DNA of 43,390 nucleotides from Campylobacteraceae bacterium (GTDB lineage Bacteria > Campylobacterota > Campylobacteria > Campylobacterales > Sulfurovaceae). The notes under the pieces are model-generated. The model was not told the origin of the DNA. It ran no database searches and saw only the letters and a program-made list of their open reading frames with translations. The DNA lies in NCBI GenBank assembly GCA_027038295.1, contig JALVXD010000121.1, positions 1 through 43,390 of the forward strand, given 5' to 3'. Position numbers and translations under genes: made by a program. Positions 1 to 43,390 of the stretch are shown here, one piece after another (positions within the stretch are counted from its first letter, which is position 1; the number at the start of each line of letters is the position of its first letter).

Positions 1-127
1 AGAGAAAGCAGCAGCAGAAGAGGCAGCTAAAGCAGAAGCAGAGGCAAAGGCTAAAGAGGAAGCAGAACAATTGGCAGCCCAAAAAGAGGCTGAAGAGAAA
101 GCAGCAGCAGAAGAGGCAGCTAAAGCA
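1..127 (+). repeat. Direct repeat inside the Ala/Glu-rich linker (34 bp identical, offset 93 bp)
   Basis: Bases 1-34 and 94-127 are identical. The offset is exactly 31 codons, so the repeat is in frame and encodes EKAAAEEAAKA twice. More copies may lie upstream of the window. The repeat could let the linker vary in length by recombination. Confidence 0.85.
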
Positions 128-490
128 AAAGAGGCAGAGAAAAAATTAACAGATGCTTTTTCATTAACTAAAGTAGCATTTAGAACAGGTAGTATGCAGT
201 TAACCAATGAGAGTAAAAAACGTTTAAAGAAGGCAGCATCTATTATGAAAAATTATGAAGGTTACTCTTATAAGATTCAAGGGCATACCGATAATAGAGG
301 AAATGAGAACTTCAATATAAAACTTAGTAAAAAACGTGCTGAAGCAGTTAAAGCATATTTAATCTCACAAGGTGTTGCTGCTGAAATTTTATCTACAGAG
401 GGGCTTGGGTCATCGCAACCAATAGCAAGTAATGATACAAGAGAAGGACGCTTTCAAAATCGTCGAGTTGTATTTGAAATTATAAAATAG
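2..490 (+). CDS. OmpA-family outer membrane/peptidoglycan-binding protein, C-terminal part (5' end outside window)
   Basis: The frame is open from the first bases, so the true start lies upstream; a TTG at 71 is only internal. The visible part begins with about 50 residues of Ala/Glu/Lys-rich, probably coiled-coil sequence. An OmpA C-terminal domain follows, with the landmarks FRTGSMQLTNES, IQGHTDNRGNENFN, LSKKRAEAVKAYL and GLGSSQPIASNDTREGRFQNRRV. In this family the domain binds peptidoglycan in the periplasm, using the Asp and Arg of the TD...NR region. The Ala/Glu linker probably spans part of the periplasm. A terminator hairpin follows the stop. The domain is certain; the nature of the missing N-terminus (beta-barrel, lipoprotein or transmembrane) is unknown. 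Confidence 0.9.
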   Translation, partial: EKAAAEEAAKAEAEAKAKEEAEQLAAQKEAEEKAAAEEAAKAKEAEKKLTDAFSLTKVAFRTGSMQLTNESKKRLKKAASIMKNYEGYSYKIQGHTDNRGNENFNIKLSKKRAEAVKAYLISQGVAAEILSTEGLGSSQPIASNDTREGRFQNRRVVFEIIK

Positions 491-507
491 TTTTATCTAT
501 TTTATCA

Positions 508-538
508 GAAGTCTGTAATTTATTTACAGACTTCTTTC
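508..538 (+). terminator. Rho-independent terminator after the OmpA-family gene
   Basis: GAAGTCTGTAA (508-518) and TTACAGACTTC (524-534) form a perfect 11-bp stem around a 5-nt loop, followed by TTTCTCC. It starts 17 bases after the stop codon. Confidence 0.85.
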
Positions 539-617
539 TCCAATCTTCCCTTTAATCTTTTTAAATTAAGTTTAGAGCTATATAATCCAAAAAATACTAT
601 ATTAAGGTAAAAAATAT

Positions 618-1316
618 ATGTCAAATAGTGAATTAAAAGCTAAAGCATTAGAACTTTTTAATGCAAAAGATTATGCCAAATCATTAGAACTTTATCAAGC
701 TCTTGCTAAGCAAGGAGATTTAGCCTCTCTTGCAACAATTGGATATTTTTATCATAATGGCTTAAGTGTGGATCAAAGTTATGGAAAAGCCATAGAGTAT
801 TATAAAAAAGCTGCTGATGCAGGGGAACACTCTTCAGCTTACAATCTTGGATTTTTATACTTAAGAGGTTTGGGTGTTGAGAAAGATAGTGTGAAAGCAC
901 ATGAGTATTATCTTCAAGCAGCAACCAAAGGTATGCCACAAGCACAGTTTGATGTGGCACTTATGTTTGAAAATGGTGAAGGGTGTACTCAGAACCATTC
1001 AGAAGCAGCTTTTTGGTATGAAGAGGCAGCAAAAAGAGGGAATGCTGAGGCATTTAATAACTTAGGTGTTCTTTTTAAAGAGGGTATGGGGGTAGAGCAG
1101 AGTTATAAAAAAGCTTATGTTCTTTTTAAACAAGCAGCCATGAAAGGTTCACCACAAGGAGAGTTTAATTTAGGTGCCATGTATGACCAAGGTTTAGGTT
1201 GTGAAGAGAGTACAGAGAAAGCTTTGGAGTGGTGTCGTAAGGCTGCCTTTCAAGGGCATCAAAAAGCTAAAGATATAATGCATCGTATGCAACAAGATGG
1301 ACAGATTGTGTTTTAA
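618..1316 (+). CDS. Sel1-repeat (tetratricopeptide-like) protein
   Basis: This 232-residue protein is built almost wholly of Sel1-type repeats of about 36 residues. At least five are legible, each with a form of A..WY..AA..G...A...LG..Y..G.GV. Examples are SAYNLGFLYLRGLGV, AQFDVALMFENGEGC, AFNNLGVLFKEGMGV and GEFNLGAMYDQGLGC. Such repeats are protein-interaction scaffolds. There is no signal peptide or membrane segment, so it is probably cytoplasmic, unlike the exported Cys-rich Sel1 proteins of Helicobacter. It lies 9 bp before queD and may be co-transcribed with it. The partner is unknown. Confidence 0.85.
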   Translation: MSNSELKAKALELFNAKDYAKSLELYQALAKQGDLASLATIGYFYHNGLSVDQSYGKAIEYYKKAADAGEHSSAYNLGFLYLRGLGVEKDSVKAHEYYLQAATKGMPQAQFDVALMFENGEGCTQNHSEAAFWYEEAAKRGNAEAFNNLGVLFKEGMGVEQSYKKAYVLFKQAAMKGSPQGEFNLGAMYDQGLGCEESTEKALEWCRKAAFQGHQKAKDIMHRMQQDGQIVF

Positions 1317-1325
1317 GGAGCCTTT

Positions 1326-1907
1326 TTGATAATAAGAAAACTGTTTAAATTTGAAAATGCACATATCGTTCGTGGATGTTCTACTCGAAAATGTTCTGAA
1401 AATATTCATGGACACTCTTATAAAGTAGAAGTGTTATTAGAGTCTAACTATCTTGACCATGGACAGATGGTTTATGACTTTGGTTTGACAAAGCTTTATA
1501 TTAAAGAGTTAATAGATGCATTTGACCACTCCATAACTTTGTGGTCAGAAGATAACCCTTCTTATATAAAAGATATGAAAAAGCATTCATCCCGTTGGGT
1601 AGAACTTCCCGTCTCTCCATCAGCTGAACAGTTTTCACGAGTTATCTATTTGATGGTAGAACGGGTTTTAGCTTGTACAGGAATGGTTAATGGAGAAAAA
1701 AATGTTACATTGAGTAGCATAATCGTTCATGAAACAGAAACGGGGTATGCACAAGGCTTTAAAGAGGATGCCCATAGTGAATTGATGGGAATTATCAATT
1801 TGGAAGACATCGTTTTTTCAGATGAAATTAAACATGAATGGACAAATTCTAATCTTTGGAAAGAATTATTAGAGAGAAAATTAATGGAAAATCCAAAAAA
1901 AGTGTAG
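1326..1907 (+). CDS. queD: 6-carboxy-5,6,7,8-tetrahydropterin synthase (QueD/PTPS family)
   Basis: QueD converts dihydroneopterin triphosphate to carboxytetrahydropterin, an early step of queuosine (7-deazaguanine) biosynthesis. It starts at TTG, with AAGGAG (1315-1320) correctly placed before it. The N-terminal FENAH and CSENIHGHSYKVEV carry the zinc-binding histidines and the CxxxHGH-type catalytic cysteine. YDFG, DHSITL, PSAEQ and VHETETGYA match the later conserved blocks. At 193 residues it is longer than the roughly 120-residue enterobacterial enzyme because of insertions between the conserved blocks. No other que genes are in the window. Confidence 0.87.
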   Translation: MIIRKLFKFENAHIVRGCSTRKCSENIHGHSYKVEVLLESNYLDHGQMVYDFGLTKLYIKELIDAFDHSITLWSEDNPSYIKDMKKHSSRWVELPVSPSAEQFSRVIYLMVERVLACTGMVNGEKNVTLSSIIVHETETGYAQGFKEDAHSELMGIINLEDIVFSDEIKHEWTNSNLWKELLERKLMENPKKV

Positions 1908-1945
1908 TATACTTACGCATATTTTAAATAAAAGGACATAGTAAC

Positions 1946-2566
1946 ATGAAAAAACTTACAGTTTTATCAATCGTAGCAGCAACTTTACTTCTCGTAGGAT
2001 GTAATGAATCATCAACAGGGGCAGAAGCAAAAGCATCAACAGAGAAAAAAGTAGAAGCTCCAGCAGCAGAAGCTAAAACAGAAGCAACAGAAGCTAAAAA
2101 ATGTGGTGAAGGTAAATGTGGTGCTAACAAAAAGTCAGCAGCAACAGAAGCTAAAGAAGCAGCAACAACAGCTGTAGAGAAAACTAAAGAAGCTGTAGTT
2201 GAAAAAGCAACTGAAGTTAAAGATGCAGTTGCTGCAACAGCAACAGCAGCAGTAGATAAAACAAAAGCAGCAGCATCTGCAGTAGCAGAAAAAGCAACAG
2301 AAGCAGTAGCAGCAGCAACTGGTCCTGATGGTAAAGCTCTTTTTGCTAAATGTGCTGGTTGTCATGGTGCAGATGGTAAAACAAAAGCACTGGGTAAATC
2401 AGGAATTATTGCTGGTCAACCAGCAGCAGACTTAGAGACTAAAATTAATGGGTACAAAGCTGGTACACTTAACACAGCTGGTATGGGTGCGTTAATGAAA
2501 GGTCAAGTTGCTTCTTACAGTGACGAAGATATTAAAGCAGTAGCTACTTATATTTCAGGACTATAG
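1946..2566 (+). CDS. Lipoprotein class I cytochrome c with long Ala-rich helical linker
   Basis: This 206-residue protein starts at ATG after AAGGA. Residues 1-19 form a lipoprotein signal with lipobox LLVGC. A Lys/Glu/Ala-rich segment of about 110 residues follows, with 11-residue-like amphipathic helical periodicity (TEAKEAATTAVEKTKEAVVEK and similar). The C-terminal 80 residues are a small cytochrome c: CAGCH at 136-140 binds haem, and a Met near TAGMGALMKGQV is the likely sixth ligand. It probably shuttles electrons in the periplasm, with the linker letting the haem domain reach partners from its membrane anchor. Oddly, an EGKCG pentapeptide within CGEGKCG lies at residues 53-59 of the linker (see findings). 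The donor and acceptor are unknown. Confidence 0.88.
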   Translation: MKKLTVLSIVAATLLLVGCNESSTGAEAKASTEKKVEAPAAEAKTEATEAKKCGEGKCGANKKSAATEAKEAATTAVEKTKEAVVEKATEVKDAVAATATAAVDKTKAAASAVAEKATEAVAAATGPDGKALFAKCAGCHGADGKTKALGKSGIIAGQPAADLETKINGYKAGTLNTAGMGALMKGQVASYSDEDIKAVATYISGL

Positions 2567-2583
2567 TCTTTTATCCTTGGTTT

Positions 2584-2609
2584 GGGTAGACACATTGGTC
2601 TACCCCTAC
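2584..2609 (-). repeat. GTAG-headed REP-like hairpin
   Basis: On the minus strand GTAG (2609-2606) is followed by a perfect 8-bp stem, GGGTAGAC/GTCTACCC, around CAATGT. It lies between the convergent ends of the cytochrome and moeA genes. There is no U-tract on either strand, so it is a repeat rather than a classical terminator, though it may still slow polymerase. Confidence 0.7.
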
Positions 2610-2616
2610 GGGGATA

Positions 2617-3831
2617 TTATCTTATAAAAAAATCTTCTTCTTCATCACTTTTCAAATCTAATTTTATCGGTATCATTTTAACTATCTGCTCTTTTTCTAA
2701 ATAAGCTACTTTGCTTGTTGTTACTATCATCCCATCGGCTTTTTCCATAGGTGAGACCATGCCTGGTTTTTGATTGCCTAGAGGGGCAAATGAGTCACCA
2801 TCCCACTCTCCTAAAATGACAGTGTTTTTCCCTGCTCTAAATCTATATTCATCTCTCATTTTTGTTGTAATGAGTCCATGGTAAAAACTTTTAGTTCCTG
2901 AAAGTTTAGCAATAGTAGGTTTGACAAACATCTCAAAGTTTACCATAGCAGCTAGTGGGTTTCCTGGGAGGTTAACCACAAAGCACTCATCCAGTTTTCC
3001 AAAAGTGGTTGGCTTTCCTGGTTTAATGTTTATTCCTGAAAAGTAGGTCTCCATACCCAGCTCAGTAAAAGCTTGTTTTGTAAAGTCTTTGTCACCTACT
3101 GAAACACCTCCAGAAGTTAAAATGAGGTCGGCATCTTTGGCATTGGCAACAGCAGACTTTAGAGACTCTAGTGTATCTCCTGATGAAGCGATATAGCTGA
3201 CATCACAACCCAACTCTTTGGTTCGTGCATAAAACATAGGTGCATTAGAGTTGTAAAGTTGATGTTGTTCTATACGCTCATAGTGTGCTTTTAGCTCTTC
3301 ACCTGTACTAAAAATTACTACTTTGGGTTTTCTAAAAACCTCTATGTGGGTTATGCCTTGTGAGGCAAGAAGTGCTAACGTATAGCCAGTTACTTTGGTA
3401 TGGGAAAAAAGAAAAGGGGTACCACTCTTTATATCTTCCCCTTTCCAGCGAATCATGGCATTCTTTTTGATGTTTGCAGGAAGAACTACTCCGTTATCTG
3501 TAATTTCTACATCTTCTATGGGGACAATGGCTTCACATGAGCTTGAAGTGGGGGCTCCTGTCATAATTTTAACTACTTCTCCTTCATGGAAGGTCTCTTC
3601 TGCTCTGTCCCCTGCATAGGTAATCTCTTTTACCTTAACCTCTTTTTCTGCATCGCTAAGTTTAACAGCGTAGCCATCCATTGCAGAGTTGTCAAAACGT
3701 GGTAGGTCAAAGGTAGCTTTGTAATCTTTAGCAACAATGCACCCAAGACTCTCTTCTATGGGGATGATGTGGGTGCTTTTTTCTGTTACGTTACTGTAAA
3801 TCGTCTCTAATGCTTCTTGAATAGTAATCAT
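2617..3831 (-). CDS. moeA: Molybdopterin molybdenumtransferase MoeA
   Basis: MoeA inserts molybdate into adenylated molybdopterin, the last step of molybdenum cofactor synthesis. The 404 residues match the usual length. Landmarks are PRFDNSAMDGYAV (about 43-56), MTGAP, STGEEL, the MoCF-fold signature TSGGVSVGDKD, KPGKPTTFG and LPGNPLAAMVNFE; domain IV forms the C-terminal 75 residues. It is transcribed alone, divergently from the small membrane protein at 3903. Its product is needed by the two molybdopterin oxidoreductases in this window, formate dehydrogenase and PsrA, though it is not linked to either operon. Confidence 0.95.
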   Translation of the reverse strand: MITIQEALETIYSNVTEKSTHIIPIEESLGCIVAKDYKATFDLPRFDNSAMDGYAVKLSDAEKEVKVKEITYAGDRAEETFHEGEVVKIMTGAPTSSSCEAIVPIEDVEITDNGVVLPANIKKNAMIRWKGEDIKSGTPFLFSHTKVTGYTLALLASQGITHIEVFRKPKVVIFSTGEELKAHYERIEQHQLYNSNAPMFYARTKELGCDVSYIASSGDTLESLKSAVANAKDADLILTSGGVSVGDKDFTKQAFTELGMETYFSGINIKPGKPTTFGKLDECFVVNLPGNPLAAMVNFEMFVKPTIAKLSGTKSFYHGLITTKMRDEYRFRAGKNTVILGEWDGDSFAPLGNQKPGMVSPMEKADGMIVTTSKVAYLEKEQIVKMIPIKLDLKSDEEEDFFIR

Positions 3832-3865
3832 GAAGTTCCCTTATTATAATATGAAAATATTATAG

Positions 3866-3871
3866 TATAAT
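3866..3871 (+). promoter_or_regulatory. -10 box for the 3903 gene
   Basis: TATAAT lies 31 bp before the start codon in the short AT-rich moeA/3903 divergent gap. There is no convincing -35 box, which is usual for Campylobacterota sigma-70 promoters. Confidence 0.55.
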
Positions 3872-3902
3872 TCGCGTAAAATAACCATATGAAGGATTTT
3901 AA

Positions 3903-4334
3903 ATGCATGGAGAGTTTACAGAGATGGTTTTAGCCCACTCTATTTTAATAAAAGCAATGTTGGCTGTGTTCGTAGTGGGGTTAATAATACCCTTTTTAAG
4001 TAGTGATTGTTCTAAGACAGTTAAACGTATGCGTATCTATATGTTTGTAGCCCATGGTACATTAACCATGATTGCTTTTTCAGGGGTAATTGCATTTGTT
4101 TTTGCTGATTTAGCATTTTCTTTACCTATTGTTACCATGATAGTTATGTTTTTTGCCATGATTATGATAGAGGTAGTGAAATACAAAAAGATTTTAAAAA
4201 ATCAAAATGCTGAAAACTGTGTTAAAAGTGGACGAATGACAGCTGTAATGTTTACGTTAGTCAATATAGCAATGCTTGCAGCAATGGTGGTTTGGAAAAT
4301 CATGGAAGCGAAAAGTGCAGTATCTGTTTCATAA
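3903..4334 (+). CDS. Small four-helix integral membrane protein, function unknown
   Basis: This 143-residue, strongly hydrophobic protein has four predicted membrane segments at about 12-33, 47-65, 70-92 and 110-132. They are joined by short basic loops such as SKTVKRMRIY and VKYKKILKNQ. It starts at ATG after AAGGA (TGAAGGATTTTAA). Two histidines, in HGEF and VAHGTLTM, lie near membrane boundaries and could be ligands, but I recognise no family signature. Its last 20 bp overlap the start of rsmE, so the two are probably translationally coupled, which need not mean a shared function. Confidence 0.75.
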   Translation: MHGEFTEMVLAHSILIKAMLAVFVVGLIIPFLSSDCSKTVKRMRIYMFVAHGTLTMIAFSGVIAFVFADLAFSLPIVTMIVMFFAMIMIEVVKYKKILKNQNAENCVKSGRMTAVMFTLVNIAMLAAMVVWKIMEAKSAVSVS

Positions 4335-4983
4335 AGAGGCTGGAGCTTCATCACTCATTTTAAAAGGTGATGAGCATCGCTACATTTTTAAAGTGCGTCG
4401 CCACCGTGAAGGTGAGACCATTGCCCTGCGTAATTTAGAAGATGACTCTATCTTTTTTTATATTATTAGTTCTCTTGATAAAAAAGAGGCTCATCTTTTT
4501 TTAGAAAAATCAGAAATTTTAAAAGTTGTTGCGAAGAGAAAACTACATATTGCTTGGTGTGTTATAGACCCCAAGAGTGTCGAAAAAGTTCTACCCACAC
4601 TCAATGAAATGGGTGTTGATGCTATCACTTTTATCTATTGTGAACGTTCTCAAAAGAGTTTTAAGCCAGATTTTAAACGACTGGAAAAGATTTTGCTTAA
4701 CTCATCACAACAGTCGGGTAGAAGTAGACTGATGAAACTGACTATGGCTAAAGACTTAAAGAGCTTCTTAGTAGATAATAAAAATTCTGTTATGTTGAAC
4801 TTTTCAGAAGAAACTTTAAGTGAAAATTCAAATATTGGAACTTTTGTTATTGGTTGCGAGGGTGGATTTACAGACGGTGAAGTAGCTCTGTTTAAAGCTG
4901 AAAATATTATAGGTTTAGATACTCATCTTATCTTAAAAAGTGAGTCAGCTGTTTGTGCTGTGGCTTCTAAGTTGTTGCTCTAA
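4315..4983 (+). CDS. rsmE: 16S rRNA (uracil1498-N3)-methyltransferase RsmE
   Basis: RsmE methylates U1498 of 16S rRNA using SAM. I place the start at the GTG at 4315, giving MQYLFHKEAG, because the family begins with this Q-[YF]-[LF] strand and GGAAG lies just upstream. Starting earlier in frame adds 13 Trp/Lys residues atypical of the family. Conserved blocks are LKGDEHRYIFKVRRHREGE (N-terminal PUA-like domain), ITFIYCERSQKSF, SSQQSGRS, VIGCEGGFTDGEV (SPOUT knot) and LKSESAVCAVASKL near the C-terminus. The start overlaps the preceding gene by 20 bp. Confidence 0.9.
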   Translation: MQYLFHKEAGASSLILKGDEHRYIFKVRRHREGETIALRNLEDDSIFFYIISSLDKKEAHLFLEKSEILKVVAKRKLHIAWCVIDPKSVEKVLPTLNEMGVDAITFIYCERSQKSFKPDFKRLEKILLNSSQQSGRSRLMKLTMAKDLKSFLVDNKNSVMLNFSEETLSENSNIGTFVIGCEGGFTDGEVALFKAENIIGLDTHLILKSESAVCAVASKLLL

Positions 4984-5007
4984 CCTAAATTATAGCGATA
5001 AATGGTT

Positions 5008-5038
5008 AAAATACTTTAACTTTAAATTAAGGTATTTT
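5008..5038 (+). promoter_or_regulatory. Hairpin enclosing the antiporter ribosome binding site
   Basis: AAAATACTTTAA (5008-5019) pairs with TTAAGGTATTTT (5027-5038) around a 7-nt loop: 12 pairs, one a G-U wobble. The 3' arm contains AAGG (5029-5032), the only Shine-Dalgarno candidate for the ATG at 5041. It could control translation, or act as a weak terminator for rsmE because its 3' arm ends in TTTT. Confidence 0.5.
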
Positions 5039-5040
5039 CT

Positions 5041-6381
5041 ATGATATTGACACTTTTACTTCTTCTTACCATTCTATTTATCTCTATTGAGTTACAAAAG
5101 TATTTTAAAATTCCATCGCCTATTACTTTGATTGGGCTAAGTTACTCTTTTTACTATATGTTCCCTCAAATGGTTCTTTTTTCAGAGGAGACTTTTGCCG
5201 AGTTGGTTCTTTTTCTTATTCCTATTTTGATTGCTGCTGATGCTTTGCAGTTAAAATTGGAAGACTTGAAAAAAAATGCTATAAGTCTTTTTTACTTGGC
5301 TGTACTCTCTGTGGCACTCTCTATAGGTTTTGGTATTTTTGCTGCCAATACATTTTTTGCCGAGTATGCACTCTCTACAGGGGCTATCATAGCTCTTTTC
5401 GCTATGGTTTTGGCTACTGACCCAGTCTCTGTTGTTTCGGTATTTTCTAGTTTTAAAGTGCCTCATCGTTTGGCTATATTGGCTGAAGGTGAGTCTCTGT
5501 TTAATGATGCAACTGCATTGATTATTTTTATGTTTATTGCTATTCCTATGATGAATGGTGTAGAGATAGGGGCTATTGATATTGCTATTGTAAGTGTTAA
5601 AGTCATCTCCGTTTCGGTACTTATTGGACTTATTGTTGGGTTTATAGGAGTATTCTTAATGCGTCTTACTCATGACCCTATGAGTGAGTTGGTCTTAATA
5701 CTCTTAACAGCTTATGGTTCCTTTGAACTAGCAGAGCATTTTCACATGGCTGGATTGTTGGCTGTGATTGTTTCTATTATTACGCTTAATACGGTGACAC
5801 AAAAATCATTTGATAAAAAAGCAAAAGAGGTTAAAAAAGCTAGAAATATAGTACACCGTGCCAATAAAAATAAAAAAGTTTTTTCATCAAACTTTATGAG
5901 TGGAATAACAAGAAAATTAAGTTCAGATGTCTCTAGTATAGAGCGTCATAAGCAGAACCTAAATTATGTGGCTGTACTTGCTCTTCTTGCCAATACCTTT
6001 TTGTTTATGTCTATGGCAAGTATTGTTCATATAGATTTACTTTTAAAGTACCAAACAGAGATATTGTGGATGTTTTTGATTACGACGCTTATACGTGCAT
6101 TTATGATGGGAACTTTTGGAGTTATTTCCAACATGACAAAAAAGATGACTGATATTGGTGTTCGTTGGTGGTCGGTTCTTCTTTTTGCAGGTATTAAAGG
6201 TGGACTATCTATTGTAATGCTTCAAATGTTACCAGAGAGCTTTGAACACCGAGAGATGTTCAATGCCATAGTTATTGGAGTTATATTACTCTCTACTTTT
6301 GTTTATGCCATGATTTTGGTTGGGATTATTTTGTTAAATAAAAATAGTTTTGATGAAGAAGTTAGGGCAGAGGGGCATTAA
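5041..6381 (+). CDS. CPA1-family Na+/H+ antiporter
   Basis: This 446-residue inner-membrane protein has about 10-12 hydrophobic segments. Its core, MVLATDPVSVVSVFSSFKVPHRLAI followed by AEGESLFNDATALIIF, is the classic NhaP/NHE-type signature. The Asp of the FND motif is the family's cation/proton site. A hydrophilic loop rich in Lys (about 255-305, with KKAKEVKKARNIVHRANKNKK) splits the protein between transmembrane bundles and is longer than usual. A second conserved block is WWSVLLFAGIKGGLSIVMLQMLP. It probably expels Na+ or K+ in exchange for protons to control cytoplasmic pH; the ion is not deducible. The gene stands alone behind a hairpin that may hide its ribosome binding site. Confidence 0.88.
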   Translation: MILTLLLLLTILFISIELQKYFKIPSPITLIGLSYSFYYMFPQMVLFSEETFAELVLFLIPILIAADALQLKLEDLKKNAISLFYLAVLSVALSIGFGIFAANTFFAEYALSTGAIIALFAMVLATDPVSVVSVFSSFKVPHRLAILAEGESLFNDATALIIFMFIAIPMMNGVEIGAIDIAIVSVKVISVSVLIGLIVGFIGVFLMRLTHDPMSELVLILLTAYGSFELAEHFHMAGLLAVIVSIITLNTVTQKSFDKKAKEVKKARNIVHRANKNKKVFSSNFMSGITRKLSSDVSSIERHKQNLNYVAVLALLANTFLFMSMASIVHIDLLLKYQTEILWMFLITTLIRAFMMGTFGVISNMTKKMTDIGVRWWSVLLFAGIKGGLSIVMLQMLPESFEHREMFNAIVIGVILLSTFVYAMILVGIILLNKNSFDEEVRAEGH

Positions 6382-6397
6382 ATTAAACTAATTTCGA

Positions 6398-6403
6398 TAT
6401 AAT
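6398..6403 (+). promoter_or_regulatory. -10 box for the rpmE transcript
   Basis: TATAAT (6398-6403) in TTTCGATATAATTCACAGC is the best promoter between the antiporter and rpmE. Transcription from about 6410 would give a leader of roughly 110 nt. Confidence 0.6.
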
Positions 6404-6409
6404 TCACAG

Positions 6410-6521
6410 CTAAATTTATTGTCTCAACATAGATTGTTGCAGTAAATCCCTCTAAATTGAGGAAGAGCCAATGTGCTAAGGTAGGTTAGTTGCCTAATAT
6501 AAATTAATTAAAGGTCCGAAG
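6410..6521 (+). promoter_or_regulatory. Possible structured 5' leader of rpmE (L31)
   Basis: The untranslated stretch is unusually long for a small ribosomal-protein gene. It can fold into three consecutive short hairpins: CAACA/TGTTG (6425-6439), CCTC/GAGG (6449-6462) and TAGG/CCTA (6482-6496). Autoregulatory leaders for L31 are known in several other phyla. Whether this is one is an inference; the stems are short and no covariation could be tested. Confidence 0.35.
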
Positions 6522-6719
6522 ATGAGAAAAGATATACACCCAGACTATAAAACATGTGCAGTAGAGTGTGCTTGTGGAAACAAGTTTGAAATTAGAACAA
6601 ACAAAGAGACAATGAACATTGATATTTGTAATGAGTGTCACCCATTCTTTACAGGTTCTGAAAGAAATGTTGATACTGCTGGTAGAATCGACAAGTTTAA
6701 GAAAAAATACAACCTTTAA
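6522..6719 (+). CDS. rpmE: 50S ribosomal protein L31, zinc-binding (C+) type
   Basis: This 65-residue ribosomal protein begins MRKDIHPDY, typical of L31. Zinc-ligand cysteines occur as CACG near residue 18 and [10 protein letters not shown] near 37-40, so it is the Zn-containing form. [22 protein letters not shown] is the family C-terminus, allowing for its usual variation. L31 lies at the central protuberance of the large subunit and bridges to the small subunit. It is followed by rsmI, an rRNA methyltransferase gene, with only a REP-like hairpin between. Confidence 0.96.
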
Positions 6720-6724
6720 TGGTT

Positions 6725-6749
6725 GTAGGGGCGACCTCTGTGTCTGCCC
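6725..6749 (+). repeat. GTAG-headed REP-like hairpin
   Basis: GTAG (6725-6728) is followed by GGGCGAC and the imperfect complement GTCTGCCC around CTCTGT. It matches the element at 2609-2584 read on the minus strand (GTAGGGG-GAC-TGTGTCT-CCC pattern). It fills the gap between rpmE and rsmI. Confidence 0.65.
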
Positions 6750-6759
6750 TTTAATATAG

Positions 6760-7569
6760 ATGCTTACATTTATCCCTACCCCTATTGGAAACCCCCAAGA
6801 CATTACCATAAGAGCTTTAAAAGAGTTTGAAAAAGCGACACTGTTTTTATGTGAAGATACCCGTGAAACCAAGAGATTGTTACGTATTTTAGAAGAGCGT
6901 TTTGATTTTACTTACCCCGAGGTTGAGTTTTTATCTTTTCATGAACACAATGGAGCAGAACGACTTAAAGAAGTTTCTGAGCGACTTAAAGACGAGCAAG
7001 TAGTCTACGTAAGTGATGCAGGTATGCCTGTTATCTCTGACCCTGGGCAAATTTTAGTAGAGTATTGTCAAGAAAATGGCTTAGAGTATGACGTACTTCC
7101 TGGAGCTTCAGCTGTTACTACAGCTTATGCAGCTTCAGGCTTTAAAGATGGGAAGTTTCTTTTTTATGGTTTTCTTCCTCAAAAAGGCTCAGAGCGTTCT
7201 TCTAAACTTATAGAGGTGATGAATAGCTCTACCAATATGGTTCTCTATGAAGCCCCACACCGAATAGAAAAACTTATTGGTGAAATTGCTAAATTAGATG
7301 AAAATAGAGAACTCTTCTTTGCTAAAGAACTCTCTAAAAAGTTTCAAAACTATTATAGAGGGTCGGCTAAAAAACTTTTAGAAGAGTTTGAGACCATTAA
7401 CACTAAAGGGGAATGGGTCGTGGTAATAGAAGCTAAAAAAGAGGAAGCCAAAGCTCTTTATGTAGAAGATATTTTAGCCTTTGACATGCAACCCAAAGTT
7501 AAAGCAAAACTCTTGGCTAAAATAACAGATAAAAACGTTAAAGAATGGTATCAAGAGCTTATCTCTTAA
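6760..7569 (+). CDS. rsmI: 16S rRNA (cytidine1402-2'-O)-methyltransferase RsmI
   Basis: RsmI methylates the ribose of C1402 in the ribosomal P site. The 269 residues follow the tetrapyrrole-methylase-like fold. Landmarks are LTFIPTPIGNPQDITIRALK at the N-terminus, CEDTRETKRLL, SFHEHN, VSDAGMPVISDPGQ, LPGASAVTTAYAASGF, FYGFLPQKGSERS and YEAPHRIEKLI. The ATG at 6760 gives the canonical N-terminus with no extension. The length is slightly shorter than the E. coli enzyme. It forms a cluster with rpmE and rlmB around ribosome function. Confidence 0.95.
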   Translation: MLTFIPTPIGNPQDITIRALKEFEKATLFLCEDTRETKRLLRILEERFDFTYPEVEFLSFHEHNGAERLKEVSERLKDEQVVYVSDAGMPVISDPGQILVEYCQENGLEYDVLPGASAVTTAYAASGFKDGKFLFYGFLPQKGSERSSKLIEVMNSSTNMVLYEAPHRIEKLIGEIAKLDENRELFFAKELSKKFQNYYRGSAKKLLEEFETINTKGEWVVVIEAKKEEAKALYVEDILAFDMQPKVKAKLLAKITDKNVKEWYQELIS

Positions 7570-7642
7570 TAGTTACTCGACTACCGTTTAGCTACCTATT
7601 CTTAATATATAAAACACAGCAAAATTTTGATAAAATCTTTTT

Positions 7643-8326
7643 ATGATTATATATGGAAAACAAGTCTGTCTACATGCTTTAGAAGAGCATGAAGCAGCTA
7701 TTAAAACAGTTTATATTGCTAAAAGAGGGATTTTACCTCAGAAAATTTTTGAAGCCTACAAGCCACGAGTTAAATTCTTGGAAGAGAAGTGGGCACAGCA
7801 AATGAGTAAAAGTGGAAACCATCAAGGTATTTTACTTGAGATGGAAGAGTTTAAACAAAGCACCTTATCTACTTTGAAAAAAGAGAGTTTTGTGGTTGTT
7901 TTAGATGCGTTAACCGATGCTGGAAATATTGGAGCCATCGTTCGTTCAGCTTACGCCTTGGGTGCTGATGGGATTATTGCCACTGGTGTTAAAACACTCA
8001 ACTTCTCTTCGATGGTTCGTACAAGTTCAGGTGCTTTACTTAACATGCCTTTTGTGATTATTCCAAATATAGGGGATGTTTTAAATGAGCTAAAGCAAGT
8101 AGGTTTTAAAACGTATGGTGCAGCAATGGATGGTGCAGATATAAACTCTTGTCAATTTACAGATAAAAGAGTATTGGTTCTTGGTTCAGAAGGAGAAGGT
8201 CTTTCTAAACGAGCAAAAGCTAAAATAGATGAATTGGTCTCTATCGAGATGAAACATGAGTTTAACTCTCTAAATGTAAGTGCAGCAGCAGCAATTTTAA
8301 TACATAGGATGGGAAATGCAACTTAA
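7643..8326 (+). CDS. rlmB: 23S rRNA (guanosine-2'-O)-methyltransferase RlmB/TrmH family
   Basis: This SPOUT-class 2'-O-ribose methyltransferase probably acts on G2251 of 23S rRNA. IYGKQVCLHALEE at the N-terminus is the short substrate-binding domain of the RlmB group. The catalytic domain shows LDALTDAGNIGAIVRSAYALGADG (motif 1, catalytic Arg and Asn), LGSEGEGLSKRAK (motif 2) and MKHEFNSLNVSAAAAILIHRM (motif 3, SAM knot). At 227 residues it is near the family length. It overlaps the next gene by 11 bp. TrmH-family paralogues are hard to tell apart, so the exact target nucleotide is inferred from the N-terminus. Confidence 0.87.
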   Translation: MIIYGKQVCLHALEEHEAAIKTVYIAKRGILPQKIFEAYKPRVKFLEEKWAQQMSKSGNHQGILLEMEEFKQSTLSTLKKESFVVVLDALTDAGNIGAIVRSAYALGADGIIATGVKTLNFSSMVRTSSGALLNMPFVIIPNIGDVLNELKQVGFKTYGAAMDGADINSCQFTDKRVLVLGSEGEGLSKRAKAKIDELVSIEMKHEFNSLNVSAAAAILIHRMGNAT

Positions 8327-9299
8327 TGAACTTATAGAGCAAGAAGGGGTAGAAAAAGTTGCGATAAAGACAACTATTTCACAAGATAATTTAAACTACT
8401 TGATAGATGAAAACTTTGAAAAGTTAAGTCGAGTTAAGGCTTTAGGTTTTTTGTTAATTTTAGAGCGAGAGTACAAAGAGTTAGAGGTCTCTGAACTCAG
8501 AGAAAATATTAAACTTTTTTTTGAAAACAATCACCCTGATTATGACAACCTTATAGTTGTTTCTAGGAGTTCATCTACTCATAAGAGTGGAGGATTCTCT
8601 TTTTTTAAGTGGTTTGTGATTTTAGGAATTCTTGTTGGAGGTTGGTATCTTTATACTCAAGGAAAGTTAGATGGTTTATTACAAAATATTACAAATAAAA
8701 AAGATATTTATACTGATGACAAAGCTTTAGAAAACAATACAACGGAAGAAGAAGCAGAAAAAATTTCTATTACAAAAGATACTCAAGAACCTGTCTCTAT
8801 AGTAGCTCCAGTTGAGCCAAAAATTGACTTAGAAGCAGCAACAGTTAACGTAGTTGCAGAAGAGAATAGAACTGAAAAAACAGTTAACAAAACTGAAACT
8901 ATGCAGTCATCGGTAGCTAAAGAACTTACAAAAATAAAAGCGTCTCAACCCCTATTATCAAATGGAGAAGCTGTTGAAAATAAGCCTGAAGTAAAATCTG
9001 TACCTGCAATATCAACCATTACTATTAATCCTACAAGAGGCATGTTATGGTTTGGTTTTATAAATGTTGATACAAAGAAGAAAAAAGAGTTTATGAAGCA
9101 AGTTTCAACACCCTTTGATATTAAAGATGGTCGTTGGATATTGGTTACAGGACATGGGTTTTTAGATATTGCTTCAGAAGCAAAAACACTTGAGGTAAGT
9201 GATAGAAATAAACACTATTTTTATATAGACTCTAAAGAGATAAAAGAGATTAGTCAAAAAGAGTTTAGAGAACTCAATGGTGGACATGGTTGGATATAG
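8316..9299 (+). CDS. Single-pass membrane protein of unknown function
   Basis: This 327-residue protein has a soluble N-terminal domain (about 1-85, mixed helical) and one transmembrane segment at about 94-114 (FFKWFVILGILVGGWYLYTQG). A low-complexity Glu/Thr/Val-rich linker runs from about 130 to 225. A compact C-terminal domain from about 230 (TITINPTRGMLWFGFINVDTKK to GGHGWI) is probably periplasmic. The architecture resembles RodZ-like or SPOR-like tethered proteins, but I see no helix-turn-helix or SPOR signature. The start overlaps rlmB by 11 bp, so it is translationally coupled. The function is not recognisable. Confidence 0.72.
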   Translation: MQLNELIEQEGVEKVAIKTTISQDNLNYLIDENFEKLSRVKALGFLLILEREYKELEVSELRENIKLFFENNHPDYDNLIVVSRSSSTHKSGGFSFFKWFVILGILVGGWYLYTQGKLDGLLQNITNKKDIYTDDKALENNTTEEEAEKISITKDTQEPVSIVAPVEPKIDLEAATVNVVAEENRTEKTVNKTETMQSSVAKELTKIKASQPLLSNGEAVENKPEVKSVPAISTITINPTRGMLWFGFINVDTKKKKEFMKQVSTPFDIKDGRWILVTGHGFLDIASEAKTLEVSDRNKHYFYIDSKEIKEISQKEFRELNGGHGWI

Positions 9300-9329
9300 C
9301 CAAAATAGAATAAAAAAGAGGAATAGTTA

Positions 9330-10565
9330 ATGTTTGATGAGATTCAATTTGAAAAAATAAATAGATTGCCAAAGTATATTTTCGCTGAAATAAATGACTT
9401 GAAAATGGCAGCAAGACATAATGGTGAAGATATAATAGATTTTTCTATGGGGAACCCAGATGCCAGAACTCCTCAACCGATAATAGATAAGCTTTGTGAA
9501 ACTGCACAGCGTGATAAAACACATGGTTACTCTGCAAGTAAGGGTATCTATAAATTACGACTTGCAATGTCTAATTGGTATAAACGTAAGTATAATGTAA
9601 AACTTGACCCCGATACAGAAGTGGTAGCAACCATGGGAAGTAAAGAGGGCTATGTACACTTGGTTCAAGCCATTACTAATCCTGGTGATGTGGCAATTGT
9701 TCCTGACCCAACTTACCCAATTCATTCACAAGCGTTCATTTTAGCTGGTGCAAATGTAGAAAAAATGGAATTGAAATTTGATGAAGAGAATTTTGAAGTA
9801 GATGAAGAGCAGTTTTTTAAAGATTTAAATGATGCCTTAGATAATTCACTTCCAAAAGCAAAATTTTTGGTATTAAACTTTCCTCATAACCCAACAACAG
9901 CTACGGTTACACCTGAATTTTACGAAAAGGTAGTGGCTCTTGCAAAAGAGAAACGTTTTTATATTATTTCAGATATTGCTTATGCAGACATTACTTTTGA
10001 GGGCTATAAAACCCCGTCTATTTTAGAAGTTGAGGGTGCTAAAGATGTAGCTGTAGAGGCGTATACCATGTCAAAATCTTACAACATGGCAGGTTGGCGT
10101 GTTGGTTTTGTTTGTGGGAACAAAAAGCTTATTGGAGCATTGCAAAGTATTAAATCTTGGTTAGACTATGGTATGTTTACCCCTATTCAAGTAGCAGCAA
10201 CCGTTGCTCTTGATGACCACCATTATGTCCCTGATGAGCAGATTATCCCTCGTTATTTAAAACGTAGAGATGTTATGCTTGAATCCTTTGCTAATGCAGG
10301 TTGGAAAATGGGTAAACCAAATGCTTCTATGTTTATTTGGGGTAAAATTCCTGAATCTTGTAGAGCAATGGGAAGTTTAGAGTTTTCAAAAAGATTGTTG
10401 GTCGAAGCTGGTGTTGCAGTAAGTCCAGGGATTGGTTTTGGTAAGTATGGTGATGAGTATGTACGTATTGCACTTATTGAAAATGAAAATAGAATTCGTC
10501 AAGCTGCACGAAACATAAAGAAGTTTTTGAAAACAGTAGATGCTGAAAATAAAAAGGAATCATAA
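9330..10565 (+). CDS. Class I/II PLP-dependent aminotransferase, AlaC-like
   Basis: This 411-residue fold-type I aminotransferase shows DFSMGNPDARTP, a substrate/cofactor loop in ATMGSKEGYVHL, PDPTYPIHSQAF, LNFPHNPTTA (PLP-contacting Asn), SDIAYADITFEG and the PLP lysine in MSKSYNMAGWRVGF. The last motif and the N-terminus (FDEIQFEKINRLPKYIFAEINDLK) fit the glutamate-pyruvate aminotransferase AlaC group. LL-diaminopimelate aminotransferases are close relatives. It ends next to the start of hom, which suggests co-transcription and a role in aspartate-family or alanine metabolism. The amino donor and acceptor cannot be fixed from sequence. Confidence 0.9.
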   Translation: MFDEIQFEKINRLPKYIFAEINDLKMAARHNGEDIIDFSMGNPDARTPQPIIDKLCETAQRDKTHGYSASKGIYKLRLAMSNWYKRKYNVKLDPDTEVVATMGSKEGYVHLVQAITNPGDVAIVPDPTYPIHSQAFILAGANVEKMELKFDEENFEVDEEQFFKDLNDALDNSLPKAKFLVLNFPHNPTTATVTPEFYEKVVALAKEKRFYIISDIAYADITFEGYKTPSILEVEGAKDVAVEAYTMSKSYNMAGWRVGFVCGNKKLIGALQSIKSWLDYGMFTPIQVAATVALDDHHYVPDEQIIPRYLKRRDVMLESFANAGWKMGKPNASMFIWGKIPESCRAMGSLEFSKRLLVEAGVAVSPGIGFGKYGDEYVRIALIENENRIRQAARNIKKFLKTVDAENKKES

Positions 10566-11828
10566 ATGGTAAAAATAGGAATACTTGGAGTAGGAACAGT
10601 AGGGGCAAGTGTTGCTAATATCTTAGAGAACAATGCAGATATTTTAGAAGCGAGAGCTGGTAAAAAGATGGTTGTTAAACATGGTGTGGTTAAAAACATG
10701 GGTAAAGAGAGAGGGGTAAACATTACACTTTCAGACAACCCAATGGATATTATTAATGACCCTGAAATAGACATCGTTGTAGAGCTTATGGGTGGAGTTG
10801 AAGAGCCTTATGCACTGGTGAAAAAAGCCTTAGAAAATGGTAAATCAGTGGTAACAGCCAACAAAGCACTTTTGGCGTATCATCGTTATGAACTCCAAGA
10901 GATAGCAGGTGATATTCCACTGATGTATGAAGCAAGTACAGCAGGTGGAATCCCTATTATCGGAGCTTTACGTAATGGTTTAACAGCCAACCATATTGAG
11001 TCTATTCAAGGAATCATGAATGGTACAACTAACTACATGTTAACCAAAATGATTAATGAAGGTGCTCAGTACGATGAAATTCTAAAAGAGGCTCAAGAGT
11101 TAGGTTACGCAGAAGCTGACCCAACGTTTGATGTGGGTGGTTTTGATGCCTCTCACAAACTTCTTATTTTGGCAAGTATCGCTTATGGGATAGATGCAAA
11201 ACCTGAAGATATTCTCATAGAGGGTATTGAAAATATTACTCAAACCGATGTGGCGTTTGCAAAAGATTTTGACTACGAGATTAAGCTCTTAGGAATTGCT
11301 AAAAAAGTAGAGCGTGGTGTCGAGCTGAGAGTTCATCCAACCATGATTCCTTCCAGTAGCATGATAGCAAAAGTAGATGGTGTAATGAACGCAGTCTCTG
11401 TAGTAGGTGACTGTGTAGGTGAGACCATGTACTACGGTGCAGGTGCAGGTGGTGATGCCACAGCTTCTGCTGTTATTGCAGACATTGTAGACATAGTCCG
11501 TGGAAACCATGGTCCAATGCTAGGCTACAAAAAAGGGCTAGAGAGTGATATGGAGCTTCTGTTTGAATCGGAAATTGTAACCCACTACTACCTTAGAATG
11601 AGTGTCGATGACAAGTCAGGTGTTTTAGCAAAAATAACCAATGTGTTAGAAAAATTTGACATCTCTATTGAGTCAATGTTACAAAAACCACATAAAAATG
11701 AAGACGTAGTAAAACTTCTTTTTACCACTCACGAGTGCCAAGAAGAGAAAATTCAAGCTGCAATGTTAGAGCTTAAAAAACTCGATTGTGTTCATGGTGA
11801 GATTGCTATGATGAGGATTGAGAAGTAA
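10566..11828 (+). CDS. hom: Homoserine dehydrogenase
   Basis: This enzyme reduces aspartate semialdehyde to homoserine in threonine and methionine synthesis. The 420-residue protein has an N-terminal Rossmann motif GILGVGTVG (about 4-12), VVTANKALLAYH, EASTAGGIPII, the substrate region GIMNGTTNYMLTKM and EAQELGYAEADPTFDVGGFDASHKL. The C-terminal about 75 residues (YYLRMSVDDKSGVLAKITNVLEKFDISIES) are an ACT domain for feedback inhibition, probably by threonine. It begins directly after the aminotransferase stop codon, so the two form one operon. Confidence 0.96.
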   Translation: MVKIGILGVGTVGASVANILENNADILEARAGKKMVVKHGVVKNMGKERGVNITLSDNPMDIINDPEIDIVVELMGGVEEPYALVKKALENGKSVVTANKALLAYHRYELQEIAGDIPLMYEASTAGGIPIIGALRNGLTANHIESIQGIMNGTTNYMLTKMINEGAQYDEILKEAQELGYAEADPTFDVGGFDASHKLLILASIAYGIDAKPEDILIEGIENITQTDVAFAKDFDYEIKLLGIAKKVERGVELRVHPTMIPSSSMIAKVDGVMNAVSVVGDCVGETMYYGAGAGGDATASAVIADIVDIVRGNHGPMLGYKKGLESDMELLFESEIVTHYYLRMSVDDKSGVLAKITNVLEKFDISIESMLQKPHKNEDVVKLLFTTHECQEEKIQAAMLELKKLDCVHGEIAMMRIEK

Positions 11829-11832
11829 GAAT

Positions 11833-11847
11833 ATGACAATTTGTCAT
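11833..11847. promoter_or_regulatory. Palindrome ATGACAATTTGTCAT upstream of the methyltransferase gene
   Basis: This is a perfect 7+1+7 inverted repeat 63 bp before the methyltransferase start and 5 bp after the hom stop. A near copy lies at 17428-17450 upstream of yraN. It could be a repressor site for the restriction-modification operon. It has no U-tract, so a terminator is less likely. Confidence 0.4.
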
Positions 11848-11909
11848 GTTTCTTCACTATATTTACAAATCATGATACTATTTTAACATAAACTGTTAGA
11901 ATAGGATTT

Positions 11910-13238
11910 ATGATGATTATGCCAAACTTATTTCATATTAAAAATACTTTAGAGGGAAAACCTTTGACTACAATGATGAATCAAATAGATAGAACTACCA
12001 TTAGAACCGTTGAGTTGTTTGCTGGTGTAGGTGGTTTTCGTATTGGTTTAGAAAAAGCAAGTAATAAAGAGAAAAACTTTGATATTGTGTGGAGCAATCA
12101 ATGGGAACCTTCCACTAAAACACAACACGCTTCCGATATATATTCTGCTAGATTTGGTTTTGAAAATCACTCCAATGAAGATATTGCTAAAGTAAAAATA
12201 GATGATATTCCAGAGCATGATTTATTAGTAGGTGGTTTTCCTTGTCAAGACTATTCTGTAGCCAGTACTCTTAAAAATTCTCATGGAATTGTTGGCAAAA
12301 AGGGTGTCTTATGGTGGTCTATTTATAAAATTTTATTTCAAAAAAAAGAAAATGCACCCAAGTATCTACTTCTTGAAAATGTAGACCGACTTTTAAAGTC
12401 TCCTGCTTCACAACGTGGTCGTGACTTTGCTATTATTTTATCTTCTTTAAATTCACTTGGTTATGCTGTAGAGTGGCGTGTGATTAATGCTTCGGAGTAT
12501 GGAATGCCTCAACGACGCAGACGCGTCTTTATATTAGCCTATAAACAAGGTACAAAACTCTATGAAAAATTACAAAACTTTTCAACTACTGAACTGTTAA
12601 ACAATGAGTTGTTACTCTCTAAAACTTTTCCTATTAAGCCCATAGATAATAAAACGCTTATTAGTGGAAAGCTAGATAGTGATTTGGTTGAAATTACTGA
12701 AAAATTTAACAAAGAGACTCCTAAAAAGAATGCTTTTTGGGAGAGTGGATACATGATTGACGGTGAGTATCATACCAGTCGAGTAGAGGTAGAATATCAA
12801 GGTGAATACTCTGTATTGGGTGATTTTTTAATAGATGAAAAAGATGTACCCAAAGAGTTTTATATAGATGATGAAGAGTTAAAAAAATGGAAATATCAAA
12901 AAGGTGCTAAGTCTATACCTCGTATAAATAAAAAAACGGGTCATGAGTATGTATATAGTGAAGGAAGTATGGGATTCCCTGATGCATTAGATAAACCATC
13001 ACGAACCATTATTACAGGAGAGGGTGGATCATCAGCTTCACGCTTTAAACATGTGGTTGAAGTAAATGGACGACATCGAAGATTAACCCCTATAGAGCTT
13101 GAACGGTTAAATATGTTTCCTGACAATCATACACAAGGTGTAACCGATAGTAAACGTGCTTTTTTAATGGGTAATGCTTTGGTTGTTGGGATTGTTGAGA
13201 GAATAGGGAAAGAACTTTTAAACTCAATAAATAATTAG
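11910..13238 (+). CDS. DNA (cytosine-5-)-methyltransferase of a type II restriction-modification system
   Basis: This enzyme methylates C5 of cytosine in the recognition site and so protects host DNA from the adjacent endonuclease. The 442 residues show the C5-methylase motifs in order: I VELFAGVGGFRIG (34-46), IV GGFPCQDYS (catalytic Cys112), VI ENVDRLL, VIII QRRRRVF, a variable target-recognition region of about 200 residues, IX HRRLTPIELERLNMFPD and X MGNALVVGIVERIG. The start is uncertain: ATG at 11910 is weakly supported, whereas AGAGGG before a TTG at 11964 and ATG at 11973 also fits. The recognition sequence cannot be read from the protein. Confidence 0.93.
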   Translation: MMIMPNLFHIKNTLEGKPLTTMMNQIDRTTIRTVELFAGVGGFRIGLEKASNKEKNFDIVWSNQWEPSTKTQHASDIYSARFGFENHSNEDIAKVKIDDIPEHDLLVGGFPCQDYSVASTLKNSHGIVGKKGVLWWSIYKILFQKKENAPKYLLLENVDRLLKSPASQRGRDFAIILSSLNSLGYAVEWRVINASEYGMPQRRRRVFILAYKQGTKLYEKLQNFSTTELLNNELLLSKTFPIKPIDNKTLISGKLDSDLVEITEKFNKETPKKNAFWESGYMIDGEYHTSRVEVEYQGEYSVLGDFLIDEKDVPKEFYIDDEELKKWKYQKGAKSIPRINKKTGHEYVYSEGSMGFPDALDKPSRTIITGEGGSSASRFKHVVEVNGRHRRLTPIELERLNMFPDNHTQGVTDSKRAFLMGNALVVGIVERIGKELLNSINN

Positions 13239-13250
13239 GAGACCCAAATT

Positions 13251-14177
13251 ATGGATAAACGAAGAGATAGAGTACAACCCATTAGACTGTCACCCGATTT
13301 TTTCCCTTTAGATATACATAAATCTATGTTTATAAATGACAGAATGATTACACTTCCTAGTTACTATGTAAAGACATGGGGAGATGAAATATTAAATTCT
13401 CATGATAAAAATAACTGTGGATGGGAGATTGATCTTAAATACGAATCTCCTAAGGAGATGGGGAAAAAGATCTATAGTTTTAAAGCAAAATTAACCCTCT
13501 TTTTTGCAAAAAATAGAAATAAAGAGAGTTCCTATAGATTAAAATGGAACAGTGATTTCTCAGAACAACTTGCGAAAGATTATCCAAAAAGTTTTGTACG
13601 ATCTTTAGAATTTCATATTGGAGATGAATACTATAAAGATTTACAATACACAGAGTTTGACATTGGTGGATTTAAAGAGCAGTTACAAGTAAAAATTGTA
13701 TGGAAATCCAATCAACCAACAGTTGCCATAAAAGAGTTTTTTAGAGTTAGAGAAGAAGAACAAAATTTTCCTAAAGTTTTTAAAGAGTTAAGTTCTTATC
13801 TTATTGCTGATTATCTATTAAGTTCTGAAGATGAGCTACTTAGAAGAATACAAGTGACTGAATGGAAAAAAAGAGAAGAGATTGCAAAAGAGGTGAATGA
13901 AAACAATATCTATCTTTTGCTAAACCGTGAAAATAATGAAGTCTATATTGGTGAAACCAAACAGTCACTGGCTAAAAGATACCCAACAAAACAAGAACAT
14001 CATTCATTTGAGAATTGGAATGAGTATGCAGTCATTCAACTGCCACCTGAAACTTCTGATGCGACACGATTGTTAATTGAACGTGTTCTTATTGCTTCTG
14101 CTTCTAAACTATTTAAAAATACTCTCTATTCCGAGGAAGCAGTATGGGATATGAAATTACAAAATAGGAAGAAATAA
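13251..14177 (+). CDS. GIY-YIG family type II restriction endonuclease (candidate)
   Basis: This 308-residue protein lies 12 bp after the cytosine methyltransferase gene, with GGAGA before its ATG. Its C-terminal about 90 residues form a GIY-YIG nuclease domain: Tyr221 (NNIYLLL), Tyr232 (VYIGET), Arg243 (LAKRYP), Glu277 (LLIERVL) and Asn290 (LFKNT). The full catalytic set is present, so it should be active. The N-terminal about 210 residues have no family I recognise and presumably recognise DNA. GIY-YIG restriction enzymes such as Eco29kI and Hpy188I are known but rare and shorter (about 170-215 residues). The pairing with a methyltransferase makes the assignment strong; the specificity is unknown. 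Confidence 0.82.
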   Translation: MDKRRDRVQPIRLSPDFFPLDIHKSMFINDRMITLPSYYVKTWGDEILNSHDKNNCGWEIDLKYESPKEMGKKIYSFKAKLTLFFAKNRNKESSYRLKWNSDFSEQLAKDYPKSFVRSLEFHIGDEYYKDLQYTEFDIGGFKEQLQVKIVWKSNQPTVAIKEFFRVREEEQNFPKVFKELSSYLIADYLLSSEDELLRRIQVTEWKKREEIAKEVNENNIYLLLNRENNEVYIGETKQSLAKRYPTKQEHHSFENWNEYAVIQLPPETSDATRLLIERVLIASASKLFKNTLYSEEAVWDMKLQNRKK

Positions 14178-14180
14178 TCA

Positions 14181-14262
14181 ATCAGCTCACAATCTGATGG
14201 GATTAAGTTACTTAATCGGCTCATTTGAACTTACACCATAATGGGCTAAGATACAAGCCCAT
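14181..14262 (+). other. Cluster of three hairpins between the restriction gene and yajQ
   Basis: Three inverted repeats follow each other: ATCAG/CTGAT (14181-14198), GATTAAG-TTA-CTTAATC (14201-14217) and ATGGGCT/AGCCCAT (14241-14262). None has a U-tract. They may end the restriction operon inefficiently, or mark an edge of the transferred cassette. Confidence 0.35.
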
Positions 14263-14284
14263 GAAAAATATTATTAAATCTTGA

Positions 14285-14290
14285 TATAAT
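14285..14290 (+). promoter_or_regulatory. -10 box for yajQ
   Basis: TATAAT in TTGATATAATTTTC lies 31 bp before the yajQ ATG, downstream of the hairpin cluster, so yajQ has its own promoter. Confidence 0.55.
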
Positions 14291-14321
14291 TTTCTAAAAA
14301 TTTAGATAAAAAGGATAAAAA

Positions 14322-14819
14322 ATGGCAAAAGACCACTACTTCGACATTACAGCAAAACTGGACATGATGGAGATGAAAAACGCAATTATTATGGCACAAA
14401 AAGAGGTGAAAACACGCTTTGACTTTAAAGGTGTGGTTGCAGAAATTAATTTGAATGAAGCAGGAAAAGTTGTTTCCCTTAGTTCTTCTTCTGAAGACAA
14501 GATAGATGCGTTAAAAGATATACTGATTTCTAAACTTATTAAGAGAGATATCGCTGGAAAGTCACTTGAAGAGGTGAAGACAGAAGGCATAAGTGGAGGA
14601 AACAAAAAAATTATTTATAAAATAGTAGATAGCATTGAAAAAGATGAAGCTAAAGAGATAGTAAAAGCTATTAAGGCTATGAAGTTGAAAGTTACGCCAT
14701 CTATTCAAGGTGATGAAGTTCGTGTGACAGGGAAAAAGCTTGATGATTTACAGGCTGTTATGAAAGAGGTTAAGACGCTTGATTTAAAAGCTCCTCTTGT
14801 GTTTGGAAATTTTAAATAA
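14322..14819 (+). CDS. yajQ: YajQ family cyclic-di-GMP/nucleotide-binding protein
   Basis: This 165-residue cytoplasmic protein of two ferredoxin-like repeats matches the YajQ family over its full length: HYFDITAKLDMMEMKNAIIMA, TRFDFKG, LISKLIKRDI, KSLEEVKTEGISGGNKKIIYKI and VRVTGKKLDDLQAVM. Some members, such as XC_3703 of Xanthomonas, bind cyclic di-GMP and act with LysR-type regulators; others bind nucleotides or RNA. AAGGA precedes the ATG. It converges on the Cys-rich gene at 14868-15119. No regulator partner lies nearby. Confidence 0.93.
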   Translation: MAKDHYFDITAKLDMMEMKNAIIMAQKEVKTRFDFKGVVAEINLNEAGKVVSLSSSSEDKIDALKDILISKLIKRDIAGKSLEEVKTEGISGGNKKIIYKIVDSIEKDEAKEIVKAIKAMKLKVTPSIQGDEVRVTGKKLDDLQAVMKEVKTLDLKAPLVFGNFK

Positions 14820-14821
14820 CC

Positions 14822-14845
14822 CTAGGGTGCGATTGTCATCGCACC
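14822..14845 (+). repeat. REP-like hairpin between convergent genes
   Basis: CTAG is followed by GGTGCGAT-TGTC-ATCGCACC, a perfect 8-bp stem. The same stem occurs at 36475-36494. It sits between the convergent ends of yajQ and the 14868 gene without a U-tract. Confidence 0.6.
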
Positions 14846-14867
14846 AAATTGTATTAAAGGGATACTG

Positions 14868-15119
14868 TTATGAACAGTGTCCACCACCACAGCATCCACC
14901 AGAACTTGCTTGAGGTGCAGGTGCATTCATAGCAATACTAAAGTTCTGACCATCTTCACTTAGTGTAAAGTCATGTTTCCCACAAAATTTTGTGTTCATG
15001 TGGTTTACCATGCTTTGTGCTTGAATTAGAGCATCATCTTTATTGTCGAAACCCATGTTGTTGTCGTAGGCACTTTTTTTGAAACATCCACACTCTTTAT
15101 CTACTGTGATTTTAAACAT
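14868..15119 (-). CDS. Small Cys-rich protein with GGCCGGGHCS tail
   Basis: I start this gene at the ATG at 15119, preceded on its own strand by AAGGATTTAAAT; a longer frame adds 14 residues with no ribosome site. The 83-residue product has CGC near residue 11, a single Cys in FCGKHDF and a C-terminal Gly/Ala-rich tail ending GGCCGGGHCS. The tail's three Cys and one His suggest metal binding. There is no signal peptide. It is divergent from formate dehydrogenase, sharing a gap that holds a strong palindromic operator, so the two may be co-regulated. The function is not known. Confidence 0.75.
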   Translation of the reverse strand: MFKITVDKECGCFKKSAYDNNMGFDNKDDALIQAQSMVNHMNTKFCGKHDFTLSEDGQNFSIAMNAPAPQASSGGCCGGGHCS

Positions 15120-15171
15120 ATTTAAATCCTTTATTTGTTTGTATTTTTTGGATAATAACACACTTTTCTTA

Positions 15172-15198
15172 AAAATAGGAGTAATTTACTCCTATTTT
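15172..15198. promoter_or_regulatory. Perfect 27-bp palindrome (operator A) in the fdhF divergent promoter region
   Basis: The arms AAAATAGGAGTAA and TTACTCCTATTTT flank a central T: a perfect 13+1+13 dyad. It lies between the divergent starts at 15119 and 15307, so a terminator role makes little sense. A near-identical element overlaps the psrA promoter (22682-22704). Confidence 0.7.
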
Positions 15199-15306
15199 AT
15201 TTATAAAACTTTAATTATAAGAAAAAGTTCTCTAAATCATCGTCACTTTAAGTAAAAATAGGATAAAAATAATCTTAATTAAGTTAAAAACTTCAAGGGC
15301 AATTTA

Positions 15307-17391
15307 ATGACAGAAAAATTTGACGTAAAAGAGATAGAGAGTGTCTGTACCTATTGTGGTGTGGGTTGTGACATTACAGGGGTGGTTGAGAACAATAAGA
15401 TTACTAAAATCTATGCTCAAAAAGATGGAGTGGTTTCGCAAGGGAAGCTCTGTGTCAAAGGGAAGTTTGGGTTTGATTTTGTTGACTCCGATGAGCGAGT
15501 ACGAGAGCCACGTATTCGTAAAACTTTTTTAGATAAAAACCCAAGAATAAAAGCCAAATTTGAAGATAAAATGAAAATCTTTGATGATACCTTTTGGACT
15601 TGTGATTTAGATACGGCAACGTCGATTGCTTCTATGAAACTCTCCGAGGTGAAAGAGACCTTTGGAGGGGATAGTTTTTGTGCCATTGGTGGGGCAAGAA
15701 CGAGTTGTGAAAGCTCCTATTCTTTTCAGAAGTTTTGTCGTGAAACAATGGACTCTCCTCATGTTGATAATTGTGCTAGGGTATGTCACTCACCATCACT
15801 TAAGGGTATGAGAGCAACTATTGGAGAGGGGGCAGCGACTAACCCATATAATGACATTTATGATTGTGAGTTTATGCTGGTCATTGGCTCAAATACAATG
15901 GAAGCTCATCCGATTGTCGCAAATCGTATTGTGGATATGGCAAAAAAACACAATAATTTAGCCATTATAGATGTACGTGAGACCAAAATGGTAAAGTATG
16001 CAAAGCATAATTGTATTATCCCTTATGAGGCAAATTTACTTGTGCTAAACATGATGACTTATGTCATTTTGGATGAAGAGATTTATAATAAAAAATTTAT
16101 TGACAACCGTACCAAAGGGTTTGAGGAGTTTAAAGAGAAGATTTTAAATGACCCTTATGCTAACCCTAAGTTTTTTGAGCAGATTGAGGGTTATGAATAT
16201 TTGGCAAAGATGATTCCCAATATTGCTCGTGAGTATGCTGTTAAGAAGTCGATGATATTTTGGGGGCTTGGAATTACGGAACATTTAGATGGCTCTTACG
16301 CTGTTATGGCGATGACTCACTTAGGACTGCTTACTGGAAATATAGGAAAACGTGGTGTAGGATTAATGCCTCTTCGTGGTCAAAACAATGTTCAAGGGGC
16401 GTGTGACATGGGTTGTCTACCTTATTTTGCACCTGATTATGAGCAACCAAAAGTTGAGGGGTTAATGACACCTCAGCTGATAGATGCGATGATAGATGGG
16501 AAGATAAAAGCATTGCTCAATATGGGGGAAGATATTACCCATATTCACCCGAACCTCAATAAGATAGATAAAGCAATTGAGAACTTAGAGTTTATTATGG
16601 TGCAAGAGCTGTTTATGACCGATATTGCGAAAAGAGCCGATATTGTTATTGGGGTGAAGTCGGCTTATGAGAAGACAGGTGTTTATGTTAATGCAATGAG
16701 ACGACTACATCTTTCACAACCTTTAGTAGAGAGTGATTTACCCGATGATTGGGAAGTACTCAAAGAGTTGACCAACAAACTTGGAGGTGACTTTAAACAT
16801 GAAACAAGTGAGCAAGTTTGGGATGAGGTAACAAAAGTCGCTCCAAAACGTTTTTCAGGAGCTCAATATTATAGATTGGCACGTCACCGAAAACGTGGAA
16901 TGCAATGGCCTGTCTACTTAGAAGATACTCCAATTTTGCACCTGCTTGACTTTAGAACCGACGATGGTCTGGGAAAGTATGTCTATAAGCAGTATGAACC
17001 TCGTGGAATGATTCAAGAGATTTTAGACAAAGAGTTCTACGCTGATGGGCTTGATGGTTTCTACTTAACCACAGGGCGAACTTTGGCACACTACAACAAC
17101 GCTGCTCAAACTAAGCAGACTGCAAAACTCTACAACAACCATAGTGAAGACACGCTCTTAGCTTCGGTAGAAGATGAGGGAAAATTTGGAGACAAGGTAA
17201 TTTTAAAAACAGAGTATGGTAAGACTTCGGTACTAAATGTAAAATATACCAAAAAAGTAAAACCTCGAACACTTTTTACTACTTTTCACCATGCTCGTTC
17301 TAAGATAAATGCTATTTTTGGAGATGAGGCTGATGAGTTGATTATGACGGCTCGGTTTAAATCGTTACGTGTTTCTGTTGTGCCTCAATAA
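15307..17391 (+). CDS. fdhF: Formate dehydrogenase catalytic (molybdopterin) subunit, Cys type
   Basis: This enzyme oxidises formate to CO2 at a bis-MGD molybdenum or tungsten centre. The 694 residues begin with a [4Fe-4S] site: Cys14, Cys17, Cys21 and Cys49 (CTYCGVGC ... KLCVKG). The metal ligand is Cys160 in NCARVCHSPSLKG, where selenoprotein homologues have selenocysteine. QNNVQGACDMG and the C-terminal HHARSKINAIFGDEADELI block are typical of the FdhF/FdhA group. There is no Tat signal, so it is cytoplasmic. No small Fe-S, cytochrome or hydrogenase subunit is adjacent, so its electron partner is encoded elsewhere. It is probably controlled by operator A upstream. Confidence 0.88.
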   Translation: MTEKFDVKEIESVCTYCGVGCDITGVVENNKITKIYAQKDGVVSQGKLCVKGKFGFDFVDSDERVREPRIRKTFLDKNPRIKAKFEDKMKIFDDTFWTCDLDTATSIASMKLSEVKETFGGDSFCAIGGARTSCESSYSFQKFCRETMDSPHVDNCARVCHSPSLKGMRATIGEGAATNPYNDIYDCEFMLVIGSNTMEAHPIVANRIVDMAKKHNNLAIIDVRETKMVKYAKHNCIIPYEANLLVLNMMTYVILDEEIYNKKFIDNRTKGFEEFKEKILNDPYANPKFFEQIEGYEYLAKMIPNIAREYAVKKSMIFWGLGITEHLDGSYAVMAMTHLGLLTGNIGKRGVGLMPLRGQNNVQGACDMGCLPYFAPDYEQPKVEGLMTPQLIDAMIDGKIKALLNMGEDITHIHPNLNKIDKAIENLEFIMVQELFMTDIAKRADIVIGVKSAYEKTGVYVNAMRRLHLSQPLVESDLPDDWEVLKELTNKLGGDFKHETSEQVWDEVTKVAPKRFSGAQYYRLARHRKRGMQWPVYLEDTPILHLLDFRTDDGLGKYVYKQYEPRGMIQEILDKEFYADGLDGFYLTTGRTLAHYNNAAQTKQTAKLYNNHSEDTLLASVEDEGKFGDKVILKTEYGKTSVLNVKYTKKVKPRTLFTTFHHARSKINAIFGDEADELIMTARFKSLRVSVVPQ

Positions 17392-17396
17392 TGATG

Positions 17397-17426
17397 TGTA
17401 GGGTGTAGTCTCTGACTACACCTACA
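17397..17426 (+). repeat. GTAG-headed REP-like hairpin after fdhF
   Basis: GTAG (17398-17401) is followed by the stem GGTGTAGTC-TCT-GACTACACC. The whole forms a near-perfect TGTAGGGTGTAGTC/GACTACACCTACA hairpin with one bulged base. It starts 6 bp after the fdhF stop. It is followed by A residues, not a U-tract. Confidence 0.65.
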
Positions 17427-17427
17427 A

Positions 17428-17450
17428 AAATATGACAATTTGCCATATTT
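17428..17450. promoter_or_regulatory. Imperfect palindrome AAATATGACAA-T-TTGCCATATTT
   Basis: This 11+1+11 dyad has a single mismatch and shares the core ATGACAATTTG-CAT with 11833-11847. It is 25 bp before the -10 box of yraN and could be a regulatory site. Confidence 0.4.
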
Positions 17451-17474
17451 CTCTCTTTTTTAATATCATCTATA

Positions 17475-17480
17475 TATAAT
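17475..17480 (+). promoter_or_regulatory. -10 box for yraN
   Basis: TATAAT in CATCTATATATAATTAAAAT lies 21 bp before the yraN start codon. Confidence 0.5.
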
Positions 17481-17501
17481 TAAAATAAAAAAGGTCTTCT
17501 T

Positions 17502-17846
17502 ATGCGAAATGAATTTAATACCCTTATTGGAAGTCAGAACGAAGCTAAAGCAGTTGAATTTTTAATGGCTGAGGGCTTTAGAATTGTTGAGCAGAACTAT
17601 TATGCTCGTAAGTTGGGTGAGATAGATATTATTGCGATGCAAGATGGGGTACTTCATTTTGTAGAAGTGAAGTCAGCTCAAGCAGATTTTGACCCTATTT
17701 ATAACTTTACACCCTCTAAGCAGCGAAAAGTTATTAACTCTGCTTATTATTATATGAAAGAGAAAAGATTAGATGTTGAATTTTCTATTGATTTAATTTT
17801 GGTACGTTGGGGCGAGATAGAATTTTTAGAAAATGTGACCCTTTAA
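17502..17846 (+). CDS. yraN: YraN family (UPF0102) endonuclease-like protein
   Basis: This 114-residue, single-domain PD-(D/E)XK-fold protein matches YraN at normal length: GSQNEAKAVEFLMAEGFRIVEQNYYARKLGEIDIIAMQDGVLHFVEVKSA. The acidic and basic catalytic-type residues are in GEIDII (Asp) and FVEVKS (Glu and Lys), so the nuclease core is intact. In some bacteria the family is linked to Holliday-junction or recombination functions, but its role is not settled. AAAGG precedes the ATG. It is transcribed alone between fdhF and the membrane-protein pair. Confidence 0.9.
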   Translation: MRNEFNTLIGSQNEAKAVEFLMAEGFRIVEQNYYARKLGEIDIIAMQDGVLHFVEVKSAQADFDPIYNFTPSKQRKVINSAYYYMKEKRLDVEFSIDLILVRWGEIEFLENVTL

Positions 17847-17952
17847 AATACTTTAACCAAGGGAGTTATATTTAGTTTTTGTTATTTTTAGCTATAATCT
17901 TTAAAATATGTTTAGCAGTGTTTAAATATAATTCTTTATATTGAGGATAATA

Positions 17953-19392
17953 ATGGCTTGGCGAACTAAAAAAACAAAGAATGGTTTCGTTTTTGAAGAG
18001 TTTGGATGGTATGATATTGAGAGAGTGAATAAAAAATTAAAACCCAGATTAGAGGGTGGAAAATTTGCTTCTAATAATCCCATGCCAAATGAAGATAAGC
18101 GTACTGATGATGAAAATAGTTATATCTCAGATGTCAATCAGTACATTAAACAACTTAATGAGTATGGTTCTAAAAAGGCAATTGAGATTAAAAAAGAGGT
18201 TTATACTCTTGTTGAAAAAGTTGAACTTGAAAATATTAATTTCTCTAAACTCTATAGATTTTTTAAAGAGAAGTCTAGCAGTATAAATGATACATTTATT
18301 CATGAAGAAGAGGAGAATCAAGAGAGAAGACTCGACCTTCGTAATGAACTCAATACTTTTCGTTTAGCCAATAAGCTAAGTAAGCGTGAGGCGTATTATC
18401 CTAAAAGTTATATTTTACATTTTGCATGGATATTTGTATTTATCTTTGTAGAAGCACTTATTAATGCTTATTTCTTTGGAGAAGCTTCAAGCTTAGGGCT
18501 TCTTGGTGGTGTACTTATAGGCTTTGTTACCTCTTTTTTTAATGTGACACTCTCTACCATAGCTGGTTATCTTTTACGTTATAAAAATCATGTTTCATGG
18601 TTTAAAAAGATATTAGGTCTTTTTACTTTTACACTTTTGTTGGCAGCTATCTTTGTGTTGCATCTTTTTATTGCTCATTATCGTGAGATTTTAAGTGTCA
18701 ATCCTCATGTAGAGATATGGTCTGTCGTGGAACCTATGTTAAAAGAACCTTTTGCCTTACATGATATGGAGACCATTATCTTAATATCTTTAGGGCTTTT
18801 AGTTACTCTATTTAGTATTTTTAAAGGGATGAGTTTAGATGATAGATACCCTGGATATGGAGCTGTTTATCGTAGATGGAGAGAGAAAGAAGACCAATTC
18901 TTAGCTTCTAAAAAACAGGCAAGAAAATTGATGCGAGAACTCTACTCAGTCTCATTAAAAAAGTCTGATGAGATGGTGGCAACACTAAGTAGCTCTAAAA
19001 AAGCTTTAGATAATCTTCATTCAGATATGAGTGCTTTTATTAATGCCTATACAGGCTATCATGTTCGAGCCATAGAGGGGGCAAGAAGATTGATAAGCTC
19101 ATATAGAAATGGAGCAAGATTTGTCTATGGAGATAGAGTGAGTTTTGATTATAGTGACAAACTTTTAGTCGGAGAGGGTGGTTTAAGTAAACTTAATAAT
19201 AAAATATTGTTAGAGTCCCAACAGCTACTTGAAGATACTTTAAAAAATGTAAATGGACATATTGAAGAGTTTTATGAGAATCAAAGGCTTTTTGAAAATG
19301 AGCTTGATGAGTTAAAAGATAAATATTTAAGTCATGAAAGTATAGAAAATATACTCTATCAGGTTAAAAAAAATAGGGAGCTTGAACTGTGA
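17953..19392 (+). CDS. Large membrane protein with coiled-coil ends, unknown; first gene of a coupled pair
   Basis: I place the start at the ATG at 17953 (MAWRTKKTKNG), 7 bp after GAGG; TATAAT at 17893-17898 is its promoter. The 479 residues have a soluble, charged N-terminal region with heptad-like helices (about 60-135). About four transmembrane segments follow: IFVFIFVEALINAYFF, LGLLGGVLIGFVTSFF, GLFTFTLLLAAIFVLHLF and IILISLGLLVTLFSIF. After GMSLDDRYPGYGAVYRRWREKE comes a long helical, probably coiled-coil, C-terminus. I recognise no domain. It overlaps the next gene by 4 bp (GTGA), so the two proteins are probably partners. Confidence 0.75.
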   Translation: MAWRTKKTKNGFVFEEFGWYDIERVNKKLKPRLEGGKFASNNPMPNEDKRTDDENSYISDVNQYIKQLNEYGSKKAIEIKKEVYTLVEKVELENINFSKLYRFFKEKSSSINDTFIHEEEENQERRLDLRNELNTFRLANKLSKREAYYPKSYILHFAWIFVFIFVEALINAYFFGEASSLGLLGGVLIGFVTSFFNVTLSTIAGYLLRYKNHVSWFKKILGLFTFTLLLAAIFVLHLFIAHYREILSVNPHVEIWSVVEPMLKEPFALHDMETIILISLGLLVTLFSIFKGMSLDDRYPGYGAVYRRWREKEDQFLASKKQARKLMRELYSVSLKKSDEMVATLSSSKKALDNLHSDMSAFINAYTGYHVRAIEGARRLISSYRNGARFVYGDRVSFDYSDKLLVGEGGLSKLNNKILLESQQLLEDTLKNVNGHIEEFYENQRLFENELDELKDKYLSHESIENILYQVKKNRELEL

Positions 19393-20162
19393 CAAGAGAG
19401 GATAAAAAGGGTATAGCTATTATTATTTCGTTGGTTCTATTGGGGCTTTCTATATTTTATCTATCGTACGAGTTAAAACCTAAAAAATATAATGTTGATG
19501 AGAAATCACTCTGTTCAAAAGATAAAATGGTTCAACTAAAGAAGATTGTATTGATTGATAAAAGTGATAAATGGAGCAGTCATAATATAGAAAAAATGAA
19601 TAGTTGGCTTTCAGAAATACATGAAGGTGTGGCAATGAACAGTCGTCTAAATATTTTATCTATCTATGGAGATGATGAGAACAAGACAAAGGTTAAAACA
19701 CTGTTTGATAAGTGTAGCCCTGGTAACGATATGGATTGTAATGCACTCTATGAAAATTGTCGTGATATAAAAAATAACTATAACCATGCATTTCAAGAAC
19801 CTTTGGTTGAAATTACAGAGATGTTGGCAAAACCAGATGAATCAAAAACTTCTCCTCTTTTTGAGACCGTAACAGAGATAGTAGACAATATTCAAAGTCA
19901 AGAGGCTGAGATTCATATTATAAGTGATTTTATGGAAAACTCTTATAAGTTTAATTTTTATAAAGAGGTAGTCTCTGCTGATGAAGCTATTAAAGAGTAT
20001 GCTCTTCCTCATAGTTCCAAAATTCGTGTTTATATGCATATTATAGAACGTCGTAAACATCCAAGAGAACTTTTAGACAAAGTAAAAAATCTGTGGAAAG
20101 AATATTTTGCAAAGCAGGGTATAACTGTGGTGAGTGCAAAAAGGTTTTTTATTACGGATTAG
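19389..20162 (+). CDS. Membrane-anchored von Willebrand A-like protein, unknown; partner of the preceding gene
   Basis: This 257-residue protein starts at a GTG overlapping the upstream stop. One N-terminal transmembrane segment (about 9-27, IAIIISLVLLGLSIFYLSY) anchors a soluble domain. KIVLIDKSDKWS after a hydrophobic strand, and EIHIISDFMENS later, look like the two metal-contacting strands of a vWA/Rossmann fold. The canonical DxSxS MIDAS is only partly kept (DKSDK), so metal binding is doubtful. Four cysteines lie in CSKDK, CSPGNDMDC and CRD. The pairing of a multi-pass protein with a vWA-like protein suggests a membrane complex; its job is unknown. Confidence 0.68.
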   Translation: MTREDKKGIAIIISLVLLGLSIFYLSYELKPKKYNVDEKSLCSKDKMVQLKKIVLIDKSDKWSSHNIEKMNSWLSEIHEGVAMNSRLNILSIYGDDENKTKVKTLFDKCSPGNDMDCNALYENCRDIKNNYNHAFQEPLVEITEMLAKPDESKTSPLFETVTEIVDNIQSQEAEIHIISDFMENSYKFNFYKEVVSADEAIKEYALPHSSKIRVYMHIIERRKHPRELLDKVKNLWKEYFAKQGITVVSAKRFFITD

Positions 20163-20320
20163 CTTCCCTGATAAAAAGCTATATTAATTTATATTAATTG
20201 TTTTTATTATCATTTGTAGGGCTTTTAACAGAGGATATTATAAAGTATAGAATAAGATTATGTTTTTTATATATTTCTTTTAAAATACCGTAATTCTTAT
20301 GTTTTAGAGTATCTATTTGC

Positions 20321-20326
20321 TATAAT
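20321..20326 (+). promoter_or_regulatory. Strong -10 box for the small RNA
   Basis: TATAAT in TTTGCTATAATACTTACATG has a TG one base upstream (extended -10). Initiation about 6-8 bases downstream would fall at the foot of the first hairpin of the RNA. Confidence 0.65.
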
Positions 20327-20331
20327 ACTTA

Positions 20332-20456
20332 CATGAGAGTCATTCATTTTTTCCCTTTTTTTGAGGCTCTCATACGATAACTTTTAATTTCATAAACTTT
20401 AACTCTTTCCCCTTTTTTCTAAATAGAAACGGTTAAAAGTTATCTTCTCTTTTTTC
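20332..20456 (+). ncRNA. Candidate small RNA with two C/U-rich loops
   Basis: The 362-bp gap 20163-20524 has no gene but contains a complete small-RNA unit. After the TATAAT at 20321, AUGAGAGUC (20333-20341) pairs with GGCUCUCAU (20365-20373). UCA (20344-20346) pairs with UGA (20362-20364), leaving a 15-nt loop made only of U and C (UUUUUUCCCUUUUUU). A second, perfect 12-bp stem follows, GATAACTTTTAA (20376-20387) with TTAAAAGTTATC (20433-20444). Its 45-nt loop contains CTCTTTCCCCTTTTTTCT. The tail TTCTCTTTTTTCTTTC (20445-20460) makes this stem an intrinsic terminator. The layout, about 125 nt, suggests a trans-acting RNA that binds purine-rich ribosome binding sites. It matches no RNA family I recognise. 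Confidence 0.68.
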
Positions 20457-20488
20457 TTTCAATTTACAATATACTCACATAGTTTGGT

Positions 20489-20494
20489 TATAAT
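20489..20494 (+). promoter_or_regulatory. -10 box for the AAA ATPase gene
   Basis: TATAAT in GGTTATAATAGATATAG lies 31 bp before the TTG start and downstream of the small-RNA terminator, so the ATPase is transcribed separately. Confidence 0.6.
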
Positions 20495-20524
20495 AGATAT
20501 AGACTATTTCATGGAGGAGATATA

Positions 20525-22261
20525 TTGAAACATCTTATTGATTTTATAGAGGCTAAAACAGTTTCTAAAGCCAAAATATTTAAACACCTGAATGCTACTT
20601 CACAAGAGGCAAAAATACTTCAATACATCTGTCGTCGTTTTGTTAAAGGAATAGAAGAGACAGCTGTCTTAGATATTTTACAAGATAATTTTGAGTATGA
20701 GGGGTATGATTATTTAGCTTATCTTTCTATGGTTAAAAAACTTATGGATATGGGTTGGATAGTACAGGTAAGCTTTGGTCAGGTTCAAGTACAAGAGGTT
20801 TCTCAACTAGAACTACTTAATACTTCAGTTGGACCCAGTATGAGTCTCCTCCGTCTACTTGAAGAGGGTTCATTAGAGATATCCTTACCCGATATAAAGC
20901 CCTATACAGACCATTTAGAGTACCTACAAGACCAATTTGATGTCATAGAGCTTTCACACAAAATGTCTGTAAAAAAACAGGGTTTTTCTGATAGCTCATT
21001 AAGTATAGGTCGTTTAAAAAATAAACTAGTCCTTTTGACTCAACGTATTGTAGAACGACTAAAAATCACCAAAGAGCCTATAGTAGTAGAGGAGTTTTTT
21101 AAAGAGAAGAAGTTTGATGAGAGAGAACAGAGAATCTTTTTAGCTCTACTTAAAGAGGAGTATTCAGGAGGAGAAGGGCAGTTCCGTGATATGAATACAC
21201 TTATAGAACTTATCTCTCTTGATGAGTATGATAAGATTCGTAACCGTGCTTTGCTTGAAGATGGTTCTCGCTTGATTTCCGATAAAATCATTGACTATGA
21301 AGAGATACTCAATATGTTTGGAGGAATTAGCCGTTCTTTTTACTTACAAGAGGATGTACTGCAAAAAATTATTCATCCCAATAAAAAGAAAAAAGTTACT
21401 AAGTTAAAACTGGACAAACTTATAGAAGAGCAGGAGCTTTTTGAGTACTTAAACCCAACCACTGACCTAAGTGATGTGGTACTTCACCCAAAGACCAGAG
21501 AAGTACTCAATACTGTCATAAAACAGGTCGATAAAGATGTTTTTGCAAAGTTAAAGGCTTGGGGTATTAAAAGCAAAAGAAAAGGGATAGATGCCCGTAT
21601 TATTTTCTATGGAGCTCCTGGAACGGGTAAAACCATGACAGCTGTCTCTTTAGCTAAAACACTTAAACGTCCTATTTTGAGTTTTGATTGTTCTAAAATT
21701 TTATCTATGTATGTTGGTGAGAGTGAAAAGAATGTTCGTAAGATATTCGATGAGTTTAAAGCTTTAAGTAAAAAAGCAAAAGTTGACCCTATTTTATTGC
21801 TTAATGAAGCAGACCAGTTTCTAAGTAGCCGAACAGAAGGAGCAGGGAGTTCAGCCGATAAAATGCACAACCAAATGCAAAATATCTTTTTAGAACAGAT
21901 AGAGCAGTTTGAGGGGATACTCATAGCCACAACGAACTTACTTGACAATATAGATAAAGCCTTCTCAAGACGTTTTAATTACAAAATAGAGTTTAAAAAA
22001 CCAGGTAAAAGAGAGAGAAAACGACTTTGGCATTTTATGTTGCCTGAAAATGCAGATTATGATGAAAAACTAGATGTTGCAGAACTTTCTAAGTATGCGT
22101 TAACAGGTGGACAAATAGACCTTATTATAAGAAATACAGCCTATAAAGTAGCCGTTAGAGAGGAAAGTGTCTTTACGTTAGAAGATTTTTTAGAAGAGAT
22201 AGAAAAAGAGCTAGGCTCTAGTTTTGAAAGTGAAGGTAAGAGTATGGGGTTTAAGGTTTAA
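20525..22261 (+). CDS. Classical AAA-family ATPase with N-terminal helical domain
   Basis: The start is TTG with a strong GGAGGAG (20514-20520). Residues 1-320 are mostly helical and match no domain I know. The AAA module follows: Walker A GAPGTGKT (363-370), then LLLNEADQF (427-428 in the Walker B slot, Asn in place of the usual Asp), an IATTNL sensor-1 region, SRRFNYKIEF (arginine-finger region) and TGGQIDLIIRN (sensor-2 region). The Asn-Glu variant occurs in other bacterial AAA proteins and need not abolish ATPase activity. It is probably a cytoplasmic hexameric remodeller. The small 22264 gene follows by 2 bp and shares its transcript. The substrate is unknown. Confidence 0.85.
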   Translation: MKHLIDFIEAKTVSKAKIFKHLNATSQEAKILQYICRRFVKGIEETAVLDILQDNFEYEGYDYLAYLSMVKKLMDMGWIVQVSFGQVQVQEVSQLELLNTSVGPSMSLLRLLEEGSLEISLPDIKPYTDHLEYLQDQFDVIELSHKMSVKKQGFSDSSLSIGRLKNKLVLLTQRIVERLKITKEPIVVEEFFKEKKFDEREQRIFLALLKEEYSGGEGQFRDMNTLIELISLDEYDKIRNRALLEDGSRLISDKIIDYEEILNMFGGISRSFYLQEDVLQKIIHPNKKKKVTKLKLDKLIEEQELFEYLNPTTDLSDVVLHPKTREVLNTVIKQVDKDVFAKLKAWGIKSKRKGIDARIIFYGAPGTGKTMTAVSLAKTLKRPILSFDCSKILSMYVGESEKNVRKIFDEFKALSKKAKVDPILLLNEADQFLSSRTEGAGSSADKMHNQMQNIFLEQIEQFEGILIATTNLLDNIDKAFSRRFNYKIEFKKPGKRERKRLWHFMLPENADYDEKLDVAELSKYALTGGQIDLIIRNTAYKVAVREESVFTLEDFLEEIEKELGSSFESEGKSMGFKV

Positions 22262-22263
22262 CT

Positions 22264-22464
22264 ATGACAATTTGGAAATATGAAGAAAAAAACATCATCA
22301 AGTTCTATAAAGAAAACCATGGTGAAGGCGAGTGTTTGGGTGATTTAGATGAAGAGCTTATTAAAAAAATGATTTTAGAGATAAAGCCTGATATTAATGT
22401 TAATCAGGCTTTTGGAACGTTGGATTATTTTGGTATGTTGCCTATTTTGGTGACAAAAAAATAA
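22264..22464 (+). CDS. Small acidic protein, unknown, co-transcribed with the AAA ATPase
   Basis: This 66-residue protein starts 2 bp after the ATPase stop and ends at a clear terminator. It has no signal peptide, membrane segment or cysteine cluster. GECLGDLDEELIKKMILEI suggests a helical core. Its position makes an accessory or regulator of the ATPase the simplest guess, but nothing in the sequence proves it. Confidence 0.7.
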   Translation: MTIWKYEEKNIIKFYKENHGEGECLGDLDEELIKKMILEIKPDINVNQAFGTLDYFGMLPILVTKK

Positions 22465-22467
22465 GAC

Positions 22468-22496
22468 AATGAGTGAGCCTTTCACTCATTTTTTCT
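22468..22496 (+). terminator. Rho-independent terminator after the AAA ATPase operon
   Basis: AATGAGTGA (22468-22476) pairs with TCACTCATT (22482-22490) around GCCTT, followed by TTTTCTTT. It begins 4 bases after the stop codon. Confidence 0.88.
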
Positions 22497-22678
22497 TTAT
22501 CTCTACAAAAAATCTTTCCTCCTGTAAAACTCTATTCTTTTATATTTCTTTCTATTCTATTTAATTACTAATTTTTTATAAATAAGTAACACTTATTAAA
22601 ATGTTTGCTTTTTCTTATTCTATTGACCAACATCAAAGTAATCCATAAGTTCTTCTTCTATAATATATAATGTAACCT

Positions 22679-22704
22679 TATAATAGGAGCAAATTACTCC
22701 TATT
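22679..22704 (+). promoter_or_regulatory. psrA promoter -10 overlapped by palindromic operator B
   Basis: TATAAT (22679-22684) overlaps a palindrome with arms AATAGGAGCAA (22682-22692) and TTACTCCTATT (22694-22704) about a central A, with one mismatch. The layout equals the fdhF element at 15172-15198. A repressor bound here would cover the -10 box and start site. The rest of the 262-bp gap is AT-rich and holds another small dyad, AATAAGT-AAC-ACTTATT (22581-22597). Confidence 0.65.
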
Positions 22705-22726
22705 TAAATTAAAAGGAGGAAAGTAA

Positions 22727-25111
22727 ATGCAAGTTGAAATGTCAAGAAGAAGATTTCTTCAAGGTGGTGTTGCAATGAGTGTTGTTGGTGGTACAACATT
22801 CTCTGCGACGAATCTTTTTGCGAGTCATGAAGAATCACACGGCAGTGTGCCAACAACAATTACTACAAAAACAAGTACAGGGGAAGCAAAAGAGGTTCCC
22901 ATACTCTGTGGTATGTGTGTCAATAAATGTGCAGCTTTTGCACGGGTTGAAGATGGTGTTATTACCAAACTCAATCCTAATCCATATTTCCCAAAAAGTC
23001 GTAATATGCTTTGTCCGAGAGGAAATGCAGGAATTCAAACAACGTATGACCCTGACCGTTTGAAATATCCTATGATTCGTATTGGAAAGCGAGGCGATGG
23101 AAAATATAAGCGTGTTACTTGGGATGAAGCTTATGATGCCATAGTTAATGGTACCGATAAGTTTAAAGGTCTTAAACAGATACTTGATGAAGAGAAAGAT
23201 AACCGTGCAACGGTAGGGTATGCTAACGGAGAGGGACTTTCTAAAGAAGGATTTGAAGTTCTTATAGGTCAAAAGATGGGAACTCCAAATTATGTTGATG
23301 AAGTGAGTATCTGTTTAGAGACTGCTGGTGGTGGTTTCTTCTCTACTATTGGAACGTATCCAGAGATTGATTTTGAACATGCTGACTATCAAATTATAGC
23401 AGGGGCAAATCGTGCTGAAGCGATTATTACTCCTGATACTATGGATATGTTTAAGTACACAAAAGGGCGTGGTTTAAAAACCATCTGTATTGACCCTAGA
23501 TTTACAAATACAGCAGCCAAGTCTGATAAATGGCTTCCTATTAACCCAGGAACTGACTTAGCGTTTGTTCTTGCTTTAACTTGGGTTGTCTTTAAAGAAA
23601 ATCTTCAAAATGAAAAGTTTATGGAAAAACATGGTGTTGGATATGAAGAGTATAAACAACATATTTTATCTCATAAATATACACCAGAGTGGGCAGAACC
23701 TATTTGTGGTATAAAAGCTAAAGAGATTTATACTATTGCTCGTGAATTTATGGATGCTGAAAGCCCTATCTATTACCCAGGTCGTAGAAGTGTCTTCTCT
23801 CCAAATGATTATCAGTTACGTCGAGCCATGGCTATATTCCAAGCGTTAAGTGGAAATATGGATAAAAAAGGTGGTTACATTTTTGGAAATCGTGGTCTTT
23901 TACCTGCTGAATATGTAAAACAACCTATTTATGAAAACACTAAAGAGCGTTTTGATACAGAAGGTATTGCTTTTCCTACATTAAAATCTGGTTCATGGAT
24001 AGTCTTTCGAAATATGGTACTTGAAGGTAAAAACCCATATCCTGTAAGAGCGATGTTAATGCGTAAGCACAACCCAATGATGAGTGTGCCAAATACAACT
24101 AAAACAAGAGCGTTCTTAGAAAAAATGGACTTGAATGTTGTTATTGACATTTTACCAACCGATACAGCGATGTTGGCAGATGTTATTTTACCAGAGGCAA
24201 GTTATTTAGAGCGTATGTCTCCTGTCAAATCTTACGGCTTCCTTGAACCTTCTGTGGTTATGCGTAAAGCAGCGATTGAGCCATTATTTGAGACAAAAAC
24301 ACCTGAAGTTATCTTTAAAGAGTTGGGTGAAAAACTAAGTAAACCTCTTTTTGAAGTCAGTAAAAAACATGATGTTGCTCTTCAAGAGTTAATTAAGGAA
24401 AAAGGTGAAAAAGTAGCCTTTGAAGAGGGTGGGTATAATTTAGCTGAACCTTTTGAAAAACCAATTGAAGAGAGAAATGAAGAGGTTATTACCGAAGTAT
24501 TTGGTAAAAAAGCGTGGGAAACCATTAACGAAAAAGGTGTTTATTACCCTCATATGGAAGAGTATCATAAACAACTTTCACCAAATGATTTCCAATATTA
24601 TCCTAAGAACAAACGTAAATATACCAGTCGAGGTGATAGCTTAAAAATTGTTTGTAAAAATGATAGTCTTACCAGTGGTGGAATTGATGCGATGCCTACT
24701 TGGGACGATGCTTGGAAATTCTCAGTTCCAAAGGGAGAGTTTAGACTTATCACAGGTCGTCATGCACAGTTTACCCAAAGTGGAACGCAAAACAATATGA
24801 TGCTTAGAGATTTAATCCCTACGAACTTTGTTTGGATTAACCAACGAGAAGCTGATAAAATGGGAATTAAATTTGGAGAAAAAGTAGAGATAAAGAGTGA
24901 TATAGGTGCGATTGTACTTAAAGCTTATCCTACTGAAAAAATTGCACCTAATCAGATTTTCCTACTTCACGGATTTGGTAGTGAGAGTAACGGAATGGAG
25001 TTTGCTTATGGCAATGGTGGAAATGATGCAACAATCATCAAAGATGATATAGAACCAATGTACGGTGCATCAGTGATGCATAGTACCAATTGTAAAATTA
25101 GAAAGGTGTAA
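22727..25111 (+). CDS. psrA: Polysulfide/thiosulfate reductase-type molybdopterin subunit (PsrA/PhsA)
   Basis: This is the catalytic subunit of a periplasmic sulfur-compound reductase. The 794 residues begin with a Tat signal (SRRRFLQGG at 6-14). A [4Fe-4S] site follows at Cys61, Cys64, Cys68 and Cys96. Cys196 in SICLETAGGG is the likely molybdenum ligand. IDPRFTNTAAKSDKWLPINPGTD, MRKHNPMMSVPN, DTAMLADVILPEASYLER and the C-terminal HGFGSES block fit the Psr/Phs group. It is followed at 2 bp by psrB and then psrC. The family reduces polysulfide, thiosulfate or tetrathionate, or runs in reverse; the substrate here is inferred from the sulfur setting. AAAAGGAGGAAAG gives a very strong ribosome site. 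Confidence 0.88.
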   Translation: MQVEMSRRRFLQGGVAMSVVGGTTFSATNLFASHEESHGSVPTTITTKTSTGEAKEVPILCGMCVNKCAAFARVEDGVITKLNPNPYFPKSRNMLCPRGNAGIQTTYDPDRLKYPMIRIGKRGDGKYKRVTWDEAYDAIVNGTDKFKGLKQILDEEKDNRATVGYANGEGLSKEGFEVLIGQKMGTPNYVDEVSICLETAGGGFFSTIGTYPEIDFEHADYQIIAGANRAEAIITPDTMDMFKYTKGRGLKTICIDPRFTNTAAKSDKWLPINPGTDLAFVLALTWVVFKENLQNEKFMEKHGVGYEEYKQHILSHKYTPEWAEPICGIKAKEIYTIAREFMDAESPIYYPGRRSVFSPNDYQLRRAMAIFQALSGNMDKKGGYIFGNRGLLPAEYVKQPIYENTKERFDTEGIAFPTLKSGSWIVFRNMVLEGKNPYPVRAMLMRKHNPMMSVPNTTKTRAFLEKMDLNVVIDILPTDTAMLADVILPEASYLERMSPVKSYGFLEPSVVMRKAAIEPLFETKTPEVIFKELGEKLSKPLFEVSKKHDVALQELIKEKGEKVAFEEGGYNLAEPFEKPIEERNEEVITEVFGKKAWETINEKGVYYPHMEEYHKQLSPNDFQYYPKNKRKYTSRGDSLKIVCKNDSLTSGGIDAMPTWDDAWKFSVPKGEFRLITGRHAQFTQSGTQNNMMLRDLIPTNFVWINQREADKMGIKFGEKVEIKSDIGAIVLKAYPTEKIAPNQIFLLHGFGSESNGMEFAYGNGGNDATIIKDDIEPMYGASVMHSTNCKIRKV

Positions 25112-25113
25112 TC

Positions 25114-25677
25114 ATGGCTAGATATGGAATGGCGTTAGATTATAAAAACTGTATTAACTGTAAAGCATGTGAAGTTGCATGTAAAGAGGAAAACGGTGTA
25201 GAACTTGGTGCAGAAAAACACCGTATTTGGGTAGGAGGTAACAATCCTGATGGGCAATGGCCACTGTTGGATATTGCTTCAGCTGCGTTTATGCCAAGTC
25301 AGTGTCAACACTGTGAAGATGCTCCTTGTCAAGAGGTGTGTCCAACCAATGCAACCTATTATGATGAAAATCATGTTGTTAGGGTAGATAGTGACAAATG
25401 TATTTTATGTTCTTACTGTATGAATGCATGTCCTTACGATGCAAGATATGTTGATGATAGAACAATGACCGTAGATAAATGTACTTTCTGTTCAGATACA
25501 AGATTGGCTCGTGGTGAAACAACAACAGCTTGTCAAAATACCTGTCCAACGAAAGTACGAACATTTGGTGATTTAGATGACCCAAATAGTGAGATTAGCG
25601 AGTTGCTTAGAACACGAGACCACTTTAGTTTAAAAGCACATCTTGGTACTAATCCAAAATTATTTTACCTAACATAA
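25114..25677 (+). CDS. psrB: PsrB-type four-cluster ferredoxin subunit
   Basis: This 187-residue electron-transfer subunit links the molybdenum subunit to the membrane anchor. Sixteen cysteines fall in the four groups expected for four [4Fe-4S] clusters: CINCKACEVACKEENG, CQHCEDAPCQEVCPTNA, CILCSYCMNACPYDARY and CTFC...CQNTCPTKV. It has no signal of its own and is presumably exported together with PsrA through Tat. It lies 2 bp after psrA and 9 bp before psrC. Confidence 0.92.
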   Translation: MARYGMALDYKNCINCKACEVACKEENGVELGAEKHRIWVGGNNPDGQWPLLDIASAAFMPSQCQHCEDAPCQEVCPTNATYYDENHVVRVDSDKCILCSYCMNACPYDARYVDDRTMTVDKCTFCSDTRLARGETTTACQNTCPTKVRTFGDLDDPNSEISELLRTRDHFSLKAHLGTNPKLFYLT

Positions 25678-25686
25678 GGAGTAGAA

Positions 25687-26871
25687 ATGAAAATTGGTCC
25701 ATTAAATATTCCAATTAAAGAAGATTTTTCACTTAAATCTATTTTAGATTTTGAAAGAACACCGATAAATATGCTATTGGCAGTGTCTGTATTGGCAATG
25801 TTGGCAATGTTATTATTGGGTGTTGGTAACTATTTAATACATAGTCACCATGCGTATAATGTTACGAGAGAGCATCCATGGGGACTCATGATTGCTGTTT
25901 ACATCTTCTTCGTTGTTAGTTCAACAGGATTTTGTATTGTTGGTTCATTAGGAGATGTATTTGGGTTTAAAGACTTTACCATGATTTCAAAAAGAGCCAT
26001 ATTTGGCTCAATTGTAACTATTATGGCAGGGTTTACTGTTATTGCGTTTGAGATTGGTCACCCTGTAACCATGTTAATTTACAATGTATTAACGCCTGGT
26101 TTAACCTCTGCCATTTGGTGGATGGGTACGCTTTATGGTCTTTACTTGACATTTATGATTATTGAGTTTTATTTCTTACTGAATAATGATATGAAAAAAG
26201 CAAAAATCTTTGGTTTAACAGGTCTGCTTGTAGGTCTTGCAGCACACTCTAACCTTGGGTCAGTATTTGGATTTTTAAATGCAAGAACAATTTCACAAGG
26301 TGTTTATTACCCAACATACTTTATTTTGACAGCATTTATTACGGGTATTTTCTTGTCGTTTATTGTTATGGGATTCAGATATAAATTAAATTTTGATGAT
26401 AAAACAAAAAAATTACTAGAAGGACTTGCTAAAATTCAAGGTCTGCTTATCTCTATTTTAATCTTCTTTATGACATGGAAGCTTTTAACAGATATGTATG
26501 GTGGTATGCCAAACCGTGCAGAAGTTGCTCATCATATTATCCACTCTACACCATTCTATGCAGAGGTGATTTTAGCAATGATTATTCCTCTACTTGTTAT
26601 CTTAAAAGATTTTGGAAAGAGTCCTGTGTTAATGTTCTGGGCATCACTTAGTGGTATGGTAGGTATCTTCTTTATGAGATACAATCTTGTACATGACACA
26701 CAAGTTAAACCGTTACAAATGATGAAAACCAATGAGTACCAACTTCCACCTGAGTGGATTGAGTATTTCCCTAGTGCAACTGAAATTATGATTTCACTTG
26801 GTGGTCTTGGGCTTTGTATCGCACTTTATTATGTTGGAACAAAAGCATTTGACCTTGATGAAAGTCATTAA
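25687..26871 (+). CDS. psrC: NrfD/PsrC-type quinone-interacting membrane subunit
   Basis: This 394-residue integral membrane protein has about eight or nine hydrophobic helices (LLAVSVLAMLAMLLLGVGNYLI, WGLMIAVYIFFVVSSTGFCIVG, FILTAFITGIFLSFIVMGF and others) and belongs to the NrfD family. It anchors PsrAB to the outer face of the cytoplasmic membrane and exchanges electrons with the menaquinone pool. The length fits the eight- to nine-helix group. The ATG follows AAGGAG. Confidence 0.92.
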   Translation: MKIGPLNIPIKEDFSLKSILDFERTPINMLLAVSVLAMLAMLLLGVGNYLIHSHHAYNVTREHPWGLMIAVYIFFVVSSTGFCIVGSLGDVFGFKDFTMISKRAIFGSIVTIMAGFTVIAFEIGHPVTMLIYNVLTPGLTSAIWWMGTLYGLYLTFMIIEFYFLLNNDMKKAKIFGLTGLLVGLAAHSNLGSVFGFLNARTISQGVYYPTYFILTAFITGIFLSFIVMGFRYKLNFDDKTKKLLEGLAKIQGLLISILIFFMTWKLLTDMYGGMPNRAEVAHHIIHSTPFYAEVILAMIIPLLVILKDFGKSPVLMFWASLSGMVGIFFMRYNLVHDTQVKPLQMMKTNEYQLPPEWIEYFPSATEIMISLGGLGLCIALYYVGTKAFDLDESH

Positions 26872-26889
26872 TTAAAAGGAGATGATATT

Positions 26890-27213
26890 ATGAAAAACTT
26901 TACAAAATTTTTAGCAATTACTCTACTGAGCATAACATTTTTAAGCTCTAGTGCATCTGCCGATGCATTTAAAGGAGGGCGTATTTTAACCAATGCAATG
27001 CTTAAGCATTGCCCTATGATTCTTGCTGACCTTGCTGGTAGTCATATGAAAGCAGATTGGGCAAAGATAGTCGAAGAGGGTACACTAGCAGAGACCATGC
27101 ATGCTATTTGTCCAAAAACAGAACTTAAGCCAATTCCCCAAAAAGATATGAAGGATGTTCTTGACTTTCTTCAATACTATGCCAGAGATGGTGGAGCATT
27201 ACCAAGTTGTTAA
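26890..27213 (+). CDS. Small exported Cys-containing protein of the psr operon
   Basis: This 107-residue protein has a Sec signal peptide (about 1-25, ending SSASA-DA) and AAAGGAG before its ATG. The mature part has three cysteines: Cys in KHCPMIL, Cys in AICPKTE and a final Cys in LPSC. It has no CXXCH, but its end, MKDVLDFLQYYARD, resembles the last helix of a small cytochrome c. A haem-less cytochrome fold or a sulfur-carrier role is conceivable; neither is shown. It lies 18 bp after psrC, which argues for work with PsrABC in the periplasm. Confidence 0.75.
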   Translation: MKNFTKFLAITLLSITFLSSSASADAFKGGRILTNAMLKHCPMILADLAGSHMKADWAKIVEEGTLAETMHAICPKTELKPIPQKDMKDVLDFLQYYARDGGALPSC

Positions 27214-27241
27214 TTGACTTGGTGTAAAACTGATTTTTTCT

Positions 27242-27267
27242 CGTTCATAAGCTCCAGCTTATGAACG
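27242..27267. repeat. Palindrome between convergent psr operon and mrp
   Basis: CGTTCATAAGCT-CC-AGCTTATGAACG is a perfect 12-bp dyad between converging genes. On the plus strand it is followed by ACTATAAACTTTT, a weak U-tract at best. It resembles dispersed AAGCTCCAGCTT palindromes seen in other bacteria and could serve as a bidirectional terminator. Confidence 0.55.
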
Positions 27268-27281
27268 ACTATAAACTTTTC

Positions 27282-28364
27282 CTAAAAAATAGTAGGCTGA
27301 ATCTCTTCATTACTAACTCCACCATCTTCATTTACCTCTAAAAGATAATCCCATAACTTAGTAGCCATCTCTTGGTATCGTTTTGATGTTTCACAATTAG
27401 GAGCAAGAACGGTAATAGGCATACCTTCATCTCCACCTTCACGAATGGCAGGTTCTATGGGTACTTCTCCAAGAAGTTGTGTTTGAAAATTATCAATAAG
27501 AGGTTGTGTTGTCCCTTTTCCAAAAATATTGTACTCTTTACCTGTCTCTGGACAGATAAATCCACTCATGTTCTCAACCACTCCTGCAATAGGAACTTTT
27601 AGACTTTTAAACATGTCCATACTTCTAATAGTATCGTCAAGGGCAACTTTTTGTGGTGTAGTAACACAAACTCCTGCTGTAACAGGCAGACTTTGAGCAA
27701 GGGCAAGTTGAGCATCTCCTGTTCCTGGGGGCATATCGAAAAGGATTACATCGAGTTTGTCCCATAAAATATCCTCTAGCATCTGTTCTATGGCTTGGGT
27801 AACCATTGCCCCTTTCCAGATAAGCGAAGCACCTCGCTCCACCAAAGAACCAATAGACATTACTTGAATATCGTGTGCCATAATAGGCTTAATATTTTGA
27901 CCTAAAAAAACAGGTTGTTCTCCCTCTATTCCCATCATTCTTGGAATATTTGGACCATAAACATCCACATCAAGTAGACCAACTCGTTTACCTTGTTGTG
28001 CCAAAGCAATGGCAAGGTTAACCGTGGTGGTTGATTTACCGACTCCACCTTTACCCGAACTTACCATAACAAAGTTTTGAATATTTGGCAAAACATTTTT
28101 TCCATTAGAGCTGGTATCTCTTAGAGGCTTTGGTTGATGTATAGTTACAACAGTTTCGCTACCTAAGACCAAAAGACGCTTGACTATTTCATCTGTTAAC
28201 TGATTTTTTATCTGCTCAGAAGCTGATGGAATATCTAACGTAATCGTTAAAGAGTTCTCTTCAATTACAATATCTGTTACAAATTTAAATGCAACAATAC
28301 TTTTTGTAAATCCTGGATAGAGAACTTGATTTAAAATTGTATCGACTTCATTTCTTTCTATCAT
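27282..28364 (-). CDS. mrp: Mrp/ApbC-type P-loop iron-sulfur carrier protein
   Basis: This 360-residue cytoplasmic ATPase delivers Fe-S clusters to target proteins. Residues 1-80 are a MIP18 (DUF59)-like domain. The deviant Walker A, SGKGGVGKSTTTVNLA, starts near residue 103. LLDVDVYGPNIPRMMG, ILFDMPPGTGDAQLAL (Walker B) and VCVTTPQKVALDD follow. The site that holds CXXC in many homologues reads FICPETGKEYNIFGKG, so only the first cysteine is present. The setting, beside an Fe-S-rich respiratory operon, fits a need for cluster delivery, but this is a housekeeping gene in most bacteria. Confidence 0.92.
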   Translation of the reverse strand: MIERNEVDTILNQVLYPGFTKSIVAFKFVTDIVIEENSLTITLDIPSASEQIKNQLTDEIVKRLLVLGSETVVTIHQPKPLRDTSSNGKNVLPNIQNFVMVSSGKGGVGKSTTTVNLAIALAQQGKRVGLLDVDVYGPNIPRMMGIEGEQPVFLGQNIKPIMAHDIQVMSIGSLVERGASLIWKGAMVTQAIEQMLEDILWDKLDVILFDMPPGTGDAQLALAQSLPVTAGVCVTTPQKVALDDTIRSMDMFKSLKVPIAGVVENMSGFICPETGKEYNIFGKGTTQPLIDNFQTQLLGEVPIEPAIREGGDEGMPITVLAPNCETSKRYQEMATKLWDYLLEVNEDGGVSNEEIQPTIF

Positions 28365-28469
28365 ATTAATCTTTTCCTTATGTAGTAATAGTAAGAATAT
28401 AGTATAAATATCTATAATATAAAGAACAACTTATAAAAATTATAAATAATTATTATATATATGGTAGTT

Positions 28470-29288
28470 TTAGCCTAAAATAAAATAACTTGCTACAGCA
28501 AAGACAACCCCTACTGTTATTCGTTTAACCATTACTCCGATATTATTTCCTATTTGACATGAAGTACATTGTTTATATTTTTTAGCTTCATATTGAGCAT
28601 AGAAGAAAAATCCAATCATAATTAAAATAACAGCAGGAAATGCAAATTTATCATAAGTGTACCAGCTCTCTAAGGTACTCTTTTCTACACCAAATAGAGG
28701 AAGAATTAGAGAGACAAACATAAAGAAAAGTAGTTTATCTGTTACACTAACAAAATACTCTTTTTTACTAAAAGTAGGGCAGTAGTCATCTGTCTTATCA
28801 GGCATGATTCCTTTTCCTGCTAATGCTTTTATGGCTTGTTCTTTTTGATTTGGATTGAGTCTGTCTAAAAGTGTTCCATTAAAAAGGTAGTCAAGTTTTC
28901 TTTGAAAAGTTGCAGCTTCCTCTTTGTTGTCTATCTTCTTTGTCTTCATATCTCCATTTTTATCATCATAAATAATACTAAGCTCTTCATAGCGTTTTAC
29001 GGTAATGGCATGATTTTTAAAGTAGATACTCTCTTCAGTTGAGTCAAAAGGCTTATTTTGAGTAATAATTCTAGGGTTTGCATAGGCACAATACTCTTCA
29101 TTCTCTTTTATAACCATGAGTTGATAAGGGTAGCCTATCTGAATGGCAGAAAGAGCATCTAAATTATGCTCTTTCATTGTATCTATAATATCTCTTAGCA
29201 TGTCACTATAGCTCTCTTTAAAGCTTCTGATAGGTCCAGCATTGATATTAATAGAACTATCTGGATAATACTTAATTTGTTGAATCAT
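28470..29288 (-). CDS. Membrane protein with a catalytically dead peptide-deformylase-like domain
   Basis: Residues 1-150 follow the peptide deformylase (PDF) layout. LDALSAIQIGYPYQLMVI stands for motif I and keeps Gln50. TEESIYFKNHAITVKRYEEL stands where EGCLS...V.R should be. FQRKLDYLFNGTLLDRL stands for QHE.DHL.G...DRL. The three metal ligands are lost: the motif II cysteine is Ser87, and the HExxH histidines and glutamate are Arg130, Tyr134 and Lys131. The C-terminal about 85 residues hold about three membrane helices (LLFFMFVSLILPLF, FAFPAVILIMIGFFFY, VVFAVASYFIL) and a CTSC motif. It cannot deformylate by the known mechanism; a peptide-binding role is conceivable. It is a single gene on the minus strand. 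Confidence 0.75.
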   Translation of the reverse strand: MIQQIKYYPDSSININAGPIRSFKESYSDMLRDIIDTMKEHNLDALSAIQIGYPYQLMVIKENEEYCAYANPRIITQNKPFDSTEESIYFKNHAITVKRYEELSIIYDDKNGDMKTKKIDNKEEAATFQRKLDYLFNGTLLDRLNPNQKEQAIKALAGKGIMPDKTDDYCPTFSKKEYFVSVTDKLLFFMFVSLILPLFGVEKSTLESWYTYDKFAFPAVILIMIGFFFYAQYEAKKYKQCTSCQIGNNIGVMVKRITVGVVFAVASYFILG

Positions 29289-29360
29289 GATACTTCTATC
29301 CTTAGAGTGATTTGGCGTTAAATACTTATTAAAGCTAAAAAGGGATTAAATTTAAAAAAT

Positions 29361-29394
29361 ACTTGAAAGAGAAGAGAAGCAAAGATGCTTCTCT
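29361..29394 (-). terminator. Terminator of the SQR-like operon
   Basis: On the minus strand AGAGAAGC (29394-29387) pairs with GCTTCTCT (29380-29373) around ATCTTT, followed by TCTCTTTCAAG. It lies 12 bases after the stop of the small 29406 gene. Confidence 0.7.
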
Positions 29395-29405
29395 CTATGT
29401 AGGAA

Positions 29406-29567
29406 TTAGTGACTTTTACTCACTACAACCAACATCTTAAGGTTAATTACTGCAAATCTAAATGCTTGAAAAATAAGACAAGTTCTCATTTTTCTGGCAA
29501 ATCCACCTGGTATCATGGTTAGTGTAAATTGATCATGTTTTTCAAAGTTTTTTTCTTCTGGTTTCAT
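29406..29567 (-). CDS. Small basic protein, unknown, downstream of the SQR-like gene
   Basis: I start it at the ATG at 29567 because AAGGAGAAATAT precedes it on its strand; a longer frame lacks a ribosome site. The 53-residue product (MKPEEKNFEKHDQ to VVVSKSH) has a hydrophobic stretch near its end (LIFQAFRFAVINLKMLVVV) that could be one membrane helix. GGFARKMRTC carries one Cys. It lies 75 bp after the flavoprotein gene and before a terminator, so it belongs to that operon. Its role is unknown; it might help anchor the flavoprotein. Confidence 0.65.
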   Translation of the reverse strand: MKPEEKNFEKHDQFTLTMIPGGFARKMRTCLIFQAFRFAVINLKMLVVVSKSH

Positions 29568-29642
29568 ATATTTCTCCTTCTGATTTATTTTGTATAGAGA
29601 CAAGATAGACTCTTGTCTTTAATAGTAACTTTTAATTTCTGA

Positions 29643-31112
29643 TTATTCAGGAATTAAAGTCCAACCTGGCTTAAGTTTTGCTTTGTAGATAAACAAGTGG
29701 TGTAAGATATGTTTAATCCAGTGACCAGCAAGACCAATTTCACCAAAGGTATAGTCGGTATCTCTACCTGTTCCTGGGTATGTTTCAAAGTCAGGTACAA
29801 CAGGGTAAACAGTCATTGCTGCAGCCGTACCAGTTGTTAAACCTTTACCAGCAGAAGCAACACACGCTGCACCCATTTCAGCCATTGATGCTTCATGAAG
29901 TTTAGCATTTGAATCTTTAATTAAATCACAAACAGAGTGAGCAACAGCTTTACCAATAATACCTGCAGGCATACCTGTTCTAGGTGGTGTAGGGTTAATT
30001 GGTGTACCGTTTACAGACGAAGCTGGTTTTGAGATAAGGTGTGGAGGAGCAAAAGCAATACCAGCAGCAAAAATATTATCATGGTCAGGGTTTTGGTATG
30101 TTCTTGGCCAGTCAGAAGCTTTCCAGTTTTCATAAGCACCTGCATCATATTTTGCATCAACTTTCATAAATCCATTTGGTAAGAACATATCAGAAGTAAC
30201 ATCAGAACCATCTTTTGCAATAGCTTTAAGTCCTACACCTGAGAATGGTGGAATAAGCATAGCAAAGTCAAACTCTTCAACACCTGTTGTTCCATCAAGA
30301 AGTTCATAGTGAGCTTTACCCTCTTCAACTTTAGATACATGAGCTCCAATTAACCATGGAACATTTCTCTCTGAAAATAGTGATTCTGCAAATAGTTTTG
30401 AACTAACTACATATCCACCAACTTTCATGTGAAGTCCACCCATACCAAAGTCACCAAGGAAAGACTCATTTGAAATCCATTTAATCTCAATATTATCTCT
30501 TACACCAGCAGCTTTTGCTTCATGCTCGATGTTAAAGATGTATTCAAATGCAGCACCTTGACAAGTACACATACCGTGACCTGTACCTACAAGAATTTTT
30601 TGTTTTTCACCAGCTTTTGCTTTGTCAAAGATTTTATGAAGTTCTTCATTGGCATGAACAGCATGGTCAGCAGTACAAACAGAAACTGTATGAGAACCCA
30701 TTTGTCCTTCGCCATTTCCTAAACCAGGAGTTGCGTCAAAGTTTAGTTTTGGTCCAGTAGCATTGATTAGGTAGTCATACGCAACCTCTTCAGTTTCACC
30801 AGCTTTTCCCTCTTCTGTATACTCAATAGTAATGTATGAATCGTCACTATCAGCATTACCATCTGGGTGAATTGAAACAGCCAACGCTTGTTTAAAGTCA
30901 ATTCCTGCTTTTTTATAAACTGGTGCTAAAGGGAATACCACTTCCTCTTTTGTCATTTGTCCAACACCAACCCAAATGTTTGATGGAATCCAATTCCAGT
31001 TACTGTTTGGAGTAACCACGATTACTTCGTGATCATTACCAAGCCATTTTTTTGCAAATGTTGCTGCTGTATGTCCAGATACACCACCACCCATTATTAC
31101 TACTTTTGCCAT
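29643..31112 (-). CDS. Sulfide:quinone oxidoreductase-like FAD flavoprotein
   Basis: This 489-residue flavoprotein of the FAD/NAD-linked disulfide reductase superfamily has an N-terminal dinucleotide-binding GGGVSGHTAA (8-17). NWNWIPSNIWVGVG is typical of SQR/FCSD relatives, which put electrons from sulfide into the quinone pool. Candidate redox cysteines are Cys146 (SVCTADH), Cys182 and Cys184 (GMCTCQG) and one in GAACVASAGKG. The C-terminal segment, GHWIKHILHHLFIYKAKLKPGWTLIPE, is the likely amphipathic membrane anchor. SQRs form several types; I cannot tell which one, and a non-sulfide substrate is possible. It has a promoter with a TATAAT box touching an operator half-site. Confidence 0.8.
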   Translation of the reverse strand: MAKVVIMGGGVSGHTAATFAKKWLGNDHEVIVVTPNSNWNWIPSNIWVGVGQMTKEEVVFPLAPVYKKAGIDFKQALAVSIHPDGNADSDDSYITIEYTEEGKAGETEEVAYDYLINATGPKLNFDATPGLGNGEGQMGSHTVSVCTADHAVHANEELHKIFDKAKAGEKQKILVGTGHGMCTCQGAAFEYIFNIEHEAKAAGVRDNIEIKWISNESFLGDFGMGGLHMKVGGYVVSSKLFAESLFSERNVPWLIGAHVSKVEEGKAHYELLDGTTGVEEFDFAMLIPPFSGVGLKAIAKDGSDVTSDMFLPNGFMKVDAKYDAGAYENWKASDWPRTYQNPDHDNIFAAGIAFAPPHLISKPASSVNGTPINPTPPRTGMPAGIIGKAVAHSVCDLIKDSNAKLHEASMAEMGAACVASAGKGLTTGTAAAMTVYPVVPDFETYPGTGRDTDYTFGEIGLAGHWIKHILHHLFIYKAKLKPGWTLIPE

Positions 31113-31147
31113 AGCTTTCCTTTGTTAAATTGATTTATTTATGTTCT

Positions 31148-31160
31148 ATTATAGGAGTAA
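31148..31160 (-). promoter_or_regulatory. SQR-like gene promoter: -10 box abutting a TTACTCC half-site
   Basis: On the minus strand TTACTCC (31160-31154) runs directly into TATAAT (31153-31148), 35 bp before the start codon. TTACTCCTAT is the same half-site that forms the palindromes at 15172 and 22682. The other half is not conserved here. Confidence 0.5.
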
Positions 31161-31263
31161 TAAATTTAAACGAAAATTAAAAAGAGTAATTTCATGAATT
31201 TTCTTTATTAAATATACACAACTATAGATATAATTATAATTTATAATTATTAATATTATAAAT

Positions 31264-31280
31264 TTACTTGAAGCAAGTAA
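31264..31280. promoter_or_regulatory. Dyad TTACTTG-AAG-CAAGTAA in the SQR/ABC divergent gap
   Basis: This is a perfect 7+3+7 inverted repeat in the 280-bp AT-rich gap between divergent genes. It could be an operator for either gene. A related sequence, AAGTAACAC, occurs upstream of psrA (22584-22592). Confidence 0.35.
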
Positions 31281-31356
31281 CACCAATTATTATATAATAT
31301 TTTTTTATGTTATTTCATCCTAAAACCAATATTTTCTATCAAAAGGATTTTTCAAG

Positions 31357-31362
31357 TATAAT
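31357..31362 (+). promoter_or_regulatory. -10 box for the ABC transporter operon
   Basis: TATAAT in CAAGTATAATGAC lies 30 bp before the ATG of the binding-protein gene. Confidence 0.55.
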
Positions 31363-31392
31363 GACTTAATGAATTTATAGAGAGTAAAACCA

Positions 31393-33570
31393 ATGAATCG
31401 ATATTTTTTTAAGATCCTCTTACTATTACTTATAAGCATTAATGTTTATGCTGATGTATGGAATAGTCCACAAGATAGCAAAAAAGCAAAAGAGGAGGTA
31501 CTTTTTTCCTCTTTTTCTATTCCCCCAAAACGTTTAGACCCTGTTGTATCGTACAGCTCTAACGAGTGGGCGATTATGGGGCAGATTTATGAGCCACCTT
31601 TACAGTACAACTACCTAAAACGTCCCTATGCTTTAGAGCCATTAACTTTGACACAGATGCCTACTATACGGTATTTGGATAGTAAAGGAGATGAAGTAGA
31701 AGAGGGTGATAAGAATCTGTCTTTTTCAGAATACACCTTAACTCTTAGAGACGATATAAACTACCAAAACCACCCCTCATTTGTAAAAAATGAAAAAGGT
31801 GAGTTACTCTATGGTGCGTTAAGTAATGATGAGTTAGAAAAAATTAAAACACTTGATGATTTTGAAAAAACAGCATCTCGTAAACTAAAAGCAGAAGATT
31901 ATGCCTATGCTATTAAAAGAATGGCTGTTCGACAAAATCATTCACCTGTTTTAGATATGTTTCAAGAGTACATAGTAGGATTGGAGAAATTTTCTAAAGA
32001 GATTACAGCCATTGCCAAAGAGAAAAAAGTAAAAAATGAGCCACTGGATTTACGTACCTATAATATAGAAGGAGTTACGGTTGAAAATGACCACACTTTA
32101 AAAATCAAGCTCAAAGGTCTCTACCCTCAGTTCTCGTATTGGTTAACTATGAATTTTTTTGCACCCATCCCTTGGGAGGCAGACTTATTTTATCAGCAAC
32201 AAGGTTTGGTAGAAAAAAACTTAACCTTGCGTTGGTTTCCTGTGGGGACAGGGGCTTATTATTTGGCAGAGAACAACCCAAATAAACAGATGCGATTGGT
32301 TGTAAACCCCAACTACCATACTGAGTATTATCCAACACTTAGCCAAGAAGAGGTAGAAAAATCAAATGTTCCAAAAGAGTTACTCAAAGATTCAGGAAAA
32401 AAACTCCCCTTTATTAAAGAGGTAATCTACTCACTGGAAAAAGAGAGTATACCTCTGTGGAATAAGTTTCTTCAAGGCTATTATGATGCTTCAGGAATCA
32501 GTTCTGAGGCCTTTGACCAAGCTGTTCAAATCTCTTCAGGTGGGGAGATGGGTTTAAGTGAGGAGATGGTTAAAAAAAGCATTGTCTTAAAAGGTTCAGT
32601 CGAACCCTCCATTTCTTACTTGGCATTTAATATGGTAGACCCTGTTGTGGGTGGTTACTCAAAAGAGGCTAAAAAATTACGACAAGCCATAAGCATCGCT
32701 CAAAATGAAGAGGAGTATATCTCTATCTTTAGAAATGAACGAGGTCTTCCTGCACAAGGACCTATTCCTCCTGGAATTTTTGGATATGAAGAGGGTGAAG
32801 CAGGAACCAACAAAGTAGTTTATGATTGGAAAGAGGGGAAACGGGTTAGAAAATCCTTAGAGGTAGCCAAACAGTTATTATCTGAAGCAGGGTACCCAAA
32901 TGGTGTCTCAAAAAAGACAGGTAAACCTTTGGTTCTCTACTACGATACTACAGGCATAGGTCCTGATAATAAGTCGCTAATGGATTGGAGACGAAAACAG
33001 TTTGACAAATTGGGTATTCAGTTAGTAATTCGCTCCAGTGACTATAACCGTTTTCAAGACAAGGTCAGAAAAGGAAAAGCACAACTGTTTTCATGGGGTT
33101 GGAATGCAGATTACCCAGACCCTGAAAACTTTCTCTTTTTACTTTATGGTGGTAATGCCATAGTAAAAACAAATGGTGCAGGAATAAACTCTTCAAACTA
33201 CCAAAACCCAAAGTTTGACAAACTTTTTGAAGAGATAAAAACCATGAAAAACTCTCCGTTACGTTTAGAAAAAATAAGAGAGATGATAAAAATAGTCCAA
33301 GAAGATGCCCCATGGGTATGGGGTTTCCATCCAAAATCATTGGCACTAACACACAAATGGTTTAGCAACGTTCTGCCCCACGCCATGGCAAACAACACAC
33401 TAAAATATAAACGAATAGATGCCAAACTAAGAGCAGAAAAACAAGAAGAGTGGAATCAACCAGTCGTATTGCCTCTTGTTTTGTTATTACTCTTTATGGT
33501 CTTGGCGAGTTATCCGTTGTATAGGGCTTATCAAGGTAGGCAGAGAGCTGTTATTAAAGGAGATGATTAA
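31393..33570 (+). CDS. Peptide-type ABC transporter substrate-binding protein (family 5) with C-terminal membrane anchor
   Basis: This 725-residue protein has a Sec signal (1-20, ending NVYA-DV). Its extracytoplasmic solute-binding family 5 fold shows SFSIPPKRLDPVVSYSS, ALEPLTLTQMPT, ENDHTLKIKLKG, YLAFNMVDPVVGG, RQAISIAQNEEEY, AQGPIPPGIFGYEEG and FSWGWNADYPDPENFLFLLYG. This family binds oligopeptides, or sometimes nickel or antimicrobial peptides (YejA/OppA). Unusually, a transmembrane helix at about 691-711 (VVLPLVLLLLFMVLASYPLY) tethers its C-terminus, where most family members are free or lipid-anchored. It is followed directly by the first permease gene. Confidence 0.88.
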   Translation: MNRYFFKILLLLLISINVYADVWNSPQDSKKAKEEVLFSSFSIPPKRLDPVVSYSSNEWAIMGQIYEPPLQYNYLKRPYALEPLTLTQMPTIRYLDSKGDEVEEGDKNLSFSEYTLTLRDDINYQNHPSFVKNEKGELLYGALSNDELEKIKTLDDFEKTASRKLKAEDYAYAIKRMAVRQNHSPVLDMFQEYIVGLEKFSKEITAIAKEKKVKNEPLDLRTYNIEGVTVENDHTLKIKLKGLYPQFSYWLTMNFFAPIPWEADLFYQQQGLVEKNLTLRWFPVGTGAYYLAENNPNKQMRLVVNPNYHTEYYPTLSQEEVEKSNVPKELLKDSGKKLPFIKEVIYSLEKESIPLWNKFLQGYYDASGISSEAFDQAVQISSGGEMGLSEEMVKKSIVLKGSVEPSISYLAFNMVDPVVGGYSKEAKKLRQAISIAQNEEEYISIFRNERGLPAQGPIPPGIFGYEEGEAGTNKVVYDWKEGKRVRKSLEVAKQLLSEAGYPNGVSKKTGKPLVLYYDTTGIGPDNKSLMDWRRKQFDKLGIQLVIRSSDYNRFQDKVRKGKAQLFSWGWNADYPDPENFLFLLYGGNAIVKTNGAGINSSNYQNPKFDKLFEEIKTMKNSPLRLEKIREMIKIVQEDAPWVWGFHPKSLALTHKWFSNVLPHAMANNTLKYKRIDAKLRAEKQEEWNQPVVLPLVLLLLFMVLASYPLYRAYQGRQRAVIKGDD

Positions 33571-34551
33571 ATGCTAAGCTACATAATAAAAAGAATCCTA
33601 TACGCTATTCCTATTCTCATAGGGGTCAACCTCATAACCTTTATGCTCTTTTTCATGGTCAATACACCCGATGACATGGCACGGGCTCAGTTGGGAGCAA
33701 AACAGGTTACACCTGAACTCATACAGTCATGGAAAGAGGAAAAAGGCTACGACAAACCACTTTTTCTTAACCAAAAGGCAGAGGGCATAGAGGTAGTAAC
33801 CGATACCCTTTTTGTCAAAGAGTCCCTCAAACTCTTTAGCTTTAACTTTGGCTTCTCTGATGCCAACCGTGACATAGGTTCGGACATAAAAGAGAGAATG
33901 GTACCCAGTTTAGCCATTGCTTTACCCACCTTTATCATAGCGTTAATCACCAACATCTCCTTGGCTCTCTTACTTGTGTTGTTTCGTGGTTCCACCCTTG
34001 ACACAAGCATGATGATAGTAGCCGTCATGATAATGTCCGTCTCTGGACTCTTCTACATCATCGCTGGGCAAGTACTCTTTTCTAAAGTGTGGCACTGGGT
34101 TCCCATCTCTGGCTATGAGAGTGGCTGGGCTGGGTTAAAGTTTATTATTTTACCTGTCATGATAGGCGTATTTGCAGGTATCGGTTCAGGGGTGCGTTGG
34201 TATCGTTCCATTTTTTTAGAACAGATAAACCAAGACTACGTAAGAACAGCAAGAGCCAAAGGCTTGTCCGAACTACGTGTTCTCTTTGGGCATGTTCTAC
34301 GCAATGGTATGTTGCCCATCTTAACAGGAGTGGTGGTAGTCATCCCCCAACTCTTCATGGGTTCACTCATCATGGAGTCCTTCTTCGGAATCCCTGGTCT
34401 TGGAAGCTACACCATAGATGCCATCAACGCACAAGACTTTGCCATTGTAAAAGCAATGGTCTTTTTGGGCTCGGTGCTTTATATTGTTGGGTTGATTTTG
34501 ACGGATATTTCCTATACTCTGTTTGACCCTCGGGTTAAGTTGGGGAGTTAA
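33571..34551 (+). CDS. ABC transporter permease (OppB/YejB type)
   Basis: This 326-residue inner-membrane permease has the typical N-terminus LSYIIKRILYAIPILIGVNLITFMLFFMVN and about six membrane helices. The coupling (EAA) motif is in DYVRTARAKGLSELRVLFGHVLRNGMLPI, followed by GSLIMESFFGIPGLGSYTIDAI. It starts directly after the binding-protein stop. Its natural partner permease is not next to it: about 5.1 kb of unrelated genes separate them. The DNA is visibly richer in G+C than the inserted genes. Confidence 0.93.
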   Translation: MLSYIIKRILYAIPILIGVNLITFMLFFMVNTPDDMARAQLGAKQVTPELIQSWKEEKGYDKPLFLNQKAEGIEVVTDTLFVKESLKLFSFNFGFSDANRDIGSDIKERMVPSLAIALPTFIIALITNISLALLLVLFRGSTLDTSMMIVAVMIMSVSGLFYIIAGQVLFSKVWHWVPISGYESGWAGLKFIILPVMIGVFAGIGSGVRWYRSIFLEQINQDYVRTARAKGLSELRVLFGHVLRNGMLPILTGVVVVIPQLFMGSLIMESFFGIPGLGSYTIDAINAQDFAIVKAMVFLGSVLYIVGLILTDISYTLFDPRVKLGS

Positions 34552-34600
34552 TGTCTCGTGCATATTGTGCATGTGTTTAATATTTTTTTAAGGATTATTG

Positions 34601-36031
34601 ATGAATGAAACATTAAAAAGCATACTTGAATTTTTATATCGTAATAAATTGGAATACTTTACACGGTCTAACATAGAAGAGCAAATACCAACTGTAAAAA
34701 AACGAGCAATACTAAATGCACTTTCACAATTGTTAGAAGATAAAAGGATTGAGCGAAGAGGGCAAGGAAGTGCTACTAAATATATTTTTTCACAAGCCTA
34801 CCATCAATCTTTTAGAGAAAAACTCTACATCTATCAAAATCAAATATGCATTGGTTATTTGGGCTTTGACTATGAACAGTATCTCTTTGCCTATGATACC
34901 AAGTACCTTATTGACACCACACACAATGCTGTTTTTGCAATGCCAATAGATAGTAAAACTTACACCCAAGGGAAATGTTTTGTTGACTTTGAAGAGTTGC
35001 TACCTGAGGGGGTAGACAAAAAGATACTTATTGAAAAAACAGGAAATGCAACAGAGTTTTTTCTCTTAGCGAACAACAACTACAGTTCTAATGATTTGAT
35101 TTTGAGTTTAGAGCCATTAAGCTTTAACAAAAAGATAAAAACTGAGAGCTATCTTTTGAGAAAAGAGAAGATTTTGGGTAAAAATAGTTTTCCAAATGTT
35201 TATGATTTAGCCGTTAAGTTAGATGAGACGGCTCTTTTTCCTAGTGAGTTTGTAAGCCAAGAAGAGGTTGAAAAAGTACGAACCATTAGCCTCTCTGGCT
35301 ACCAACATAAACTTCAAGTTGTCATTAAAGATGGCTCTATTGGTATGCCTAAAGAGGGTGAAGAGGTTGAGTACTTCATTAAACCCTACCACCCACAAAA
35401 AGCAGACCCAAACAGTGCTTATTATTTTCCTCATATTGCTCTAAATGAACATTTACACATGAGCTTTGCTAAAAATGAGTTGGGTTTTGATGTCCCTCAA
35501 AGTGGACTTTTTAAAAGAGAGGGAGATAAGGAGTACCATTACATTATTAAATATTTCGACCGATATAAAGGCTACAAGTTTCAACGAAAAGAGTTTGCTT
35601 CCTATCTTGGGTTACACAGTGACAACAAATATAACACCTCTTCTGAAAAGCTCTTTTTAGCACCACTTTATGACATTGCCACGACAGGTTTTTACAATGG
35701 CATACATAATTATGAATCGCACCTGCCTATTAATGGGAAACAGACCAACATTCGTTTAAAAGATTTTTTGGTTTTGGTGAAAAGAGCAAATGTGCCTAAA
35801 AAAGTTTTTTTAGAGAGGGCTTCTTTTATTTTAAAAACCTATAGAGAGAAGATGCCAAAATATATAAAACGAATCTCTAAACTAGAAGAGAGCTACTTTT
35901 ACAAAAAAGAGAGACCCAATGCACAAGATAGAAGAGTAAAAATTAAAGAGAAAGTTTTACTGCAAGAGGTGATGTTGGAAGCGTTTAATGAACGAATTGA
36001 GATGCTAGAGAGGAATTTGTGGTTTGAGTAG
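34601..36031 (+). CDS. HipA-family kinase-like protein with N-terminal winged helix, lacking the catalytic loop
   Basis: I start at the ATG at 34601, 6 bp after AAGGA; a TTG lies one codon earlier. Residues 1-65 look like a winged-helix DNA-binding domain. HipA landmarks follow: LSGYQHKLQVVI (the regulatory-serine loop, ISGAQ-like), FIKPYHP (ATP-binding Lys), NEHLHMSFAKNELGFDVPQSGLF, YIIKYFDRYKG, LAPLYDIATTGFY (magnesium Asp) and an INGKQTNIRLKDF C-terminal block. The catalytic NGDxHxKN segment, which normally lies between YFDR and LAPLYD, is absent: SSEKLF runs straight into LAPLYDI near 35652-35656. An in-frame deletion of about 60-80 codons is the likely cause. The frame is otherwise intact, so it may be an inactive binding protein. 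Confidence 0.78.
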   Translation: MNETLKSILEFLYRNKLEYFTRSNIEEQIPTVKKRAILNALSQLLEDKRIERRGQGSATKYIFSQAYHQSFREKLYIYQNQICIGYLGFDYEQYLFAYDTKYLIDTTHNAVFAMPIDSKTYTQGKCFVDFEELLPEGVDKKILIEKTGNATEFFLLANNNYSSNDLILSLEPLSFNKKIKTESYLLRKEKILGKNSFPNVYDLAVKLDETALFPSEFVSQEEVEKVRTISLSGYQHKLQVVIKDGSIGMPKEGEEVEYFIKPYHPQKADPNSAYYFPHIALNEHLHMSFAKNELGFDVPQSGLFKREGDKEYHYIIKYFDRYKGYKFQRKEFASYLGLHSDNKYNTSSEKLFLAPLYDIATTGFYNGIHNYESHLPINGKQTNIRLKDFLVLVKRANVPKKVFLERASFILKTYREKMPKYIKRISKLEESYFYKKERPNAQDRRVKIKEKVLLQEVMLEAFNERIEMLERNLWFE

Positions 36032-36064
36032 GTTGGGGGTTGAATTTAAAGTGGACTTTAAAAA

Positions 36065-36500
36065 TTGTAGGGTGCTGTTTTTATTGAAATGTATCCCTTT
36101 AGGGACAAACGCACCGTTAAATGAAGTTGGCATAGAGGGAAGTTTTGCCGAAAGGCTTAAAATCTGCGATATAATATAATCAATCAAAATTAGGGAAGAA
36201 AATGTCAAATATTACAATGTATATCAGTTCCAATATCTATTCCCCAATTGTAGTTTGGAAACAAGGGCTTCGCCCTGTAGGTCGGGTTGCCCTCATCCCG
36301 ACATCTGTTTATATAACCAATAAGATTTATCGTTCAATAGAAACTTTATATGCTGATGTTTTTTGTTTGTATGGGCTTTTTCTTTATGCCTGTTTTTGTC
36401 GGGATGAGGGCAATCCGACCTACGGGTGTTTAAGCCTTTCGGCGAGATTTTATTTTATGCGAATTTTATTTAATGGTGCGATAGCAATCGCACCCTACAA
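36065..36500. repeat. Nested inverted-repeat element with outer GTAG REPs
   Basis: The 547-bp gap 36032-36578 has no convincing gene but four nested inverted pairs in collinear order: TTGTAGGGTGC (36065-36075 with 36490-36500), CGCACCGTTAAATGAAGTT (36110-36128 with 36462-36480, three mismatches), GCCGAAAGGCTTAAA (36147-36161 with 36429-36443) and a 27-bp pair (36277-36303 with 36397-36423). The second and third pairs are 19 bp apart on both sides; the left side carries about 110 bp extra before the inner pair. The right outer REP, read on the minus strand, is GTAG plus the perfect stem GGTGCGAT-TGCT-ATCGCACC. Confidence 0.72.
36277..36423. repeat. REPIN: two GTAG REP hairpins in inverted orientation
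   Basis: GTAG-GTCGGGTTGCCCTCAT-CCCGACA at 36277-36303 recurs inverted at 36397-36423 with one mismatch in 27. Each arm folds as GTCGGG/CCCGAC behind a GTAG head, the defining head of REPs mobilised by RAYT transposases. The spacer is 93 bp. Confidence 0.7.
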
Positions 36501-36578
36501 ACATTACAATTTGACATCTTTCTTAGGTTTATTGTTTTTTAATGTTAAAATAACTCCATATAAAAAACGGAGCAAAAG

Positions 36579-36971
36579 ATGAAAAAAGATTTAACAAATA
36601 TTCAAACTTTAGTTAGTGATGTAAAAGCATTAATAGACAATGCAAAACAAAAAGTTGTTCATACTGTAGATAATCAAAGAGTTACTCTCTATTGGCATAT
36701 TGGAAAACGAATTTTTGAAGATGAACAGGGTGGAGAAGAGAGAGCAGAGTATGGAAAACAGCTTATTAAAAACCTTTCAAAAGAGATAGAGCCACTCTAT
36801 GGAAGTGGTTAATCCTACTGTCAACTTTATCTTTTTTTACAATTTTATAAAGTGTTTCCAAAAGTGAATACACTGTGTTCACAATTGAATTGGAGTCAAT
36901 ATAAACTACTTATTAGAATAAAAGATGAAGATAAAAAAGAGTTGCTTGATAAGTTGAATTTGTTATCATGA
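36579..36971 (+). pseudogene. DUF1016 (YhcG N-terminal domain) gene remnant with an in-frame stop
   Basis: The frame begins LTNIQTLVSDVKALIDNAKQKVVHTVDNQRVTLYWHIGKRIFE and runs to YGKQLIKNLSKEIEPLYGSG, the classic DUF1016 N-terminal sequence. It then meets TAA (36810-36812) where homologues read GFS. The same frame continues with recognisable sequence (LQFYKVFPKVNTLCSQLNWSQYKLLIRIKDEDKKE) to a stop at 36969. The PD-(D/E)XK nuclease half of YhcG is absent. It is a dead remnant. Confidence 0.8.
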
Positions 36972-36984
36972 AAGGAGATGATTT

Positions 36985-37107
36985 ATGGCAAATATAAAAC
37001 TAAAAAAAGAGATTGTCGTGACACTGTCACGACAATTGAGTTGGTCTCATTTTAGTGAATCTATTAAAATTAAAAATGATGAGCCAATTAGGTTAAATCA
37101 AAAATGA
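36985..37107 (+). pseudogene. Second DUF1016 fragment
   Basis: Forty codons after AAAGGAG encode EIVVTLSRQLSWSHFSESIKIKNDEP, the conserved middle block of DUF1016 proteins. The preceding remnant already supplies its own version of this block (TLCSQLNWSQYKLLIRIKDE). It is therefore a piece of a different DUF1016 gene, followed by no further domain. Confidence 0.65.
37012..37036. repeat. Perfect 25-bp palindrome inside the DUF1016 fragment
   Basis: ATTGTCGTGACA-C-TGTCACGACAAT is a perfect 12+1+12 dyad. It lies exactly on the codons for VVTLSRQ, a conserved protein motif, so it may be chance plus coding constraint. Confidence 0.6.
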
Positions 37108-37141
37108 GTATAATTATTCCTAAGATAAAAAGGAGAGTAGA

Positions 37142-37627
37142 ATGAGTGATAAAAATGGATTGAATCTATTTTCAGCTAAAGATATTAGCGTTACAAATAT
37201 AACTATTGATTTATATAGTTTAATTAAAAGATTAGAGCATAATGAAATTGATTTAAATCCTAATTTTAGAAAAGAGGTAAAATTATGGAATCAAAAAAAG
37301 ATGAGTAGGTTTATTGAGTCTATTTTATTGCGATTACCTTTGCCTATTCTATACTTTGATGTCTCTAATCCTGATAAATGGATGGTTGTAGATGGGCTAC
37401 AAAGACTTTGTGTACTTAAAAAATTCATAGTTGATGAAAAGGGTTTTAAACTTAAAGATTTAGAATTTTTACAAGATTTAAATGGTAAAGCTTATAATGA
37501 TTTAGATAATTCGTTAAAACGAATTATTAATACAACTTTCTTTATTGTCTATTTAATAGAAGCACAAACTCGTAAAGAGTTAAGAGAAGCTATTTATAAA
37601 AGAGTTAATGAAAAGGTTATCAAATGA
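37142..37627 (+). CDS. DUF262-family protein, short form (first gene of a three-gene cassette)
   Basis: This 161-residue protein starts after AAAGGAG. IDLNPNFRKEVKLWNQKKMSRFIESILLRLPLPILYFD followed by WMVVDGLQRLCVLKKF (DGLQR at 84-88, the DGQQR motif) is the DUF262 N-terminal core, a ParB/Srx-like fold. DUF262 is the nucleotide-using half of GmrSD-type modification-dependent nucleases. Relatives usually continue past an F-RINTGG motif and reach about 350 residues; here the protein stops at AIYKRVNEKVIK. It overlaps the next gene by 4 bp (ATGA), so the operon join is intact. It may be a truncated or internally deleted member. Confidence 0.78.
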   Translation: MSDKNGLNLFSAKDISVTNITIDLYSLIKRLEHNEIDLNPNFRKEVKLWNQKKMSRFIESILLRLPLPILYFDVSNPDKWMVVDGLQRLCVLKKFIVDEKGFKLKDLEFLQDLNGKAYNDLDNSLKRIINTTFFIVYLIEAQTRKELREAIYKRVNEKVIK

Positions 37628-38727
37628 AGATTGATAGAGTTCAAATAAAAAACTTTAAAAGTTTAAAAAATATAGATATTGCACTTAGTAATTTGACACT
37701 TATTACAGGGGTTAATAGTAGTGGAAAATCATCTTTTATACAGACTTTTTTATTGTTAAAGCAAAATGAGATGGTTTTTAATAATATTTATCGAAAAATT
37801 TTAGCAATCAATGGTGAGTATGTTAAGTTGGGCAATAAAAAAGATATTCTGTTTGAAGACTCTTATGAGGAGGATATAGAGATAGTCCTTACCTCAAAAG
37901 TACATGAAGAGAGAGTTCACTTTAATAATCGTGATTTAAAGTTGAGTCAAGAGAGTAATGTCTCTCTTTTTGGTGTGGAGGAGAGCTTTAATCTTTTCAA
38001 TGATGATTTTCAATATATTATGACCGATAGAGCAATACCTGATATTACTTATGGACTTTCAGAGGAGCAAGTAGAGCGTAATCTTATCGGTTTTAAAGGG
38101 GAGTTTTCAGCCCATTATTTAGCAGAAAATAGATATAAAACTCTACCTATAGAAGCGTTAAAACATCTAAATGCACAAACATTTCAGCTTTTGGAGAATG
38201 TATCATTATGGTTAGGAGAGATAAGTCATGGTATTGAAATTTCAGCTACTCTCTATAGCGAATTACAACAGGTTAATTTGACGTATAGTTATACTTATGG
38301 AGATAAGAAAACTGATAAATATACTCCTCTAAATGTAGGTTTTGGAATTACTTATGTATTACCTATTATTGTGGCTATTTTAAAGGCTAAAGAGGGTGAT
38401 TTAGTCATTATAGAAAACCCTGAATCGCACCTACACCCAAAAGGACAATCTAAAATTGCAGAGTTGTGTGCCATTGCGTCGGCTAATGGTGTTCAGATAA
38501 TTGTAGAGACGCATAGTGACCACTTTTTAAATGGCATTAGGGTTGCAACTAAAAAAGGTCTTTTAACTCCTGAACAATCTAAGGTTTACTACTTTAGAAA
38601 AGAGAAAGATGAGCTAGAGACAAAAATAGATGAGATAAATATAGATAAAAATGGTGCTATAGATAACTATCCTAAAGGTTTTTTTGACCAATTTGATGAT
38701 GATTTGGATAAGTTGGTTTTATGGTAA
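37624..38727 (+). CDS. SMC/RecF-like AAA ATPase with DUF3696 C-terminus
   Basis: This 367-residue ABC-class ATPase has MKIDRVQIKNFKSLKNIDIALSNLTLITG, then Walker A GVNSSGKSS (29-37). LVIIENPESHLHP is the Walker B/D-loop region, and IIVETHSDHFLNGIRVA holds the H-switch histidine. The end, INIDKNGAIDNYPKGFFDQFDDDLDKLV, is the DUF3696 tail. There is no zinc hook or long coiled coil and no TOPRIM domain, unlike OLD nucleases. It overlaps both neighbours (4 and 7 bp), so three proteins are made together. All ATPase motifs look intact. A sensor or motor role in defence is a guess from family context. Confidence 0.85.
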   Translation: MKIDRVQIKNFKSLKNIDIALSNLTLITGVNSSGKSSFIQTFLLLKQNEMVFNNIYRKILAINGEYVKLGNKKDILFEDSYEEDIEIVLTSKVHEERVHFNNRDLKLSQESNVSLFGVEESFNLFNDDFQYIMTDRAIPDITYGLSEEQVERNLIGFKGEFSAHYLAENRYKTLPIEALKHLNAQTFQLLENVSLWLGEISHGIEISATLYSELQQVNLTYSYTYGDKKTDKYTPLNVGFGITYVLPIIVAILKAKEGDLVIIENPESHLHPKGQSKIAELCAIASANGVQIIVETHSDHFLNGIRVATKKGLLTPEQSKVYYFRKEKDELETKIDEINIDKNGAIDNYPKGFFDQFDDDLDKLVLW

Positions 38728-39635
38728 ACTTTTCTACTTTTAATGAACTCTCATTACCTCTTCAAAACTTGAATGAGTTTGAAGATTTTTTTAAAGTTTT
38801 AGAAAATTTGAAGCGTCATGGTTTAAATAAAATTAGAACAGATAAACTATTTACTCATTACCCTGAGATTTTAGAAAATAAAACTTTTCAAGAAGTAGTT
38901 GGACAAATTAGAGATAGAGATAAGAAAAGAAGGCTTTTAAGTTTTGTTAATAGCACACTCATAACCATAGAGTCACCTCTTATAAAAGAAGAAGAAAATG
39001 AAGAGCATAATCAAACTTTAGAAAATGAGTATTTTTATAAAGGTGTTTCAACTATAGGGGGTTTAGCGTGTTGTGATATTTGGAATACTTTGTCTGTTAG
39101 TTTTAATTCTAATAAAGATTGGTGTAGTGAAAATATTATTTTACAGAAACAGTTTATTTTAGATAAAGAGGAGATAAATATTGATATACGTCACTCTTCA
39201 AAAGTTGAACATTTAGAGTACCATAAAGATTTTTTTGATAATTTAGAAGAAGAAAAAAGATTAGATATTAAGCAAGAAAACTTATGGGCTAGACGAGAAG
39301 AGTTTTTTCCTAATAAAATAGTTTTTTGTAAAGAGGTTGAAAAACAGATTGAAAATATAGATAAAGTTATATTTGAACAGGCTATAGGTATTTTACGAGA
39401 TGTAGAAAGTGCTAGAAAATTGATAACCCATTACAATCACAGTGGTGAAAGTAAAAGTGTCAAAGAGGATGACAGTTTAAAGAGGCTTAGATATTTTACT
39501 ATTGAAGATGAAAAAGTCTTTTTTGAAAATCATATAAAAAGTTTGCCAAATGCCAATAGAATCTATTTTTTAGAACATAAAAATAAAATTTATATAGGTT
39601 ATATTGGTAAGCATTTAGCTACTAAAAGACATTAG
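38721..39635 (+). CDS. Third protein of the DUF262/DUF3696 cassette, unknown
   Basis: This 304-residue soluble protein starts inside the end of the ATPase gene. I recognise no domain. It is rich in Lys, Glu and Asn and mostly helical. Traits to search for are KRHGLNKIRTDKLF near the start, STIGGLACCDIWNTLSVSFNSN in the middle and the C-terminal FFENHIKSLPNANRIYFLEHKNKIYIGYIGKHLATKRH. The end looks like a compact alpha/beta domain. Tight coupling to the ATPase suggests it is the effector or specificity part. It is the last gene before the transporter resumes. Confidence 0.7.
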   Translation: MVNFSTFNELSLPLQNLNEFEDFFKVLENLKRHGLNKIRTDKLFTHYPEILENKTFQEVVGQIRDRDKKRRLLSFVNSTLITIESPLIKEEENEEHNQTLENEYFYKGVSTIGGLACCDIWNTLSVSFNSNKDWCSENIILQKQFILDKEEINIDIRHSSKVEHLEYHKDFFDNLEEEKRLDIKQENLWARREEFFPNKIVFCKEVEKQIENIDKVIFEQAIGILRDVESARKLITHYNHSGESKSVKEDDSLKRLRYFTIEDEKVFFENHIKSLPNANRIYFLEHKNKIYIGYIGKHLATKRH

Positions 39636-39644
39636 GAATAAAAC

Positions 39645-40985
39645 ATGACATTAACATTCTTATGGACAGACCTCATGGTCTGGCTTTTAATATTTTCTTT
39701 AGTCGCTTGGGGGAGAGTTATCTCACGCTCTCCACAGGTTAAAAAGCAGTGGCAGACTATTTTTAAGTCGGCTATCGCTATGAGTTCGGCTATTGTTTTA
39801 CTTTTTTACTTGCTCTTTACCCTTTTAGATTCGGTGCATTTGCGTTTTGCTATGGAGCCTAGTCAAGCAAAGAGTGGGCAAGAGATTCAGTATGAGGCAG
39901 AAATGGTGAGTCTGCTTGACTTGCTCTTTACCCATCGCATCAAAAACAGTGAACGAACCTACTCTTCACCTTTTGCTACTCATGAGTATGCCAAGTCTAT
40001 TGTGGTGGGGGACGATGGTGTGACCAAGCAAGAGAATTTGCCTTTAAAATATGTAACCAAGAAAAATATTTTGCTGGGTTCACTTACAGCTATGGCTGTT
40101 GGGGTGGCTATAAGTTTTATGCTGATTGTTCTGCATATGTGGTGGCGTAAACGAAAAGGTTGGCAGGAAATTATTCACTGGAACAGTGCTTACTTGACGC
40201 TTTCGCTTCTTATTGTCATTTTTTCATGGCTCTACATGATGAGTTTTGACTACCATGTATTGGGAACCGACAAAGTGGGGGGCGATGTCTTTTATCAGAC
40301 CTTAAAGAGCATAAGAACAGGTGTTCTTATAGGCATACTTACCACACTTGTGGTCTTGCCTATTGCCATAATGCTTGGGGTGAGTGCTGGGCTGTTTGGG
40401 GGTTGGGTTGATGATATTATTCAATATTTCTACACTACGCTAAGTTCTATTCCCTCGGTACTGCTTATTGCTGCTGGGGTTTTGGTTATGCAGGTGATGA
40501 TGGACAACAACCCACAATGGTTTGAAAGTACCTTAGAGAGGTCTGACTTACGTCTACTCTTTCTTATTATCATACTGGGTATCACCTCATGGACAGGGCT
40601 TTGTAGGATGCTTCGAGCTGAAACATTGAAAATATCACAAGTAGAGTTTGTCACAGCAGCCAAAGCTTTTGGGGTGAGTAAAATGACCATTATTCGCCGT
40701 CATATTATCCCAAATCTGATGCACATTATTCTTATAGCCATTGTTTTAGACTTTTCTGGTTTGGTACTGGCAGAAGCTGTTCTCTCTTACGTAGGTGTGG
40801 GCGTAGACCCAACCATGTATTCATGGGGGAACATGATAAACCAAGCACGGCTAGAGATGGCACGAGAACCCATGGTGTGGTGGTCGTTGTTTTCTGCTTT
40901 TGTCTTTATGTTTGTTTTGGTATTGGCAGCGAACTTGTTTTCTGATAGAATACAGACAGTTTTAGACCCAAGGAATAACAGTTAA
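39645..40985 (+). CDS. ABC transporter permease (OppC/YejE type), second permease
   Basis: This 446-residue permease has an N-terminal extension of two extra membrane helices and a periplasmic loop. The ordinary domain follows: VLGTDKVGGDVFYQTLKSIRTGVLIGI, the coupling motif EFVTAAKAFGVSKMTIIRRHIIPNLMHII and LAEAVLSYVGVGVDPTMYSWGNMI. This is the YejE-like layout. AGGAATAAAAC precedes the ATG, just after the last island gene. It should pair with the permease at 33571. It overlaps the RNase HI gene by one base (TAATG). Confidence 0.92.
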   Translation: MTLTFLWTDLMVWLLIFSLVAWGRVISRSPQVKKQWQTIFKSAIAMSSAIVLLFYLLFTLLDSVHLRFAMEPSQAKSGQEIQYEAEMVSLLDLLFTHRIKNSERTYSSPFATHEYAKSIVVGDDGVTKQENLPLKYVTKKNILLGSLTAMAVGVAISFMLIVLHMWWRKRKGWQEIIHWNSAYLTLSLLIVIFSWLYMMSFDYHVLGTDKVGGDVFYQTLKSIRTGVLIGILTTLVVLPIAIMLGVSAGLFGGWVDDIIQYFYTTLSSIPSVLLIAAGVLVMQVMMDNNPQWFESTLERSDLRLLFLIIILGITSWTGLCRMLRAETLKISQVEFVTAAKAFGVSKMTIIRRHIIPNLMHIILIAIVLDFSGLVLAEAVLSYVGVGVDPTMYSWGNMINQARLEMAREPMVWWSLFSAFVFMFVLVLAANLFSDRIQTVLDPRNNS

Positions 40986-41734
40986 TGAAAATAGATAAAG
41001 ATTTTATAGCACTAGGACAAATAGATGGCTCTTTAAATGAGGCACAAGAAGCATTAGTAAAAACCGATGAGATAAGCCAAGCAGATGCAAATTTGTTTCT
41101 GCTTTTAAGAGGGAATTTTGAGCAAAGCGTACAAGAGCAGATAATAAGTAACTATAAACTTTTGGCACAATATCACAAGGATAAAAAGTCAAAGCCTAAA
41201 GAAGAGTATAGTGTTCAAAATGAGGGAACGGACATTACTATTTATTGTGATGGTGCATGTAAAGGAAACCCTGGTAGGTCAGGTTCTGGTTTGGCTGTTT
41301 ATGAGGGTAATCAAAAACCAACTCTACTCTATGGACAATACAAAGAGCTAGGCACAAACAACACAGCGGAACTTAATGCTCTGCATAAGGCTTTATTAAT
41401 TGCCAAAGAGGCAGAGGGTTCAAAAGTAACTGTTTGTTGTGACTCTAAATATAGCATCGACTGCATTACAAAGTGGGCATACTCTTGGAAAGCAAAAGGC
41501 TGGAAGAAAAAAGGTGGAGAGATTAAAAACCTTGAAATTATTCAAGAGGCTCATACTCTTTATGAGGAGTTAAAATCACAAGTTACTGTTAAACATGTAA
41601 AAGGTCACGCTGGAGTGGAGGGGAATGAATTAGCAGATAGAATGGCTGGTTATGTGATTGTGGCTCAAAATGAAGCTTATGCGGTTTATGCTTATGATGA
41701 TGTTGGAGATGTTTTGGCTATGAGCGAGGGGTAA
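40985..41734 (+). CDS. rnhA: Ribonuclease HI with an extra N-terminal domain
   Basis: RNase HI cuts the RNA strand of RNA-DNA hybrids (R-loops, primers). The catalytic domain covers about residues 82-225: Asp89 in YCDGACKGNPG, Glu129 in NTAELNAL, Asp153 in CCDSKYSID and the last Asp in NELADRMAG, so the DEDD set is complete. HVKGHAGVEGNE carries the conserved His. An N-terminal 80 residues (GQIDGSLNEAQEALVKTDEIS...) are extra and not a hybrid-binding domain I recognise. It is translationally coupled to the permease gene and lies before the ATPase gene, an unexpected place for a DNA-metabolism enzyme. Confidence 0.92.
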   Translation: MKIDKDFIALGQIDGSLNEAQEALVKTDEISQADANLFLLLRGNFEQSVQEQIISNYKLLAQYHKDKKSKPKEEYSVQNEGTDITIYCDGACKGNPGRSGSGLAVYEGNQKPTLLYGQYKELGTNNTAELNALHKALLIAKEAEGSKVTVCCDSKYSIDCITKWAYSWKAKGWKKKGGEIKNLEIIQEAHTLYEELKSQVTVKHVKGHAGVEGNELADRMAGYVIVAQNEAYAVYAYDDVGDVLAMSEG

Positions 41735-41762
41735 TGGAGATGAGCATTATAAGGATTAAAAA

Positions 41763-43367
41763 ATGCCTATACTAAAAGTAAAAAACCTAAGCCTAAAAGT
41801 AGGCAACCAAGAGCTACTAAAATCTATTAGTTTTGAAATAAAACAAGGTGAAATTTTTGCTTTGGTTGGTGAGAGTGGAAGTGGTAAGTCTTTGACCTCT
41901 TTAGCGATTATGCGACTGCTTCCTGATGCTATATCGGTTACATCGGGAGATATTCAACTGAAAAATCAGTCGCTGTTTACTTTGCCTGAGTATCAGATGC
42001 AGAAGATTCGTGGGAAATCTATAGCGATGATTTTTCAAGAGCCTATGAGTGCTTTAAATCCTGTTATGACTGTTGGTGAGCAGGTGGCAGAGGTGATAGA
42101 GATTCATTTGGGGCTTAAAAAAGAGGCTGTTAAACAAAAGGTAATAGAACTTTTTAAAGAGGTAGGACTTAAAGAGCCACAGGAGCGATACAACTGGTAC
42201 CCTCATCAGCTCTCAGGTGGGCAGAAACAAAGAGTGATGATATCTATGGCACTGGCTTGTGAGCCTGACCTTTTAATCGCCGATGAACCTACCACTGCTT
42301 TAGATGTGACCATTCAAGCACAGGTTTTAAAACTCTTGAAGAAGATTAGAGATGAGCGAAACTTGTCGATACTCTTTATAACCCATGATATGGGTGTGGT
42401 CTATGAGATGGCAGACAGAGTGGCTGTAATGCGTTATGGTGAGATAGTAGAGACAGCAGACTCTAAAGCGTTTTTCTCAAACCCTAAACACCCTTATACC
42501 AAAGCTCTTTTAAAAGATGCCATGCCTCAACTACATGGTGACAAAGAGCAAAAAGTAGGGGAAAGACTGCTTGAAGTGAAGAACTTGAAGGTACATTTTC
42601 CCATTAAAAAAGGGTTCTTTCAACGAACGGTAGGGTATGTAAAGGCTGTTGATGGGGTGACACTTTCGATTCCAAGGGGTAAAACTTTGGCACTGGTCGG
42701 AGAGTCAGGCTCAGGTAAAAGTACCATTGGTCAAGCGATACTCTCTTTGGTCAAGGTTAGTGATGGGACAGTTACTTTTGAGCATCAAAACCTTGCCAAG
42801 TTGAATGAGCGTGAGCTAAAACCCTATCGACGTAAAATACAAGTGGTATTTCAAGACCCATTTTCTGCACTCAATCCTCGTATGACAGTGGGTGAGATTA
42901 TCCGTGAGGGGATGGTGAGTTTGGGGGTTGGTGCAAAAGATAAAGCTTCACAAAATAAAAAAATAGAAGAGCTTCTGTTAAAAGTTGACCTAGAAGCAGA
43001 ACATGCTCTGCGTTACCCTCATGAGTTTTCAGGAGGACAACGTCAACGAATAGGAATTGCTAGAGCCTTGGCTGTAGAACCTGAGCTTATTATCTGTGAT
43101 GAACCCACCTCTGCACTGGATGTTTCGGTTCGTTCGCAAGTGTTGACACTGCTTAAAAAGTTACAAGAGGAGTCAGGGGTCTCTTACCTATTTATTACCC
43201 ATGATTTATCAATTATCTCTACCATTGCCGATGAGGTAGCTGTGATGAAAGAGGGGCGTATCATAGAGCAGGGCTTGGTAGAGGATGTGATGGAAAATCC
43301 TCAACATGAGTATACTAAGAAGCTTTTGGGGTCGGCTCCGTTGTTGCCAATATTTAATGAAGAGTGA
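41763..43367 (+). CDS. Double ABC ATPase of the peptide transporter (YejF/GsiA type)
   Basis: This 534-residue protein fuses two ATPase domains, so one gene supplies both halves of the motor. Domain 1 has GESGSGKS near residue 37, HQLSGGQKQR and LLIADEPTTALDVT. Domain 2 has GESGSGKS near 312, HEFSGGQRQR and IICDEPTSALDVS. Both have the switch histidine in FITHD. HPYTKALL after domain 1 is the oligopeptide-transporter C-terminal motif; it recurs as HEYTKKLL at the end. It completes the operon begun at 31393. Both sites look active. Confidence 0.95.
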   Translation: MPILKVKNLSLKVGNQELLKSISFEIKQGEIFALVGESGSGKSLTSLAIMRLLPDAISVTSGDIQLKNQSLFTLPEYQMQKIRGKSIAMIFQEPMSALNPVMTVGEQVAEVIEIHLGLKKEAVKQKVIELFKEVGLKEPQERYNWYPHQLSGGQKQRVMISMALACEPDLLIADEPTTALDVTIQAQVLKLLKKIRDERNLSILFITHDMGVVYEMADRVAVMRYGEIVETADSKAFFSNPKHPYTKALLKDAMPQLHGDKEQKVGERLLEVKNLKVHFPIKKGFFQRTVGYVKAVDGVTLSIPRGKTLALVGESGSGKSTIGQAILSLVKVSDGTVTFEHQNLAKLNERELKPYRRKIQVVFQDPFSALNPRMTVGEIIREGMVSLGVGAKDKASQNKKIEELLLKVDLEAEHALRYPHEFSGGQRQRIGIARALAVEPELIICDEPTSALDVSVRSQVLTLLKKLQEESGVSYLFITHDLSIISTIADEVAVMKEGRIIEQGLVEDVMENPQHEYTKKLLGSAPLLPIFNEE

Positions 43368-43371
43368 GGTT

Positions 43372-43390
43372 TTGTAGGGTGCTGTTTTTA
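43372..43390 (+). repeat. GTAG REP half-element at the window end
   Basis: TTGTAGGGTGCTGTTTTTA is identical over 19 bp to 36065-36083. It begins 5 bp after the ATPase gene stop and runs off the window, so its full extent is unknown. Confidence 0.6.

Follow-up and report, generated by a model that had tools for sequence, protein, structure and literature searches.

The window (the whole stretch of 43,390 nucleotides analysed) is one of the 293 contigs of a Sulfurovum-like genome from the Campylobacterota, and the element considered here sits between an ORF of 257 amino acids, for which no family match was found, and an AAA ATPase gene (20525-22261, Pfam AAA), on the same strand as the latter and 70 nt 5' of it. 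Most genomes of the genus keep this linkage of RNA and AAA gene. The ATPase itself shows a weak match to the anti-phage ATPase IteA (107 bits vs a cut-off of 510) and carries a winged-helix region. The initial annotation had described an extended -10, two stems, the first with a 15-nt loop of U and C only and the second a perfect 12-bp helix, and a U-rich tail; all of these are present in the sequence and its predicted fold (Table 1). The description is correct and even understated, as it extends neither to a nested hairpin, P3, nor to the five other copies that this genome contains. The P2 helix closes around 45 nt, which include CTCTTTCCCCTTTTTTCT at 20403-20420, and the stretch of 140 nt folds at -23.3 kcal/mol (z = -4.35), a value reached by 0/200 dinucleotide shuffles. 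Covariance models built from 26 copies (R1) and from 87 copies (R2) match the window copy at 20331-20454 with 109.8 bits and with an E value of 4.9e-12, respectively.

Table 1. Features of the element and its promoter, in window coordinates
Feature	Position	Strand	Basis and remarks
Extended -10, TGCTATAAT	20318..20326	+	Sequence; TAnnnT at this fixed place in 109/109 copies examined, TGnTAnnnT in 42
Predicted small RNA	20333..20456	+	Putative ends: start near 20332, end within the U-rich tail
Stem P1, 5' arm, ATGAGAGTC	20333..20341	+	Fold; covariation
P1 loop, UUUUUUCCCUUUUUU, 15 nt predicted, U/C only, putative anti-Shine-Dalgarno seed	20347..20361	+	
Stem P1, 3' arm, GGCTCTCAT	20365..20373	+	Fold; covariation
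Stem P2, 5' arm, GATAACTTTTAA	20376..20387	+	Covariation
Single-stranded pyrimidine-rich stretch inside P2, UUUCAUAAACUUUAACUCUUUCCCCUUU	20388..20415	+	U[CUA]AUA near the 5' end in 77/87 copies
Nested hairpin P3, UUUCU-AAAU-AGAAA	20416..20429	+	Arms 20416-20420 with 20425-20429
Stem P2, 3' arm, TTAAAAGTTATC	20433..20444	+	Covariation
U-rich tail, TTCTCTTTTTTCTTTC, possible intrinsic terminator	20445..20460	+	Sequence; not conserved in orthologs

The element belongs to an sRNA family that had not been catalogued before and that has at least six copies in this genome. With R2, six copies were identified in its own genome (C121, which is the window copy, C90, C16, C106, C124 and C160); below these, a clear gap follows, and no seventh copy appears up to E = 5. 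A DNA search detected related sequence throughout the genus, the second copy of the same genome being 81% identical to the window element. The family is present in 33 of the 34 genomes of the genus, with up to ten copies per genome, and in eleven genomes of the sister genera g2 and g10, with one or two copies each. Among 399 genomes of the order, only two matches were obtained outside the family, at E values of 0.04-0.05 in one other family, and they look unlike the family members. Orthologous copies stay in place across species. The gene downstream of a copy is one that we take to be nrdB-like (encoding NrdB, the beta chain of a class I ribonucleotide reductase) in g2, in parts of g10 and in some members of the genus, and the site upstream of this gene is possibly the ancestral place of the family. 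Closely spaced or tandem pairs of RNA genes, each with its own promoter, were noted at L153, L158, L162, L164, L170, L198, L200 and L264-L266. In addition, an insert with sequence of the AACCTGAGTTCGACGGAAT type and a MITE-like look separates the RNA (510-649) from the AAA gene (986) at L047, and such sequence lies upstream of the RNA at L044. The Rfam scan proposed in the initial annotation, which had recognised no known family, agreed with it: at the gathering score no family was reported for the window or for the loci with the other copies, and the permissive search up to E 10 returned chance hits only. Neither a Sulfurovum sRNA family nor a report of the present one was found in the literature searched.

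Comparison of the copies, another of the checks proposed, supports the predicted structure, as both stems covary and are conserved across dozens of genomes. In an alignment of 87 copies, which was fitted to the model and is hence biased towards its structure, 96.4% of cells pair and 19 of the 22 pairs are changed on both sides; double changes occur in seven of the nine pairs of P1, the outer two pairs being counted among the nine, and in 12 of the 13 pairs of P2. Double-changed cells number 274 in this set, as compared to 67 in shuffles, and sliding of the pairing partners abolishes the signal. A structure-free MAFFT alignment of 26 copies scored above every shuffle in four of the five measures, and covariation was seen in the sets of 26, 71 and 87 copies. 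At the position of P3, a hairpin of at least 4 bp is found in 69% of copies vs 30% in shuffles. As G-U pairs (174) far outnumber A-C pairs (9), the latter being what G-U pairs become on the opposite strand, the RNA is assigned to the plus strand; a minus-strand RNA with its own Shine-Dalgarno (SD) sequence and ATG was also considered and is ruled out by this asymmetry. The prediction of a new small RNA is thus borne out by covariation, strand asymmetry, the promoter, the independence of the loci and the absence of an Rfam match; for its putative transcription, the support is the conserved promoter. Within the window class, that is, the copies grouped with the window copy, column identity reaches 95% in the core of the P1 loop (18 copies), similar to the stems, and is 76% in the P2 interior and 51% in the tail. 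Many orthologs have no U-run 3' of P2, and the 3' end is therefore uncertain.

Besides the -10, two types of upstream repeat were recognized. A direct repeat CACRAT/ACAC with 11-bp spacing occupies a fixed place over the -35 in 81 of 109 copies vs 1.5 expected in shuffles, and the copies of g10 carry TTCAC-N6-TTCA forms of it; the DccR box of C. jejuni is reportedly wTTCAC-N6-TTCACw. Across five genomes, the combination of a CACRATY-N3-ACAC box with a -10 occurs 40 times, as compared to five times for the reversed pattern, and about half of the occurrences precede RNA copies. Other sites precede genes that we presume to encode small cytochrome c-like (L214, L218, L220, L233), SoxY-like (L217, L229) and helix-hairpin-helix (L213, L235) proteins. 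The presence of the paralog-type box before genes of energy metabolism suggests a putative response-regulator regulon. The copy C124 of the same genome directly precedes an operon in which the genes for a response regulator (OmpR type) and a histidine kinase (ArsS family) are joined (L238:2235-4273); this operon was considered as the regulator of all copies, which is not supported as a general rule, the linkage being shared by few genomes.

The window class is devoid of the CACRAT/ACAC box. In 20 of 24 of its copies, a repeat resembling TTTAAG-N5-TTTAAG, which is the consensus of H. pylori HP1043 (PMC5253667), is located at -67/-68. The window copy and the two relatives closest to it do not carry this repeat, and the window copy thus has neither box. 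Near matches to the repeat (21 vs 10.8 in shuffles) are a weak signal because the regions are AT-rich; more weight lies on the fixed position, which in part reflects shared ancestry. A AATAAGATT block is conserved about 80 nt before the RNA in the window class, upstream of the HP1043-like box, and is found in the window copy as well.

The initial annotation had proposed that this RNA, with its two C/U-only loop tracts, acts in trans on purine-rich ribosome binding sites, and computational evidence on conservation, start-site preference and pairing over about 17 nt upholds the first loop, while the second, which is less conserved, found no such backing. The P1 loops bind start regions better than coding sequence by 1.44 kcal/mol vs 0.45 for shuffled loops, the start sites having been selected partly by SD strength in the same way for real and shuffled loops. 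The preference goes beyond composition for 40 of 41 loops (p 1.8e-12, a value that overstates independence as the loops are related), and CUCC, UCCC or UUCC is contained in 82 of 87 P1 loops. For the P2 stretches, no start-site preference beyond composition was detected (p 0.58). A reading of the P2 stretch UUCAUAU...CUCCC as a combined anti-SD and anti-AUG bait was likewise abandoned, as UCAUA occurs in just 40 of 87 copies and start sites are not preferred. For loop 1 of the window copy, start sites of its own genome offer perfect pairing over about 17 nt; the complement of this loop, AAAAAGGGAAAAAATG, often serves as a start site in genomes of the genus, and in the same genome this sequence or a near form precedes the genes for proteins of 171, 302 and 356 amino acids, with predicted duplexes of -21 to -25 kcal/mol. 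Sites of the form AAAAAGGGAAAA-ATG precede many unrelated genes. A single target conserved in all species was not found from these sites, and the idea of one conserved target was rejected, as the genes differ between genomes and only some related species share one. For these reasons, the pairing could partly reflect a generic anti-SD composition. Hfq was not found in seven genomes, whereas five of the genomes used as controls did yield one. Translational repression through loop 1, common to the siblings and presumably exerted by pairing in the cell, is thus the most likely function.

Other explanations account for parts of these observations. An RNA that titrates a protein, either an RNA-binding protein or a nuclease, via its conserved loops and without pairing to mRNA would fit the extreme conservation of the P1 loop, the presence of multiple copies, which is typical of titrating RNAs such as CsrB, and the conservation of U[CUA]AUA in the P2 stretch, where start sites are not preferred. 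However, the plus-strand loops contain 4-5% G, which makes CsrA binding of the GGA type very unlikely, and a titrator would not be expected to have a first loop that favours start sites more than its composition explains, so that this explanation appears unlikely. The location of the window element, on the strand of the AAA ATPase gene 20525-22261, 70 nt from it and with conserved linkage, together with a tail that resembles a weak terminator in orthologs, would also be expected of a 5' leader or attenuator of this gene. Nevertheless, the orthologs have a TATAAT before the AAA gene, which outside the genus is present without the RNA, and, among the 66 copies for which a downstream neighbour lies in reach, this neighbour is convergent in 42; the last observation indicates that the family is not a leader, and for the window element itself this role is considered quite improbable.

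It is far less plausible that the copies are a structured mobile or selfish intergenic repeat of the MITE or REP kind, even though several occur per genome and some are in tandem: they are divergent and yet retain stems, loop and promoter, they are found at orthologous loci across species, and unsystematic inspection brought up neither terminal repeats nor target duplications. The product of a short ORF, MRVxxFFPFF on the plus strand or MKLKVIV on the minus strand, is barely credible. While an ATG is located at the predicted RNA start and some copies show an SD-like stretch before an ATG on the minus strand, the plus-strand frames from the 5' ATG range from 1 to 35 codons with none conserved, the minus-strand frame ends after two codons in 16 of the 28 copies with a start, and the compensatory changes track pairing.

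The explanation that we favour, and regard as probable, is a multi-copy family of trans-acting anti-Shine-Dalgarno sRNAs that repress translation with the pyrimidine loop of P1. In this model, RNAs of about 110-150 nt would display the loop on the 5' hairpin P1, and the long 3' hairpin P2, which holds P3, would probably shield the RNA and end the transcript. The loop, UUUUUUCCCUUUUUU in the window copy and CUCCUC or UUCCU in paralogs, would pair with purine-rich ribosome binding sites of the AAAAAGGGAAAAAAUG type and thereby block translation, and several siblings, each with its own promoter, may hit common targets and so switch off sets of genes. Most paralogs are probably under the control of an OmpR-type response regulator at the TTCAC-N6-TTCAC-type repeat over the -35, whereas the window class has a strong extended -10 promoter with most orthologs putatively under an HP1043 (HsrA)-like box. 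A broader scenario, which is possible and put forward tentatively, is that an ancestral sRNA upstream of the nrdB-like gene, under a TTCAC-type response-regulator box also found before the SoxY-like genes and those for cytochrome c-like proteins, gave rise in one genus to up to ten siblings, and that a part of these siblings came under an HsrA-like regulator instead. The family might then be the principal RNA branch of response-regulator signalling in those Sulfurovaceae that lack Hfq, and one anti-SD loop would slow translation globally in a manner coupled to energy status.

The family bears on how sRNAs act without Hfq or ProQ in Campylobacterota. It supplies a structure supported by covariation, a rise in copy number from one or two to a maximum of ten, promoters of two classes, and candidates for the seed as well as for specific target sites, and such features make the evolution of sibling sRNAs and Hfq-free anti-SD regulation directly testable.

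Among known sRNAs, the family appears to be a new one of a known functional kind, most like LhrC in its proposed action and also similar to RepG and CJnc190, with homology detected to none of them. CJnc190 of Campylobacter jejuni, from the same phylum and with a mode of action similar to that proposed here, has one locus, is counteracted by the antisense RNA CJnc180 and undergoes processing by RNase III, and the parts of its published account available to us (PMC8687705) do not describe a multi-copy family such as the present one. RepG of Helicobacter pylori, a species without Hfq, is described as a single sRNA locus whose C/U-rich terminator loop binds a homopolymeric G-repeat in a leader (PMC8295292); phylum, C/U-rich loop and a host in which Hfq was not found are shared, whereas, as compared by description, the present family has a 5' loop as the likely seed and, in most genomes of the genus, several copies, and the neighbour genes of the window element differ from the hp1043-hp1044 type of the RepG locus. 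The five LhrC copies of Listeria monocytogenes (LhrC1-5) depend on LisRK and act on the SD through redundant UCCC sites (PMC4132741), and the six siblings in the genome of the window, with UCCC-type pyrimidine loops and a proposed anti-SD action, resemble them most closely. LhrC belongs to another phylum and, as the present family is without an Rfam match, its model is not matched either. All LhrC copies are driven by LisRK; in the present family, a shared direct-repeat box is present in 81/109 copies. The present family is distinguished by a covarying P2/P3, a start-site preference confined to the 5' loop and two promoter classes.
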